Shown here piece by piece: positions 1 to 64,000 of a stretch of DNA of 64,000 bases. Under the pieces are notes generated by a model. It saw nothing but the letters and a program-made list of their open reading frames with translations, had not been told where the DNA came from and did not search any database. Numbering within the stretch: the first letter of the stretch is position 1; each line of letters opens with the position of its first letter. The DNA lies in assembly GCA_024281825.1 (NCBI GenBank), contig JAMWZY010000010.1, forward strand, positions 39,411 through 103,410, read 5' to 3'. A program made the position numbers and the translations under genes. This DNA comes from Nitrosomonas sp. GTDB taxonomy: Bacteria > Pseudomonadota > Gammaproteobacteria > Burkholderiales > Nitrosomonadaceae.

Positions 1-1312
1 GAATCGCTTTGCCTTCTTTCTCGATTTCAACGCCTTGGTTACGCGCTTCTACGCAGGCTTCCAATGCAACACGGTTAGCGGCGGCACCAGCAGCGTTACC
101 CCATGGATGACCCAGGGTACCACCACCAAACTGCAAGCAGGCATCGTCACCGAAGATTGCGACCAGCGCTGGCATATGCCAAACGTGAATACCACCCGAA
201 GCGACCGGGAATACGCCTGGCATGGAACCCCAATCTTGATCGAAGAACAGGCCGCGACTACGGTCTTCTTTGATGAACTTGTCGCGCATGGTATCAATCC
301 AGCCGAGGGTTGCTGCACGGTCGCCTTCCAGTTTACCGACCACGGTACCGGAGTGCAGGTGATCGCCACCTGACAAACGCAGTACTTTGGTTAAAACGCG
401 GAAATGAATACCATGATGCGGATTGCGATCGAGCACAGCGTGCATTGCACGGTGGATGTGCAACAGCATTCCATTATTACGGCACCAGTTAGCCAGACCC
501 GTATTGGCAGTCAAACCACCCGTCAAGTAGTCATGCATGATGATCGGCGCGCCTAATTCTTTAGCAAACTCGGCACGTTTGTACATTTCTTCCGGGGTTG
601 GCGCTGTTACGTTCAGGTAATGACCTTTACGTTCTCCGGTTTCACGTTCGGCTTTTTGGCAAGCTTCCACCACGAATTGGAAACGATCGCGCCAACGCAT
701 GAAAGGCTGGCTGTTAACGTTTTCATCGTCCTTGGTCAGATCCAGGCCGCCGCGCAGACATTCGTATACGGCACGACCATAATTTTTGGCGGACAGACCC
801 AGTTTAGGTTTAATGGTGCAACCTAACAGCGCGCGGCCATATTTATTCAAACGATCGCGTTCCACTTGAATACCTGTTGGAGGTCCACCGCATGTTTTGA
901 CATAAGCAATCGGAAAACGAACATCTTCCAGACGCAATGCGCGTAACGCTTTAAAACCAAACACGTTACCTACCAGCGAGGTCAACACGTTAACGACAGA
1001 ACCTTCTTCAAACAGATCGATTGGGTAAGCTACGAAAGCGTAGAAACAAGTGTCATCCCCAGGTACGTCTTCAATCTTATACGCACGCCCTTTGTAGTAA
1101 TCCAGATCGGTAAGCAGATCAGTCCACACCGTGGTCCAAGTGCCTGTGGAAGATTCTGCAGCTACTGCAGCAGCGACTTCTTCACGAGGTACGCCGGCTT
1201 GAGGCGTAATTTTGAAACATGCCAGAAGATCGGTATCCAGCGGCGTGTAATCAGGGGTCCAGTAAGTTTGTCGATATTCTTTTACACCAGCATTATATAT
1301 TTTTACGGCCAT
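1..1312 (-). CDS. cbbL: RuBisCO large subunit, form IA (partial, C-terminus off the window)
   Basis: Fixes CO2 onto ribulose-1,5-bisphosphate in the Calvin cycle. The reverse strand reads continuously from an ATG at 1312 ([18 protein letters not shown]) to the left edge, giving about 437 of the usual ~473 residues. Hallmarks are visible in order: KPKLGLS (substrate lysine), [14 protein letters not shown] with the lysine that is carbamylated, the HIHRAMHAV segment, and the loop-6 lysine in GKLEGDR. The N-terminus and length match the green-type form IA enzyme of proteobacterial autotrophs, not a RuBisCO-like protein. GGAG lies 8 bases before the ATG. The small subunit gene would be expected just beyond the left edge. 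Divergent cbbR lies 198 bp upstream, implying CbbR control. Short open frames inside this region on either strand are shadows. Confidence 0.97.
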
Positions 1313-1510
1313 AGTTTCTTCTCCAGTTAAATTCCACTCGACTCCAGTCAGCAACACAGACAGAAAAGAGAGGATATTGCGTTACAAACATCAAACATGA
1401 CTACTCAAAGCTATGAAATGCACTATAGCGTTATTTATCTATAAGAACAAATCAGTAATTCTAATATTTATGATAAGGTTATAGTTATGAACATTTTACT
1501 GAGATGATAC
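1313..1510. promoter_or_regulatory. cbbL-cbbR divergent promoter region, probable CbbR site
   Basis: This 198-bp AT-rich gap separates the outward-facing cbbL and cbbR genes, the usual place for CbbR binding. Two short inverted repeats of the T-rich LysR type are visible: TTATCTATAA at 1435-1444 and ATAAGGTTAT at 1473-1482, about 38 bp apart. Both lie closer to cbbR, leaving roughly 120 bp of cbbL leader. Assigning them to CbbR is inference from position and symmetry. Confidence 0.5.
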
Positions 1511-2425
1511 ATGCTACATCTTACGCTACGACAGTTAAAAGTATTTGAATCCGTTGCAAGAAATTTGAGTTATTCAGGTGCAGCGAATGAATTGCACTTA
1601 ACTCAACCCGCTGTTTCGATGCAGATTAAACAGCTTGAAGATAACATAAATTTACCGTTGTTTGAACAGCTTGGTAAACGTATCTTTTTAACCGAGGCCG
1701 GACAAGAGCTTTACCAGTATAGCCGTGCGATTTCACAGCAGTTAGCTGATCTGGAAGTGGCTTTGGACGAACTCAAGGGAATGGAGCGAGGTAAGCTGAA
1801 TATCTCTGTGGTGACTACTGCAAATTATTTTGCTCCCCACTTGCTGGCAAAGTTTTGTCAACGCTATACAGGTGTGACGGTTAGCTTGAATGTTTCAAAT
1901 CGTGAAACGGTTCTGAAGCAACTGAGTGATAATTTGATCGATTTGGCAATCATGGGGCAACCGCCTGATCACTTAGATATTGACAGTCAATCTTTCATGG
2001 AAAATCCATTGGTCGTTGTTGCTCCGCCCAATCATCCCTTGTGTAAAGAAAAAAACATCGCGGTGAAACGATTGGCGAGTGAAATATTTTTAGTACGCGA
2101 ATCAGGCTCAGGAACACGCAGTGCGATGGAGCGGTTTTTTGCTGCTCATGAAATCAAAATTAACAAAGGGATGGAAACGGATACTACTGAAGCGATCAAA
2201 CAAGCGGTTCAAGCAGGTATGGGGCTGGGTATCATGTCAAGGCATACCGTTGAATTGGAGCTTGAAACTGAGCGGCTAAAAATTCTCGATATCCAAAATT
2301 TTCCGATTATGCGCTATTGGCATGTTGTTAACCGGAAAAATAAACGACTTTCGAACGTTGCCAATACGTTTCGGGATTTTTTACTGCGCGAAGCCGAAGC
2401 ACTAATGCATGAGTCGAAAACATGA
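1511..2425 (+). CDS. cbbR: LysR-type regulator of CO2 fixation, CbbR
   Basis: Transcription factor expected to activate the RuBisCO operon in response to Calvin-cycle metabolites. It has 304 residues, the normal LysR length. The winged helix-turn-helix occupies about residues 1-62 (LRQLKVFESVARNLSYSGAA, then LTQPAVSMQIKQLE), followed by a linker helix and a periplasmic-binding-like effector domain (about 90-300). It is divergent from cbbL, the standard CbbR arrangement, and normally represses its own transcription from the shared gap. The name rests on this context plus the family; sequence alone would only say LysR family. The ATG at 1511 fits the family N-terminus. Confidence 0.9.
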   Translation: MLHLTLRQLKVFESVARNLSYSGAANELHLTQPAVSMQIKQLEDNINLPLFEQLGKRIFLTEAGQELYQYSRAISQQLADLEVALDELKGMERGKLNISVVTTANYFAPHLLAKFCQRYTGVTVSLNVSNRETVLKQLSDNLIDLAIMGQPPDHLDIDSQSFMENPLVVVAPPNHPLCKEKNIAVKRLASEIFLVRESGSGTRSAMERFFAAHEIKINKGMETDTTEAIKQAVQAGMGLGIMSRHTVELELETERLKILDIQNFPIMRYWHVVNRKNKRLSNVANTFRDFLLREAEALMHESKT

Positions 2426-2548
2426 AGCAAAATCACAATTCTTGATTTTTACCTAAGGATTGCGTCCTTGTAATTCTTATGGATCGGTTCAGTTTTGCGG
2501 TACTATTTCAGATTTGGATGAAATGTTTTTTTGGGCTATCGGCGATCA

Positions 2549-3334
2549 GTGAAAACTAAAATATCTTCCGCATTGATAAATCGCATTATTTTATTAGGTG
2601 CAAGTAATTTGACGCTTTCGCTGCGCTTGGCAATCCAGGCTATACAGCAACGGTTAGACAGCCCGAGCGAGGTATTGGTGGCAGTGGGGCATGGTCGCGC
2701 GTATGGCATTTGCAGCAGTATTATGCAACGTAAACTGCCAGGGATTCTTGACAGTGGATTGTGGACACAGCTTGCCGTAAGCGAACCATTACCCAGTTAT
2801 GCATTGCTGACAGATATTGGTAATGACATATTATATGAATTATTACCTGGACAAATTTTAAGTAGCATTGAGCGGTGTATCGATCAGTTACAACAACAAT
2901 CTGCACAAATCGTCATGACCAATTTGCCTCTTGCATCGATTGAAAGCCTTACTGAAAGGCGATATCTGTTTTTTCGGAACATTTTTTACCCTTTTTGTCA
3001 GCTGTCGCGGGATATTACGGTGCAGCGTGCACGTGAATTGCATGCGGGCTTGATTACGTTAGCGGCGCGCAAAAATATTACGTTATATGAGCAAGATCCA
3101 CATTGGTTTGGGCCGGATGGTATCCATGTGGATTATTGGAAACGCCAAGCATTTTATCAAAATGTTGCAGGGTATTTCCATGTGTCCAAGCCGGAAGCTG
3201 CCAAAACTAATCCGGTATCACTGGCTTGGCAACGGAGACCTACATTCGCTTTTAAAACCCTATTTGGCTATGATTTACATTGCCCGCAACCAAGCGGGTT
3301 GCTGGCAAATGGGTCAAGCGTTTGTAAATACTAG
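2549..3334 (+). CDS. SGNH/GDSL-hydrolase-like protein, function unknown
   Basis: About 261 residues from a GTG at 2549; a TTG at 2531 in the same frame would add six, and neither has a clear ribosome site. Three blocks recall the SGNH hydrolase fold: LLGASNLT near the N-terminus (Ser in the position of GDS), a central DIGNDILYE (GN block), and GPDGIHVDYWKR near residue 195 (the D-x-x-H block carrying the catalytic Asp/His). No signal peptide is visible, so it is probably cytoplasmic. It follows cbbR by about 120 bp in the same direction and may be cotranscribed, but I know of no firm link to carbon fixation. Substrate unknown. The fold call is by motif inspection only. Confidence 0.6.
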   Translation: MKTKISSALINRIILLGASNLTLSLRLAIQAIQQRLDSPSEVLVAVGHGRAYGICSSIMQRKLPGILDSGLWTQLAVSEPLPSYALLTDIGNDILYELLPGQILSSIERCIDQLQQQSAQIVMTNLPLASIESLTERRYLFFRNIFYPFCQLSRDITVQRARELHAGLITLAARKNITLYEQDPHWFGPDGIHVDYWKRQAFYQNVAGYFHVSKPEAAKTNPVSLAWQRRPTFAFKTLFGYDLHCPQPSGLLANGSSVCKY

Positions 3335-3445
3335 CTTACTCGCTAAGAATGTGTGAAAGTATGAGTGAGTCGTATTAAGCAAATCGATCGATCCTAGTGC
3401 GATATTATAAAAATAACGAGTTTGAGTGAAAGGAATGCATTAAAG

Positions 3446-3682
3446 ATGTCTACACAGAATCCTAATAATCAACATAAACCTGTTGTATCCACAGCGCTAA
3501 ATATTACAATTATTATTGCAACAGTGATATTTCCGGTAGTAGGACTGCTCATGGGGCTTACTTATTTGCGCAAAGATCATCCGGATGCCAAAAAAATAGG
3601 AAAAATTTGGCTGATATTGGGCGTAATAATGGTCGTAGCAAATATTGTCCTAATCAGTATGATGCGACAATCATCAAATTGA
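3446..3682 (+). CDS. small membrane protein, two predicted TM helices
   Basis: 78 residues starting MSTQNPNNQH. The ATG at 3446 is preferred over an upstream in-frame TTG at 3422 because AAAGGAA precedes it and the extra residues look non-native. Two hydrophobic stretches (about residues 15-38 and 52-73) flank a short charged loop LRKDHPDAKKIGK, giving a helical hairpin in the inner membrane. I do not recognise a family function. A perfect 10-bp hairpin just downstream (3715-3740) closes the transcript. Confidence 0.6.
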   Translation: MSTQNPNNQHKPVVSTALNITIIIATVIFPVVGLLMGLTYLRKDHPDAKKIGKIWLILGVIMVVANIVLISMMRQSSN

Positions 3683-3714
3683 TGCCGTGAAGTACCGCTT
3701 TGTTTATTCAAATT

Positions 3715-3740
3715 AGAAATCCCAGGAAGTTGGGATTTCT
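3715..3740. terminator. bidirectional terminator-like hairpin
   Basis: AGAAATCCCA (3715-3724) and TGGGATTTCT (3731-3740) are perfectly complementary around a six-base loop. It lies between the convergent small membrane gene and ppa. The T-tracts beyond it are weak on both sides. Confidence 0.6.
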
Positions 3741-3749
3741 ATCTCAGTT

Positions 3750-4298
3750 TTAAAACATGGGCTTATCTTTGGTGGAATTGAAACGTTCAATACCCGAAGT
3801 AATCTCTAGTTTTGCAGATTCCACGCCGTCCCAGCCTTTAATTTTGACCCACTTACCTGTTTCTAGATCTTTGTAGTGAGAGAAAAAATGGGAAATCTGA
3901 GAACGCACAAGCTCGGGCAAATCTTCACAAGTTGCAATTTTTTCATAGAGGTTGCAGAGCTTAGTGATAGGCACAGCCAGCAGTTTTGCGTCTTCACCCG
4001 CTTCATCGCACATCCGCAATACACCCAGTGGTCTACATCGGACAACGACGCCTGTGATTAACGGTACGGGTGAAATCACTAAAACATCTACAGGATCACC
4101 ATCATCTGATAACGTATGTGGGATATAGCCATAGTTGCAAGGGTAGTGCATGCACGTTGACATAAATCGATCGACAAACATTGCCCCGGTGGCTTTATCG
4201 ACTTCATATTTGATAGGATCTGAGTTCATTGGGATTTCAATGATGACATTAAAATCATTCGGAATATCATTTCCGGAGCCTACACGATCAAGATTCAT
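3750..4298 (-). CDS. ppa: inorganic pyrophosphatase, family I
   Basis: Hydrolyses pyrophosphate to phosphate, pulling biosynthetic reactions forward in the cytoplasm. 182 residues, the normal size for soluble family I enzymes. Key features: [17 protein letters not shown] near the N-terminus, the signature [10 protein letters not shown] (residues about 66-75, three metal-binding aspartates), and [10 protein letters not shown] with a conserved lysine near residue 148. The gene is transcribed alone and faces away from cbbP. No unusual residues at the active site. Confidence 0.95.
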
Positions 4299-4791
4299 TT
4301 TTTCTCCACATAAATACAGATAACTGTTTCATCAATAATAATCAGAAAATACTTGTATTAAATACATTCAGCTAAAAGAACTGATTGATAATTTTATACA
4401 GCCAAACTGAAAGGTATTCGGTTATGAAAGCATTTTTAACCATGCTTTTTGATGCATAGCATGTTTTTTCAAGGGACAGCCAAGAAATTGTTCAATAAAA
4501 CTGCACAAACTGCATAGAAGCGAATGAATTATGGTAACTTTTTGAGGTTGTAACAGCGTTAGAATAACACGAAAGATAATTCCTTCATGAACTTGGTATA
4601 ATAGCTTTCAAGTTATTTAAATTTCAAGTGATCATATTGTAACTTACAACCATTTAATTTCTAGAATCGTTACCTTATCTTCTGTCATCTACTGTGAGCA
4701 AAATAATCATAATAGCCTCACAAAACAATACTGTAAGTATGATAATGATACGAAATTTTAATCTTTTTCGTTTTTTGATATTTTAGGGGGA
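4299..4791. other. 493-bp AT-rich intergenic region between ppa and cbbP
   Basis: No convincing open frame or RNA gene is seen. It holds divergent promoters for ppa and cbbP. A weak hairpin CATGCT (4441-4446) / AGCATG (4458-4463) followed by six T is terminator-like on the + strand, with nothing obvious to terminate. GATAATGATA at 4741-4750 resembles half of a Fur box. These are weak signals individually. Confidence 0.4.
4594..4602 (+). promoter_or_regulatory. extended -10 promoter candidate for cbbP
   Basis: TGGTATAAT is a perfect TATAAT preceded by the TGn extension, which can compensate for the poor -35 hexamer upstream. It would give a leader of roughly 180 nt before phosphoribulokinase. 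Confidence 0.45.
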
Positions 4792-5667
4792 ATGAGTATG
4801 TCGCAAAAACACCCGGTTATTGCAGTAACCGGATCATCAGGTGCAGGTACTTCAACAGTTAAAAGCAGTTTTGAGCAAATTTTTCGCCGTCAAAAGCTTA
4901 AGGCGACCATCGTAGAAGGCGATAGCTTTCACCGCTATGATCGGGAAGCTATGAAAAATGCGGTCATAGAATCTGAAAAGAATAATGGGCGTCCGATCAG
5001 CCATTTTGGTCCGGAAGCGAATGAGTTTGAAAAATTAGAAGCTTTATTCAAGGAATATAGCGATACTGGCAGAGGACAAACGCGCCTATATCTGCATAAT
5101 GATGAAGAAGCCGAACCCTGGCAGCAAAAAGCAGGCACTTTTACCCCTTGGAAAGACATTGAGGCGGGTTCCGATCTGTTGTTTTACGAAGGATTACATG
5201 GCGGTGTAAAAACCGACAGCGCGGATGCAGCAAAGCATGTTGATTTGCTCGTGGGGGTGGTGCCTATTGTAAATTTGGAATGGATTCAAAAAATTTACCG
5301 TGACACCAGTGCACGTGGCTATTCTGCAGAAGCGGTCACGCAAACCATTTTGCGGCGTATGCATGATTATGTGCACTACATAACGCCCCAGTTTTCACGC
5401 ACACATATTAATTTTCAACGCGTTCCGACTGTCGATACTTCCAATCCATTTATTGCGCGCGCCATTCCAACCTTAGATGAAAGTCTGGTTGTGATCCGCT
5501 TTAGGAATCCGCAAGGGGTTGATTTTCCTTTCTTGTTAAACATGATTCATGATTCTTTTATGTCCCGTCCTAATACGATTGTTGTTCCTGGCGGTAAAAT
5601 GGGAATGGCGATTGAATTAATTTTAACGCCATTAATTTTGGATATTGTTGCAAAAAGTAGAGCATAA
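4792..5667 (+). CDS. cbbP: phosphoribulokinase
   Basis: Phosphorylates ribulose-5-phosphate with ATP to make the RuBisCO substrate. 291 residues, typical of the proteobacterial PrkB class. The P-loop is GSSGAGTSTV at residues 14-23. Further conserved parts are VEGDSFHRYDR (substrate Asp/Arg), FYEGLHGG (Walker-B-like) and the HYITPQFSRTHINFQRVPTVDTSNPF segment. The ATG at 4792 follows AGGGGGA; a second ATG two codons on is possible. It is separate from cbbL by about 3.5 kb and has its own long AT-rich upstream region, so it is probably regulated independently. Confidence 0.95.
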   Translation: MSMSQKHPVIAVTGSSGAGTSTVKSSFEQIFRRQKLKATIVEGDSFHRYDREAMKNAVIESEKNNGRPISHFGPEANEFEKLEALFKEYSDTGRGQTRLYLHNDEEAEPWQQKAGTFTPWKDIEAGSDLLFYEGLHGGVKTDSADAAKHVDLLVGVVPIVNLEWIQKIYRDTSARGYSAEAVTQTILRRMHDYVHYITPQFSRTHINFQRVPTVDTSNPFIARAIPTLDESLVVIRFRNPQGVDFPFLLNMIHDSFMSRPNTIVVPGGKMGMAIELILTPLILDIVAKSRA

Positions 5668-5763
5668 CAATAGCTCTGGTATTTTTGCTTGAGTGTTCTT
5701 AAGGATCGTAAAAGCACCAATTCCTGGGACGCTGAATCAGTTTTTTTCAACCGCTTCATAATA

Positions 5764-5786
5764 ATGGCCGGGATTTTCTCGGCCAT
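5764..5786 (+). other. hairpin directly upstream of uvrD
   Basis: ATGGCCG (5764-5770) pairs with CGGCCAT (5780-5786) around a 9-base loop, ending 9 bases before the uvrD ATG where a Shine-Dalgarno sequence would normally be. The following CCTTATTTT has no purine-rich site and only a weak T-tract. It could be a modest cbbP terminator or limit uvrD initiation. Confidence 0.4.
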
Positions 5787-5795
5787 CCTTATTTT

Positions 5796-7997
5796 ATGAG
5801 TTCGTTATTGTCTGATTTAAATCCGCAGCAACTGGAAGCAATCACGCTACCACATCAGTCGGTACTGATTTTAGCAGGGGCCGGCAGTGGTAAAACACGT
5901 GTGTTGACAACACGTATTGCTTATCTCATTCAAACCGGTCAAGTTACTCCTCACGGCATTCTCGCGGTAACTTTTACGAACAAAGCCGCCAAAGAGATGT
6001 TGACACGGATTACCGCGATGTTGCCGATTAACCCGAGAGGCATGTGGGTCGGTACTTTTCATGGATTATCCCACCGTTTGTTAAGGACACATTTCCAGGA
6101 TGCCGGTTTACCGCAAGCTTTCCAGATTCTAGATTCGTCAGATCAACTGGCATTCATAAAACGGCTGATGAAAGATCTGTCCGTCGATGAAAAAAAGATT
6201 GCGCCCAGGCAAGTGCAATGGTTTATTAACAATGCCAAGGAGGCCGGTTTGCGCGCCGCATTTGTGACCGTGGATGATGCTTTTTCATCTCGTTTACTCG
6301 AACTTTATCAAGTATATGAGCAACAGTGCTATAAAGCTGGCGTGGTCGATTTTGCGGAGTTACTGCTACGCAGTTATGAATTGTTACAACGCAACCAGAT
6401 TTTATGCGCACACTACCGTGAACGATTTTATCATATTTTAATTGATGAATTCCAAGACACTAATACGTTGCAGTATCAATGGATTAAGCTTCTGGCAGGT
6501 GTGCAGGTTGCTCAGGAATCAAGTGCAGCGGTCTTTGCTGTGGGTGATGACGACCAAAGCATATATGCGTTCCGTGGTGCTAATACGGGTAATATGAAAG
6601 AGTTCGAGCGGGATTTTAAGATTTCCAAAATCATCAAACTCGAACAAAATTATCGTTCGCATGGCAATATTTTGGATGCGGCCAATGCATTAATTGGTAA
6701 TAATACGGATCGCCTGGGCAAGAATCTCTGGACGGAAGAAGGTAAAGGTGAACCGGTAAGGGTCTACAATGCACCGAATGATTTTGACGAAGCGGCCTTT
6801 ATCGTCGATGAAGTGAAAGCTTTGCGTGCTGAAGGCATTGCACTGTACGATATGGCGCTGCTGTATCGATCTAATGCGCAATCGCGCATACTGGAGCATA
6901 GTTTATTCAATGCGGCGATACCCTATCGAGTTTATGGCGGCATGCGTTTTTTTGATCGGCAGGAAATCAAACATGCACTCGCTTATTTGCGCCTAATCGC
7001 CAATCCCGAAGACGATAACGCGCTATTACGGGTGATCAACTTTCCAGCGCGTGGCATTGGTACGCGTAGCCTAGAACAATTGCAAGCCATGGCTAAAGTG
7101 AGGGGCATAAGTTTGTGGGCAGCAGCTGTCCAGCAGTCAGGTGGGCAAAATTCTTTAATACCGCAAGTGGATTCCGAAAAAAACCTCAAAGGTATTGCCG
7201 GATTTGTTCAGCGCATAGCAGCACTGCGTGAACGTTGCGCTACTTTGCTGTTACCGCAAATTGTCGAACAAATGCTCAGCTCCAGTGAATTAATCACGCA
7301 TTATGCTAAAGAACGTGAAGGTGCAGACCGGCTGGAAAACCTCAAAGAATTGGTCAATGCTGCTGCCAGTTTTATACATGAAGCAGGCAGTGATAGTTTA
7401 ACGGAATTTCTTGCACATGCTTCGTTGGAAGCAGGGGAACATCAAGCTGGGAATGGCCAAGATGCATTGCAACTGATGACGGTGCATGCTGCAAAAGGAT
7501 TGGAATTTCATGCGGTATTCTTAAGCGGGCTAGAAGAAGGGCTTTTCCCCCACGAAAATAGCATGAACGAAGCCGATGGTATTTTTGAAGAACGGCGCTT
7601 GATGTATGTGGCGATGACGCGCGCACGTCGCCGTTTGTATTTAAGCTTTGCACAAAGCCGCATGCTACATGGCCAAACGCGCTACAACGTCGTATCGCGC
7701 TTTTTGCATGAAATCCCTGAAGATTGCATAAAATGGCTACAGCCTGCGACCCATGCGTTCAATTCCAAAATAAGCAATGCGGGCAACGCAAAAGCGAAAG
7801 ATTGGAATCATTCGCCGATAAAAGCTCTGTCGGCTTATCCATGGAGAATGGGACAAAAAGTCGTTCATGCCAAATTTGGCATCGGTATTATTGTCAATTT
7901 CGAAGGCACCGGTAGCGATGCACGCGTGCAGGTTAATTTCGAAAATTCCGGAATTAAGTGGTTGTTAGTAGAATATGCCAAGCTTGTGTCGGCTTAG
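5796..7997 (+). CDS. uvrD: DNA helicase II, UvrD family
   Basis: 3'-5' SF1A helicase for nucleotide excision and mismatch repair. 733 residues. Motifs in order: Walker A AGAGSGKT with Lys33, FTNKAAKEM (Ia), DEFQDTNTLQYQW (II), GDDDQSIYAFRGA (III), QNYRS (IV), TVHAAKGLEFHAVFLSGLEEGLFPHE (V) and YVAMTRARRRLYL (VI). The C-terminus MGQKVVHAKFGIGIIVNFEG is the UvrD-type tail domain known to contact RNA polymerase, which favours UvrD over Rep. It follows cbbP by 128 bp with no obvious ribosome site and a hairpin just before the ATG. Confidence 0.95.
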   Translation: MSSLLSDLNPQQLEAITLPHQSVLILAGAGSGKTRVLTTRIAYLIQTGQVTPHGILAVTFTNKAAKEMLTRITAMLPINPRGMWVGTFHGLSHRLLRTHFQDAGLPQAFQILDSSDQLAFIKRLMKDLSVDEKKIAPRQVQWFINNAKEAGLRAAFVTVDDAFSSRLLELYQVYEQQCYKAGVVDFAELLLRSYELLQRNQILCAHYRERFYHILIDEFQDTNTLQYQWIKLLAGVQVAQESSAAVFAVGDDDQSIYAFRGANTGNMKEFERDFKISKIIKLEQNYRSHGNILDAANALIGNNTDRLGKNLWTEEGKGEPVRVYNAPNDFDEAAFIVDEVKALRAEGIALYDMALLYRSNAQSRILEHSLFNAAIPYRVYGGMRFFDRQEIKHALAYLRLIANPEDDNALLRVINFPARGIGTRSLEQLQAMAKVRGISLWAAAVQQSGGQNSLIPQVDSEKNLKGIAGFVQRIAALRERCATLLLPQIVEQMLSSSELITHYAKEREGADRLENLKELVNAAASFIHEAGSDSLTEFLAHASLEAGEHQAGNGQDALQLMTVHAAKGLEFHAVFLSGLEEGLFPHENSMNEADGIFEERRLMYVAMTRARRRLYLSFAQSRMLHGQTRYNVVSRFLHEIPEDCIKWLQPATHAFNSKISNAGNAKAKDWNHSPIKALSAYPWRMGQKVVHAKFGIGIIVNFEGTGSDARVQVNFENSGIKWLLVEYAKLVSA

Positions 7998-8196
7998 CTT
8001 AAAGATATCACACGAAGTTCTTGGCAGGACGAAACTTTCACGAGATACCAGCATTGCTGTGTCTAGCCCAAGAGAGTAAGCATTGAGCCATACTGTGCTC
8101 GATATCAATCAACCTCAGTACCGCATCAACACTTTAGTTATTCGCATAAGCATTCTGCTGCGTTAGCTGGTGCTCGAAAATAGGGGGTTGTGCTCC

Positions 8197-9051
8197 TTAT
8201 TTGCTTTTAGAGTCTGAGTCATTATTTTGTGGAATGACGTCCTCTGCAGGTTTCTCATCGTGCTCTGTTTTTTGGGGGGCCTCTTGAGTGTTATGCCAAT
8301 GGTTAGGCACACTTTGCGTTTCATGATCTTTGAACCGAATGGGTTCACCTAAGAAAATATCTTTATAGCTGACATACGTTGCAGCATATAGGGTTGGAAT
8401 CAGGATCACTAGTCCTGCACCGTAGGGTAAAGCGCAAATGATTACTAATATCGTGGATGTAATCATAAACAGTAACAGTGGAATAAGATTTCGCAAACAC
8501 GCAAGAAGGCTTTGTTGCATGGCCACCACGGGGGGCATTTTATGAAATACAACTAACATGGGTGCGAACCAGCTGGCCATCATCAAGGGGATCGATAGCG
8601 TTAATACAATGAGAAGTGAAGTGAGCATACTGCTTGCTACGCCCATTAACTCTGTTTCATCGACTCGTTTTCCATATAACAGCATATCAGTCATGGCAGA
8701 TCCACCAATTAATGCAGCAAGACCAGAAATCAAGATTAAGCCTGTCAAATAAATACCCCCGATGGTAATCAGCGCGGCAAAATTACTTTCTGCGGCAGAG
8801 AACAAATGGGTAATTTCAAGCGGCTTTCCTTCTTCTAGCGCACGACATCCTTGCATAATGCCACCCATCAACGCAGGATAAACCAATGTGAAAATAAAAC
8901 TTCCAACCAGCGGAACCAAAGCAGTGGATATTGCGATGAGAAATAAAGCCCCACAAACCAGCACCCAGGATAGCGGCGCACGGCGAAATAAGTAAAAACC
9001 GCTTAGAAGCCACTGTAATCCTTGCTTGGTATTGACTTGATGAATTTCCAT
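8197..9051 (-). CDS. BPSS1780-type integral membrane protein
   Basis: Inner-membrane protein of unknown function, about 284 residues. The ATG at 9051 (MEIHQVNTKQGLQWL) is chosen because GGAG lies nine bases upstream; an in-frame TTG at 9066 would overlap that site. The start HQVNTKQGLQWLLSGFYLFRR followed by five or six hydrophobic segments is the pattern I associate with the betaproteobacterial BPSS1780 family. The C-terminal ~45 residues are hydrophilic and charged, probably cytoplasmic. It lies downstream of thrB in the same direction with a 50-bp gap. Function is not known. Confidence 0.75.
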   Translation of the reverse strand: MEIHQVNTKQGLQWLLSGFYLFRRAPLSWVLVCGALFLIAISTALVPLVGSFIFTLVYPALMGGIMQGCRALEEGKPLEITHLFSAAESNFAALITIGGIYLTGLILISGLAALIGGSAMTDMLLYGKRVDETELMGVASSMLTSLLIVLTLSIPLMMASWFAPMLVVFHKMPPVVAMQQSLLACLRNLIPLLLFMITSTILVIICALPYGAGLVILIPTLYAATYVSYKDIFLGEPIRFKDHETQSVPNHWHNTQEAPQKTEHDEKPAEDVIPQNNDSDSKSK

Positions 9052-9103
9052 TATTGTGTTCTCCAAAATCGAAACTGAATTGAATACATTCTGAGGTAGG
9101 GTT

Positions 9104-10042
9104 TTATGCCAGTTCTGCTACACTTTCTCGATGATTTTGCAATATTGCTTTGAAGTGATTGGGGTCTTTGGCATGTGTTAATTCTCCGGAGCGCGGTAAG
9201 TATAAGTCGACCATACGTGAAACCCAAAATCTGAGCGCAGCGGCACGCAACATGCTGGGCCAGGCTTCCCTTTCAATCGCGGAAAGTGGACGAGCCTGCT
9301 GGTATCCTTTTAAGAGCGAGTATACACGTGCTGTGTCGAGTGTTTTTTCTTCGTTCATGCACCAATCATTCGCCACAATGGCTAAGTCATATAATAAGCT
9401 ATCGTTACATGCAAAATAAAAGTCGATAATACCGCCAAGCTTATTATCGAAAAATAAGACATTATCCCGAAACATGTCAGCATGAATCACACCCTCCGGT
9501 AAATTTTCATGGCGTTGGTCGGCTTGGAAAGCTAATTCCGATTGCAGCAATACTTTCTCGTCACCGGATAAAAATGGATCGATTTCAAGCGCCTTGGCTT
9601 GCCACCATTGAAGGCTGCGTGGATTCGGCATGTATTGTGGGTAACTCCTGCCAGCCAGATGCATTTTTGCCAACATCATGCCCATTACTTGACAGTGCTC
9701 TGGCGTCGGGTGAAGTAAAGATTCTCCTGATAAGAAGCTGACAATGACGGCTGGCTTATTATTTAACTCCCCAAGAATTTGACCAGCGTTATTTCGAATA
9801 GGCATTGGGCATGGAATGCCGTGGCCTGACAAATGCAACATTAGATTGAGATAGTAGGGGAGTTCGCTTCGGGTTAGTTTTTCAAAAAGCGTCAGTACAA
9901 ATTTTCCTTGTGTCGTGATTACAAAGTAATTGGTATTCTCAATGCCTGATGCGATACCTTGAAGGTTAAGCAATTGCCCCAATCTGTATTGTTTCAACCA
10001 AAGAGTGAGTTCATTTTCTGTGATGCGAGTAAAAACCGACAT
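9104..10042 (-). CDS. thrB: homoserine kinase, APH-like type
   Basis: Phosphorylates homoserine to O-phosphohomoserine, the ThrC substrate. 312 residues with the aminoglycoside-phosphotransferase fold instead of the GHMP fold of E. coli ThrB. N-terminus MSVFTRITENELTLWLKQY and GIASGIENTNYFV (nucleotide loop), catalytic loop VIHADMFRDNVLF (HxDxxxxN) and IIDFYFACND (metal Asp) are all visible. Many betaproteobacteria place it beside the DUF2782 gene and polA, as here. hom and thrC lie 5-8 kb away in a separate group, so the pathway is split over two transcription units. Confidence 0.92.
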   Translation of the reverse strand: MSVFTRITENELTLWLKQYRLGQLLNLQGIASGIENTNYFVITTQGKFVLTLFEKLTRSELPYYLNLMLHLSGHGIPCPMPIRNNAGQILGELNNKPAVIVSFLSGESLLHPTPEHCQVMGMMLAKMHLAGRSYPQYMPNPRSLQWWQAKALEIDPFLSGDEKVLLQSELAFQADQRHENLPEGVIHADMFRDNVLFFDNKLGGIIDFYFACNDSLLYDLAIVANDWCMNEEKTLDTARVYSLLKGYQQARPLSAIEREAWPSMLRAAALRFWVSRMVDLYLPRSGELTHAKDPNHFKAILQNHRESVAELA

Positions 10043-10088
10043 GAATAATTTGTATTAAGAAGTGGTAGTAGCGTGTTTACAGGAAATA

Positions 10089-10478
10089 TTAGAATTTAAA
10101 AAATTGCCACATGGGTGGGCTGACATTGGGGCCTCCCGCATCACTATTGGGATGCGCATGATGATCCACAATGGGATTTTTCTTGAGATAGTAGGGAGGG
10201 CCAATGCGGGGGATGACTTTAATCATTAACAATTCGCCATTGACGCGATGTTCTTCAATAGTATCTTCCCCACGTTTGATAATGGTGACTTGTTCTTCCA
10301 ATTCCGGATCAGACTGGCTTTCTGATAATTCGGGCGTTTCAGGTTCCGGTAGTGGGATCAGATTCTTTGGATGAGAAGGGTGATCCATTGATTTTTTGGG
10401 TTCTTGAGGCTGCTCGGTTTGCGCTGTGCCAAGCAACGGGAAATTCAATAGTAACAGTATCAGAATAAATCGGTGCAT
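10089..10478 (-). CDS. DUF2782-type exported small protein
   Basis: About 129 residues from the ATG at 10478 (MHRFILILLLLNFPLLGTAQ), which gives a clean signal peptide cut near Ala-Gln; longer in-frame starts at 10514 and 10529 would bury it. The mature part is proline- and acid-rich, then has a compact conserved region: VTIIKRGEDTIEEHRVNGEL, followed by IKVIPRIGPPYYLK. This matches the DUF2782 proteins regularly found between thrB and polA. Periplasmic, role unknown. It is probably cotranscribed with thrB (46 bp apart). Confidence 0.75.
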   Translation of the reverse strand: MHRFILILLLLNFPLLGTAQTEQPQEPKKSMDHPSHPKNLIPLPEPETPELSESQSDPELEEQVTIIKRGEDTIEEHRVNGELLMIKVIPRIGPPYYLKKNPIVDHHAHPNSDAGGPNVSPPMWQFFKF

Positions 10479-10535
10479 ATGAATCCCTACCCAAGAGAAA
10501 GCTTTATTATTGTACATAAAATTAGTCACTATAGT

Positions 10536-11258
10536 TTACAGATTGAGTTGAATTTCTCGCTCTGCGGCAGAAAGCTCAAATCCTCGGGTTTCGTAATATT
10601 TAAAAATCGCGCTAACCACCTCGTTGGGTTCATCAATCATCTGAATTAGGTCCATATCATCCGAAGAAATAAAACCTTCTGACACTAGCATCATTTGAAA
10701 CCAATCTATCAATCCGCGCCAGAATTGCGAATAGACAAGAATAATCGGCATTTTACGGGTTTTGCGAGTTTGTACCAAAGTGAGTGCTTCCATCAGCTCA
10801 TCCATAGTGCCAAATCCTCCTGGCATCACGACATAGGCAGTAGAAAACTTGATAAACATGTACTTGCGCGTGAAAAAGTGTTTAAAAGTTTGACTGATAT
10901 CTTGATAATCATTGCCCTGTTGTTCGCGTGGCAACTGGATATTTAAGCCAATACTCGGCGATTTGCCGAAATAAGCGCCTTTGTTTGCTGCTTCCATAAT
11001 GCCTGAACCACCACCGGAGATTACTGCAAAACCAGCGTCGGATAACGCTCTCGCAATCTGCTCTGCCAATTGATAATGCGGGCTATCGGGATGCGTGCGT
11101 GCGCTACCGAATATGCCGACTGCGGGTTGAATTGTTTCAAGACGTTCCGTACCTTCAACAAACTCTGCCATAATTCTGAATAATCGCCAGGATTCTTTTG
11201 CAGACCAAGGTTGATCAGAAGCTGGCTGAATGAGAGGTTTATGATTGTGTTGATTCAT
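10536..11258 (-). CDS. LOG-family Rossmann protein (TIGR00730 type)
   Basis: 240 residues. Motifs GGGSGIMEAANKGA and PGGFGTMDELMEALTLVQ are the signature of LOG (lonely guy) nucleotide 5'-monophosphate phosphoribohydrolases, long misannotated as lysine decarboxylases. The PGGxGT segment binds phosphate and the nearby Glu is catalytic. It is cytosolic and probably acts on adenosine-type monophosphates. It starts 13 bp from polA, which runs the other way, so the two genes share a very short divergent region. Confidence 0.88.
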   Translation of the reverse strand: MNQHNHKPLIQPASDQPWSAKESWRLFRIMAEFVEGTERLETIQPAVGIFGSARTHPDSPHYQLAEQIARALSDAGFAVISGGGSGIMEAANKGAYFGKSPSIGLNIQLPREQQGNDYQDISQTFKHFFTRKYMFIKFSTAYVVMPGGFGTMDELMEALTLVQTRKTRKMPIILVYSQFWRGLIDWFQMMLVSEGFISSDDMDLIQMIDEPNEVVSAIFKYYETRGFELSAAEREIQLNL

Positions 11259-11271
11259 AGGAAAAATAATA

Positions 11272-13992
11272 ATGAAAACGCTGTTATTGGTGGATGGTTC
11301 ATCGTATTTATATCGTGCCTTTCATGCACTGCCAGATTTGCGTAACCAGAATAATGAACCAACGGGAGCTATTCATGGAGTACTAAATATGTTGCGTCGT
11401 TTGCGCAAAGAGTTTCGTGCAGATTATAGCGCGTGTGTATTTGATGCAAAAGGTAAAACTTTTCGCAATGATCTTTTTACGGAATATAAAGCGAATAGAG
11501 CTGTCATGCCACAGGATTTGGCCACTCAGATTGAGCCCCTACATGCTTGCATTCGCGCGCTGGGCTGGCCGATTTTGATGGTAGGTGGTGTTGAGGCTGA
11601 CGATGTCATTGGCACATTGGCAAAACAGGCCGCTGAGTCTGATTGGCAGTGCATGATATCAACTGGCGACAAAGATATTGCGCAACTGGTGAATGACAAG
11701 GTCACTCTGGTAAACACCATGAGCAATGAAATTTTAGATAAAGAAGGAGTATTGGCGAAATTTGGTGTGCCACCGGAACGTATGTTGGATTATTTGATGT
11801 TGGTAGGTGATACGTCTGACAATGTTCCAGGTGTTGAAAAAGTCGGCCCAAAAACCGCCGTAAAGTGGTTGACGCAGTATGGTTCGTTGGAAAAAATCAT
11901 TACATCCGCTGGTGAAATTAAGGGTGTGGTAGGTGAAAATTTACGTAAGTCACTAGCTTGGTTTGAGACTTCGCGTGAATTGATTACCATCAAATGCGAC
12001 GTAGACCTGCCTATCAAAATTACAGATCTGGCTTTTCAACCACAGGATCATCAACAACTTGAAGCGCTTTATCAAAAACTGGATATGAAAGCATCGCTGC
12101 GAGAATTGCGCCAGCAAATCGATTATGAATCTGGGGAAGCAATCATTCAACAAGAATCGATGGCTCAGGCAGTTACTCAAACTCATACAGCGCGGTACGA
12201 GACCATTTCAACAGAATCGGCGTTACAAGCGTGGTTAGAAAAGCTGAATACTGCGCCATTGGTTTCGGTTGATTGTGAAACGACTAGCTTGTCGCCGATG
12301 CAAGCGCAATTGGTGGGCATTTCGTTTTGTATCGAGGCGGGACACGCCGCCTATCTTCCTTTATCACATTGTTATGCCGGGGTACCTAAACAGATTGCAC
12401 TGGAAACGGCATTAACATTACTCAAGCCTTGGCTAGAAGATGAAAGCAAATTTAAGTTAGGACAAAATCTAAAATATGATAAGCATGTGTTTGCTAATCA
12501 TGAGATACAGTTGAATGGCATCGTGCATGACACCATGCTGCAATCGTACGTGCTGGATTCGAGTCGCTCGCATAGTATGGATAATTTGGCGCTGCGGCAC
12601 CTTGATATTGAAACGATTCGTTATGATGACGTGACAGGAAAAGGCGTTAATCGTATTGGTTTCGATGAGGTTGCCATTGATGTCGCTACTGATTACGCAG
12701 CCGAGGATGCAGATATCACATTGCGATTGCATCAAACGTTGTTTCCGCAGCTACAACAGATTGATCGCCTACATGCACTTTATCGCACTATCGAAATGCC
12801 CATTCTCGATGTGTTGTTTGAAATCGAGCGTAACGGAGTTTTGCTGGATTATGCATTGCTGCAACAGCAAAGCAGTGATTTAGGAAAGAAATTGCATACG
12901 TTGGAATTGCAAGCGCATGCCTCAGCTAACCAGCCCTTTAATTTGAATTCTCCAAAACAAATTCAAGAAATCTTGTTTAATCAGCTTAAATTACCCGTGA
13001 TCAAAAAAACACCAACGGGTGTTCCCTCTACCGATGAAGATGTATTGCAGCAGCTCGCACTGGACTACCCATTACCGAAGATTCTGCTGGAATACCGGGG
13101 ATTGGCAAAATTAAAATCGACCTATACCGATAAATTGCCATTGATGAAAAACCCGCATACTGATCGTGTGCACACTAATTATGCACAAGCTGTTGCGGTG
13201 ACAGGTCGATTGGCAAGCTCTGATCCTAATTTACAGAATATTCCAATCCGTACGCCAGAGGGTCGTAGAATTCGAGAGGCTTTCGTTGCACCACCTGGCT
13301 ATCAAATTGTTTCCGCTGATTATTCGCAAATAGAGCTACGCATCATGGCGCATATTTCTCAAGATGAGGGGTTACTAAAAGCATTTTCCGCTGGTGAAGA
13401 CATTCATAAAGCAACGGCTGCAGAAATATTTGGCATTCCACTGGAGCAAGTCGATCAAGAACAGCGACGATACGCTAAAGTGATCAATTTTGGTTTGATT
13501 TACGGTATGTCGGAATTTGGTCTGGCATCACAGCTCGGTATCTCACGCAGTGCTGCACATATTTATATGGAACGTTATTTTGCACGGTACCGTGGTGTTG
13601 AGAGATATATGCAACATGTCCGAGAAAAAGCCAGACAAAACGGTTATGTGGAAACAGTTTTGGGGCGTCGATTATGGCTGCCTGAAATTAATCACAGTAA
13701 TGGTAATCGCCGCCAAGGTGCCGAACGCGCCGCAATCAACGCGCCGATGCAGGGAACTGCAGCGGATATTATTAAACTGGCCATGATTGCAGTAACAAAA
13801 TGGCTACGAGCAGAAAAATTGCGTAGCAAATTGATTATGCAAGTTCATGACGAATTAGTGCTAGAGGTACCGGAAGAAGAAATAGGTTTGCTTCGCGAAT
13901 ACTTACCCAAATATATGGGGGGCGTTTTAACATTAGATGTCCCGCTGTTAGTAGAGATCGGCGTTGGAAGCAATTGGGAACAGGCGCATTGA
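11272..13992 (+). CDS. polA: DNA polymerase I
   Basis: Repair and Okazaki-fragment-processing polymerase, 906 residues, full length. The 5'-3' nuclease domain (about 1-290) contains LLVDGSSYLYRAFHAL, VFDAKGKTFR and VGDTSDNVPGVEKVGPKTA. The 3'-5' exonuclease domain retains its acidic set: VSVDCETTSL (Exo I), GQNLKYDKHVF (Exo II) and YAAEDADITLRL (Exo III), so proofreading is probably intact. Polymerase motifs are SADYSQIELRIMAH (A), RYAKVINFGLIYGMSEFGLA (B) and MQVHDELVLEVP (C). The ATG at 11272 is supported by the family start LLVDGSSYLYRAF. Confidence 0.97.
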   Translation: MKTLLLVDGSSYLYRAFHALPDLRNQNNEPTGAIHGVLNMLRRLRKEFRADYSACVFDAKGKTFRNDLFTEYKANRAVMPQDLATQIEPLHACIRALGWPILMVGGVEADDVIGTLAKQAAESDWQCMISTGDKDIAQLVNDKVTLVNTMSNEILDKEGVLAKFGVPPERMLDYLMLVGDTSDNVPGVEKVGPKTAVKWLTQYGSLEKIITSAGEIKGVVGENLRKSLAWFETSRELITIKCDVDLPIKITDLAFQPQDHQQLEALYQKLDMKASLRELRQQIDYESGEAIIQQESMAQAVTQTHTARYETISTESALQAWLEKLNTAPLVSVDCETTSLSPMQAQLVGISFCIEAGHAAYLPLSHCYAGVPKQIALETALTLLKPWLEDESKFKLGQNLKYDKHVFANHEIQLNGIVHDTMLQSYVLDSSRSHSMDNLALRHLDIETIRYDDVTGKGVNRIGFDEVAIDVATDYAAEDADITLRLHQTLFPQLQQIDRLHALYRTIEMPILDVLFEIERNGVLLDYALLQQQSSDLGKKLHTLELQAHASANQPFNLNSPKQIQEILFNQLKLPVIKKTPTGVPSTDEDVLQQLALDYPLPKILLEYRGLAKLKSTYTDKLPLMKNPHTDRVHTNYAQAVAVTGRLASSDPNLQNIPIRTPEGRRIREAFVAPPGYQIVSADYSQIELRIMAHISQDEGLLKAFSAGEDIHKATAAEIFGIPLEQVDQEQRRYAKVINFGLIYGMSEFGLASQLGISRSAAHIYMERYFARYRGVERYMQHVREKARQNGYVETVLGRRLWLPEINHSNGNRRQGAERAAINAPMQGTAADIIKLAMIAVTKWLRAEKLRSKLIMQVHDELVLEVPEEEIGLLREYLPKYMGGVLTLDVPLLVEIGVGSNWEQAH

Positions 13993-14022
13993 ATCCAAGT
14001 TTATGAATAATCAGCAATGATT

Positions 14023-14053
14023 TTAGATATCGACAAATTATTCTTAGATATCG
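14023..14053. repeat. direct repeat TTAGATATCG
   Basis: The 10-mer TTAGATATCG occurs at 14023-14032 and again at 14044-14053, 21 bp apart start to start, immediately beside the dif-like site. It may be an accessory-protein site or a remnant of integration. Confidence 0.45.
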
Positions 14054-14058
14054 TATAA

Positions 14059-14086
14059 ATTTGACATAATATAAATTATTAGCAAT
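14059..14086 (-). other. dif: dif-like XerC/XerD recombination site
   Basis: Read on the reverse strand, the 28 bases match E. coli dif at 22 of 28 positions by direct comparison. The XerD arm TTATGTCAAAT differs at one of 11 positions, the central hexamer TTTATA at one of six, and the XerC arm ATTGCTAATAA at four of 11. The site sits between polA and genes resembling an Xer-using satellite phage. It may be the chromosomal dif or one end of the element. Confidence 0.65.
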
Positions 14087-14157
14087 TGTTATATAATTTT
14101 GATGGAATAGTTTTTCATTCTTAAGCGGAACAGTTTTACTCTTTTGAAGAGTTAAAA

Positions 14158-14382
14158 ATGTTTTGTTATTTTGTAAATCGGCATTCTTTTCATTTCGTGA
14201 AATTGCTTCGATTTTTTGGATTCAATAGTTTTTGGGTTGAAGTGTTTCTATGGCTTCCAGTAAAGCTCGCCATGCTTGAATTGAAGTTTCGGTATGGGTC
14301 TTTAAGAAACTATTTGGAGTATGTCGATCAGCAAAAGCATATTGACCATTTAAGGAGCTTACGAAATGAAGCAACTAAATGA
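14158..14382 (+). CDS. unknown small protein in phage-remnant region
   Basis: Open frame of 74 residues with GAAGAG some seven bases before the ATG. The first half is rich in aromatic and hydrophobic residues (FCYFVNRHSFHFVKLLRFFG, later FLWLPVKLAMLEL), possibly membrane-associated. The tail is charged (YVDQQKHIDHLRSLRNEATK). It overlaps the next frame by 17 bases, which suggests translational coupling if real. I recognise no family. Its atypical composition fits the mobile-element context. It could be a degraded fragment or non-coding. Confidence 0.35.
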   Translation: MFCYFVNRHSFHFVKLLRFFGFNSFWVEVFLWLPVKLAMLELKFRYGSLRNYLEYVDQQKHIDHLRSLRNEATK

Positions 14383-14551
14383 AGCTCGATCCAGTAATCC
14401 TGTTCTTGCTCGTAGTTTTGCTATCAGTCGAGGCTTACGTATCGCTCAAGTCATACGCTATTGTGAAAGAGGCAAGATACCCGGCGCACGATTTGATCGG
14501 GTTTTATGGCAGTGGGTTGTCTATCCCCCCGTTAAGCTTCTGATCGGATGA
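14366..14551 (+). CDS. small phage-type HTH/excisionase-like protein
   Basis: 61 residues with a strong AAGGAG nine bases before the ATG. The sequence has a helix-turn-helix-like core (RSFAISRGLRIAQVIRYCER, then GKIPGARF) and a conserved-looking end WQWVVYPPVKLL. This resembles the small DNA-binding proteins that accompany VC1465-like genes in satellite phages; this is from memory of such loci and was not searched. The stop overlaps the next start as ATGA at 14548-14551, so the two are translationally coupled. A role in excision or transcription control is inference. Confidence 0.55.
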   Translation: MKQLNEARSSNPVLARSFAISRGLRIAQVIRYCERGKIPGARFDRVLWQWVVYPPVKLLIG

Positions 14552-15028
14552 AAAGGTGTAAATATCGACGTAAACCTTATAAGCCTGTTAGCTATGCAAA
14601 ACTACGTGAAACTCGGATTTTATCTGGAATCAGCAGAAAAGAAGCCGCAAGCATGTTGTTCGTAACTGATCGCACATGGCACAACTGGGAATCTGGCAAG
14701 GTTCAAGTGCCCTATGCTGCTTATAAGCTTTTTCGCATTCTAACAAATTTTGACCTTCCAGGAATCGCTTGGAGGGACTGGAAGCTTTCAGGTGATGCAT
14801 TTATCTCCTGAAGGCAAAAACTTCACAGCGGGTGATTTAGGTTATCTATCACTTACTTTCGCAATGGCCAAACAATGGCGGCTTGATCGGGAAGAAAAAC
14901 GCGCTTCAGGTTTGCTTTCGAAATCTTCAAATCTTTTGCCTTTTGTTCGACCAAAAAAGGGAGGAAAAAATATTTTATCAAGATCTTTAGGTAACAATAG
15001 AAAACCACAATCATGTGATTCAAATTAA
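14548..15028 (+). pseudogene. XafT/VC1465-like Xer recombination activation factor, frameshifted
   Basis: The first part (87 codons, MKRCKYRRKPYKPVSYAKLR) has an Xre-like region in which ISRKEAASMLFVTDRTWHNW is followed by ESGK. It ends WRDWKLSGDAFIS-stop. The +1 frame continues with LSPEGKNFTAGDLGYLSLTF to a stop at 15028. Removing one T from the three at 14800-14802 restores an uninterrupted ~159-residue protein reading SGDALSPEGKNF, the order expected for the VC1465 family. Known members (XafT of the Vibrio TLC satellite) activate XerCD for integration at dif. The dif-like site 460 bp upstream fits. The frameshift may be real decay, a sequencing error or, less likely, programmed. Confidence 0.65.
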
Positions 15029-15156
15029 TGATTCAGGCATATAAACAACAAGCTTTAACCACTCTCTAATTCAGCGTCCGGTGTTTTGTACAGAAATTTT
15101 ATTAATTCAAGCGAAATTTTTCTGTGGTTGAGGCAAGCCCGAGATTCGCTATGTAT

Positions 15157-16578
15157 TTAAATTGAGGTTATCTTGCACTGCTCATCAATATACACTTTGA
15201 TTGTATGCGCATCAGAATTTTTAATTACAAAGCGTTGTGGGAGATTTTCTAGATTCTCAAAACCAGCAGGTCGTTCCGGTTCAAAACCAATAGCTTCTTG
15301 TATACTCTCAGAGAATTTTGCTGGCAATGCCGTTTCTAAACAGATCAATGGCACTCCTGCCTCACGATAAGCTTGACCGACCTTCAAACCATCTGCAGTA
15401 TGCGTATCAACAAGCACTTGATAACGTTTATAAATGTCACGAATTGTTGCGATCCGTGCCACGTGATTACTGCTGCCAGAGACAAAACCAAATGCTTTGG
15501 TCTTCTGAAATAGTGGCGATGCTGATAAATCGAATGCTTTTCCAAAATCAACGGCTGACCACCATTGTGCAACTTGTTTTGTGTTTCGATCGGCCAAATC
15601 AAAAATAAACCGTTCGAAATTTGAGGCTTTGGAAATATCCATCGAGGGACTACTAGTATGTTTGGTTTCTGTAGCAGTGCGTGGACGATAGATACCGGTA
15701 CTAAAAAATTCATTCAGTACATCATTTTCGTTAGTCGCCAAAATCAAATGCTTAATTGGCAAACCCATCATTCTGGCAACATGTCCGGCACAAATATTGC
15801 CAAAATTTCCTGAAGGAACGGCAAACGATACTTGTTCATCATTAGTCTGGGTAGCAGCAAAATAACCTTTGAAGTAATATACAACTTGCGCAACAATACG
15901 CGCCCAGTTAATCGAATTGACTGTACCTATCCGGTGTTCTTGCTTGAAGGTGTGATCATTGCTAACTGCTTTGACGATATCCTGGCAATCATCAAAAACA
16001 CCGCGAACGGCAATATTGAAAATATTTTTATCTTGCAACGAGAACATTTGCGCTGTTTGAAATCGACTCATTTTACCGAGTGGTGACAGCATAAACACCC
16101 GGATACCTTGCTTCCCACGCATAGCATATTCGGCACTGGATCCTGTATCACCCGATGTAGCACCAAGAATATTTAGCTCGTCGCCGGTTTTAGTCAGTTG
16201 GTATTGAAACAAATTGCCAAGTAATTGCATCGCGATATCTTTGAAAGCCAGCGTTGGGCCATTCGATAATCCTAAAATATGCAATCCAGGCTCCAGTGTT
16301 TTCAGCGGCGTAATATCTGTGCTCCCAAAAATTTCCGCAGTATACGTTTGCTGGATAATCTTACGTAAATCGTCCTCTGGAATATCATCCGCAAACCGCG
16401 AAATCACTTCAAAAGCCAGTGCCTGATAGCTTAAATCACGCCAGCTATTAAGTTCCTCCGATGTAACTCTGGGATAGGTCTCAGGTACTGCCAGCCCACC
16501 ATCGAGGGATAAGCCACTCAACAGGATTTCAGTGAACGTTTTTGGCGGCATCCCACCGCGAGTTGAAATGTAATACAT
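15157..16578 (-). CDS. thrC: threonine synthase
   Basis: Converts O-phosphohomoserine to threonine with pyridoxal phosphate, the last step of the pathway. 473 residues, matching the long proteobacterial/fungal class. N-terminus MYYISTRGGMPPKTFTEILL; the PLP lysine is K113 in GPTLAFKDIAMQ; the cofactor phosphate loop is GATSGDTGSSAEYAMRG; VPSGNFGNICAGHVARMMG follows in the middle. It lies 12 bp downstream of hom in the same direction, so hom and thrC form an operon, while thrB is elsewhere. Its 3' end abuts the phage-remnant region with no obvious terminator. Confidence 0.95.
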   Translation of the reverse strand: MYYISTRGGMPPKTFTEILLSGLSLDGGLAVPETYPRVTSEELNSWRDLSYQALAFEVISRFADDIPEDDLRKIIQQTYTAEIFGSTDITPLKTLEPGLHILGLSNGPTLAFKDIAMQLLGNLFQYQLTKTGDELNILGATSGDTGSSAEYAMRGKQGIRVFMLSPLGKMSRFQTAQMFSLQDKNIFNIAVRGVFDDCQDIVKAVSNDHTFKQEHRIGTVNSINWARIVAQVVYYFKGYFAATQTNDEQVSFAVPSGNFGNICAGHVARMMGLPIKHLILATNENDVLNEFFSTGIYRPRTATETKHTSSPSMDISKASNFERFIFDLADRNTKQVAQWWSAVDFGKAFDLSASPLFQKTKAFGFVSGSSNHVARIATIRDIYKRYQVLVDTHTADGLKVGQAYREAGVPLICLETALPAKFSESIQEAIGFEPERPAGFENLENLPQRFVIKNSDAHTIKVYIDEQCKITSI

Positions 16579-16590
16579 ATTTATGTAGAG

Positions 16591-17904
16591 CTATTTATTT
16601 AATTCTTCAATACGAATACGAAAAACCTGTTGGGTTACCACCGGCAAAGATTCGATGCGTTTGATTGCAGCATTAATGCTTTTCTCAAATGTAATATGGG
16701 TCAACATAATAATGCTAACTTCTTTCGAATCATCACTGGCTTCCTTCTGAATCATCGCACTGATAGAAATATGATTATCCGCCAGAATACGCGTGATCTC
16801 AGCCATCACACCCGGTTTGTCTACGACTTGCATGCGTAAGTAATAGGATGTTTCTACATCATCCATCGAAATCACGGGTATATCAGACAACAAGTCCGGC
16901 TGAAACGACAAAATTGGTACGCGATGCATGGGATCCGCAGTTTGCATGCGCGTCACATCCACCAGATCGGCAATCACCGAACTCGCAGTCGGTTCAGCGC
17001 CCGCACCTGCGCCATAATATAACGTAGCGCCAACTGCGTCGCCTTTAACGACCACCGCATTCATAACGCCTTCTACATTGGCAATCAAACGCTTGCTAGG
17101 AATTAACGTTGGATGCACCCGTAATTCAATGCCCTTTGCTACTCGCTTGGTGATACCCAATAATTTGATGCGATATCCCAATTCTTCAGCATAACGAATG
17201 TCTTCACCAGTTAACTTGGTGATTCCTTCGGTATAGACTTTATGGAATTGTACTGGGATGCCGAATGCAATCGCTGACATCAAGGTAATTTTATGCGCCG
17301 CATCTATTCCCTCGATATCATAGGTTGGATCTGCTTCAGCATAGCCAAGTTTTTGTGCCTGTTCCAGCACATCATTAAAAGAAAGTCCTTTTTCACGCAT
17401 TTCCGACAAAATAAAATTTGCTGTACCGTTAATAATGCCGGCAATCCATGTAATGCGATTGGCTGTCAGCCCTTCGCGCAATGCTTTGATAATTGGAATA
17501 CCACCTGCAACCGCTGCTTCAAAAGCCACAATGACTCCTTTTTCGCGCGCCATAGCGAAAATTTCAGTGCCATGATTTGCTAGCAACGCTTTATTTGCGG
17601 TTACAACATGTTTGCCATGTGCAATGGCTTCAAGAATCAACTCCTTTGCAATTGTTTGACCACCGATTAATTCCACAACGATATCGATATCGGGGCTACA
17701 AGTCACTTCATGCGCGTTATCAGTAATCACGACTTCATTGCCTGCAAGTTCTCGCGCTTTTTGTAAGTCTTTATCAGCGATCATTTTGACAATGATCTTG
17801 CGCCCGGCACGACGCGCAATTTCTTCGCTATTACGTTTAAGTACGGTAAATGTACCGCCACCGACGGTGCCAACACCTAAAATGCCAATATGAATAGGTT
17901 TCAT
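16591..17904 (-). CDS. hom: homoserine dehydrogenase with ACT domain
   Basis: Reduces aspartate semialdehyde to homoserine with NAD(P)H. 437 residues, the monofunctional form without a fused aspartokinase. The Rossmann start is HIGILGVGTVGGGTFTVL; VTANKALLANHG and GGIPIIKALREGLTANRITW surround the active site; YAEADPTYDIEGIDAAHK contains the substrate-binding acids and a conserved lysine. The C-terminal ~85 residues (SYYLRMQVVDKPGVMAEITR) form an ACT domain, expected to give threonine feedback inhibition. It stands between an alaA-like gene and thrC. Confidence 0.95.
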   Translation of the reverse strand: MKPIHIGILGVGTVGGGTFTVLKRNSEEIARRAGRKIIVKMIADKDLQKARELAGNEVVITDNAHEVTCSPDIDIVVELIGGQTIAKELILEAIAHGKHVVTANKALLANHGTEIFAMAREKGVIVAFEAAVAGGIPIIKALREGLTANRITWIAGIINGTANFILSEMREKGLSFNDVLEQAQKLGYAEADPTYDIEGIDAAHKITLMSAIAFGIPVQFHKVYTEGITKLTGEDIRYAEELGYRIKLLGITKRVAKGIELRVHPTLIPSKRLIANVEGVMNAVVVKGDAVGATLYYGAGAGAEPTASSVIADLVDVTRMQTADPMHRVPILSFQPDLLSDIPVISMDDVETSYYLRMQVVDKPGVMAEITRILADNHISISAMIQKEASDDSKEVSIIMLTHITFEKSINAAIKRIESLPVVTQQVFRIRIEELNK

Positions 17905-17962
17905 AAAAATTTAGAAATGTAATAATCAGTTGCGAATTATAAATGAGCCAGCAAAGGAAAGG

Positions 17963-19210
17963 TTAAGCGATGGAATATTTGTAATCAGTGTTATGACGCT
18001 TGCGATAGCGTTGCAGATAGTTTGCAATACGGCCTATGGCTTCGGTAAGGTCATCTACATTAGGTAAAAATACCACGCGAAAATGATCCGGATCCTTCCA
18101 ATTAAAACCACTACCTTGTACTAATAGGACTTTTTCTTCCAGTAGTAAATCCAGTACAAACTTCTGGTCGTCTTGAATCGGATAAATTTCCGGATTCAAA
18201 CGAGGAAATAGATATAAAGCTGCTTGGGGTTTGTAGCAAGTTACTCCTGGTATTTGTGTTAGTAGCTGCCAAGCGACATCGCGTTGTCGCATTAACCGTC
18301 CCGTTGGCAATGTCAAATCATAAATGCTTTGATAGCCCCCCAGTGCGGTTTGTATTCCAAATTGTGACGGGACATTAGCACACAAACGCATCGAGGCCAG
18401 CATGTTCAATCCCGCAATATAATCGTGCGCATGATTTTTCTCACCAGATACCACTGCCCAGCCAGAGCGAAAACCCGCAGCACGGTAGTTTTTTGATAAA
18501 CCATTAAAAGTTACAAACAAAACATCATCAGCCAATGATGCAATGGATGTATGCGTTACGCCATCGTAGAGAATTTTATCGTAAATTTCATCGGCATAGA
18601 TAATCAGCTGATGCTCACGAGCAATATCGATGATCTCAAGCAATAGTTCCTTAGGGTACAGCGCACCCGTAGGATTATTAGGATTAATAATGACAATAGC
18701 ACGTGTTTTATTGCTAATCTTAGCGCGCATATCATCCAGATTCGGTAACCAACCTTCTGACTCATTGCACAGATAATGCCGCCCTATCCCACCCGACAAT
18801 ACCACAGCAGCCGTCCATAATGGGTAATCCGGCATTGGAATCAGCACCTCATCACCATTATCCAGCAAAGCCTGCATTGTCAATACCACTAACTCAGATA
18901 CCCCATTACCGATAAAAATATCGTCCAGCTGCACATTCTTGATTTGTTTTTCTTGGGTGTAATGCATAATCGCCTTACGCGCGGCAAACAATCCTTTTGA
19001 ATCACAATAACCTGAAGCATCCGACAAATTACGGATAACATCTTGCAAAATCTCTTCTGGCACATCAAAACCGAACGTTGCTGGGTTACCAATATTTAAT
19101 TTGATAATTCGGTGCCCTTCTTCCTCCATTTGCTTGGCGCGTTCTAATACGGGTCCACGGATGTCATAACAAACATTGGTCAATTTACTGGATTTTAGAA
19201 TTGGGCGCAT
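17963..19210 (-). CDS. alaA: alanine-type pyridoxal-phosphate aminotransferase
   Basis: Class I aminotransferase of about 415 residues. The start at 19210 (MRPILKSSKLTNVCYDIRGP) matches AlaA-type N-termini; an in-frame start at 19282 would add 24 unrelated residues. Key parts: IIKLNIGNPATFGFDVPEEI, NPNNPTGALYP, IYADEIYDKILYD and FNGLSKNYRAAGFRSGW with the PLP lysine in SKNYR. Expected reaction: glutamate plus pyruvate to alanine plus 2-oxoglutarate. Many betaproteobacteria carry it directly before hom and thrC, as here (58-bp gap to hom), suggesting coordinate expression. AlaA versus other transaminases of the subgroup is by resemblance only. Confidence 0.85.
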   Translation of the reverse strand: MRPILKSSKLTNVCYDIRGPVLERAKQMEEEGHRIIKLNIGNPATFGFDVPEEILQDVIRNLSDASGYCDSKGLFAARKAIMHYTQEKQIKNVQLDDIFIGNGVSELVVLTMQALLDNGDEVLIPMPDYPLWTAAVVLSGGIGRHYLCNESEGWLPNLDDMRAKISNKTRAIVIINPNNPTGALYPKELLLEIIDIAREHQLIIYADEIYDKILYDGVTHTSIASLADDVLFVTFNGLSKNYRAAGFRSGWAVVSGEKNHAHDYIAGLNMLASMRLCANVPSQFGIQTALGGYQSIYDLTLPTGRLMRQRDVAWQLLTQIPGVTCYKPQAALYLFPRLNPEIYPIQDDQKFVLDLLLEEKVLLVQGSGFNWKDPDHFRVVFLPNVDDLTEAIGRIANYLQRYRKRHNTDYKYSIA

Positions 19211-19772
19211 AATCGAGAAATAATCAAGAATGGATAAAAATTTAGATTCAATTGAACATTTCGGAAAGTACTTAGTGACCACTAATTATATATGCAATTA
19301 GTAGCGCACTGTTTGCTAGTTAGCCAGCAACTGACTCAATATATATCCAAATACATTTACTAAAAATGATGTATAAATGTCTTGTACTTTAGTCTATAAA
19401 AATCCGGACCTAATTTTTAGAACCTCTTATCAAGCACCATTCTCTACTTGACAAATTAAACAATCCACAATCAGAAAATATTGATTATTTATTAATAGAG
19501 GTTTATTTGTAGAAAATTAACTTATTGATATTTATATGATTATATGAGTGTTGAGTTATTAATCAAGTCAAGAAAAAGCCCTAAAAATACAGGGATTAAA
19601 CTGTTGGATTTACAAGTTATCAACAAAGTTATACACAGATTTTGTGGATAATCTAAAAATTCTTTTATGAAATAAGGTCGTATTTACTAGGGTTGAAATT
19701 CTTAGGAACATAAATTGAGTTACTCACAATATAAGTAAATTTAACTTATTGAATAAATAAAATTATTTATTC
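19211..19772. other. AT-rich intergenic region with DnaA-box cluster
   Basis: 562 bp between alaA and an ABC exporter, both leftward, with no plausible gene. It is very AT-rich, notably around 19500-19560 and 19730-19770. A short hairpin CCCT...AGGG at about 19580-19594 followed on the reverse strand by CTTTTTC may terminate the exporter transcript. Besides the DnaA-type boxes listed separately, a weaker CAATCCACA occurs at 19461-19469. Confidence 0.5.
19617..19651. promoter_or_regulatory. three clustered DnaA-box sequences
   Basis: TTATCAACA at 19617-19625 has one mismatch to the TTATNCACA consensus. TTATACACA at 19629-19637 is a perfect match. TGTGGATAA at 19643-19651 is the perfect reverse-strand TTATCCACA. 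They are 12 and 14 bp apart start to start, flanked by AT-rich DNA. This could be a DnaA-binding titration or regulatory locus, or part of a replication origin. No dnaA, dnaN, gyrB or rpmH is nearby. Confidence 0.6.
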
Positions 19773-21584
19773 CTAAAGATTACTTTCATAAGAGGTATTC
19801 TGTACATTGGCGATTGAATTTTCCTGTTGCTGTAATTCCCACATCTTTGTGTAAATCCCCCCCGTCGCAAGCAACTTTAAATGTGTGCCTCGCTCAACAA
19901 TGCGGCCCTGATCCATAACTAGAATCTGGTCAGCATCAGCAATAGTTGAAAGCCTGTGGGCAATAGTCAGCGTCGTGCGGTTTTGGGCAATGCGTTTGAG
20001 TTCTGTTTGAATGCGTTTTTCTGATTGGGAATCTAATGCTGAAGTGGCTTCATCAAATATCAGGATAGCTGGATTCTTAAGAATTGTCCGTGCAATAGCG
20101 ACTCGCTGCTTCTCACCTCCAGATAATTTTAAACCGCGCTCGCCGACAATGGTTTCATATTTCTTTGGAAGACTTTCAATGAAATCATGAATATGCGCAG
20201 AGTCTGCTGATGAATAAACGGCTTGCTCCGTTGCATCCGGTTGTCCATAAGCGATGTTGTGGTAAATAGTGTCATTAAATAACACGGTATCTTGTGGCAC
20301 GATGCCTAATGCAGTTCGTAGGCTTCGTTGCGTGACATCGCGAATATCTTGTTGATCGATGGTAATACTGCCAGATTGCACATCATAGAAACGAAATAAT
20401 AGGCGTGCTAAAGTAGATTTTCCAGAGCCGCTATGACCTACAACAGCAATGTTTTGCCCTGCTGGAATATCGAAACTGATATCGAATAGAATTTGTCGGT
20501 TAGGTTCATAGCTGAAATTGACGTGATCAAACCGAATGCTAGCACTTTTAATTTCAAGTACTTGTGCATCGAGTTTATCTTGGATTTCACGATTCTCATT
20601 CAGTAATAGGAACATTTGTTCCATATCTGCTAATGCGTGTTTAATTTCACGATAGACGAAACCCAAAAAATGCAGAGGCATGTATAGCTGTAACATGATA
20701 GCGTTAATTAATACCAGGTCACCCAACGTCATGCTGCCTTCGATTACCTTATCTGCAGCAAAAAACATCAGTAGCGTCATACCAATTGCAATAATTCCAC
20801 TTTGTCCTGCGTTGAGTGTGGCCAGTGATACTTGATTGCGGATGGCGGCTTTTTCCCAGGATTGTAAATGTATATCGTAGCGCCGTGCTTCCCAGTTTTC
20901 ATTGCCGAAATACTTGACTGTTTCATAATTCAATAAACTGTCAATTGCTTGTGTATTAGCTTTTGAATCCATGGTATTCATCGTGCGACGGAAAATCATG
21001 CGCCACTCGGTGACAATTAATGTCAGAGCGATATAGGCAATTAAAGTCGTAAACGTAATAATAGCAATCCAGATATCGTACTGACTGATGAGGATGATCA
21101 TTACTAGTCCGATTTCTAATAACGTGGGCAAAATGTTGAACAGCATAAAATTCATTAAAAAAGAAATGCCACGCGTACCACGTTCAATATCACGAGAAAC
21201 ACCGCCCGTCTGACGTTCTAAATGAAATCGTAGGGATAATGAATGTAAGTGCAAGAAAACTCGATTGGCAATTCGTCGAATAGCACGTTGTGTTACTTTG
21301 GCAAAAATTGCATCGCGCAACTCACCGAATAAAGTACTGCTTAATCGTAAAGCGCCATAACTCATCAATAGAAAAACCGGTAAAATCAATTCGGCACGCG
21401 AAGAATCAAGTGCATCGACAATTTCTTTTAGAACTAAGGGCACTGATACATTGGCAAGCTTCGCTAGGATCAGTAAACTAAGTGCAATAATGACTCTACC
21501 TTTAAATTCCAATAAATAAGGCAGCAAAGTAGCAATGGTTTTTAAATTGCTTCGCGCAGTTGGTAATTTTTCTTTTGCTTTCAC
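19773..21584 (-). CDS. ABC exporter of the Atm1/ABCB7 type
   Basis: Fused membrane and ATPase half-transporter of 603 residues, active as a homodimer in the inner membrane. Six hydrophobic segments fill about residues 20-320. RQTGGVSRDIERGTRGISFL and ALDSLLNYETVKYFGNE-like text (here QAIDSLLNYETVKYFGNE) are hallmarks of the Atm1/heavy-metal-tolerance group, which exports glutathione conjugates or glutathione-bound metals. Nucleotide-binding motifs: Walker A GHSGSGKST, Q-loop, signature LSGGEKQR, Walker B ILIFDEATSALD and the switch His in IAHRLST. It stands alone, with an AT-rich 3' flank and a divergent small gene upstream. Confidence 0.88.
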   Translation of the reverse strand: MKAKEKLPTARSNLKTIATLLPYLLEFKGRVIIALSLLILAKLANVSVPLVLKEIVDALDSSRAELILPVFLLMSYGALRLSSTLFGELRDAIFAKVTQRAIRRIANRVFLHLHSLSLRFHLERQTGGVSRDIERGTRGISFLMNFMLFNILPTLLEIGLVMIILISQYDIWIAIITFTTLIAYIALTLIVTEWRMIFRRTMNTMDSKANTQAIDSLLNYETVKYFGNENWEARRYDIHLQSWEKAAIRNQVSLATLNAGQSGIIAIGMTLLMFFAADKVIEGSMTLGDLVLINAIMLQLYMPLHFLGFVYREIKHALADMEQMFLLLNENREIQDKLDAQVLEIKSASIRFDHVNFSYEPNRQILFDISFDIPAGQNIAVVGHSGSGKSTLARLLFRFYDVQSGSITIDQQDIRDVTQRSLRTALGIVPQDTVLFNDTIYHNIAYGQPDATEQAVYSSADSAHIHDFIESLPKKYETIVGERGLKLSGGEKQRVAIARTILKNPAILIFDEATSALDSQSEKRIQTELKRIAQNRTTLTIAHRLSTIADADQILVMDQGRIVERGTHLKLLATGGIYTKMWELQQQENSIANVQNTSYESNL

Positions 21585-21698
21585 ACGTATGTATCTGAAG
21601 TAGTTTATTTAATGGGAATTTATGGCTTGAGATATAAAAGTTATAGACTAACCAATTAATTTTTTAGTATCGCTATTAAAAATAAAGCTCAGAAAATC

Positions 21699-22112
21699 AT
21701 GGAAATCACTTGTTATCGAGACGCTGAAATCAAACGCGAGATACGTTATCTTCCCGCAAGTATTTACAACCTGGCAATTACTTTATTAGCTCGTTGTCCT
21801 ACACAGCATTTGTTTGTTCCAATTCGGAGTATGCAATATATGGCCATCATAGACCATGAAGAATTTGTATTTATTGATGGTGAACGTAAATGCTGGATTG
21901 ATCTGGCCTGGCAGAACTTTAAGCCACATGCACGCGATGCATTAGATCAGCCAGTTGCTTATGAAACTGTTTATTATCGAGAAAACTTATCGGGAATGAC
22001 GCGACGCTTACATAGTGAATTCCAAACTGCGCTCCAACTATTAGTCATTAAGGAAAAACTCGATGGGCCTGCGCGGATTATCCATTTTCCAACAAACCAA
22101 TCAAATCCTTAA
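21699..22112 (+). CDS. conserved hypothetical cytoplasmic protein
   Basis: 137 residues beginning MEITCYRDAEIKREIRYLPA. No signal peptide or membrane segment; the composition is normal and codon use resembles the neighbours, so it is probably real. I do not recognise a domain. The middle stretch IRSMQYMAIIDHEEFVFIDG is suggestive of a small alpha/beta or SH3-like fold but proves nothing. Its stop shares the bases TTAA with the stop of the convergent next gene. Confidence 0.6.
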   Translation: MEITCYRDAEIKREIRYLPASIYNLAITLLARCPTQHLFVPIRSMQYMAIIDHEEFVFIDGERKCWIDLAWQNFKPHARDALDQPVAYETVYYRENLSGMTRRLHSEFQTALQLLVIKEKLDGPARIIHFPTNQSNP

Positions 22113-22411
22113 TCATCATCCTTGAGCTCTGCGTCCCAGCCTTTTTTCTTGGCGTTAGTAATGGCTGTCGTATAGAATTTTGTATGCCGTTCGCGTAAAT
22201 CATCTGGTAATCGACTAGGTAGATGCGCGTAAGGCTCCCATGCCGCATAGACTTTTTCATATAGAATTTGCATCTGTCCGCTATCCCAACCCGCACAGGT
22301 TTCCGTTTCAGGCAAAATATCAAAGACCCAGGCATCTCTAACGATACGACCTAAATGCGTCAAACCACCATTTTCGTCTTGATCAACTCCAATATAAGAC
22401 TGTTCTGTCAT
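22109..22411 (-). CDS. conserved hypothetical protein
   Basis: About 100 residues from the ATG at 22411 (MTEQSYIGVDQDENGGLTHL), chosen over an in-frame codon at 22435 because GAGAG lies about nine bases upstream. Acidic soluble protein with conserved-looking aromatic motifs (VRDAWVFDILPETETCAGWD and YAAWEPYAHLPSRLP). Function unknown. It converges on the preceding gene with a 4-bp overlap of the coding ends and is 57 bp from the end of... its downstream side only; the ybaL stop lies to the right at 22468, so ybaL and this gene are probably cotranscribed leftwards. Confidence 0.6.
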   Translation of the reverse strand: MTEQSYIGVDQDENGGLTHLGRIVRDAWVFDILPETETCAGWDSGQMQILYEKVYAAWEPYAHLPSRLPDDLRERHTKFYTTAITNAKKKGWDAELKDDD

Positions 22412-22467
22412 TGCTGTACTCTCGTATAAATTCAAGTTGTTTAGATGCTATTATTTCGTAACCAAAC

Positions 22468-24189
22468 TTAAGCCGTTTTATGACTATCTGTTTTAGTTTT
22501 GCTACTGAAGCGATTGAGTATATGATGCGTCATATTTTTCGCCAATTCTTCCTCTTCAAAGAAAATGGTGCCAATATTATCTTTCCGTAATAATATCGTT
22601 TCATCTTCAGTACGTGCGTGAACAACAATTTCAATCTCTGGATTAAGCGTGCGAGCCGTGTCAACCACCGATTTCATGTCAAATAGATCAGGGGTCGCAA
22701 TAATCAACATAGTGGCGTTTGTGATATGCGCTTGAATCAACACAGAAGGTTCTGCGGCATCACCCGATACAGCCTTAATTCCCTGTTTGCGTAAATCCTG
22801 CACTAATTCCCGCTTTTGTTCTGCAACAACAAACGGAATGTCACATTCCGTGAGCCCCTCTCCAATTCGTTTGCCCACATGTCCATACCCTACCAGAACA
22901 ACCTGTCCTTGAAGAAACTTGCTTTCAGTATTCATGGGTAATTCAGCATATGGATCATCTCGATTTTCGTATTTACGCGCCAAAACTGAGTGTTTCAATA
23001 ACCAGTTTCGAATTGGTGCAACTGCACCAAAGGCAATAGGATTGAACGCAATGGAAATAATTGCACCCGCTAGAACCAAACTCATCCCTTGCGATGATAA
23101 CAACCCAAGTGACACGCCTAGCCCTGCCAAAATAAATGAAAATTCACCAATTTGACCTAAACTTGCAGCAACGGTCAATGCAGTGTTCAACGGGTAACGT
23201 AATATCAGTACCAGCAACAACGCTGCTAAAGATTTACCGATAATAATAATGCCGACCACACTGAGAACTTGTAAGGGCTCATCCACAAAAATACGCGGAT
23301 CAAACAACATGCCAACAGATACGAAAAACAATACCGAAAAAGCATCCCGTAAAGGCAAAGATTCTTCCGCTGCACGATGACTGAAGTGCGATTCGCGCAT
23401 AACCATGCCAGCAAAGAATGCACCCAACGCAAAAGAAACATTAAATAATTTAGCGGCTATAAAAGCAATACAAATGGCCGAAGCAATCACAGTGAGCGTA
23501 AACAATTCCCGTGAGCCAGTTCCAGCCACTTGCAGTAATAACCAGGGCAAGAACCGCCGCCCGACAATCAACATAATGGCAATAAACACGGAAACCAATA
23601 GTAGCGTAATGCCTATGCTCATCCACCAGGAATTAGCTGGGTCCGCAGTTGTATCAACTCCACCCAGCATGACTGCAAAGGTCGGAAGTAAAACCAAGAT
23701 TAATACCGTTACCAAATCTTCAACAATCAACCAACCAACAGCAATTCGGCCATTCATACTCTCAAGCAAACCACGTGATTCTATGGCCTGTAATAAAACA
23801 ACTGTGCTCGCGCAGGATAAAGAAAGCCCCAACACCAATCCACTTCCAAAAGTCCACCCCCAACTCATGGCTATGATTGTTCCCAACACTGTTGCCACGG
23901 TCATTTGGACAATGGCTCCGGGTACCGCAATACGCTTGACCGCAAGTAAATCATTCAGCGAGAAATGTAGACCTACGCCAAACATCAAAAGCATGACTCC
24001 AATCTCAGAAAGCTGCGCAGCAATTTCAATGTCCCCAACATAGCCCGGTGTATTGGGGCTAATGACAATTCCGGCAAACAGATAACCTACTAATGCCGGT
24101 ACTTTAATTTTCTCTGCAATAAATCCGAAAACAAGCGCCAAACCGAATGCGGCAGCAATTGTGGTGATGAGCGTAATATTATGATCCAT
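22468..24189 (-). CDS. ybaL: CPA2-family cation/proton antiporter with RCK_N domain (YbaL type)
   Basis: Inner-membrane monovalent cation:proton antiporter or channel of the Kef/YbaL class, 573 residues. About twelve hydrophobic segments fill residues 5-395; LITTIAAAFGLALVFGFIAE, LVGYLFAGIVISPNTPG and LMFGVGLHFSLNDLLAVK match YbaL proteins. A cytosolic TrkA-N/RCK domain follows from about residue 425 (VVLVGYGHVGKRIGEGL, nucleotide-binding GxGxxG), with DIPFVVAEQKRELV and SGDAAEPSVLIQA. Probably regulates potassium or pH in response to nucleotides. Open frames on the opposite strand, including one of 212 codons, are shadows. Confidence 0.88.
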   Translation of the reverse strand: MDHNITLITTIAAAFGLALVFGFIAEKIKVPALVGYLFAGIVISPNTPGYVGDIEIAAQLSEIGVMLLMFGVGLHFSLNDLLAVKRIAVPGAIVQMTVATVLGTIIAMSWGWTFGSGLVLGLSLSCASTVVLLQAIESRGLLESMNGRIAVGWLIVEDLVTVLILVLLPTFAVMLGGVDTTADPANSWWMSIGITLLLVSVFIAIMLIVGRRFLPWLLLQVAGTGSRELFTLTVIASAICIAFIAAKLFNVSFALGAFFAGMVMRESHFSHRAAEESLPLRDAFSVLFFVSVGMLFDPRIFVDEPLQVLSVVGIIIIGKSLAALLLVLILRYPLNTALTVAASLGQIGEFSFILAGLGVSLGLLSSQGMSLVLAGAIISIAFNPIAFGAVAPIRNWLLKHSVLARKYENRDDPYAELPMNTESKFLQGQVVLVGYGHVGKRIGEGLTECDIPFVVAEQKRELVQDLRKQGIKAVSGDAAEPSVLIQAHITNATMLIIATPDLFDMKSVVDTARTLNPEIEIVVHARTEDETILLRKDNIGTIFFEEEELAKNMTHHILNRFSSKTKTDSHKTA

Positions 24190-24423
24190 TCGTGTTCTAC
24201 TTGGCTTAGTTAAAAGGTGTTGATTCGTTTTTTCATTTATGATCTGATAGATTTGTTTTTGCCAATATGCGAAAGGATCGCATGATTAATGGTAAAAGTT
24301 GCAATCATAGCAAAGGCCATTTTAATTTATCAGTTTTTCTGAATTATTCGGATTATCACCAAAGTTAGATAGAGTAGCTGCAGGTAATATGCACGGATTT
24401 ATGTTTCACGTTTGGAACGCTCA

Positions 24424-24888
24424 ATGAATAATAAATTCGATCATATCCATATTAATTTACAACCCTCTTACTCACTTGCAGCAATACTGATCGTTAGCCA
24501 TTGTGTGGCAATTATCCTCATTTGGTTATTAGCTATAACAACAGCAATTAAAATATTAGTGACTATCGCCATAACTTATAGTTGTGTTTATTACTTGAGA
24601 CAAGATGCTTTACTTTTAAATAATAATGCAGTGATCGCTTTTGATTTGTTTGAAAAGATGCAATGTAAGATCACTACGCGTTCAAAAAAATCGATCCGTT
24701 GCTTGATCGCACCGAATTCCTTCGTTACGCCCATGCTGACTGTGCTCATTTTCAAACTTGAAAAGCCATTATCGCTATCGCCTTTTTGTAGCGTCGTAAT
24801 ACTTCCAGACAGGATTGAAACGAATGAATTTAGGCGATTAAGAATATGGTTGCGATGGAAGTATAGACAGAGCGATACTCAAAAATAG
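24424..24888 (+). CDS. YgfX/CptA-like small membrane protein
   Basis: 154 residues from the ATG at 24424; an in-frame TTG at 24412 is less likely. Two adjacent hydrophobic helices (about residues 20-60) follow a short polar start INLQPSYSLAAILIVSHCVA. A soluble beta-rich tail ends with FRRLRIWLRWKY, the FRRLRxxLRW ending typical of YgfX-like (DUF1434-type) proteins. In E. coli the partner gene is sdhE, not seen here. Whether it acts as a toxin on cytoskeletal proteins, as reported for CptA, is unknown. The assignment is by pattern and moderate. Confidence 0.5.
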   Translation: MNNKFDHIHINLQPSYSLAAILIVSHCVAIILIWLLAITTAIKILVTIAITYSCVYYLRQDALLLNNNAVIAFDLFEKMQCKITTRSKKSIRCLIAPNSFVTPMLTVLIFKLEKPLSLSPFCSVVILPDRIETNEFRRLRIWLRWKYRQSDTQK

Positions 24889-25029
24889 CAGTATTGAAAA
24901 TTTTATAACCAATTTAGGTACAAGCACAATAAAACACAGAAAAATCCCTAAGTAACAAAAAAACCATCTGAAAATTAAACTAAAACTTAAGCTGAGCTAG
25001 GCAATCTCTGAACCAATCAAGGAGTAAAA

Positions 25030-25332
25030 ATGCACGTTACAATCGTTTATGCCTCTGTCAAATCCGGTAATATTGAAGCTTTTAAAGCAGCCTGCCAATT
25101 AAATCACGAAAACTCGGTTCTTGAACCGGGCAATTTGCGCTTTGATATTCTACAATCTGCTGAAGATCCAACGAAATTTGTTTTTTATGAAGCCTATAAA
25201 ACAAAACAGGATGCCGTAGCACATAAAGAAACCCAACATTATTTGACTTGGCGCGATACGGTTGCAGATTGGATGGCCGAACCACGTCATGGCGTTACAT
25301 ACCAAGGCCTCTATCCAGTTGTTGACGCTTGA
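25030..25332 (+). CDS. antibiotic-biosynthesis-monooxygenase (ABM) domain protein
   Basis: 100 residues with a clear AAGGAG before the ATG. MHVTIVYASVKSGNIEAFKA, DILQSAEDPTKFVFYEAYK and the YLTWRDTVADWMAEPR end form a dimeric alpha/beta-barrel ABM domain, close in appearance to LsrG-type isomerases and cofactor-free oxygenases. Cytosolic. It is one base upstream of the iron alcohol dehydrogenase start, so the two are translationally coupled and likely act on related carbonyl substrates. The actual substrate is unknown. Confidence 0.82.
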   Translation: MHVTIVYASVKSGNIEAFKAACQLNHENSVLEPGNLRFDILQSAEDPTKFVFYEAYKTKQDAVAHKETQHYLTWRDTVADWMAEPRHGVTYQGLYPVVDA

Positions 25333-25333
25333 A

Positions 25334-26518
25334 ATGTTCAATTTTTCTATCGCTCGATTGCCTCGCATTGAATTCGGTTCCGGCGTCATAAAAAAACTAC
25401 CCGGCATTATTCAGTCTTACGGTTCCCGTGTTTTACTGATAACCGGCGCGCGCTCATTTGTCGGAACTAATGGCTGGGATGTTTTAATCGAACAGTTAAA
25501 GCAACATAAAATCCATTGGCAGCATTGCACCATAGCTCAAGAACCTTCGCCGGATTGGGTTGATGTTACCGTCCAGTCATTTTCAAGTCATATTTTTGAT
25601 GCGGTTGTTGGCATTGGTGGTGGTAGTGCTTTAGATGCTGCCAAAGCTGTTGCTGGATTGTTGCGAGTGCAACGCTCCGTGATGGATTATCTGGAAGGTG
25701 TTGGCCCTGAACTGCCTTATGAAGGCCCGGCTATTCCTTTCATTGCAGTACCGACTACTGCAGGCACAGGCAGCGAAGCCACCAAGAACGCAGTCCTTAG
25801 CGTACAAGGGGGAAATGGCTTTAAAAAGTCATTTCGTCACGATAAATTGGTTGCTGAGTACGCCATTATCGATCCTGACTTATTATCAAATTGCCCACCC
25901 GATATCATCGCTGCGAATGGCATGGATGCATTAACGCAATTATTGGAATCCTATGTTTCCATCAAATCCAATCGCTTTACCGATGCTTTAGCAATCAGCG
26001 GACTGCAAGCCGTTCGTGATGCTTTGATTCCATTGTATAAACAAAGCCAGGGACAGCGTCGAAATCGGGAAAAAATGGCTTACGCCGCGCTATTGTCAGG
26101 AATCACCCTAGCGCAAGTTGGATTGGGGTCAGTACACGGACTTGCATCACCTCTGGGTGCGTTTTTTCCAATCCCGCATGGCATAGTTTGCGGTACCTTA
26201 GTTGCGACTGCCAGTGAAATCAACATTACCAGTATGCAAGTCCGAGAACCCAATAATCCGGCCTTAATAAAGTATGCACATGTTGCTGAAATACTATGCC
26301 AGCAACATTTCACTACGCATCAAGCTGCTTACGAAGCCTTACTCAATACGCTAACCAGTTGGACACAAGAACTGGCATTACCGCGCTTATCACATTATGG
26401 ATTACAACACGACCAACTCGATAGAGTGATTGCGAATTGTCGTGGTAGTAGCATGAAAACCAACCCTATTGTGCTAATTGATGAGGAAATTAGACAGATC
26501 ATGTTGATGCGATTGTAA
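25334..26518 (+). CDS. iron-containing alcohol dehydrogenase
   Basis: Group III NAD(P)-dependent dehydrogenase, about 394 residues. The ATG at 25334 (MFNFSIARLPRIEFGSGVIK) is chosen because the upstream frame overlaps the ABM gene and the family starts here. Nucleotide-binding GGGSALDAAKAVAG, substrate region PTTAGTGSEATKNAVL, and metal ligands in NGMDALTQLLE and GLGSVHGLASPLGAFFPIPH (two histidines) are intact. It presumably reduces an aldehyde or oxidises an alcohol in the cytoplasm. Coupled to the ABM gene; no promoter between them. Confidence 0.88.
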   Translation: MFNFSIARLPRIEFGSGVIKKLPGIIQSYGSRVLLITGARSFVGTNGWDVLIEQLKQHKIHWQHCTIAQEPSPDWVDVTVQSFSSHIFDAVVGIGGGSALDAAKAVAGLLRVQRSVMDYLEGVGPELPYEGPAIPFIAVPTTAGTGSEATKNAVLSVQGGNGFKKSFRHDKLVAEYAIIDPDLLSNCPPDIIAANGMDALTQLLESYVSIKSNRFTDALAISGLQAVRDALIPLYKQSQGQRRNREKMAYAALLSGITLAQVGLGSVHGLASPLGAFFPIPHGIVCGTLVATASEINITSMQVREPNNPALIKYAHVAEILCQQHFTTHQAAYEALLNTLTSWTQELALPRLSHYGLQHDQLDRVIANCRGSSMKTNPIVLIDEEIRQIMLMRL

Positions 26519-26663
26519 TCAATCGATTCTAGGAATTCTCTTACTTTTTAGTAAAACAAAACTTGATTGTGATTTAACAAAACAAAGGCCATTAGCATTC
26601 TTTTTTTTAAATTAAAAACCGCTTATTGATTGCATAATCTTGTACTTTCGGGAGGAAATAGCC

Positions 26664-28379
26664 ATGCGAGTCAATTTGCCAGTTTCGAATACAGAGTATC
26701 CCATCGGGGATGACACACTCATTGTATCAACCACTGACACCAAAGGAAGGATCACATTTATAAACCAGACATTTATAGAGGTTAGTGGATTCTCTGAAGA
26801 TGAATTGATCGGTAAAGCGCATAACATAGTGCGTCATCCTGATACGCCACCAGAAGCCTTTGAAGATTTATGGAGAACACTTAAAGCAGGTAAACCATGG
26901 ACCGGTTTGGTTAAAAATCGCCGCAAAAATGGGGATTTTTATTGGGTTATGGGTAATGCTACACCATTAGTAAAAAATGGAACTATTATTGGGTATTTAT
27001 CTGTTCGTACCAAACCATCACGAGAGGTTATCGACACAGTAGCGCCAATTTATCGCCAATTTATCAATGGAACAGCTAAAAATCTCATCATAAAAAATGG
27101 TGCCGTTGTTCGCACTGATCTGATTGGAAAAATTATTTCATTTTTCAAGATAACTTTAGGGAAACGGATCGCACTCTATTTGTCTATCCCAACGCTGTTA
27201 TTATTGAGCGCTGTAGGTGCCGGGTGGTGGGGTTTAACACAGACGACAGCAACTCCATCATGGTTGAGTAGCTTTATTCCAATCGCCACTATGAGCGGTG
27301 TTTTATCAATGTGTGTGGTTGGATATTTCCTTAAAAGAAATACGTTAAAACCTTTAAATAAAGCTATCGAAATAGCCAATACACTGGCAGCTGGAGATCT
27401 ACAAACTACGATCACTAATGAGTTTTCAGATGAATTTGGTGCCTTGATTAATGCACTCAAGCAAACGGGAATCAATCTTCGCGCAACGGTTTCGGATATT
27501 CGTAACAGTGCCGAATTAGTGCGACAAGCATCCAGTGAAATAGCGAGTGGTAATCTCGACTTATCACAACGCACAGAAGAACAAGCTTCTTCACTCGAAG
27601 AAACAGCATCCAGTATGGAAGAACTGACTTCTACCGTGAAACAAAACGCCGATAATGCTAAGCAAGCTAATCAACTTTCAACGAATGCCAGTAATACTGC
27701 GCTCAAGGGTGGACAGATGATGGTTAAAGTGGTGGAGACTATGTCTTCAATCAGCGATAGCTCAAGTAAGATTGCAAATATCATCAACACTATTAATGAA
27801 ATTGCTTTTCAAACTAACATCCTAGCATTAAATGCTGCCGTAGAAGCAGCTCGCGCTGGTGAGCAAGGTCGGGGGTTTGCTGTTGTTGCCACAGAAGTTA
27901 GAAATCTTGCTCAACGAAGCGCAACTGCAGCCAAAGAAATCAAAAACCTTATTCATGATTCCGTAGAAAAAGTTGAAAATGGAAATAATTTGGTCAACGA
28001 AGCGGGAAAAACAATGGAAGATATTGTTTCTGCTGTTCAACAAGTTACTGTAATTATGTCAGAAATTACAGCAGCCTCACTTGAACAAAGCTTAGGTATC
28101 GAACAAATCAACCAAGCAGTTACGCAAATGGATGAAGTTACGCAGCAAAATGCAGCACTTGTAGAAGAAGCTGCAGCATCTGCGGAATCTCTGGAGCATC
28201 AAGCTAAGGACCTCATTGGCTCAATTTCTATTTTTAAGGTAAACCATGCCGCTCAGAATGTCGCAGCAATTCAGCCACTCGCCAGTCATAAATCGAATTT
28301 AAGAAAAAATCAGTTATTTTCTACGTCGGTTGATAGTGATGATGAGTATACGAAAAAGACTGTCAACAGTGATACATAA
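26664..28379 (+). CDS. aer: Aer-like PAS/HAMP methyl-accepting chemotaxis receptor
   Basis: Energy/redox taxis receptor of about 571 residues. The ATG at 26664 follows a perfect GGGAGGAAA. The N-terminal PAS domain (residues ~15-115) contains [20 protein letters not shown] and [18 protein letters not shown], the Aer-type FAD-binding pattern. Two membrane helices lie at about 168-190 and 203-225, then HAMP to ~285, then the methyl-accepting domain with the hairpin tip [20 protein letters not shown]. No CheR-binding pentapeptide is seen at the C-terminus. The rest of the chemotaxis system is not in this window. Confidence 0.9.
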
Positions 28380-28518
28380 TTGCAGGGCATTTATATGCCA
28401 AAGCTTCTCTTATAGAGGATCGCTGAAATCATATAGCATCCATTATTTTTTTGATTTTCTTACTGATGGGTATTTCAGATTTTTTTCCTGTGACTATATA
28501 ATTAACCGAATAATTTTC

Positions 28519-28549
28519 AGACTACCGCATTAACCCGATAGTCTAATGC
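28519..28549 (+). promoter_or_regulatory. two mutually exclusive hairpins before the methyltransferase gene
   Basis: AGACTA (28519-28524) pairs with TAGTCT (28539-28544), while GCATTA (28527-28532) pairs with TAATGC (28544-28549). The stems interleave, so only one can form at a time. They end 21 bp before the ATG at 28571. Regulatory meaning is speculative. Confidence 0.3.
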
Positions 28550-28570
28550 ATCGACTTTTAGAGGCAATAA

Positions 28571-29542
28571 ATGTCTACTACACCTCTCGCAATTAATGCT
28601 TCGGTTGTTTCATTGTTACAATGCCCTGTTTGTCATCACCATTTGAACTCACATGAAGCAACTTTTGCGTGCAAATCGTGCCAGGCCATTTTTCCAATCG
28701 TAAATGGCATTCCTGTATTAATTAATGAATCAAACAGTCTGTTTTCACTCAGCGATTTTATTCATCACCGTACTACTACATTCGAAGATACGAAAATTTC
28801 TTCGATTAAGAACCGCATTAAAAGTTTTTTACCGACACTGGGTCGTAACACCAAGGGCCCCGAAAATTACCAAAAATTAGTCGATCACTTGCTCGAACAA
28901 ACGCCATTTCCTGTTATTTTGATTATCGGGGGAGGAATCCTAGGTGAAGGAATGGAAATATTGACTAAGGACAGTAGAATTCAGCTTGTAGAAACGGATG
29001 TTTCTTTCGCTCCTAGGACTCAGATGATCTGTGACGGACATGATTTACCTTTTGGCGATCATTCATTTGATTGTGTCATTATCCAAGCAGTCTTAGAGCA
29101 TGTTGTCGATCCTTACCGTTGTGTCGCTGAGATGCATCGTGTGCTCAAATTGGATGGGTTAGTCTATGCAGAAACACCCTTCATGCAGCAAGTTCATATG
29201 GGTTGCTACGATTTCACGCGCTTTACGCACTTAGGCCATCGCCGATTATTTCGCTACTTCAGCGAAATTGAAAGCGGTGCCGTTTGTGGGTCAGGAATGG
29301 CATTAGCATGGGCTTATCGGTATTTCCTACTCAGTTTTTGCGAGCACCCGAGAATCCGTCAATTTGTTTATTATTTTTCAAGCTTTACCGGTTTCTTTTT
29401 AAAGTATTTTGATTCAAGTATTATTAACTCACCTGGCACACTAGATGCCGCATCGGGTTACTATTTTATGGGTCGGAGAAACGAAAAGCCAATCAGTGAT
29501 CGAGAAATTATTCAGCTTTATCGGGGATTACAAAAAATTTAA
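28571..29542 (+). CDS. SAM-dependent methyltransferase with N-terminal zinc ribbon
   Basis: 323 residues; GAGG lies six bases before the ATG. An N-terminal Trm112-like ribbon has two cysteine pairs (CPVCHHHLNSH and CKSCQAIFPIVNGIPVLI). A class I methyltransferase domain follows: VILIIGGGILGEGMEIL (SAM loop, unusual GGGIxGEG), DGHDLPFGDHSFDCVIIQAV, LEHVVDPYRCVAEMHRVL and GLVYAETPFMQQVH. The C-terminal ~90 residues carry hydrophobic patches. This layout is common in glycan- or lipid-modifying methyltransferases. Substrate unknown. Confidence 0.78.
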   Translation: MSTTPLAINASVVSLLQCPVCHHHLNSHEATFACKSCQAIFPIVNGIPVLINESNSLFSLSDFIHHRTTTFEDTKISSIKNRIKSFLPTLGRNTKGPENYQKLVDHLLEQTPFPVILIIGGGILGEGMEILTKDSRIQLVETDVSFAPRTQMICDGHDLPFGDHSFDCVIIQAVLEHVVDPYRCVAEMHRVLKLDGLVYAETPFMQQVHMGCYDFTRFTHLGHRRLFRYFSEIESGAVCGSGMALAWAYRYFLLSFCEHPRIRQFVYYFSSFTGFFLKYFDSSIINSPGTLDAASGYYFMGRRNEKPISDREIIQLYRGLQKI

Positions 29543-29685
29543 CTAGTTTTTTCTTTGATCTAAAAACAATTCGGACAGTATCTTGTCGCCCTTAATCGCG
29601 GTTATAGCTGATTTAACCTTAAATCCCTATATGTAATCTCTTCCCGCTCTTTTCGTGCACTTCGTACGAAGAAAAGCTCTCTCCA

Positions 29686-30606
29686 TCAGATCGTTCCGCC
29701 ATTCTCTAGCCATTTGCGGCAATCTGAGGCCAGCGCACGTCTACAAGCATCATCATAGAATGTCAATTCTTCATCAGAAAGTACATCGCGCCAACGATTA
29801 TTAGTACCCTTATGCATGAAAGTCTCCGCTCCACCTTTCCAGAATTGGCCGCCTCCTGGCGCATACAGTTCACCTTGGCGTTTCATTTCTGCAAAGGAAA
29901 TTGCTTTGATGATTCCGTCCCAAGCTTTTCCTGGCACCTCAATTTCCAGAAACGTGGCAATGCGGCGGACTTCACGCTCAGTATCTGCGAGCATGTCGGT
30001 ATAATGGAACAACTGAATGTTAGGCAAGTGACGGAAATTCCACCAGGATTGCACATTCGCAAGATGCGACCAATATGGCCAACCGTCAGCTTCCCACGCA
30101 AACGAGCTACGGGTTATCCAATTCTGCCAGAAGGTATGGATATCATCCGGCGGTTGCGGAAGTTCATCTCCCATGCGCCCGGGCAGCATATTTAGGAGCA
30201 TCAGCATTTCTTCCTTCATACCGGTGTAGTGATTCCACAACGACATAAAAACATCGCGAGCATCGCGTGCGATATAGAGATATTTGACCTTTTCATTATA
30301 AAGCAAGCCATCAAGGGGCAGATGCGTTTTAATAAAGCGGCGATGCTGCTGCAACTTCAAATTATTCAGAACCACTTCGAGTGGAACAACCCGCATATCT
30401 AACCACGGAGACATTTGCGCTGGCGGAGCTGGGAAGTTCCCATCTGGAAATAGCAAATGCGCAACAATCGCTTGCGTCCAGGTTGTACCTGCCTTGTACG
30501 ACGTTGCAATAACGATATCATCTCCGCGAGATTCGAAATAATCCCAACGTGTACTGTCGAAGTGATGGTTCTGATAGATATGTGTGCGTTCCGGTAAATT
30601 TTGCAT
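29686..30606 (-). CDS. sulfotransferase
   Basis: PAPS-dependent sulfotransferase of 306 residues, cytosolic-type fold. The 5'-phosphosulfate loop is TSYKAGTTWTQAIVAHLLF (residues ~34-52), the 3'-phosphate motif is YIARDARDVFMSLWNHY, and the C-terminal RWRDVLSDEELTFYDDACR is the PAPS-binding end. A candidate catalytic His lies in FIKTHLPLDG. It transfers sulfate to an unknown acceptor. It converges on the zinc-ribbon methyltransferase gene. Such genes are scattered in bacteria, so horizontal acquisition is possible but not shown by composition. Confidence 0.88.
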   Translation of the reverse strand: MQNLPERTHIYQNHHFDSTRWDYFESRGDDIVIATSYKAGTTWTQAIVAHLLFPDGNFPAPPAQMSPWLDMRVVPLEVVLNNLKLQQHRRFIKTHLPLDGLLYNEKVKYLYIARDARDVFMSLWNHYTGMKEEMLMLLNMLPGRMGDELPQPPDDIHTFWQNWITRSSFAWEADGWPYWSHLANVQSWWNFRHLPNIQLFHYTDMLADTEREVRRIATFLEIEVPGKAWDGIIKAISFAEMKRQGELYAPGGGQFWKGGAETFMHKGTNNRWRDVLSDEELTFYDDACRRALASDCRKWLENGGTI

Positions 30607-30766
30607 CTAAACGACCTGTAATTAAATATTGCCAAAATATAGAGATGCGCCCGATTTGGTAAACAATTGCAGTGTACAGCTAAAATGATAGGCTTCAGTC
30701 ACTTGGATGTAAGACTCTTACCATTATTGATGATTGACATTGCGCTGATTCAGTCTCTCCTGAAAA

Positions 30767-32155
30767 TTATATGCGTCTCCAAGTAGTGCCTTGCGCGCTA
30801 TCCTCTAGAACAACTCCTTTGACAAGCAATTGCTTACGAACATTATCCGCATCGGAGTAACGTTTCTCCGCACGTGCAGAAACACGCTCGCGAATGAATT
30901 GTTCTATCTCATCTTCGGTTAATACATTTAAATCATTGCCAGATGGACTATTTTGTAGATAATCCTGTGGATTCTGCTGTAATAGTCCTAACAAACCACC
31001 GAGCGATTTTAATAATATTGCAAGTTCCTTCGAGCTACTTTTATTGATTTCACTGGCCAATTCAAACAATACCGCTATCGCTTCCGGTGTATTGAAATCG
31101 TCTTCCATAGCAATCCTGAACCTTTCTGCATAAATACTATTCCAGTTAATCGCTGATGAGTTGATATGAATAGGACCCACTTCTCTAAGTGCTATATATA
31201 AACGATCCAAAGCCAGCTTGGTATCCTTCAAATGCTGATCGGAATAATTCAACGGACTGCGATAATGTGCGCGCAAAATAAAAAAACGCACAACTTCTGG
31301 TTGGTAGTAATTAAGAATTTCCCGAACAGTAAAAAAATTCCCCAATGACTTTGACATTTTTTCATTATCGACACGTACAAAGCCATTATGCATCCAGTAA
31401 TTTACAAAAGGATGATCATGTGCCCCCTCGCTCTGTGCGATTTCATTCTCATGATGTGGAAATTGCAAATCTTGGCCGCCTCCATGAATATCGAATTGAA
31501 CACCCAGCAGCTGACCGCTCATCGCTGAGCATTCAATATGCCAACCCGGCCTTCCCTTTCCCCAGGGGGAATCCCAAAAAGGCTCGCCGGGCTTAGCTGA
31601 TTTCCATAAAACAAAATCCAGCGGATCTTTTTTACGGGAATCGATTTCAACTCGCTCACCTGCGCGTAAATCCTCAAGTGATTTCCCAGACAATTTACCG
31701 TAATTGGGGAAATGATGAACTGAATAATATACATCGCCATTGACTGCATGGTAAGCTAATTTTTTCTCAACTAACGTGTTGATCATATCAATCATAGATC
31801 CAATATAGGCAGTTGCACGTGGCTCATGCGTGGGTTGCGACACACCCAAAGCGGCTGCATCCTGGTTCATGGCTTGAATATAACGATCGGTTAAGGCTTC
31901 AATTGATTCTTGGTTGTCTTGCGCACGTTTAATAATCTTATCGTCCACATCAGTAATATTACGAACATAATTCACCTCAAATCCGTTGATTTTTAACCAG
32001 CGAATTACCATATCGAATACGACTAGAACCCTCGCGTGGCCCAGATGACAATAATCATAAACTGTCATACCGCAGACATAAATTTTTACTTCTCCTGGCA
32101 CCAATGGAACAAATTCTTGTTTTTCTCGAGCAATTGAGTTGAAAATTTTGAGCAT
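30767..32155 (-). CDS. cysS: cysteinyl-tRNA synthetase
   Basis: Class I synthetase charging tRNA-Cys, 462 residues, normal length. The HIGH motif is HLGH at residues 37-40; zinc ligands include C28 (VCGMTVYD), the Cys in WHIECSAM, and the HHENEIAQ histidine; KMSKSLGNF is the second catalytic motif. The C-terminal DALR-like helices and the [15 protein letters not shown]-like end (here [20 protein letters not shown]) are present. Divergent from the ppiA-ppiB pair, a common arrangement in beta- and gammaproteobacteria. Confidence 0.97.
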
Positions 32156-32326
32156 AAAAAAATAAGCGGATTAATTGTAGAATTGGGTTACTTCTTGGTA
32201 AAATTCTGGATATTTTGGGCTAACAGCGAAACTCACGCAGTATAGCATACCGCCGGAATTGAAGCTTTTATCACCTTTATAACCAATGATCCTTAGGCAA
32301 TTCTTCTTCTCTTAACAGGAAAAAAT

Positions 32327-32923
32327 ATGTATAACCGCCTTAGTCTGTTTGTGCTGCTTTTCACTTTCCTATTCTTATCATCGAATGGCCATGCAGAAAA
32401 TGTTACTGTAGAAATAAAAACCAGCTTGGGAAATGTCACCATTGAGCTTCATTCCGATAAAGCGCCAAAAACCGTAGCAAATTTCTTGCAATATGTTGAC
32501 GATGGTTTTTACAAAAATACAATTTTTCATCGTGTTATTCCAAACTTCATGGTGCAAGGTGGTGGTTTTGATGCCGATTTGAACCAAAAACCCACACGCC
32601 CTCCAATACCGATCGAATCTGACACCGGTTTAAAGAACGACATTGGAACGATAGCCATGGCACGTACTTCTGATCCCAATTCGGCCACTGCACAATTTTT
32701 CATCAATGTTGCCAAGAATGATTTCTTGAATTTCAAAGCACCTAATGCCAGTGGCTATGGCTACGCTGTTTTTGGTAAAGTAGTCAAGGGTATGGAAGTC
32801 GTGAATAAAATCGCTTCGACACCGACAGGCTCTTCTGGTCCATTTTCAAGAGATGTCCCTAAAACCAATATTATCATTCAAGATATTACTCGTATCTCGA
32901 GTTCTAAAAAGACTCATCAATAA
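32327..32923 (+). CDS. ppiA: periplasmic cyclophilin peptidyl-prolyl isomerase
   Basis: 198 residues with a signal peptide (MYNRLSLFVLLFTFLFLSSN, cut after GHA). The mature domain has the cyclophilin core FHRVIPNFMVQGGGFDADL, with the catalytic Arg in FHRVI, and ATAQFFINVAKNDFLNF. It catalyses proline isomerisation during folding of exported proteins. It lies 34 bp upstream of the cytoplasmic paralogue; the pair appears to be a local duplication with one copy exported. Confidence 0.93.
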   Translation: MYNRLSLFVLLFTFLFLSSNGHAENVTVEIKTSLGNVTIELHSDKAPKTVANFLQYVDDGFYKNTIFHRVIPNFMVQGGGFDADLNQKPTRPPIPIESDTGLKNDIGTIAMARTSDPNSATAQFFINVAKNDFLNFKAPNASGYGYAVFGKVVKGMEVVNKIASTPTGSSGPFSRDVPKTNIIIQDITRISSSKKTHQ

Positions 32924-32957
32924 TTCAATACCGAACTGTATCAATTAAGGAAGCATT

Positions 32958-33449
32958 ATGGTCAAGCTACATACTAACTTTGGCATCATCACTCTGGAAC
33001 TAGATCAAGAAAAAGCCCCTGTAACAGTGGAAAATTTCTTACACTATGTCAATAGTGGGTTCTACGATAATACGATATTCCATCGTGTCATCGACGATTT
33101 CATGATTCAAGGTGGTGGATTAGAGTCCGACATGAAACAAAAAAGCACACAGGCACCGATTCAAAATGAAGCAGCGAATGGGCTGAAAAATGATGCTTAC
33201 ACCATTGCCATGGCACGAACGGCTGATGTTCATTCAGCTACCTCGCAATTTTTTATCAATGTAGCCAATAACGGTTTTTTGAACTACCAATCGGCAACAC
33301 CACAAGGTTTTGGCTATTGTGTTTTTGGTAAAGTTATCGAGGGTCAGGATGTTGTCGATAAAATTAAGAAAGTAAAGACAGGAAACGCTGCCGGACACCA
33401 AAACGTACCGGTTGAAGATGTCGTTATCGAAAAAGCAGAAGTCGCATAG
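32958..33449 (+). CDS. ppiB: cytoplasmic cyclophilin peptidyl-prolyl isomerase
   Basis: 163 residues, no signal peptide. [40 protein letters not shown] and [18 protein letters not shown] are typical of PpiB. A good ribosome site (AAGGAAGC) precedes the ATG. It follows ppiA directly and is strongly similar to it throughout the core. It assists folding in the cytoplasm. Confidence 0.95.
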
Positions 33450-33616
33450 CTAGAATAAGCCTTCCAAGTGATTAACTCCCTAAAGAAAAGTCTGCAACGG
33501 TGGATGAAACAATTGATGCAATAAAAGGATGAGGCAGCCTACAAGCTTTAAGCACTGATTAATTGGCCCTAAAGAATCCTACTTATTGTTATCTTCTTTT
33601 GCTAAAAGGAAAACCG

Positions 33617-34009
33617 ATGGATAAACTGGGGCTTCCAATCGTTCTACTGGCAGCTTTATGGGGCGCTGTAAACACTACGCTGAGTTTCTTTCAGATCATT
33701 AACGCTCGTCGCGACATGATGTTTGAGATGATTGATAAATGTGGTTATTGCACGGAACAAACACTCGGTCCGATCGAAATCTATCTGACCAATCTTCTCC
33801 CACTCTCCATCGGAAACATTATCTTTCTTAGTTTGATTAGTTACGTAATTCTATCCATTCCGCGCCACATGAAAATTGAAGATGAATCGGAAGCCAAACG
33901 GCTAAAATCAGCCTGTTTAGCGATTGCAATCCTCCCTATTTTTGGAGCGTTATCTTTTGCCGTAGGTGGAATATTTGATATGGTCATGCTGATTCGATCT
34001 TTGAAATGA
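33617..34009 (+). CDS. small membrane protein, three predicted TM helices
   Basis: About 130 residues from the ATG at 33617 (MDKLGLPIVLLAALWGAVNT), supported by AAAAGGAAAA upstream; an earlier in-frame start at 33563 lacks one. Hydrophobic segments at about 5-25, 58-80 and 98-122. A short loop holds a CGYC pair, which could bind metal or form a disulfide. Its stop overlaps the next start as ATGA, so it is coupled to the lipoprotein hydrolase. Family not recognised. Confidence 0.65.
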   Translation: MDKLGLPIVLLAALWGAVNTTLSFFQIINARRDMMFEMIDKCGYCTEQTLGPIEIYLTNLLPLSIGNIIFLSLISYVILSIPRHMKIEDESEAKRLKSACLAIAILPIFGALSFAVGGIFDMVMLIRSLK

Positions 34010-34965
34010 TCCATAATCTTTTCACAAGAACGATTATCCTTATAGTGTTATCTGGATTTCTAAATTTGAGTGGCTGTGCGGTCATGGACAGAAACACTCC
34101 GAGTTGGTCGAAATATCGTAACCCTGATGAAATAGATGAATTACGACTAGCCGCCAGTAGTGTCGGCCAAGGAGATCCTGTTTTACTCATCCATGGCTTT
34201 GGTGCCAGCCGCTATAGTTGGCGGTATGTTATTGAGCCACTGGCACAAAAATACCGTGTCATTGCCATTGATCTAAAAGGCTTTGGAGAGTCTCCGAAAC
34301 CACGCGATGATCAATACTCCGTTTATGAACAAGCCAGATTGGTACGAAATTTCATCCTTGAAAACAAACTGAAAAATCTTCACATTATTGGGCATTCTTA
34401 TGGCGGCGGAGTAGCGCTGGCGACATCGATCTATCTATCCATATCACATCCAGATCTACAAAAAAGCCTGATATTAATAGACAGCATCGCCTATCCGCAA
34501 GATCTTCCAGGTTTCGTCAAAATATTGGCTACCCCGATACTGGGATCACTTATTATCTACGCTATTCCTAACACCTTTCAGGTCAGAAATTTACTGAAGA
34601 AAGTGTATTTCAATGATAATCTGATTCCACAAAATGCCGTCGACCATTACGCTGATAATTTGAGCAAACCCAATGCCAAATATGCGACGCTCACCAGCGT
34701 ACGGCAGATGCTTCCAGCAGATTTGCAGCAATTCTCAGAAAATTATGCCAACTTAACGATCCCTACCTTAATTATTTGGAGCGAAGAGGACGAAATTGTG
34801 CCTTTAGCCATTGGCGAGCGCCTCCATAAAAATTTGCCCAACTCAAAATTGATCGTCCTTCATAAGGTTGGCCACGCCGTCCAGGAAGAAGAACCATCAC
34901 TGGTATTACCCTATTTACAGCAATTTCTGGATACGAAAAAACATCGCACTACGCTCAAGCAGTAA
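34006..34965 (+). CDS. lipoprotein alpha/beta hydrolase
   Basis: 319 residues. The N-terminus ends in a lipobox LSGC with Cys24, so the protein is probably lipid-anchored and faces the periplasm. The hydrolase fold shows the oxyanion loop LLIHGFGASRYSW, the nucleophile elbow IIGHSYGGG (Ser131), an acid in IIWSEEDEIVP and the catalytic His in VGHAVQEEEP. Substrate is unknown; candidates are esters or haloalkane-like compounds. Translationally coupled to the small membrane protein before it, which might be an anchor or partner. Confidence 0.85.
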   Translation: MIHNLFTRTIILIVLSGFLNLSGCAVMDRNTPSWSKYRNPDEIDELRLAASSVGQGDPVLLIHGFGASRYSWRYVIEPLAQKYRVIAIDLKGFGESPKPRDDQYSVYEQARLVRNFILENKLKNLHIIGHSYGGGVALATSIYLSISHPDLQKSLILIDSIAYPQDLPGFVKILATPILGSLIIYAIPNTFQVRNLLKKVYFNDNLIPQNAVDHYADNLSKPNAKYATLTSVRQMLPADLQQFSENYANLTIPTLIIWSEEDEIVPLAIGERLHKNLPNSKLIVLHKVGHAVQEEEPSLVLPYLQQFLDTKKHRTTLKQ

Positions 34966-35209
34966 ACATATCCCTGCAACAAAAGATACAAGAATCAAGA
35001 GCTCTACAAAAGTATAACTATCGAGAATATACAGTGAATACATGTGGCAATATTTGCCGGGCTGACTTCCCTTCCACTAAAAAGAATCACGCAAAAAAGC
35101 TCCAATACTATCAATATCAGTCTTTGCTATAGGCTGGCATGATCATTGCTATCAACATCTACAGCAATCCATTAATAAATCTGCAGTGCTCTAACATTTA
35201 GGAGTCTAT

Positions 35210-36172
35210 ATGCAAAATAAATTTGAGAGCTTGGAGCTCGGTCAATTCATTCCCCTGCATTATCATCACAATATGCTGAATGACAATAATCGAATGAAAG
35301 GCTTTAAAGAAGCAATTAATTTGGTGGTCAAACCTGGTGCTAAGGTTCTCGAGTTAGGTGGTGGCACCGGCGTACAATCTTTTTTTGCTGCGCAAAAAGC
35401 ACAAAAAGTTTATTGTGTCGAACGTAACCCAGAATTGGTAAGCGCTGCACGCAGTTTTCTCGCAAAAAATATTAATGGAGATAAAATCGAAGTTATTCAA
35501 GCTGATGCGCTGCATTATCTACCACCGGAACCTGTTGACGTAGTAATCTGTGAAATGCTTCACACGGGTTTGTTACGCGAAAAACAGATGCCTGTTATTG
35601 ATTCGTTTAAAAAACGGTACTTAGAGAAATTTGGCGGCCCACTGCCTATCTTTGTACCAGAGGCAAGTATTCAAGCCGTTCAACCGATAGAACAAAACTT
35701 CTACTTTGAGAATTTCTATGCACCAACGATATTATTTCAAGATCCTTACGCAATCCACGAAAGAAGTAAAAGCCTTGGGAATCCTGAAGTATTCCAATTG
35801 CTATCATATGCTGACCCATTTAATCAAACCTGCCATTGGGATGGGGAAATCATCATGGCTGAGAACGGTCAACTCAATGCACTAAGACTCATTACTAAGA
35901 ATATACTCGCTGTTAATATGCTGACCTACAGCACCATAGATTGGCATACCCAGTATATTATTTTTCCATTATTCGTACCACTTAAGGTAACCAAAGGCGA
36001 TCATGTTTCAATACGTTTTAGTTATCAGGGTGGCGCTCCACTGAATGCACTATCCAATTCATTACAAGTTTGTTTGCGAAATAAACTTGCTTCAGTATTG
36101 CAATCAGCATCCGAGACTCTGCATTGTTCATCGAATTTGCAGTCAAAAATTGCTGAAACAGCCAATGTATAG
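35210..36172 (+). CDS. SAM-dependent methyltransferase, arginine-methyltransferase-like fold
   Basis: 320 residues. The SAM loop VLELGGGTGVQSFFAAQ (residues ~45-60), VYCVERNPELVSAARSFLA and VDVVICEMLHTGLLREKQMP resemble the core of PRMT-like enzymes, with the Glu of ICEML in the double-E region. A beta-rich C-terminal part follows. AGGAG precedes the ATG. No target is indicated by the neighbourhood; a 244-bp gap separates it from the hydrolase upstream, and that gap shows no gene. Confidence 0.75.
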   Translation: MQNKFESLELGQFIPLHYHHNMLNDNNRMKGFKEAINLVVKPGAKVLELGGGTGVQSFFAAQKAQKVYCVERNPELVSAARSFLAKNINGDKIEVIQADALHYLPPEPVDVVICEMLHTGLLREKQMPVIDSFKKRYLEKFGGPLPIFVPEASIQAVQPIEQNFYFENFYAPTILFQDPYAIHERSKSLGNPEVFQLLSYADPFNQTCHWDGEIIMAENGQLNALRLITKNILAVNMLTYSTIDWHTQYIIFPLFVPLKVTKGDHVSIRFSYQGGAPLNALSNSLQVCLRNKLASVLQSASETLHCSSNLQSKIAETANV

Positions 36173-36201
36173 CAATACCTGAGCTCGAAAAAGTATCATT
36201 T

Positions 36202-36234
36202 TCTCCATGAACTACCTAAAGCTGTTCATGGAGA
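36202..36234. terminator. strong hairpin between convergent genes
   Basis: TCTCCATGAAC (36202-36212) and GTTCATGGAGA (36224-36234) form a perfect 11-bp stem with an 11-base loop. It lies between convergent genes; neither side has a good T-tract, so it may act bidirectionally or as an mRNA-stabilising hairpin. Confidence 0.5.
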
Positions 36235-36314
36235 CGATTCCCTTCCCATCAACGCTTCATCAAAAATTCCACCCTCTGCAGCATTAAATGCAGTAATTTA
36301 TTAGAGAATATTTT

Positions 36315-37334
36315 TTATTTTTTTCTGGCTATCTGTATCAGTTGATTAGAAACTTTATTGGAACAATGCTTACCTTGTTCAAGATCTGTAAGATTTGATA
36401 ATGTTGTCATGGCAATATTTTCTAGAGCAGTGATGGTAAAAAAAGCTTGATGCCCAGTGATCAGAACATTTGGAAATGTTAATAACCTCGCAAAAATATC
36501 ATCTTCTAGAATTTTGTCTGAAACATCCTCAAAAAATAAATCACCTTCTTCTTCATATACATCAAGCCCTAAATATCCAATTTTTCCAGATTTTAAATTC
36601 TTTATTACCGCCACAGTATCGATAAGTGCGCCTCTACTCGTATTAATCAACATAACGTTTGGCTTCATATACGCTAGCCCTTTGTCATCAATTAAATGGT
36701 AGGTTTCGGGTGTCAGTGGGCAGTGCAAACTAATAATATCTGATTGTTTCAGGAGGTTTTCTAAATCAGTATATTTAACCCCATATGCAGCACAACGCTC
36801 ATTTGGACAAGGATCATAAGCGAGTATCGTACAATCAAAACCAGACATGATCTTGCAAAAAACCGAGCCAATTTTTCCTGTACCAATGACTCCAATTATT
36901 TTAGTATTCAAATTAAAACCCAGCAAACCTTCTAATAGAAAATTATTTTCTCTTACCCGATTGTATGCACGATAAATTTTTCTATTTAAAGCCAGTATTA
37001 ATGCAACGGCATGTTCTGCAACCCCATGCGGCGAATATTCCGGAACGCGAACTACTGTAATATTCAATGCAGCAGCAGCACTCAGATCTACATTATTAAA
37101 GCCCGCACAGCGAAGTGCAATGATGGTTATTCCTAGATCAGATAATTTTCTAAGGCAATTCTCGTCGATCTCATCATTGACAAAAACACAAACCGCTTCG
37201 AATCCTTTTGCCAATGGTGCTATCGTCGCATTCAGATGCGCGTCAAAATAAGTCAGGTCATGATTAAATTTACTGTTGCCTTCATCCAAGTATTTTCTGT
37301 CATATGACTTAGCCCCGAATACTGCAACTTTCAT
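36315..37334 (-). CDS. ldhA: D-2-hydroxyacid dehydrogenase, D-lactate dehydrogenase-like
   Basis: 339 residues. MKVAVFGAKSYDRKYLDEGN closely resembles fermentative D-lactate dehydrogenases. NAD-binding VIGTGKIGSVFCKIM, catalytic Arg in TSRGALIDT, Glu in LDVYEEEGDLFFED and His in ITGHQAFFT are all present. It would reduce pyruvate to D-lactate. It lies directly downstream of the copper-oxidase operon in the same direction (122-bp gap), but I see no functional connection. AAT-rich codon use is slightly more extreme than in neighbours. Confidence 0.85.
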   Translation of the reverse strand: MKVAVFGAKSYDRKYLDEGNSKFNHDLTYFDAHLNATIAPLAKGFEAVCVFVNDEIDENCLRKLSDLGITIIALRCAGFNNVDLSAAAALNITVVRVPEYSPHGVAEHAVALILALNRKIYRAYNRVRENNFLLEGLLGFNLNTKIIGVIGTGKIGSVFCKIMSGFDCTILAYDPCPNERCAAYGVKYTDLENLLKQSDIISLHCPLTPETYHLIDDKGLAYMKPNVMLINTSRGALIDTVAVIKNLKSGKIGYLGLDVYEEEGDLFFEDVSDKILEDDIFARLLTFPNVLITGHQAFFTITALENIAMTTLSNLTDLEQGKHCSNKVSNQLIQIARKK

Positions 37335-37455
37335 CGATATATCTCCCTATCACCGTGTCTTATCGCTCAAGTAGAAACTAAAACGGCAAAATCACTATTC
37401 AAGCATGCGCTTGCCTTTGAGAAGAATGATCTCAATTGTCATTGCGTGATTTTAC

Positions 37456-38811
37456 TCACTTATCAATAAACACTTGATTAGACAACAAATCAAAGCTTGG
37501 CCTATGATACAAAAAGAGATCTTCTTCCCATTGTAAAATTTCTGGCAGCTTGCTGGGATTGATAGATTTTTCACCAACCAGTGATAAAAACTTACAAGCT
37601 GCATCCGCCCAAACGTCAACTGGTGCGCGCCATAGCCCATTCTCAGTAGCTTTAGGATGATACGGATAGGCTATATATTTTTTTTGCAGAGAATTTCCTT
37701 GAGAATTATCAATTACTTGGTTTGGGTTGATAAAAATGGCGGGCACAAGCATTAATTCATCTCCTAATGAATTCTGGTTAATTTGATTAGAATTGAATTG
37801 CTTTAGCCATAAAGTAGCAATCTTGGCTTGTTTATGTTTCTTTTCTGATTTATCTGCTATGACCAACATTCCATGCTCAATAGCCATTTCGATAGCGACT
37901 GTAGAGAGTTTTAAGCTAAGAAGGTTTTCGGGCTCAGAGTAAATGCGCAATTGCATGTAACCTTCTGCTTTAGCGGATTTTAGTAAAGTCAATATTTGAG
38001 ATTCAAGACCTGGGAAGGGAAATATCCAGTTACTTTCATCGGGTGGATTTAACACCGAGAATGGTAGAACTGTTGATATATTATTGTATCGCATTGCTTT
38101 TGCATATTGATGTTCCCAGCCTGGTAAGAAAGGCACGAGAACTAAAGTATTAGTATTTTCTGATAAACGTTTGTTCAATTTAATCATTGCATCTTCTGGT
38201 GTATCGAAATAAAGCATATCGATGGCCGCAATCGGAGAGCCATTTTCTGTCGCAGGACAATTTTTGAGTTTAGAATCCAACACATCAGCGAGTGCATTCT
38301 GGCCTGACTTTGGGAGCAAACCAAGAATAACGAATTGAGTTTGATCTGAACTTTTTAATTGATCGATACTGCTAAGGTAAGCAATCAAGCTGTTGATTTC
38401 GTCATCTGCTAAATCGAAACGTGGCATTACTGGATCCAGTTTTCTGTCAGCAGTCGTTATACCAGTTCGTACTACTGTAGAGAAACTCGATTGATCGTAA
38501 GGTGCTTTGGCAGCACCTATACGCCTTGCTGGGTATAGTTTACTTAGATTTGACCAACGAATATCGGGTACTTGAACGAATGCTTCGCCACCGCCGCGCG
38601 CATCCATGCCGTGACAACTAATGCACGCGATGGCGGCGCCTTTTAAGGAAATTCTGCCATGGATCATTGCGTTAATTTCTCGGCCATCTCGTCCGATCCC
38701 TTTTTCATAAATTGAGCGTCCCAAATCTATTGCATCGGTTGCTAGCGCAGGGTTGATATGGCTAATTAAATAGAAACTAAGTAGAAGAAAAACATTATGC
38801 ACTTGTAGCAC
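37456..38811 (-). CDS. exported mono-haem cytochrome c fused to a binding-protein-like domain
   Basis: 451 residues with a signal peptide cut after ALA at residue 24. One haem site, CISCH (C63, C66, H67), and a probable axial Met at VMPRF (M129) define a class I cytochrome c domain to about residue 150. The remaining 300 residues begin FVILGLLPKSGQNALADVLD and look like a type I periplasmic-binding fold, without obvious membrane segments. It is the last gene of the copper-oxidase operon, three bases after the second SCO gene. Likely role: accept electrons from the oxidase substrate, or pass them to it, in the periplasm. The binding domain could sense or present a ligand. Fusion function is inferred. 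Confidence 0.75.
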   Translation of the reverse strand: MLQVHNVFLLLSFYLISHINPALATDAIDLGRSIYEKGIGRDGREINAMIHGRISLKGAAIACISCHGMDARGGGEAFVQVPDIRWSNLSKLYPARRIGAAKAPYDQSSFSTVVRTGITTADRKLDPVMPRFDLADDEINSLIAYLSSIDQLKSSDQTQFVILGLLPKSGQNALADVLDSKLKNCPATENGSPIAAIDMLYFDTPEDAMIKLNKRLSENTNTLVLVPFLPGWEHQYAKAMRYNNISTVLPFSVLNPPDESNWIFPFPGLESQILTLLKSAKAEGYMQLRIYSEPENLLSLKLSTVAIEMAIEHGMLVIADKSEKKHKQAKIATLWLKQFNSNQINQNSLGDELMLVPAIFINPNQVIDNSQGNSLQKKYIAYPYHPKATENGLWRAPVDVWADAACKFLSLVGEKSINPSKLPEILQWEEDLFLYHRPSFDLLSNQVFIDK

Positions 38812-38814
38812 TTT

Positions 38815-39408
38815 TTACTGTCCAGCCAAACGAAGTAAATCAGCTACAATACGTTCAGGTGGTGAGTCCGGTCGCAATTTGATCCAGTGCGCATTGCGTG
38901 CGTTGCCAGCAATTAATAAAGTACTATGATTGTTAGGATCATCAGTCCACTGATTGAGACGGCCCAAAATTTTTGCCATGGTTGCTTCATCCGCTGTGAG
39001 AAACCACCATCCAGGAACATTGGCTTGTTGCTTTTCTGCAAAAATCTTTAGCGCAGCAGGATCATCCCGCTTAGGATCCACGGATAATGACAAGAAAGCG
39101 ATCTGAGTACCAAAATGCTTTCCCAGTTGCTTACGAACAACTTGCAATTTTTGTGTCTGCATCGGGCAAGCGTCCTGGCAATGGGTAAAAATAACATTAA
39201 TCAACACCACATGTTGACTCAGTAAGTCACTAACAAATCGGTACGACACACCATTCTGGTCGATTAAAAGATCATCACCGAAATAATTACGTGCACGTTC
39301 TAATTTATTCTCCGGCTGTGCATCAACAGCCGAAGTCGAAGCTTGTAGGGCTATTGATACCAAGCTAATCAACCCTAGCAGGAGTAATAAAGTGATTTTT
39401 CTCATCAT
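38815..39408 (-). CDS. SCO1/SenC-type copper chaperone (second copy)
   Basis: 197 residues with an N-terminal signal or anchor (KITLLLLLGLISLVSIALQA). The thioredoxin-like fold carries the copper motif CQDAC (C77, C81) in INVIFTHCQDACPMQ, and a His in PNNHSTLL (H161) at the ligand position. SCO proteins deliver copper to oxidases in the periplasm. The start overlaps the previous gene's stop by four bases (39405-39408). Directly followed by the cytochrome gene. Its target is probably the giant oxidase of the operon, not cytochrome oxidase; this is inference from context. Confidence 0.88.
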   Translation of the reverse strand: MMRKITLLLLLGLISLVSIALQASTSAVDAQPENKLERARNYFGDDLLIDQNGVSYRFVSDLLSQHVVLINVIFTHCQDACPMQTQKLQVVRKQLGKHFGTQIAFLSLSVDPKRDDPAALKIFAEKQQANVPGWWFLTADEATMAKILGRLNQWTDDPNNHSTLLIAGNARNAHWIKLRPDSPPERIVADLLRLAGQ

Positions 39409-39992
39409 AAATTATCTTTGGCAAGCATATTAATCGCTTCAATGATGCTTTCCGGCGATGGAATACCAACCCAGCGTAACCAGTGATTAGTATTTGCATT
39501 ACCTGCCAGAATAATTGGCGGATGATCTTCGGGGCGTCCGACGGGAATTCCGAATGCTTTCAATAACTGATTAATTTCTGACGGCCTTCCGGTCAACCAA
39601 TACCAATGTTGTCCCGCATCAAATTTCTCCGCGTATGTGCGTAATTTATCGGGTGTATCTTTCGCAGGATCGACCGAAATAGAAACTAAAATAACGCCTT
39701 TCCCCAATTCATCTTGTAATTGCTTTTCGATAGCTTGCATGGTGGCACTGAGTACCGGGCAAATCGTCGTGCAGGAAGTAAAGACAAAATTAACAAGTGC
39801 AATCTGCTTTTGTAATAAATCCAGTAATCGATGTTCTTGATTCTGACTATCCAGAACGATAATATTTGGCAAAACAAGATGTGTCCGATGTGCGTTGTTT
39901 GTTTTTGTCTGGTTGTTTGAATTCTCTGATGATTGCGCCCACACTGTGATTGCCATCAGCGCGGTCAAAATGACACTAAGCTTTGTGAGCAT
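39405..39992 (-). CDS. SCO1/SenC-type copper chaperone (first copy)
   Basis: 195 residues from the ATG at 39992, which overlaps the stop of the propeller gene by one base (TAATG); the longer open frame to 40118 lies inside that gene. Signal-like N-terminus MLTKLSVILTALMAITVWAQ. Copper motif CTTIC (C74, C78) in VNFVFTSCTTICPVL and a His in EDHPPIIL (H157) are intact. It also has NHWLRW, matched by AHWIKL in the second copy. Periplasmic copper insertion or thiol redox activity is expected for the family. Confidence 0.9.
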   Translation of the reverse strand: MLTKLSVILTALMAITVWAQSSENSNNQTKTNNAHRTHLVLPNIIVLDSQNQEHRLLDLLQKQIALVNFVFTSCTTICPVLSATMQAIEKQLQDELGKGVILVSISVDPAKDTPDKLRTYAEKFDAGQHWYWLTGRPSEINQLLKAFGIPVGRPEDHPPIILAGNANTNHWLRWVGIPSPESIIEAINMLAKDNL

Positions 39993-41893
39993 TAATTTTC
40001 CGTAGGATTTTTTGATTTCTCTACCAATACAGTAGAGAAAGTTGATTTTAATGGCCGATTTCCTTCGATATGAACATAATAACCGCCACTCTGTGTAAGC
40101 TTCCCGCTGATAAACCACTCACCTGGTTTTTGGGGATCGGCTCGCATCGACCAAACTGTGGAAGTTCCACCTTGCGCAGGAACAATTCGTAACCTCAATT
40201 GACTGACTGGTAATAATTTACCTTCAGCCTGTCCTTCAACTTTGACGCGAAAATCCACCGGTAAATCAGTGCTCGTTTTTTGTATGCCGTCACTGAGCCA
40301 GTGTACGGCAGTGGCGTCATCGCTACTCGTATTGATAGTCGTATCAATCTTTAATCCTAGACATTCTCGCAATACCGGTGCTTCACTCGCCAAAGCCAGG
40401 ACCATACGCCCTGCAGAAGGCAAGCGAATTACTGTTGAATATTGCCCGGACTTTATTTCGCGTAATCCACGCTGCACTACCAACACTGACATGGGTGTAT
40501 GTCCAAATGTTTTTAATCCGGAATTGGGCGCATTCATGCCTTCCATATAATGATAAAGCATGCGCTCGGAAGGCGTTGCAAAGAACGCTCCGGAGCGATC
40601 CAGTGTCAGTGACATACTAGAAGCGCGAGGAAGATCCTGTGTTTCCAACAATGCACCTGCCCCTGCAGGCACCAACTTCACAATCGGTTGCTCACTATCA
40701 AGACTGCTAAGCGACAACATTCCTATCTGTTCGCTTTGCAAGGTTCGGATGTACGCATATTTCTCGGAAAACAAAATATCGTAGGGCTGTCCAGAAAGAG
40801 TAACGCGATGTTTTTCCTTGCCAGTTTCGATATCAAGCACATGAACCCAGTGCTGATGTGGATTGACTACCATTGCATAACGCGCATCCAGTGTTAATTT
40901 GATCGGCCCTAAACCAGGCTCCAACACCAGATTATCGACCGGATTACCTTGTGTATCAAAGCGATGAATTCGCCCTGCTTTGGCGTTGACTACCCACAAC
41001 AATGATTGCTTGTCTACAAAAACTAAACCGAGCGGCTCAAAACTCAAGTCAACTTCACGCACCGCTTTCAAGGTAGTTGCATCGACGATGGTCATCGACT
41101 TGCTTTGCCGATTGCTGATAAAGGCATGGCGCCCATCACTGGAAAAAGCGATTTCGTGATAACCGTAAGGTAAAGAGATGCGTGCTATGGATTTGTCATT
41201 AATAGTATCGATGATTTCGACCGCACTTTCCTGCGGATCTGTTCCGGTCAAACCAACCCACAACAAGCGCTCATCAGGTTGCAATACCAAGCGTGTGGGT
41301 TGGCCTTGCAAAACCAAGTGATCCAACACACTCAGCGTTTGCAAATCGACAATCGCCAGTTTCTTTTCATTGGGCAATGCCACAAATAACCGCACATCAT
41401 CACTGGTTTTAACCCAATCGAACCCTTTACCGTCCAGCTTCATTGCACTATACAAGCTGCTGCGTCCGCTAAAACTAACAGACGGATCCAACACGGAAAT
41501 ACTAGATTCAGCATCCAGGCTCAACACGTAGTACCCTGTCAGATCCAGTAATGGGCGTTCGATCAGATTGCCGCTAAGATACCGCGCAACTCGTTGCCCG
41601 CAAACTGGCACAGCACCTGACATGGTATCGGTTTCCCGATCGAGCCAAGCGCCGATGCGCCAGTTGCTCAGAATTTGATCGTCAGCAAGGCGCTTACCAT
41701 CAAGCGATAACCGCACCAATTGTCCTGCTTGCAGCACTGCAGGAGCAGTCTCATCAAGTGCCTCGATACGAACGTTTAACTGTACGCCTTCTCGCTCGAT
41801 TGTTCGATCAACATAGCGTGGTGGTGGGGCTGCTTGTGCAACTGCGACAAATAACAGTTGCAGCACCACGCACGCTAGAACTAGCCATCTCAT
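39992..41893 (-). CDS. exported beta-propeller (YVTN-type) protein with Ig-like C-terminus
   Basis: 633 residues, signal peptide cut after QAAPPP-proximal Ala (MRWLVLACVVLQLLFVAVAQ). Repeats such as KKLAIVDLQTLSVLDHLVLQ, SKSMTIVDATTLKAVREVDL and HWVHVLDIETGKEKHRVTLS, spaced 40-45 residues, build a six- or seven-bladed propeller over residues ~130-440. The C-terminal ~110 residues look beta-sandwich-like. The ATG overlaps the oxidase stop (ATGA at 41890-41893). Propellers beside multicopper oxidases are plausible scaffolds or substrate-binding partners; no enzyme motif is visible here. Confidence 0.78.
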   Translation of the reverse strand: MRWLVLACVVLQLLFVAVAQAAPPPRYVDRTIEREGVQLNVRIEALDETAPAVLQAGQLVRLSLDGKRLADDQILSNWRIGAWLDRETDTMSGAVPVCGQRVARYLSGNLIERPLLDLTGYYVLSLDAESSISVLDPSVSFSGRSSLYSAMKLDGKGFDWVKTSDDVRLFVALPNEKKLAIVDLQTLSVLDHLVLQGQPTRLVLQPDERLLWVGLTGTDPQESAVEIIDTINDKSIARISLPYGYHEIAFSSDGRHAFISNRQSKSMTIVDATTLKAVREVDLSFEPLGLVFVDKQSLLWVVNAKAGRIHRFDTQGNPVDNLVLEPGLGPIKLTLDARYAMVVNPHQHWVHVLDIETGKEKHRVTLSGQPYDILFSEKYAYIRTLQSEQIGMLSLSSLDSEQPIVKLVPAGAGALLETQDLPRASSMSLTLDRSGAFFATPSERMLYHYMEGMNAPNSGLKTFGHTPMSVLVVQRGLREIKSGQYSTVIRLPSAGRMVLALASEAPVLRECLGLKIDTTINTSSDDATAVHWLSDGIQKTSTDLPVDFRVKVEGQAEGKLLPVSQLRLRIVPAQGGTSTVWSMRADPQKPGEWFISGKLTQSGGYYVHIEGNRPLKSTFSTVLVEKSKNPTEN

Positions 41894-44800
41894 TGTGACG
41901 CTGTGTTAATTGCAACGGTACTGCAATTGGATCGCAGCGACTGAGGCGCAAATTTTTCACCATAATGCTTATCTTTAGGGGCATCCTCGATACGTATCAA
42001 AGCCCATAGCCCACTGGTGATACCAAAACCACCATGATCACGCCAGAGGTAATCCCCTTTCATACCATGCTTCCCACCTGCTCTTGGAAAAATCAGATCA
42101 AAATGCGCCATCGGCGTCAAACTTTCCTGACCACCTAAGTGCATGGCTAATGCATTCTCACCGATACATTTCGATGGCGTACCCCAGCCCTTCCCTTCCT
42201 CACCATAGAATCCGTATTGATTGCCACCCTTAGGAAATGAGTGTCGTCTCTTGATCTGATTATTTTCCTCATCAGTATCATCGTACTCTATTTCTTCGAC
42301 ATATTGCGCCAAGTAGGGATCGCGCATCCAACTATGGCCATGTAATTCCACGGTTGATCCACGCCCTGTACCTGTCGGCATCAAAGCACGGATGCGCATT
42401 TCCTGACCGGCATAGGCTTTCATAATTGGTACATAGGGTTCACCAACGGGTTTATCGGCACTGATTACGGTACCAATCCCTTTACCGTTACGGCAACACT
42501 TATCGCTAAATGCCCCCGAAGCACTGTCAGCTCCGCCGAATCCAGACTTACCGAATGGCGCATCAGGCGGCAAACCAAAGCGGAACCAAAGCGGCTCGGC
42601 GCCATAATTGATCGCCATATGACCGGAATCGTGTGCATCTTCTGGTGCGGAATTTAAAGGATGATCCGGGTGATTCGTCAAATTCTTAGGAACTACTCTT
42701 TCTTTTTCTGATGCTAAATTCTGAACGGCGGATCCATCTTTATAGCGCAAATTCAATCCCTTTTGATGTACCATCACCAGATCTCGGAATTTACGCTCTC
42801 CTGTTGCAGTTCGATATACCACATCGGCCATGGTCCGGGTATAGCGCAGATTAATCTTCCCGACATTCGGGGGCTGTTGGCGATCGAAAACCTTTTCGGT
42901 TTCGGTTTTGTTCCAGGAAGCACCTTCCGGTTCTATCACCAGCGCACCAATTGCCCCTTTCTGACCTTGCTTGATACGATCAGGCGGAGTTAGGTTGCTG
43001 CCACCATACTCGACCGCAACAAAACGGGCCGGTTCACACTCATCATTACTTTTACCTTTTTTGAGCGAAATAAGCCGAGTAGTATATTGCGAAATCGGCC
43101 AAAAAATTTCTAAGTCTTCCTTATCTGCTTCAAAACATTGAGCTAATACTTTGATAATTTTCCCTCGATCAAATGTATTTTTCCCGATAGCATCCAAATC
43201 TGAATGACCTAATGCTGACGTACATTGACTATCTTGAAGCGTATTTTTGGCTTTTAACCGTAACTTTTCTAAGCTAAAAAATATACCATCCGAAGACCGC
43301 CATTTTTTGTAACGATCCATAATTATTTTCGTTATTTCCTCATTGTTCAAATTTGCAGGACTAAAGAAAGTAGTATTGCCAGGTTGAAAAATTTCCTTAA
43401 CTTTAAATTTAGAATTCTTGTCATCAAAGCTATCCAGGTACCGAATTTTGAATTCAGTAAATGTTTCATTCAAATTTGCATCTGAAAATAAATCAATCGA
43501 AGATAGAGATGTTTTCTTAATTGGAAGAGCAAAGTAATTAAGGGTTTTGTACGCTTCTTGGAAGGCTACATCACCCTCAACTAAACATGCTTTATTAAGA
43601 TCACGCGGAATTTCTACTGTACCCGCATACCAAGTATATCTTTTGAGTTTTCCTGGACTCACTGTGTTCACAGAATTAAAGCCAATATTATTACCATCCG
43701 AAGCTTGCACATCATAATGCGCCATTTGTGGATGCAAACCAATATGATTTGATGGGCGAATCAGATTGTTATTAAACGAAGTTAACGAGTTACCATAATA
43801 CTTTGCCTGGTAACAATTTTCTTTTTCCTTTCCGCGCCTTAAAGATTCTTTTCCTAAATCGGGACAATTACGAGGAATGATTCCTGAAACCGAAGTAAAG
43901 CCATCCAAATCTGGCATTTCTCCAGAATTCTCGGGCAACTGATTTTTTAGTGTGATTTGAATACAATCACCTGCAGCAGCGCGCAACACCAAAGGCTCCA
44001 CAGGTGCTCCAGGCTTCAGCTTACCATCTTCCAAATCTTCGTCGCGCACAAACATGATTGCCGTTGGATCATGCAGCGGACCTGTTCCATAGAATTTAGT
44101 ATCTAGTAATTCTCCATTTTTACCATATATTCCAATACTGATTTGGGTTAAACGTGGGTTGTATACCAGTGATCCTCCCCTAGAATCTAAATGTGATCGT
44201 GTTTCTGGCTGCCACCACTCCCACGCCCACCAATTGTAAGATTCAGATTTCCAATTGGGGATCGTAGCACCTACCGAATTGCCTAGTACTTTATTAGCCA
44301 AAACAGCAGAAACTGTATAGGAACGAATTGGCGCATTTGAAGGGCATGCGTTGTCAATTCGTTCCTCATCCCTACTAGGCGCTAACAAAGTGGGTATCGG
44401 ATTACTTGCCAATGGCATAAGCTTTTGATGAACCGGCACCCTATTATAGCTTCGCAGTACCCCCCAAACACCATTCCATAGTCCGTCCTGACTCGAATCT
44501 ATCGTATACATACGATCATTCATTCCGAATGGGCTTTCATAGTCGACAAGATTAGCAGTGAATGTGAATTGCTCCGACAACCCAGCATTCTGTGAATTGC
44601 GCCAACCAGAATGAGGAGCCTGCCCATAACCAGATCCAGCTTGTAACCATGATAAACCATTGATCGATGCATTATGCTCATGTTCATGAGACCCGCCTTG
44701 GATCTTAATTCTTACCCGATCCCCCGATTGCGCTTGTAAGATCGGTGTAAATGGATCACCAGGATAGACGCCTGAGGTCAATGTTTCATATCGTGTATTA

Positions 44801-47800
44801 TCTGAGGTTGTATTAAGCGCGGCTATAGCTCGATCTGTTCTGGTTTGCATGGCAAAAGCTAAATCACCATTTTCCCCTTCAGCTTGAGTCCCTTTCTTGC
44901 CATCCGGTCCACGCTTATTGGGATCATAAACACGCGCACCAATCGGTTCATTCCGATAGTTCACCACCATCATACCGACATCGTCGGCTGAAATGGCTTC
45001 AGGGCATGGGCGCAGCGGTTGTCCTTTTTTGTTATATAAACTTAGATCACTGAAGTTTGCTTCAACATTATAGATTGCTCCGGGCAATACTTCCGATCCC
45101 TTGCCACCCGGACATGTTGGTTCAAATGCAAGAATATCCGGAAATACTGGTTTTGCTGGTTTTCTAACCGATGGGTTGATGGCAAAACGGAAACTATTTT
45201 GCGATGGTTTTTCTCGCGGAGGATTCTTCTGATCTTGTCCCTCCAGTTTATTTAAATGCTCTTTTATTACCCAACCGATCCCCCCTTTGTCGACACCGTA
45301 ATAAGCACCTTTCACGTAAGCATGCTGAAAATCACCAAATTGCAGGAAAAATTCACGATGCGAATCATCACCTCCATCTCCATCCACATCGATTTCTTGA
45401 CCGTCTTTTCCTGTAATCACTGCTTGCCAGGAGGTAGGTCCGCCGTCATTTCGTTTAGTACGATCATAAAGTTTAACTCTAGCGCTCTTAGAATTAAGCT
45501 CATTACTCCACCATTCAGACCCAGGTGGCTCCGTCAACATCGTTGCATAAAGCCCTAATTGTTGGTGTGTAGAAGGCCCTAAGTGGTCATGCGTAAAAGT
45601 CGTCCCTAATCCTCGATGGATCCCTTGACGATTCACGATTGGATCAGAAAACCAACGTTGTAAAGTTGTGCGTGCTCCTAACCAATCACAAACACCAGGT
45701 ATGCCATACTTGACGTGAAATTCGAGTAACCCTTTATCTTCTTTACGCATACATTCATTAAATTTTTGATCATTCTCAGATTTTTCCTTACACAAATTTT
45801 CTGCTTCTTTTGTAGCTTTATCTAATGTGTCGCGCCATAAAGTCAGGCAATTATTTCTTTGATGGTTAGGGATTTCTTTTCCGTTGAAATAGGCGTGAAT
45901 CTTTGGCTCCAAAAACTCTGTAAAAATTAATTCCCCATTGGGCCCATAATCGGGAGGCGGGGGCACTTGATGATCCTTGTTAAACCCATTCCATTTATTA
46001 ATCGCATCGATACGTTCACGAACCGTATCAGGTGAAAAAGTACCATCTTCATAATTCCAGCCATTCGCACTACCGTCCGCCGAAGTCAAATCCCATTTCG
46101 GCAGATGAATATGCTGTCCGATGACATCCGTTGGTGTTGTAATTTGGTAATCATCGGCGTTAAAAATTGCGGGTATTAGATTCGTGTGCGCATACATGGC
46201 GCAATCAAAAGTATTCATCCGCAACACAAGCGGCTCAGGCGCTTTCGGACGCTTTCCCTTTAATTCATTTTCTGAAAGCCTTATATTGAGTAATGGTTCT
46301 ACATCTCCCCATAACGCCAAAATCCGCTGTTGCGGGTAGTGGTACCCCAGCTTATTAAAAACCACGTCTAGCTGTATATTGGCACCTTTATAGATACGTG
46401 GATTATCGGCGCCGAATTCGATTCCTCCAAATAGCGATGACTTGACATCAATGTATTGATTGTTCCCGCCATAGGTTCCACCGAAGAACTGACCATCCCC
46501 CCCTTTTTCTAAGCGTTGGCCCTGATCGTCCATACACGGTTCATTGAATGGAGCCCCGGGAATTGGGTCTGCTCCATTGGTAATAAAGTTTGAAGAAGAA
46601 ATATTACCCTTCTTATCCACCATGTGTGTTTCATGCCTACGCACTGCATGATAGGCCATTGCCATTTGCTCAAGTTTTGTACCCTGCTCATGATAATAAA
46701 TTGGCATAGCTTCTTTAACCACCTTGAAAGCAGAGATACGATCAATTTCCGAGTATGACAATCCATTTGCTGAATAACCTGCCAGGGCGTGACGAGGTAA
46801 CCCCCCATTGCCGCCTTCAATTCCAAGTGTTTTACCCATAAATTCCGGACAGTTTTTTTCATTACACATATCCAGGGGAGGTGTGGTTGGACGCGAACCC
46901 ACAGATACAAATTGATTTTTTTCGTCAACTTCTTTTCCATCTTTTGTATAAGTGGCTACACCTGCTATCCAAAATGGATAACCTGGATTTGGAGGTTTAA
47001 TTCCCGTTGCTTCCTTTTTCTCTACTTGTTTGTCATCTTCATCATTTTGAGGAATATGTTCAGCATTCTCAAATAATGTCTCCGGAATATCGACGACCGC
47101 AACCGATCCATGTGCTTTGCCGTCCAATCCGATACGAGGTTTAACGCTCACATTAAGCGGCATGGGCGCCATACCTTTCCCGGGCAGCGGAATAATTGCT
47201 GGAATCGGAACACCCGCTATAATTTCTCCGTCTGGCAATGCGCGAGCAGTTTTCGATGGTTTGCCTGACATTAATCCAAATGGTTTTTTATGATAATGCT
47301 TTGCGAGGTCAAGCTTATCGAGGTCTTCACTAATAGCTAATTTCGTTCCTGCTTCAAACACATCATGATTGCGCCACAAATACCACATACCTTGAGCAAA
47401 ATGGGGGTAGAAATGACAATGGAAGATAGCATCACCTACAGTTTTATTGCGATTGCCTGACCCACCAAAAGCAATTTCATAGGTATAACCTGAACCCGGC
47501 CCTATGCCTTGTGCATCGATATAATTAGAGTTGTCGTCATTGGGATTGAACAACCATTGATGATTGTGTAAATGGAAAATATGTTGTTCCTTGCCAGAAT
47601 GCAAATTACGAAACTTTACAAAATCTCCAATATAACTGTGGTGCACATTAGCAGGATCGTGTGGATAATAAACTTCTGTTGCATGTTGATCGGCTGGTTG
47701 TTCACAAAATTTTCCCCTTGCTTCTTCATACTTAGGATCTAGTATTTTATTGCCTTTAGGATCATTCGGGTCTTCGACCATTCGAATATATTCAGGCTGG

Positions 47801-49338
47801 CATTGACTAATCACGAGATTAGCCGGTTTGTCTACTAACATAGCAGCATCGCCAACCGCAAATGATGATAAGAAAAACTCTTCATATGCGCAATCCAGGC
47901 AATCATGCATAGGCCCAGCATTTAGTCGATTGGCAATGATTTCTGCGCCTATTCCACCAGAGCCATAATTAATCATGAAGGCATCCCGAACGCCATGGAA
48001 CGTATGTCCTAGTTCAGGATGTTCGAAGAAATATGGAAATGCTTGTGTGGCGGCATTTTCATCGTGAAAAATCGAGACAAATTCACGGAAAGGTTCCAGG
48101 CGATTGGGTAAAGTGGGATTACGCGCCCCTATGCTCTCGAGCGGATAGGTATTATTAGGAAAACTACCATCATCATTGGGACCGATAATCATCGCATTGA
48201 TATCACCGTGAATAATGCGATTATCATCCTTCCGTACCATATTCAAAATAGGTTTTCCAGCCTTTCCTTCCTGGCACCAAACTTCATTAGTTGCGCAATC
48301 ATTAGGATAAAGCGCTTCATAATTGATAACAGGATGCCCGTCTGGCGTTAAGCGTGGTACCTTATTACCTTTATCATCGACATCTTCGCTCGTTGCCAAA
48401 CGCATTTCTTCTTCTGTCACTTGCGCACGATAAAATCTCGCATCTTTAGGTTCTACAATCACTGCGCCAAATAATCCTACACCACTGTTTCCGGATGTGC
48501 CTTCCCCCCCAAAAACAGCACCATCACTACTAACAAGATAAGCTCCTTCCTTTTCCGCACGGAAGCAGTAAGTTTTGGTTTCTCCAGGAGTGGGGAGCGT
48601 CATCTTTTTTTCTATACAGTCATCATCAATCTTGGTTTCTCTAGTTTTTTCGGGATCGAGAAACGGAAGCGCCAAACTGCATCTATTTTTTCCTACGTAG
48701 GAACTGTCATCATCAATACTCGTAACTAACTCTAGTCCTTGTGGGTGGAACCCTACTGTGCGACTAGCCACTTGATCATCGCTGGTATAGATTTCATGCA
48801 ATTTATTTGTACTTAATCCAAGTTGGTCTTTTGGAGAATGTTCTGTCGGATGATCTATACCTAAAAACTGATCAGGATAATCAAAAGGATTGGCATAATT
48901 AGGTGGAGCATATGCATAATGCTTCAACTTAACATGCAATAAATTAGTGAAATTTACTTTTAAATAACCGCCTGCTGCGACACGCAACACTAACGGTCTA
49001 GGTCTCAAGTCGGGGCGCAGTGCAATACCTCGACTCGCATGATTACTTTTGGCTTTATCAAATAACTGTGTGCCCTCTCTTGTATAATCCAGGCTTTTTT
49101 GGCTGTCCAAATCAATAACATCGTGCCGTAATGCATACATCATCCAATTGACATTCTGTGCACCCAATCGGTTAAAGACCATCGGGTGGTCAATTGCCAC
49201 CACATCGGCTATTAAGGCAGAATCCGGGCAACTTGCAGGATTAAGAGAGGGCGGCTGTTGATTTAGATTCGCTTGGGCTAATGTAGCTCCTACCGCAATC
49301 TTAAGGAACAGTATCCAAAAATATTGTTTGATTCTCAT
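41890..49338 (-). CDS. giant multicopper oxidase, MofA/McoA/MnxG-like, with degenerate second copy
   Basis: 2482 residues with a signal peptide (MRIKQYFWILFLKIAVGATL, then AQA). Copper motifs: HIFHLH (HxxHxH, residues 586-591), HCHFYPHFAQGM (HCHxxxHxxxxM, 640-651, type 1 Cys641), QHIHL (HxH, 1076-1078) and THDHLGPSTHQQ (HxH, 1250-1252). All four are present, but the last two come after the first two. From about residue 1860 a second copy is recognisable: HPQ at 1869 repeats HPQ at 198; ELHGHSW (H2333, H2335) matches FHLHNHQW; WRDHGGFGITSGLW has Asp2434 for Cys641 and Leu2444 for Met651. Gene start has GGGGGAG upstream. Secreted or periplasmic. Manganese(II) oxidation is the best family guess; iron, copper or another reductant is possible. 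Confidence 0.85.
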   Translation of the reverse strand: MRIKQYFWILFLKIAVGATLAQANLNQQPPSLNPASCPDSALIADVVAIDHPMVFNRLGAQNVNWMMYALRHDVIDLDSQKSLDYTREGTQLFDKAKSNHASRGIALRPDLRPRPLVLRVAAGGYLKVNFTNLLHVKLKHYAYAPPNYANPFDYPDQFLGIDHPTEHSPKDQLGLSTNKLHEIYTSDDQVASRTVGFHPQGLELVTSIDDDSSYVGKNRCSLALPFLDPEKTRETKIDDDCIEKKMTLPTPGETKTYCFRAEKEGAYLVSSDGAVFGGEGTSGNSGVGLFGAVIVEPKDARFYRAQVTEEEMRLATSEDVDDKGNKVPRLTPDGHPVINYEALYPNDCATNEVWCQEGKAGKPILNMVRKDDNRIIHGDINAMIIGPNDDGSFPNNTYPLESIGARNPTLPNRLEPFREFVSIFHDENAATQAFPYFFEHPELGHTFHGVRDAFMINYGSGGIGAEIIANRLNAGPMHDCLDCAYEEFFLSSFAVGDAAMLVDKPANLVISQCQPEYIRMVEDPNDPKGNKILDPKYEEARGKFCEQPADQHATEVYYPHDPANVHHSYIGDFVKFRNLHSGKEQHIFHLHNHQWLFNPNDDNSNYIDAQGIGPGSGYTYEIAFGGSGNRNKTVGDAIFHCHFYPHFAQGMWYLWRNHDVFEAGTKLAISEDLDKLDLAKHYHKKPFGLMSGKPSKTARALPDGEIIAGVPIPAIIPLPGKGMAPMPLNVSVKPRIGLDGKAHGSVAVVDIPETLFENAEHIPQNDEDDKQVEKKEATGIKPPNPGYPFWIAGVATYTKDGKEVDEKNQFVSVGSRPTTPPLDMCNEKNCPEFMGKTLGIEGGNGGLPRHALAGYSANGLSYSEIDRISAFKVVKEAMPIYYHEQGTKLEQMAMAYHAVRRHETHMVDKKGNISSSNFITNGADPIPGAPFNEPCMDDQGQRLEKGGDGQFFGGTYGGNNQYIDVKSSLFGGIEFGADNPRIYKGANIQLDVVFNKLGYHYPQQRILALWGDVEPLLNIRLSENELKGKRPKAPEPLVLRMNTFDCAMYAHTNLIPAIFNADDYQITTPTDVIGQHIHLPKWDLTSADGSANGWNYEDGTFSPDTVRERIDAINKWNGFNKDHQVPPPPDYGPNGELIFTEFLEPKIHAYFNGKEIPNHQRNNCLTLWRDTLDKATKEAENLCKEKSENDQKFNECMRKEDKGLLEFHVKYGIPGVCDWLGARTTLQRWFSDPIVNRQGIHRGLGTTFTHDHLGPSTHQQLGLYATMLTEPPGSEWWSNELNSKSARVKLYDRTKRNDGGPTSWQAVITGKDGQEIDVDGDGGDDSHREFFLQFGDFQHAYVKGAYYGVDKGGIGWVIKEHLNKLEGQDQKNPPREKPSQNSFRFAINPSVRKPAKPVFPDILAFEPTCPGGKGSEVLPGAIYNVEANFSDLSLYNKKGQPLRPCPEAISADDVGMMVVNYRNEPIGARVYDPNKRGPDGKKGTQAEGENGDLAFAMQTRTDRAIAALNTTSDNTRYETLTSGVYPGDPFTPILQAQSGDRVRIKIQGGSHEHEHNASINGLSWLQAGSGYGQAPHSGWRNSQNAGLSEQFTFTANLVDYESPFGMNDRMYTIDSSQDGLWNGVWGVLRSYNRVPVHQKLMPLASNPIPTLLAPSRDEERIDNACPSNAPIRSYTVSAVLANKVLGNSVGATIPNWKSESYNWWAWEWWQPETRSHLDSRGGSLVYNPRLTQISIGIYGKNGELLDTKFYGTGPLHDPTAIMFVRDEDLEDGKLKPGAPVEPLVLRAAAGDCIQITLKNQLPENSGEMPDLDGFTSVSGIIPRNCPDLGKESLRRGKEKENCYQAKYYGNSLTSFNNNLIRPSNHIGLHPQMAHYDVQASDGNNIGFNSVNTVSPGKLKRYTWYAGTVEIPRDLNKACLVEGDVAFQEAYKTLNYFALPIKKTSLSSIDLFSDANLNETFTEFKIRYLDSFDDKNSKFKVKEIFQPGNTTFFSPANLNNEEITKIIMDRYKKWRSSDGIFFSLEKLRLKAKNTLQDSQCTSALGHSDLDAIGKNTFDRGKIIKVLAQCFEADKEDLEIFWPISQYTTRLISLKKGKSNDECEPARFVAVEYGGSNLTPPDRIKQGQKGAIGALVIEPEGASWNKTETEKVFDRQQPPNVGKINLRYTRTMADVVYRTATGERKFRDLVMVHQKGLNLRYKDGSAVQNLASEKERVVPKNLTNHPDHPLNSAPEDAHDSGHMAINYGAEPLWFRFGLPPDAPFGKSGFGGADSASGAFSDKCCRNGKGIGTVISADKPVGEPYVPIMKAYAGQEMRIRALMPTGTGRGSTVELHGHSWMRDPYLAQYVEEIEYDDTDEENNQIKRRHSFPKGGNQYGFYGEEGKGWGTPSKCIGENALAMHLGGQESLTPMAHFDLIFPRAGGKHGMKGDYLWRDHGGFGITSGLWALIRIEDAPKDKHYGEKFAPQSLRSNCSTVAINTASQ

Positions 49339-49587
49339 TTTCTCCCCCGAGAAATTATTTCTTCAACTAAAACACCGCATAAGTCAACTTAAGTACCTAA
49401 GAATGCCTGTACCATCAAGACTGAATGTAAGCATACTCATCTTAATTGATAGGCGTGTCAATCACTGCAAAAATATATTCACTTATTGTATTATGGTTAC
49501 TCAGATAAATTCCTTGTAGATGTCAAGAAGCGACGTGATCACGGCACGAGAAAAATCGAATAAAAACTAGGATGATGGAAAAATGGA
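49339..49587. promoter_or_regulatory. divergent promoter region of the oxidase operon and the MFS gene
   Basis: 249 bp between outward-facing genes. TTGACT occurs on the reverse strand near 49390 without a good -10 at the right distance, and no regulator palindrome stands out. No gene is seen; a 63-codon frame here has no ribosome site and crosses the oxidase start. Confidence 0.45.
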
Positions 49588-50847
49588 ATGACTGAACAAA
49601 ACTTGAAACTATTTGGTGTAGTGGCAGAAAAAGGCAGGTGGCTATTAGTCATCATTGGATTATTGATCAATGTTTGCCTTGGATCTATTTACGCATTCAG
49701 CATTTTCAGAAAACCTTTGGAATCACTGTGGGAAATCACCTCGAGCCAAAGCGGTTATCCATTTATGGTTTTCCTGGCAGTATTCGCAATTACGATGCCA
49801 ATGGCAGGAAACCTGATGACAAGATGTGGGCCCAGAAAAACCACGATGCTAGGTGGTTTACTAGTTGGAACAGGATGGATTATTGCAAGTTTTTCTCCAA
49901 ATATCGTCATCCTAACTCTTTTATATGGAATCATCGGAGGTACTGGAGTCGGTATCGTTTACGGTTGCCCAATTGCAGTCATTGCAAAATGGTTCCCGCA
50001 AAAAAGCGGCTTAGCAATTGGCTTAACGGTTATGGGCTTTGGCATATCTGCATTGGTAATGGCCCCGCTGATGAAAGTAATGATCGATCATCCAAGCATT
50101 GGAGTACTTCAAACATTTCTTTATTTAGGGATCATATTAGGGATTGTAATCCTACTCTTAGCGCAGTTATTGAGTTTTCCGCCAGCTGGATGGATACCCA
50201 CAGGAACAAAATTGACGGTAGCAAATGCAAAGACTGTCGCCTCAACCTCAGATCTTAACAGGCAAGAAATGCTAAAGACTCGTCATTTCTATGCGCTATG
50301 GGCTACTTACACAATCGGTTGTCTATCTGGATTAATGGCTGTTGGAATAGCATTCCCTGTTGGAACAGAAATAGCTAAGTTGAATACAACCATGGCAGCG
50401 CTCGCTGTTTCCTTATTTGCCGTGTTTAATGGACTGGGACGACCGCTATTTGGAGCCATGACCGATAAATTCGGACCGAAGTATACTGCCATTATTTCAT
50501 TTGCCATGATATTGAGTGTATCTCTATTAATGTATTTTTTTGAGCAGGAAAACACAACATTGTATCTACTTACATTCTGCATATTATGGATGTGTCTGGG
50601 AGGATGGCTTGCAATAGCGCCTACGTCGACTGGAATATTCTTTGGAAAGAAGCATTATGCGCAGAATTACGGGGTGGTATTCACTGCATTCGGTGCTGGA
50701 GCCATCCTAGGAACACTGATATCCAGCAATATTAAAGATATCACGGGCAGCTATCTGGGTATGTTTCCGATTTTAGCTGGACTAGCGATCCTCGGGATGA
50801 TTATTGCTGCTATTGGATTAAACCCAGTGAAGGGTAAAATCAACTGA
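49588..50847 (+). CDS. MFS transporter of the oxalate/formate antiporter (OFA) family
   Basis: 419 residues, twelve hydrophobic segments. WLLVIIGLLINVCLGSIYAF and FRKPLESLWEITSSQSGYPF at the N-terminus, GNLMTRCGPRKTTMLGGLLV (loop 2-3 motif) and GTGVGIVYGCPIAVIAKWFP with the following QKSGLAIG are characteristic of OFA transporters. Expected to exchange small monocarboxylates or dicarboxylates across the inner membrane. Divergent from the oxidase operon. An overlapping 206-codon frame at 49638-50258 is a shadow. Confidence 0.85.
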   Translation: MTEQNLKLFGVVAEKGRWLLVIIGLLINVCLGSIYAFSIFRKPLESLWEITSSQSGYPFMVFLAVFAITMPMAGNLMTRCGPRKTTMLGGLLVGTGWIIASFSPNIVILTLLYGIIGGTGVGIVYGCPIAVIAKWFPQKSGLAIGLTVMGFGISALVMAPLMKVMIDHPSIGVLQTFLYLGIILGIVILLLAQLLSFPPAGWIPTGTKLTVANAKTVASTSDLNRQEMLKTRHFYALWATYTIGCLSGLMAVGIAFPVGTEIAKLNTTMAALAVSLFAVFNGLGRPLFGAMTDKFGPKYTAIISFAMILSVSLLMYFFEQENTTLYLLTFCILWMCLGGWLAIAPTSTGIFFGKKHYAQNYGVVFTAFGAGAILGTLISSNIKDITGSYLGMFPILAGLAILGMIIAAIGLNPVKGKIN

Positions 50848-50960
50848 AGTGGTCGATGATGCCAATATTTATAATATTTCTATGAGGAGCCCTCAGGTGC
50901 AGCTCTATAAGCTTGGATATTTTTTCAGAGCAGACAGAATTTACTTATGAGGCAAATAAC

Positions 50961-52454
50961 TTAATGAACAGATAATCTAATATCAGTCGCTTGCAAGTAG
51001 TTTTGTTCGGTATTTAAGTCCAATAAGGTGAGCGGATGTTGTTCCAACCAGTTGGCTGGAAATATTAAATCAATGCCCGCTTTATTGGCATTAACTGTGA
51101 TTTCCGAGAAATCAAGAGCAGTTCTTCCACGATGCAATACAACTGCAAGCCGCAATAACACGCAAAGTTTTATCAATGATGCTTTGGTTGATGAAACAAT
51201 CGATTGAAACTCTTCAATTGGAAATTTACGTCGATGACCTCGAACAAGCATGGCAAGTTTTTTTTGGTCTTGCTGAGAAAATCCCGCTAAATCCGAATTA
51301 ACAGTTAAGTATGCACCATGTTTGTGATATTGATAATGCGCTACAGATAACCCGATTTCGTGAATCATCGCTCCCCACATTAAAATTTTTGAATCAATCT
51401 TTTCATCCAATTGCCAGCTTACCTGCACCTGATCAAACAATGCTTTAGCCGTATCTTTAACCCGATTAGCTTGTTGTATATCAATATTGTAACGATTAGC
51501 AACGGCAGCGATAGTTTTATCACGAATATCTTCATTATGTGTTCGGCCAATCAAGTCGTACAATAATCCCTCGCGTAATGCTCCATCCGATACATTCATC
51601 TTCTCCAACCCAAGTGCTTCAAAAATTGCCAGTAGAATAGCCGTACCACCAGCAAAAACAGGTTTTCTACGCTCAGATAGCCCCTCAAGATTTAGCGCTT
51701 CGCTATCACCAATTGCAATCAAAAGCTCTGCCAAGCGGACTAACGCTGAAGCGGTAATGCCAGAATCACACCAACCTTGAGACTGAACGATGTCACGAAT
51801 CGCTAAAATTGTTCCAGATGATCCCAGTGCATAATCCCAACCAACGCTCTTATATAAATTACTAATCGATTCCAATTCCTGCATTGCAAACAAAGTAGCC
51901 TTACGCATTCTTTTTGATTTGATCTTCCCGTCTTCAAAAAACTGTCGCCCCATATTGACGCACCCCATATGTAAGCTCTCAGTTTGGAAAGTATCATAGC
52001 CTCGACCAATAATAAGCTCAGTGCTTCCTCCTCCGATATCGATCACTAATCGTTTATTCGTTTCGTCATATGTACTGTGCGCGACACCTGAATAAATAAG
52101 CCTTGCCTCTTCGCGTCCAGCAATAATTTCAATCGGATGCCCTAAAGCTTCATAGGCTTGGGATAAAAATACTTCTTTATTGCGTGCCAGCCTTAGAGTG
52201 TTCGTTCCAACCACGCGCACGTTAGTTGCTGGAATTTCCTTGATACGCTGACCAAATCGCTGTAAGCATTCGAGTCCTTGTCGTATGGATTCTTCTGACA
52301 GATCTTTTTCGCTGTTCAATCCGGAGGCCAATCGAACCATTTCCTTCATACGGTCAATAACTTGCAAATGGCCGTCAACGAAATTGGCGACAACCATATG
52401 AAAGCTATTTGAACCTAAGTCTATAGCCGCATAAGATTCTTCTAAAGCTGACAT
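50961..52454 (-). CDS. ppx: exopolyphosphatase, Ppx/GppA family
   Basis: 497 residues. The ASKHA-type ATPase fold begins YAAIDLGSNSFHMVVANF, with VVGTNTLRLARN, IAGREEARLIYSGVAHS and LVIDIGGGSTELIIG. An HD-like helical C-terminal domain (GAMIHEIGLSVAHYQYHKHG) follows from about residue 310, as in E. coli Ppx. It hydrolyses polyphosphate, and GppA-like pppGpp hydrolysis is possible. It precedes nothing in the same operon downstream; nlpD, pcm and surE lie upstream in the same direction. Confidence 0.92.
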   Translation of the reverse strand: MSALEESYAAIDLGSNSFHMVVANFVDGHLQVIDRMKEMVRLASGLNSEKDLSEESIRQGLECLQRFGQRIKEIPATNVRVVGTNTLRLARNKEVFLSQAYEALGHPIEIIAGREEARLIYSGVAHSTYDETNKRLVIDIGGGSTELIIGRGYDTFQTESLHMGCVNMGRQFFEDGKIKSKRMRKATLFAMQELESISNLYKSVGWDYALGSSGTILAIRDIVQSQGWCDSGITASALVRLAELLIAIGDSEALNLEGLSERRKPVFAGGTAILLAIFEALGLEKMNVSDGALREGLLYDLIGRTHNEDIRDKTIAAVANRYNIDIQQANRVKDTAKALFDQVQVSWQLDEKIDSKILMWGAMIHEIGLSVAHYQYHKHGAYLTVNSDLAGFSQQDQKKLAMLVRGHRRKFPIEEFQSIVSSTKASLIKLCVLLRLAVVLHRGRTALDFSEITVNANKAGIDLIFPANWLEQHPLTLLDLNTEQNYLQATDIRLSVH

Positions 52455-52546
52455 CGTAAAATATATGAGATTCGGGAAGTAATGATGCTACTTCCATGGG
52501 TAAAGCAGATAAGTTGAAATTATACTGTATGTCAATACTGGCATCA

Positions 52547-53665
52547 TTAGGATGGATTCGGTAAATATATTAGTGGGTCAACAGGTTTACCATTTTTGCG
52601 AATTTCAAAATGTAATTGTACCGTATCTGAATCCGTATTCCCCATTTCGGCAATTTTTTGCCCTTTGGTTACCGAGTCACCTTCTTTCACCAGTATTTTA
52701 CTATTATGCGCATAAGCACTAAGATAGGTATCATTATGTTTAATAATGATTAGGTTTCCATAACCTCGCAAACCATTACCACTATAGACCACAGCACCTG
52801 ATGCTGAAGCCAGAACGGCCTCCCCAGATTGTCCAGAAATTTTTACACCTTTAGAGTTTTTTGAGAAAGTCGAAAGGATTCTTCCATTAGCTGGCCAAAT
52901 CCAGTCGGTAGAAAAATTATGGGTATTTCTTTCATTCTTTTGAGAATCTGAAGGAGGCGCTGCCACAATTCGAGTATTTTTCTCAACCGGGGGTGTAGTT
53001 AGCCCCGGTGTATTGGATGATTCTGTGGTACCCGATGTAGCAGCAATGGGCATCACTGCTGCAATTTGCGCATCCGGTCGCTTTAACTGTGCCATATTTT
53101 GCTCTGAATAAGGCAATTTTATCGCCTTAGGCGCTCTTTTTATATTACCGTGATGGACAGTAACGTTTGTATTACCAGCAGCGTTTTCTAGCGGCATAGC
53201 TATGCCGGGCGGAGATACTGACTCCGGCATGCTCTGAATAGGTTGATCAGTTAAAGCATATAACGTAGGTTGAGAATCAGCTTTTGGAATATATAAACTA
53301 AGTTTTTGGCCAATTCTAAGCGAACGGGGATCGGAAATACTGTTCCATTCCGCTAATTTTTGCACATCGATACCATGTGTCATACCAATACTATGCAAAG
53401 TATCGCCTTTTTGCACGATGTAGTATTGATTTGTTAAATCTCCAGCTTTACCAGCTCCAGCTTGAACTACACTCACTCTTTCTCGTTCTACAACAGGTGC
53501 AGGCTTTTGTGTAGAGCTACATCCAATCAGATAAAATACAGCTACAAATAACAAAAGTAGGTTATAGTTTTGGATGGGGATGAACCATCGAAATATTTTT
53601 AAAGTAATGCCTCGGTAGCCTCGGTATTTTTGATCGATTGTTAATGACCCTAAACTATTTGTCAT
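52547..53665 (-). CDS. nlpD: NlpD-like LysM/M23 lipoprotein
   Basis: About 372 residues from the ATG at 53665, chosen because AAGGA lies nine bases upstream; an in-frame ATG at 53686 overlaps the pcm stop. A lipobox LIGC directs lipid attachment. A LysM domain (YYIVQKGDTLHSIGMTHGID) binds peptidoglycan, a low-complexity Pro/Ser/Thr linker follows, and a C-terminal LytM domain ends the protein. That domain lacks the first metal-binding His (GVKISGQSGE where HxxxD is expected) but keeps LHFEIR. This degenerate site matches NlpD activators of amidases in cell separation rather than active hydrolases. Confidence 0.88.
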   Translation of the reverse strand: MTNSLGSLTIDQKYRGYRGITLKIFRWFIPIQNYNLLLLFVAVFYLIGCSSTQKPAPVVERERVSVVQAGAGKAGDLTNQYYIVQKGDTLHSIGMTHGIDVQKLAEWNSISDPRSLRIGQKLSLYIPKADSQPTLYALTDQPIQSMPESVSPPGIAMPLENAAGNTNVTVHHGNIKRAPKAIKLPYSEQNMAQLKRPDAQIAAVMPIAATSGTTESSNTPGLTTPPVEKNTRIVAAPPSDSQKNERNTHNFSTDWIWPANGRILSTFSKNSKGVKISGQSGEAVLASASGAVVYSGNGLRGYGNLIIIKHNDTYLSAYAHNSKILVKEGDSVTKGQKIAEMGNTDSDTVQLHFEIRKNGKPVDPLIYLPNPS

Positions 53666-53685
53666 GTTAGATATCCTTAATATCA

Positions 53686-54348
53686 TTACTTTTTAACTAC
53701 ACCTGATAGTAAAGGTACAAAATTTACTTCTTCTAGCATTGTTTCAGAGTAACCCGAGCTAGTACGCTCAATCATGCATAAATTCTGTTTTTGTGTCCCT
53801 TTTGGGAAAACCATGCGTCCTCCTACATTTAGCTGTTCCAGTAACGAAGAAGGGATATGCGTAGCAACCGCTGTCATGATAATACCATCAAATGGAGCAG
53901 CTTCTGCGAAACCATGCAAACCATCGGCATGCCTCAAATGAATATTTTTAATCTGTAGTTCTTGCAACCGTATACGCGTCCTAGTCAACAAGGGGCCTAT
54001 ACGCTCAATCGAGTAGACTTTTTCAGCTATGTGGGCCAATATTGTTGTTTGATAACCACAACCAGTACCGACTTCAAGTACTTTCCCTAATTGTTCATTA
54101 GCACGGAGTAATTCACTCATACGCGCCACGGTCCAGGGGCTTGATATTGTTTGCCCATAGTTGATTGGAAGTGAAACATCCTCGTAGGCTCTACTTGCCA
54201 AAGCTTCTTCCACAAATATATGCCGAGGTATAGAGCCTATTACTGATAATATGACTTCATCAGCAATGCCTTGTGTACGCAGTCGCTCGACCATTCGCAA
54301 CCGCGTACGTTGCGACGTCATACCAATTCCAGAATGACGAACACTCAC
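53686..54348 (-). CDS. pcm: protein-L-isoaspartate O-methyltransferase
   Basis: 220 residues. Repairs isoaspartyl residues in ageing proteins. NYGQTISSPWTVARMSELL and KVLEVGTGCGYQTTILAHIA (SAM loop) are diagnostic, as is RHADGLHGFAEAAPFDGIIM. The N-terminus could begin at the ATG ten codons in (MTSQRTRL). It lies between surE and nlpD, the classical surE-pcm-nlpD stationary-phase group, though rpoS is not seen here. Confidence 0.95.
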   Translation of the reverse strand: MSVRHSGIGMTSQRTRLRMVERLRTQGIADEVILSVIGSIPRHIFVEEALASRAYEDVSLPINYGQTISSPWTVARMSELLRANEQLGKVLEVGTGCGYQTTILAHIAEKVYSIERIGPLLTRTRIRLQELQIKNIHLRHADGLHGFAEAAPFDGIIMTAVATHIPSSLLEQLNVGGRMVFPKGTQKQNLCMIERTSSGYSETMLEEVNFVPLLSGVVKK

Positions 54349-54395
54349 TAATGAGTACCTATAAGAATTTTTAAGTTACTGAAATCTATTAACTA

Positions 54396-55145
54396 TTATA
54401 TCTCGTTATTTAACCAAGTATTGACTCGATCCAATTGGTCATAACGGGTAAGATCAATTTGCAATGGCGTTACAGAAACCATTTTATTTTCGATTGCATG
54501 AAAATCTGTCCCTTTCCCAGCATCTTGAACAGACCCCGCCGCACCGACCCAATAAACAGATTCCCCACGTGGGCTTTTCGTTTTAATGACAGGTTCCGCT
54601 TTATGACGACGACCTAAACGTGTCACTTCAGTGCCTTTAATTTGATCATAATCAACATTAGGGACATTGATGTTTAATAATACCGAACCAGCAATATTAT
54701 TTCTGCTAAAACGCGTAACCATATCTACTGCAACGCGTGCGGCTGTTGTAAAATTACCATTGGATGCATCTACTAGTGAGATTGCCAATGAAGGGATCCC
54801 AAGTAGAAATCCTTCCGTAGCAGCGGCGACAGTTCCGGAATAAATGGTATCGTCACCCATGTTAGCTCCATCATTGATTCCTGACACGATCATATCTGGC
54901 ATGATATCAAGCATTCCTGTTACGGCTAAATGTACGCAATCAGTTGGCGTTCCATTAACAAAATAAAAGCCTGTATGGGATTTATGGAGATTCAATGGGC
55001 GATCTAACGTCAAAGAGTTACTTGAACCACTGCGATCTCGTTCAGGTGCTACTACAATAATCTCTGCAATTTTGGCAAGATGTTCCGCAAGGCAAACGAG
55101 ACCTGGCGCAAAATATCCATCATCATTACTCAGTAATATGCGCAT
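54396..55145 (-). CDS. surE: 5'/3'-nucleotidase SurE
   Basis: 249 residues. Metal-dependent nucleoside monophosphate phosphatase acting in the cytoplasm during stress. Active-site motifs: [15 protein letters not shown] (two Asp metal ligands), the [10 protein letters not shown] serine/asparagine segment and [20 protein letters not shown] with the catalytic Asn. It is the first gene of the surE-pcm-nlpD group and lies 90 bp from tRNA-Pro. Confidence 0.96.
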
Positions 55146-55233
55146 TTTATTGATTTAAAGGAGATTGAAAGAATTTTCTATTTCGCTATTTATTAAATTT
55201 CTATCATCAATGCAATATCTGACCCTTCAAAAA

Positions 55234-55311
<78 letters not shown>

Positions 55312-55373
55312 AACAAAAAATTATAGCAAACTATAAAACTTACTTTAAAGAATTGATCGTAAGTGTGGAAACT

Positions 55374-55766
55374 CTAAGAGGAGAGAATAGACATGACACT
55401 TCTAATCTCATGTTGAATATAATTTAAATCCATTGTAGACACAGAAAGACTATGAACCGTAGGTGCTGGTATCGAAGATAAATTCTTTGATTTTGTGTCG
55501 GTATTGATCAATCGACTACGTGCCCCATTGATAGTAAACCCTTGTTCGTAGAGAAGCTCTCGAATTCGGCGTATTAACAGTACCTCTTGATGCTGATAGT
55601 AACGTCGATTGCCGCGACGTTTAACCAATTTCAATTGCGCAAATTCTTGCTCCCAATACCGCAGTACATGAGGTTTAACATCACACAATGTACCAACCTC
55701 TCCAATCGTAAAATACCGTTTGGCTGGAATAGGCAGTAAAATATTATTTGGTTTTTTGTTTTCCAT
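55374..55766 (-). CDS. MerR-family DNA-binding regulator
   Basis: About 130 residues from the ATG at 55766 ([20 protein letters not shown]); an in-frame TTG at 55781 is less likely. The winged helix reads [20 protein letters not shown], then [20 protein letters not shown] and [20 protein letters not shown]. No cysteines are placed for metal sensing, so it belongs to the orphan MerR proteins commonly encoded after ihfA. It overlaps the ihfA end by 23 bases, so the two are coupled. Regulon unknown. Confidence 0.88.
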
Positions 55767-56052
55767 GGTAATTTTTTTCAACCAAAGTCTTTAGTTTTTG
55801 ACTGGCATGAAATGTTACGACACGACGTGCTGTGATGGGAATCTCTTCTCCCGTTTTAGGATTTCTACCCGGTCGTTGAGGCTTTTCTCGCAATTGGAAA
55901 TTACCGAATCCTGACAGCTTAACACTCTCATTATTCTGCAATGCAATTCGCACTTCTTCATAAAAAAACTCCACCATATCTTTTGCTTCGCGCTTGTTCA
56001 ATCCTACATTTTCAAATAATAAATCTGCCAATTCAGCTTTGGTTAATGCCAT
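55744..56052 (-). CDS. ihfA: integration host factor alpha subunit
   Basis: 102 residues. DNA-bending protein, forms a heterodimer with Ihf[41 protein letters not shown] (the beta-arm with the intercalating Pro region) and [14 protein letters not shown] identify the alpha subunit. It follows pheT as in other proteobacteria, tying IHF production to the translation operon. Confidence 0.96.
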
Positions 56053-56143
56053 ATTTTTTGCTCCATTTCGCTATTAATTATTATAAGCTTTGTGTTAATA
56101 GCCCGATTCACATGAAAACTGCCATGATCGAAACAACACTTAT

Positions 56144-58513
56144 TTATCCATTACGTAACGTTGCACAGAATTGATCTTCTAGTACTCTTATCAATTTGAA
56201 TACTTCAGAATCTACTTCTATATCAGTCAATGTTTTCTCAGTATCTTGTAACAATATCCGGAATGCAAGACTTTTTTTGTTATTTTCCATACCTTTACCG
56301 CGATAAATATCAAATAAAGCAATATCGATTACCCTAGAAGATTTTTCCGCATCCATGCAGGACAGCAATGTCTGTACGTTGACATTGTTATCCACAATAA
56401 TGGCAATATCGCGTTGTACGGGAGGAAATTTAGATACATCCTTGGTTACATGAATTGCTTGAGGAAGCAAATATTCCAAATTAATTTCGAACAACACAGT
56501 ATTTTTCTGTAAATCGAATTTTTTTTGCCATTTGGGATGCAATTCGCCCAACCAGCCGATAGAATTATCCGCAATAATTATTTGTGCTGATTTGCCGGGA
56601 TGTAAGGCAGGATGTGAAAATTTCTTAAAAAGTATCGTTGAATTACCAAACAAACTTTCAATATCGCCCTTAATGTCATAGAAATCAGCACTCTTGGCAG
56701 GCATACCCCATTGTTCTGGGGCAATATCACCGTAAATCAGTCCTGCTAATTTCTCTGTTTGTGCACAGTCAATTTCAGGAGATCTGGTGAAACAACACCC
56801 AATTTCAAATATTCTTACTCGTGATTGTTTACGATTCAAATTAAATTGCAAATTAGCGATAAGCCCACCGATCAATGTACTTCGCATGACACTCATCTGG
56901 CTTGCAATTGGGTTTATTAGCTTGATTGGTGTATGATTGTCTGCAAAATCCAATTCCCAATTGGCATCAACAAAAGCATAATTAATGACTTCTTGATAAT
57001 CACGATTCACTAATGATTGCTTAATCTGTTCGACAGAACGAACATTCTCTGTCACCGGCAACATTGCCATACGAGTAAGTGGGTAATGCGCTGGAATCTG
57101 ATCATAACCATAGATCCGTGCCAACTCTTCGACCAAATCCTCTTCGATTGTTAAATCAAAACGATAACTGGGAGGCATCACAGAGAAATTATCGTCTACC
57201 CCCGAGAATTTGAATCCTAGCCTTTGGAAATAAGTTTTGATTTTCTGTGCATCGAATTCGATTCCTAATATCCGCTGTACACGAGCTCTTCGTATCTTAA
57301 TGGGAGATCTGGCAGGAAGTTGATAGCACCTTTCAACAATAGGTCCCGCTTGTCCTCCACAAATAGTTTGAATGAGATGCGATGCACGATCGATGAAATG
57401 GCGCGTTGCAGCAAAATCGACACCACGTTCAAAGCGATAAGCGGAATCCGAAACAAAACCTAATTGAAACGACTTGCCACTAATGATCGATGGCATAAAA
57501 AATGCACTTTCCAAAAAAATATCTATTGTGTCATCTGTTACGCTACTATCTAGCCCCCCCATGATGCCCGCCAGAGCAAGTGGCTTATCGTCATCCGCAA
57601 TGATGAGCATATCGGACGTAAGCTCAACGATATCATCGTTGAGTAATGTTATTTTTTCATTCGGCCTCGCATAGCGCACTTGTATCACGCCTTCTACTTT
57701 ATTCAAGTCAAATGCGTGCAGTGGTTGGCCTGTTTCTACCAAAATATAATTGGTAATATCGACTATTGGATTAATTGAACGAACACCACTTCGCTCCAAA
57801 CGTTGTGTCATCCACAAAGGAATCTTCGTGCTGATATCTATTCCCTTGATTACTCGGCCACAATACAATGGACATGCTTCAGGGGTCATGACATGCACAT
57901 CTAAAACCTCTTGGATATCAATCGACACCTCGGGTGAGGCCAACGGTATTAATTCGCTAGCTGTAATCGCAGCTACTTCACGCGCTATTCCCAGTACACT
58001 TAAGCAATCCGCGCGATTCGGTGTTAAACTCAAGGTAAAGATACGATCATCAAGTGCAAAATAATCACGAAAATCCTTGCCTATTGGAGCATCTTCCGGT
58101 AATACCAGCAAGCCATCAGCTACTTCAGCCAAGCCTAGTTCTTTCGCTGAGCACAACATACCTGCAGACTCAATACCGCGTAATTTTGCTGATTTGATTT
58201 GTATCCCAGGCAAGCTAGCTCCTACCAATGCACAAGGCACTCTCATTCCTACACTAACATTAGGCGCCCCGCAAACAATCTGCAACAAATCAGCCTGCTG
58301 ATCAACCTTAACTTGGCAAACCTTCAAGCGATCCGCGCTTGGGTGATTTTCTACTGAATACACTTCCGCTACTACCACCTTATCAAAAGTAGCAGCAACA
58401 GATTCTACATTTTCCACTTCGATGCCGGCCATGGTTAATGCATGTGCAAGTTGCTCGCTAGACGACAATGACGGATTAACAAATGTGCGTAACCAATTTT
58501 CCGAGAATTTCAT
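56144..58513 (-). CDS. pheT: phenylalanyl-tRNA synthetase beta subunit
   Basis: 789 residues, full length. Domains in order: N-terminal MKFSENWLRTFVNPS, tRNA-binding EMAP-like region (about 40-150, PSADRLKVCQVKV), the editing B3/B4 region (about 210-380), B5 (about 400-470), the class II-like catalytic-fold region and the C-terminal FDX-anticodon-binding domain (SKFPPVQRDIAIIVDNNVNV). It forms the heterotetramer with PheS. The pheS-pheT gap is 40 bp. Confidence 0.97.
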   Translation of the reverse strand: MKFSENWLRTFVNPSLSSSEQLAHALTMAGIEVENVESVAATFDKVVVAEVYSVENHPSADRLKVCQVKVDQQADLLQIVCGAPNVSVGMRVPCALVGASLPGIQIKSAKLRGIESAGMLCSAKELGLAEVADGLLVLPEDAPIGKDFRDYFALDDRIFTLSLTPNRADCLSVLGIAREVAAITASELIPLASPEVSIDIQEVLDVHVMTPEACPLYCGRVIKGIDISTKIPLWMTQRLERSGVRSINPIVDITNYILVETGQPLHAFDLNKVEGVIQVRYARPNEKITLLNDDIVELTSDMLIIADDDKPLALAGIMGGLDSSVTDDTIDIFLESAFFMPSIISGKSFQLGFVSDSAYRFERGVDFAATRHFIDRASHLIQTICGGQAGPIVERCYQLPARSPIKIRRARVQRILGIEFDAQKIKTYFQRLGFKFSGVDDNFSVMPPSYRFDLTIEEDLVEELARIYGYDQIPAHYPLTRMAMLPVTENVRSVEQIKQSLVNRDYQEVINYAFVDANWELDFADNHTPIKLINPIASQMSVMRSTLIGGLIANLQFNLNRKQSRVRIFEIGCCFTRSPEIDCAQTEKLAGLIYGDIAPEQWGMPAKSADFYDIKGDIESLFGNSTILFKKFSHPALHPGKSAQIIIADNSIGWLGELHPKWQKKFDLQKNTVLFEINLEYLLPQAIHVTKDVSKFPPVQRDIAIIVDNNVNVQTLLSCMDAEKSSRVIDIALFDIYRGKGMENNKKSLAFRILLQDTEKTLTDIEVDSEVFKLIRVLEDQFCATLRNG

Positions 58514-58553
58514 ACCTGCCTATTTGTACTGGAATACCAAGACAAAAATAACC

Positions 58554-59582
<1,029 letters not shown>

Positions 59583-59626
59583 TTACTAATATCAACAAAC
59601 AATTTAAGCTAAAATTAATTCAACAA

Positions 59627-59662
59627 TAAAAAAGGAGGCCAAGGTATTTATCCCGACCTCCT
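59627..59662 (-). terminator. intrinsic terminator or attenuator between rplT and pheS
   Basis: On the reverse strand AGGAGG (59662-59657) pairs with CCTCCT (59638-59633), followed at once by a run of six T. The 18-base loop has extra partial pairing. Placed between rplT and pheS, it probably lowers pheST expression relative to the ribosomal genes. Confidence 0.65.
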
Positions 59663-59681
59663 GGTATGATTCAATATTTAA

Positions 59682-60041
59682 TTAGACTGCAAGGCTAGCT
59701 TTTGCCTGCACTACAATTTTCTCAAAAGCATTTTTATCGAATACTGCGAGATCTGCTAACACCTTACGATCAATGTCGATACTTGCTTTTTTCAATCCAT
59801 TCATAAATACACTATACGACAGACCAAATTCGCGCGCAGCTGCATTGATCCTTGCAATCCATAATGTACGGAACTGTCTTTTACGTTGACGACGATCTCT
59901 ATACGCATATTGACCTGCCTTCATGACAGCTTCTTTAGCTATCCGGTAGACATTTTTACGGCGTCCACGATAACCCTTAGCAAGTTTCAGTATCTTCTTA
60001 TGACGCGCATGTGCAGTAACACCACGTTTAACTCTTGGCAT
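59682..60041 (-). CDS. rplT: 50S ribosomal protein L20
   Basis: 119 residues, highly basic. [39 protein letters not shown] and [20 protein letters not shown] are diagnostic. Binds 23S rRNA early in assembly. In E. coli L20 represses its own operon; whether that holds here is not shown by the sequence. It lies 15 bp after rpmI. Confidence 0.97.
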
Positions 60042-60056
60042 AATAAACTCTCCTGA

Positions 60057-60254
60057 TTATGCGTATGGCATCATGGCGCGAATAGAATCAGTATTGGTAG
60101 CGTGTACGCCAACAATACCACGCAACTGCCGTTTGTTTTTAGTCGTTTTTTTAGTCAAAATATGGCGTTTAAAAGCCTGCGGGCGTTTAATACTCCCACC
60201 CGGGCGAAATTTGAAGCGCTTGGCAGCGCCACTTTTGGTTTTCATTTTTGGCAT
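60057..60254 (-). CDS. rpmI: 50S ribosomal protein L35
   Basis: 65 residues, [20 protein letters not shown] followed by [18 protein letters not shown], the canonical L35 sequence. Basic, cytoplasmic. AAAGGAG precedes the ATG. Between infC and rplT in the standard order. Confidence 0.97.
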
Positions 60255-60346
60255 ATGAGCTCCTTTTATATGAAACTAGGTATTTCTAGATTAGAAAATT
60301 TTTAAAACCCAGTAGTCACTATTTTCTTAAAAACTAATCTTAACCA

Positions 60347-60928
60347 TTAGGTTGCAAAACTAGAGCCACTCAAAGTTGCTTTAGGTGGTGATGTTCGCTC
60401 AGGCTTTCCATCCTTCCGTTTAGGTGACAATACCATCACCATTTGACGCCCTTCCATTTTTGGGAATTGTTCTACTACCGCAAAGGGTTCTAGATCTGTC
60501 CTTACTCGCTCTAATAAGCGCATACCGAATTCCTGATGTGCCATCTCTCGACCTCGAAAACGCAGTGTCACCTTAACCTTGTCACCTTCATTAAGGAAAC
60601 TGGTTACGTTTCTCAGTTTAATATTATAATCTCCTTCATCAGTATTCGGTCTGAATTTGATTTCTTTAATTTGTACTTGTTTTTGTTTCTGTTTCGCATC
60701 ATGTTTTTTCTTGCTTTCTTGATATCGAAACTTACCATAATCCATTAAGCGACACACAGGAGGTTGAGCTGTTGGTGCAATTTCTACTAGGTCAACGCCG
60801 GCTTCATCAGCCAAGCCAATTGCTTCAATTAGTTTAACAATTCCAATTTGCTCTCCATCTGCACCAATTAATCGTACTTCCGGCACATCTATCTCATGAT
60901 TAATGCGCGCTGCTTTTTCCTGAACTAT
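60347..60928 (-). CDS. infC: translation initiation factor IF-3, AUA start
   Basis: 193 residues when started at the ATA codon 60928-60926, seven bases after a perfect AGGAG (60940-60936). This gives the usual IF-3 N-terminus ([20 protein letters not shown]); the first conventional codon, GTG at 60886, lies inside conserved sequence and lacks a ribosome site. IF-3 stays on 30S subunits and rejects non-AUG starts, so infC is autoregulated through rare start codons in other bacteria (AUU in E. coli). The N-domain, linker ([20 protein letters not shown]) and C-domain ([20 protein letters not shown]) are complete. Confidence 0.9.
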
Positions 60929-60958
60929 GGCATTTCTCCTATCAAATTAAAAAAATTA

Positions 60959-62866
60959 TCATTTCTTTGTAGCTATCTCATCCTTTAATTTATTCACAAA
61001 ATCTTGCACGGTCATTTGACCTAAATCTACACCGACTCTGTTACGGACGGATATTTTATCAGTATTCATCTCCTCATCACCGACAATTACTTGATAAGGA
61101 AGCCTTTGCAAACTGTGCTCGCGGATTTTATAGGTTATCTTTTCATTTCTCAAGTCCAAACTGGCTCTGATTCCATCCTGCTTTAATCGATTATACACAG
61201 ACTGTGCATAATCATTCTGTCCTCGAGATATATTCATTACCACAACTTGTTCAGGCGCTAACCATACAGGAAAAGCACCGGTATAGTTTTCTATCAGAAT
61301 GCCAATAAACCTTTCCAATGACCCTAAAATAGCTCTATGCAACATTACAGGAACCTTACGTGTGTTATCCTCCGCCACATATTCTGCACCTAAGCGATTT
61401 GGCATCGAAAAATCTAATTGTAAAGTACCGCATTGCCATACCCGCCCAATAGAATCTTTTAATGAAAATTCAATTTTAGGGCCATAAAATGCTCCTTCTC
61501 CAGGCTGCAGCTCCCACTCTAGTTTTGCCTCACCCAAAGCAGCTTCAAGTGCCTCTTCCGATTTATCCCATTGTTCATCTGAACCCACCCGCTTTAAGGG
61601 GCGGGTTGATAATTTTACCAATAACTCATTAAAACCAAAGTCGGTATAAACAATTTTAAGTAAATCAATAAATTTAACAACCTCACTTTGTATCTGCTCT
61701 TCGGTACAAAAAATATGTGCATCATCCTGGGTAAAAGCCCGAACACGCATAATACCATGCAATGCACCTGACGCTTCATTACGATGACAGGAGCCAAACT
61801 CTGCTAACCGAATAGGTAGTTCACGATAACTTCTCAAACCCTGATTAAAGATTTGCACATGACCTGGACAATTCATTGGTTTAATTGCAAATTCTCGTTC
61901 ATCCGAGTGAGTTGTAAACATATTCTCCCTGAAATTTTCCCAATGTCCAGAACGAACCCAAAGATTTTTATCCAGTACTTGTGGAGTACGTACTTCTTGA
62001 TAATTATTTTTATCTAATAAATCTCGCATGTACTGCTCAATTTGTTGCCACAACAACCAACCTTTTGGATGCCAAAATACCATACCTGGAGCCTCTTCCT
62101 GGGTATGAAATAAACCTAATTGCTTAGCGATTTTTCTATGATCGCGCTTATCCGCTTCTTCTAATCGATGTAAATAACTTTTTTGATCTTCCTTATTAGT
62201 CCAGGCTGTACCATAAATACGCTGTAACATTTCATTTTTTGAGTCACCGCGCCAATATGCTCCAGCTACTTTCATTAATTTAAAAACTTTCAACTTTGCA
62301 GTACTGGGTACGTGGGGCCCTCGACAAAGATCTGTAAAATCACCTTGAGAATAGAGTGATAAAGGCTCAGTGCTCGGTATGGCTTCAATAATTTGTGCCT
62401 TATAGTGTTCGCCCTGTTCTTTAAAAAAATTGATTGCTTCTGTACGCTCTAGTATTTTCCTTCGTATTTTAAGATCACGCTTGCTGATCTCAAGCATACG
62501 TTTTTCAATTGTATCAAGATCCTCAAATGTAAAAGGACGTTGATAAGAAAAATCATAATAAAATCCATCTTCAATAACAGGACCAATCGTCACTTGAGCA
62601 TCAGGGAACAATTCTTTTACTGCCTGAGCTAACAAATGCGCACATGAGTGACGAACAACCTCTAATCCCTCAGGGTCTTTTTCGGTTATAATTGATAATT
62701 CGGAATCTTCTACAATTAAGCTGTCTACATCAACTAGCTTTCCATTTACTTTCCCAGCAATTGCTACTCGTGCCAAACCCGGACCAATTGCCATTGCAAC
62801 CTCCATAACGCTGACAGACTTCTCAAATGAGCGTATAGATCCATCTGGCAAACGAATTTCTGTCAC
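60959..62866 (-). CDS. thrS: threonyl-tRNA synthetase
   Basis: 635 residues, full length. TGS domain at the start ([20 protein letters not shown]), editing domain with [34 protein letters not shown], class II catalytic core with zinc ligands ([29 protein letters not shown] and the [15 protein letters not shown] helix), and the anticodon domain ([13 protein letters not shown] onward). It is the first gene of the thrS-infC-rpmI-rplT group; infC follows after 30 bp. Confidence 0.97.
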
Positions 62867-62956
62867 AAAAACTCCTTTTTTCTTTCTATAATCGTTAATT
62901 AAACATACCCAAAAGCGTAAGAGAGTATTATATTTTGTCTAAAATATAATACTCTT

Positions 62957-63709
62957 TCAATGCAGTATCGTTTTATACCAGTTATTCATTTTTTGTAAAC
63001 CATTGAAGATCTTAGGTGCAAAACCAATTGCCACCGCATCAACTAAACAATACCAGGCAGCCACACCGCTAGGTGGATTTCCTTGCGTCCAATTAAAAAC
63101 TGGTTCAATTGGCGCCCATCGCCAGGTTCCAGAAGCCGTTCCAACAATTTCCAGCCACGTACAAATAAAAAAAGCCCCCAGATACACCAATGGCGATCGT
63201 CCTTTGAAAATACAAAGAATAAAAATACAAAATAAAAAAGCACCAACCTGATCACCTTGCTCAGGTATGCCGCTGATTCCCCATAAAGACCATAACCCGC
63301 CTGATATAAAAACAAAACCTGCTATTTTTTTTGCGTGCATTAAGAAGAATCTAGAGCGTGCAAGTGCAACAGCTGTTAAGTAGACCATGCCATGACCTGG
63401 TGGTACATACAAAGGAACATTACCAAAACGGTAGGTGTAGCCTTCCATATAAATTGATGCAAAATGTTCTCCAGCGGTTGCAAATGCAACGGCTATAATT
63501 ACTTGCATTCTTACTTCACGATTCTCACCAATTAATAATCCAATCAAAAAAATCCAGGCGATGACTCCTAATAAATTTTGAATTTCAAAACTAGCACTAC
63601 CATCGATCACCAAGCTTACACCTACACAAAAGAATGTAAAACCCGCAATAAAATAGTCTCGATTTTGATGTGGATAATTTATATCTGGTTTGGGAAAATG
63701 ATTTAACAT
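62957..63709 (-). CDS. multi-pass membrane protein of unknown function
   Basis: 250 residues with about seven hydrophobic segments. Conserved-looking motifs lie near membrane edges: AGEHFASIYMEGYTYRFGNV followed by PLYVPPGHGMVYL, and GTASGTWRWAPIEP with GNPPSGVAAWYCLVDA. The clustering of His, Glu, Tyr and Trp in these loops suggests a polar active or binding site facing one side of the membrane, as in carotenoid-modifying or lipid enzymes, but I do not recognise the family. Precedes thrS by 90 bp in direction of transcription and may have its own promoter after the strong terminator at 63734-63767. Confidence 0.65.
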   Translation of the reverse strand: MLNHFPKPDINYPHQNRDYFIAGFTFFCVGVSLVIDGSASFEIQNLLGVIAWIFLIGLLIGENREVRMQVIIAVAFATAGEHFASIYMEGYTYRFGNVPLYVPPGHGMVYLTAVALARSRFFLMHAKKIAGFVFISGGLWSLWGISGIPEQGDQVGAFLFCIFILCIFKGRSPLVYLGAFFICTWLEIVGTASGTWRWAPIEPVFNWTQGNPPSGVAAWYCLVDAVAIGFAPKIFNGLQKMNNWYKTILH

Positions 63710-63733
63710 ACTTGCTTTGTTTAGATGTCAAAT

Positions 63734-63767
63734 CAATAAAAAACCCGCTATTGCGGGTTTTTTATTG
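63734..63767. terminator. strong bidirectional intrinsic terminator
   Basis: A perfect 15-bp stem (63734-63748 with 63753-63767) with a GC core CCCGC/GCGGG, a four-base loop TATT, and A- and T-runs on both arms, so it works on either strand. It separates the membrane-protein gene from the gene at the right edge. Confidence 0.92.
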
Positions 63768-63862
63768 AGAATAACTTAATCAATTGATTCAAAAAATGTT
63801 TATTAATTAATCAAATAGCTTTACCATAAAAATAAAACGCTACACTGATCAATTTTAGTTAT

Positions 63863-64000
63863 TTATTTTTTAATGGGCTCACTAAAACCGTTGCCATCTT
63901 CACGTTGGTCTTCATCGCTACCATCCTCATCATCCTCTTCGTCGCTGTCATCATCCGATGATTCGGCTTTATCAGAGCTTGAATCAGATGATCCTTCAGA
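63863..64000 (-). CDS. acidic Ser/Asp-rich protein, C-terminal end (partial)
   Basis: The reverse strand is open from the right edge to a TAA at 63863-63865, giving 45 residues. The composition is extreme: runs of Asp, Glu and Ser (SEGSSDSSSDKAESSDDDSD, then EEDDEDGSDED), ending DGNGFSEPIKK. No start is in the window. Such acidic low-complexity tails occur in many unrelated proteins. A stem terminator follows 95 bp downstream. I cannot assign a function. Confidence 0.6.
   Translation of the reverse strand, partial: SEGSSDSSSDKAESSDDDSDEEDDEDGSDEDQREDGNGFSEPIKK

Follow-up and report, generated by a model that had tools for sequence, protein, structure and literature searches.

A long-form MnxG-type multicopper oxidase and its partner genes in Nitrosomonas

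Introduction

Several bacterial manganese-oxidising systems are built around large multicopper oxidases (MCOs). In Pseudomonas putida GB-1, MnxG and McoA oxidise manganese independently of each other and the double knockout makes no manganese oxide, as passages of one study report (PMC11930936); a figure legend of another assigns to the mnxG operon of P. putida genes of the lactonase-type propeller and SCO kinds (PMC8218464, Fig. 2 legend). The Bacillus MnxG works with MnxE/MnxF according to excerpts of PMC5622069, and sections of PMC5566968 describe mofC-like cytochrome genes, in some cases with SCO genes, beside mofA/ompB. In the bacterial six-domain MCOs analysed by Vasin et al. 2013 (passages of PMC3600357), the trinuclear site lies between domains 2 and 3 and a mononuclear site is found only in domain 2; the homologues given there span 1,217-2,681 aa and include the 1,886-aa NP_840402.1 of Nitrosomonas europaea.

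Ammonium and manganese removal appear to be linked in drinking-water filters, for reasons that are debated. According to excerpts of PMC11995701, putative MoxA, MnxG and McoA were detected in nearly every nitrifier MAG from a tunnel biofilm, and published Nitrosomonadaceae genomes contain them too, so that MnxG-like genes in this family are already in print; the same excerpts call manganese oxidation by Nitrosomonadaceae undemonstrated, state that the function of the homologues in nitrifiers awaits verification and mention protection from reactive oxygen. Passages of PMC12070406 argue for a possible manganese-oxidising role of Nitrospira in sand filters, the Nitrospira MAGs encoding MnxG. Here we describe an MnxG-type gene in a 64,000-nucleotide stretch of a Nitrosomonas genome (the window), giving its sequence, copper ligands, family and operon as well as the presence or absence of the operon as a unit. 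Among the open-licence literature matches listed, judged from titles, abstract starts and passages, we found no description of the five-gene operon in Nitrosomonas; nor did we find there the long-form clade that joins nitrifiers with a methanotroph, or the empty site reported below.

Results and discussion

An intact reading frame with a complete set of copper ligands

The window had earlier been read, from the sequence alone, as encoding a 2,482-residue MCO with four copper motifs at residues 586, 640, 1076 and 1250. The motifs lie at exactly those residues in an intact frame, which starts with ATG, has zero internal stops and begins with TCGGGGGAGAAAATG. Its N-terminus carries a putative Sec-type signal peptide, recognised by eye. 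The frame and its copper sites are as follows:

41890..49338, minus strand: long-form multicopper oxidase of the MnxG six-domain type, 2,482 aa (open reading frame, family matches, alignment, tree)
47386..47583, minus strand: HxxHxH (residue 586) and HCHxxxHxxxxM (residue 640), type-1 site and part of the trinuclear site, domain 2 (ligands in 57/57; 9bxa alignment)
45583..46113, minus strand: HIH (residue 1076) and HDH (residue 1250), remainder of the trinuclear site, domain 3 (ligands in 57/57; 9bxa alignment, the HDH stretch weak when taken alone)

Twelve ligand positions (H586, H589, H591, H640, C641, H642, H646, M651, H1076, H1078, H1250 and H1252) are each identical in all 57 aligned sequences, the window included, and the four copper motifs are therefore more than chance. 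The alignment comprised open frames no shorter than 1,700 codons, with L094 and L095 left out as the same places as L020 and L011; H646 and M651 fall inside HFAQGMWY, one of the six peptide patterns that found many relatives, which makes the 57/57 of these two residues partly a matter of construction. Four further residues, to which we assign no copper role, are similarly conserved, namely H425 and H1555 (57/57) and C480 and C483 (each in 56/57); a disulphide or a substrate site is a candidate role for them.

Assignment to the MnxG family

A Pfam search at E up to 1 returned zero families for this protein, not even the Cu-oxidase domains of laccases and CueO, and on this ground we reject an ordinary enzyme of that type. 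The NCBIfam search gave a single family, the manganese-oxidising MnxG (NF041487), with a score of 1,941.9 bits that lies below the equivalog cut-off of 3,100 bits; no protein of the window's own genome exceeds this cut-off and none of 14 control genomes matches the model. Three collinear stretches of the protein nonetheless cover model positions 4 to 1893 of 1894. The best match in a sequence search of the PDB was likewise MnxG (9bxa, 'Mnx H340A complex from Bacillus sp. PL-12'; E 5.1e-62), in which an alanine stands opposite H646 because of the H340A mutation. Profiles built separately from residues 101-1295 and 1290-2482 both placed 9bxa first (E 2.1e-63 and 4.4e-83). The full-length collinear homology to the model, the match of 9bxa with both halves, and the type-1 and trinuclear ligands with the type-1 domain ahead of the HxH domain are those of the broad MnxG-type six-domain family.

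Structure prediction with AlphaFold (AF2) was less certain for the first half of the protein. The model of residues 101-1295 (34 of 46 available relative segments in the alignment) had a mean pLDDT of 63.7, with values below 50 across the type-1 region (residues 566-660), and its best PDB match in Foldseek was again 9bxa, weakly (E 0.03). For residues 1290-2482 (33 of 46 segments) the mean pLDDT was 66.4; the top fold match was 9bxa at E 3.7e-26, followed by ceruloplasmin, coagulation factors and copper nitrite reductases, which supports the presence of cupredoxin domains there. That the type-1 and trinuclear sites would assemble in space is supported indirectly, by the alignment to the solved 9bxa.

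Motif order and length are family traits

The sequence-only reading had regarded the motif order as permuted and the protein as unusually large. The order with the type-1 domain first is indeed opposite to that of two-domain laccases, whose matching stretch is C-terminal (residues 177-266 of 281 in 4n8u). It is, however, the standard order of the six-domain family. The stretches of 9bxa aligned to the window protein follow each other in the same order (251-360, 450-562 and 571-601), of which the HDH-bearing one scores weakly when taken alone (-0.8 bits in the sequence search, 9.4 bits in the profile search), and all eight further family members whose order was checked, Priestia MnxG and one Pseudomonadaceae MnxG among them, show the series HxxHxH, HCHxxxHxxxxM, H[IV]H, HDH. 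As for size, one clade is made up of 18 open frames with lengths of 2,158-2,482 codons, of which the shortest is truncated at a contig end, and the 2,482 residues lie inside the published bounds of the homologues. Given 9bxa, the members checked and PMC3600357 in the passages cited above, both order and length are traits of the family, which removes the novelty of each.

Relation to the Pseudomonadaceae MnxG

Matches above the NF041487 cut-off occur in 31 of the 248 genomes of a family whose assignment to Pseudomonadaceae we inferred from an OprF match. Four MnxG proteins from such loci share 51.3-51.6% identity with the window protein when all aligned positions are counted and 56.9-57.5% with its residues 36-1118, whereas residues 1911-2482, the least conserved of the three parts compared, reach 40-41%. 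Relative to these four proteins (1,925-1,942 aa), the 2,482-residue window protein has 609 residues without counterpart, spread over 23 insertions of at least 8 residues and further, smaller insertions, with 1952-2073 (122 residues) and 1155-1214 (60 residues) the largest. The window protein also differs from them in scoring below the curated cut-off.

We placed these sequences in a quick LG+G4 tree of 63 rows with SH-aLRT as the only support measure, midpoint rooting for drawing only and long branches flagged; Priestia MnxG was left out as a long branch, and L112, L050 and L033 as duplicate or near-duplicates. The tree contains a long-form clade of 18 rows with support 100, which unites eight Nitrosomonas (the window and G054 among them), two Nitrospira, Methylomonas with a near-identical uncultured proteobacterium, Xanthomonas hortorum, two Lysobacter, a Lysobacterales MAG, Ideonella and Piscinibacter. 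All four Pseudomonadaceae MnxG, together with two proteins of the manganese-oxidising Rubrivivax sp. A210, fall among the remaining 34 rows (support 91) of an encompassing 52-row group (support 100). The expectation that the protein would fall among metal oxidases is supported by this tree, whose rows hold no named MofA or McoA, and by sequence comparison the window protein belongs with the MnxG manganese oxidases, as a long-form sister clade.

Two further observations concern other large MCOs. A second, distant lineage (~2,050-2,100 aa), possibly McoA-like, is represented by L086 and L090 (Nitrosomonas G066 and G033) and L140 (the Pseudomonadaceae-like G921), with a propeller, one SCO and a cytochrome c gene downstream. 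Three MnxG-type genes stand in tandem, by match positions, at G887:C22:377019-394708 and G964:C28:69813-87809, both Pseudomonadaceae-like.

A conserved five-gene operon

Downstream of the MCO gene, four genes follow in tight packing:

39992..41893, minus strand: beta-propeller protein, 633 aa, with YncE, NirF and surface-layer-like matches (4-nt overlap of its start with the MCO stop; found as a partner in most relatives)
39405..39992, minus strand: SCO1/SenC protein A (the frame is listed from GTG 40118; likely start ATG 39992, ahead of a signal-peptide-like stretch)
38815..39408, minus strand: SCO1/SenC protein B, 197 aa (family matches, partner in relatives)
37456..38811, minus strand: single-haem cytochrome c (CISCH) with a C-terminal part that has no assigned fold (family matches, partner in relatives)

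SCO1/SenC proteins are copper chaperones. The cytochrome c is possibly MofC-like; its first 273 residues gave only chance-like matches of 22-23 residues in a PDB search. The same set of MCO, propeller, two SCO and cytochrome c genes is present in all five Pseudomonadaceae MnxG loci fetched with their flanks, in one of which (L139) the MnxG frame is split in two, so that the window has the gene content of a Pseudomonas-type mnxG operon. More broadly, 74 loci were examined, 59 of which had at least 5 kb downstream. A propeller, at least one SCO and a cytochrome c gene lie downstream in 52 of these 59, a count that covers the downstream side only and includes the same-place pairs L094/L020, L095/L011 and L112/L029 as well as L053, with an MCO open frame of only 1,052 codons. 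Two SCO genes were scored in 44 of the 59, which is an undercount where SCO genes adjoin (L014 was scored as having one although two are present). Of the seven exceptions, L037 lacks an SCO gene, L108 lacks a cytochrome c gene, and L039, L044, L088, L089 and L093 have zero partners.

Upstream of the window MCO, no sigma-54 promoter was seen by eye, a difference from P. putida mnxG, for which passages of the literature give a predicted one. Scans for sigma-70 promoters and terminators yielded fewer sites than the mean of shuffled sequences.

Distribution and an empty site in a close relative

Within the genus, 20 of 85 genomes match the MCO at E up to 1e-20. Eight of these, the window's own included, carry the long form (open frames of 2,273-2,490 codons), and the 12 others a more distant or truncated MCO. 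The MnxG model matched 2 of 398 genomes in a sample of the phylum (E 1e-50) and 7 of 369 in a sample of the class (E 1e-40), both counts including the own genome and G066. A complete mnx-type operon is also found in a named strain, Nitrosomonas sp. JL21 (L014). The operon behaves as a unit that is either present or absent:

37407..49539, no strand: present/absent cassette, unmatched in a stretch of G057 whose flanks match at 90-92%

On either side of the cassette, up to 37406 and from 49540 onwards, the window is matched at 90-92% by DNA of G057, the closest relative found by a Ppx/GppA-type protein (97%, against 92% for G054). Only ~170 bp separate the two matches, and the G057 genome has no match to the MCO or the propeller. 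G054 has the operon at the same site as the window, and in G042 it lies on a contig other than that of ppx. The GC content of the cassette (0.41-0.48) is close to, and partly above, that of its flanks (0.37-0.43). A loss from G057 is the more economical reading, judged from a single marker.

This patchiness, with 8 of 85 genus genomes carrying the long form and the closest relative found lacking the cassette, could be taken to mean that the gene is a passive, dispensable remnant. We give this very little credence, since the 2,482 codons are intact, the G054 counterpart is 77.6% identical with all ligands kept, and the linkage to the partner genes is maintained in most lineages.

Two genes at the edges of the cassette were considered as operon members and rejected, also because both flank the empty site in G057. 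A D-lactate-dehydrogenase-like gene at 36315-37334 (minus strand), which does not reach the cut-offs of the families it matches best, is strongly matched in L085 alone (91%) and partially (34-37%) in two other loci; for an L-lactate-type MFS transporter at 49588-50847 (plus strand; NF049980, 393 bits, cut-off 320), matches are confined to loci of G054 and the own genome. It is curious to find lactate-type genes in an organism presumed to be autotrophic. Elsewhere in the window, 32456-32812 and 33009-33364 look like tandem paralogues, each matching the other's counterpart in G057 and G054 at 67-70%. Type II secretion proved uninformative as a marker, GspD-like matches occurring in 82 of 85 congeners with only 1 above the cut-off.

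Eight genomes were searched for an AMO-family gene. It is present in four, namely the own genome (G000), G054, the L009 Nitrospira, which is probably comammox because of it, and Methylomonas, where the match is presumably the methane monooxygenase; it is absent from the L034 Nitrospira, Xanthomonas, Lysobacter (L012) and Rubrivivax (L028) genomes. The own genome has an intact copy on C10 and a second AMO-family match at G000:C8:125638-126211 in two overlapping pieces, with one stop counted in each, which may be a decayed copy or an assembly error.

Probable activity

The earlier suggestion of a probable exported metal oxidase in an ammonia oxidiser holds for an MnxG-type, probably exported protein; an AmoA-family gene is present in G000 and a phosphoribulokinase/uridine kinase family gene in the window. 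The further claim of a notable extra redox capability has to be softened, as putative MoxA, MnxG and McoA had already been reported in Nitrosomonadaceae, with activity undemonstrated, in the excerpts of PMC11995701.

The most likely activity of the window protein, and in our judgement a probable one, is the oxidation of Mn(II) with O2, the substrate being suggested by its relatives. The six cupredoxin domains would form an MnxG-type enzyme that is probably exported, and the type-1 copper of domain 2 would take single electrons from Mn(II) and then from Mn(III). These electrons would pass to the trinuclear copper cluster at the interface of domains 2 and 3, where O2 would be reduced to water, and a Mn(III/IV) oxide would be left outside the cell. 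The two SCO proteins would probably supply the copper, and the beta-propeller and cytochrome c probably help in assembly or electron transfer. We know of no member of the long-form clade with a tested activity. Also counting against this reading are the score under the equivalog cut-off, the promiscuity of MCOs, the low pLDDT of the modelled type-1 region, an upstream stretch in which no sigma-54 promoter was seen by eye, and neighbours among which no MnxE/MnxF were seen.

An MnxG-fold MCO could instead act mainly on another substrate, such as Fe(II), Cu(I), an organic molecule or a compound of the nitrogen cycle, for instance as a ferroxidase or a copper-detoxifying oxidase. Multicopper oxidases are promiscuous, the tree separates the long-form clade from the one with the Pseudomonadaceae MnxG and the window protein scores below the equivalog cut-off, and the carriers (Nitrosomonas, Nitrospira, Methylomonas, Lysobacter, Xanthomonas) differ in lifestyle. 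An identity of ~57% through the copper half, and a set of partner genes shared with Pseudomonadaceae mnxG loci, nevertheless argue for the same job, and we consider a different main substrate unlikely.

The haem c protein in the conserved operon raises a further alternative, in which the electrons of Mn(II) would go to the cytochrome c and manganese would serve as an auxiliary energy source. Passages of PMC5566968 point the same way, relaying a proposed joint action of MofA and MofC in electron transfer. The conserved full set of trinuclear, O2-reducing ligands, however, means that electrons can reach O2 directly, and MCO mechanisms offer no clear path to energy conservation according to excerpts of PMC9040806. 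The same gene set is also found in Pseudomonadaceae. These are not known to be manganese lithotrophs, and an energy role seems to us very unlikely. The wider version, in which the long-form mnx operon of Nitrosomonas, a probable comammox Nitrospira, another Nitrospira and a methanotroph would couple Mn(II) oxidation through the operon cytochrome c to electron transport, is a speculation on which we would stake slightly less still; were it true, manganese would be an auxiliary electron donor, or there would be a nitrogen-manganese link, in ammonia and methane oxidisers. For Mn(II) oxidation with O2, our guess is that the benefit to the cell is protection from oxidants and metals rather than energy. 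The operon in JL21 and its clean absence from a close relative of the window genome make the question of manganese oxidation testable by comparing carriers with non-carriers.

Comparison with known systems

Among the described systems, the Bacillus sp. PL-12 MnxG (9bxa) and the Priestia MnxG share the motif order of the window protein, and 9bxa aligns with both of its halves; at 1,217-1,228 aa these proteins are much shorter, and no MnxE/MnxF neighbours were seen among the ORFs of at least 100 aa around the window MCO. The MofA/OmpB operons of Leptothrix and Geobacter are alike in published gene content, combining an MCO with a nearby cytochrome c gene and sometimes an SCO gene, and differ in that no mofB-type isomerase gene was seen at the window locus.

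In the same genus, passages of PMC3600357 list NP_840402.1 of N. europaea as an MnxG homologue. The Nitrosomonas short forms L088, L089 and L093 (1,889-1,910 codons) lie far outside the window clade, and all three lack propeller, SCO and cytochrome genes downstream; NP_840402.1 may belong to this group, judging from its length only. A literature search under the locus name NE0315 found no papers. Different clades and neighbourhoods rule out that the long form is an N. europaea-like short form.

Among the closest described systems is the Pseudomonas-type MnxG (NF041487; P. putida GB-1 type), with which the window shares the motif order, the ligands, the collinear full-length match and the five-gene neighbourhood.
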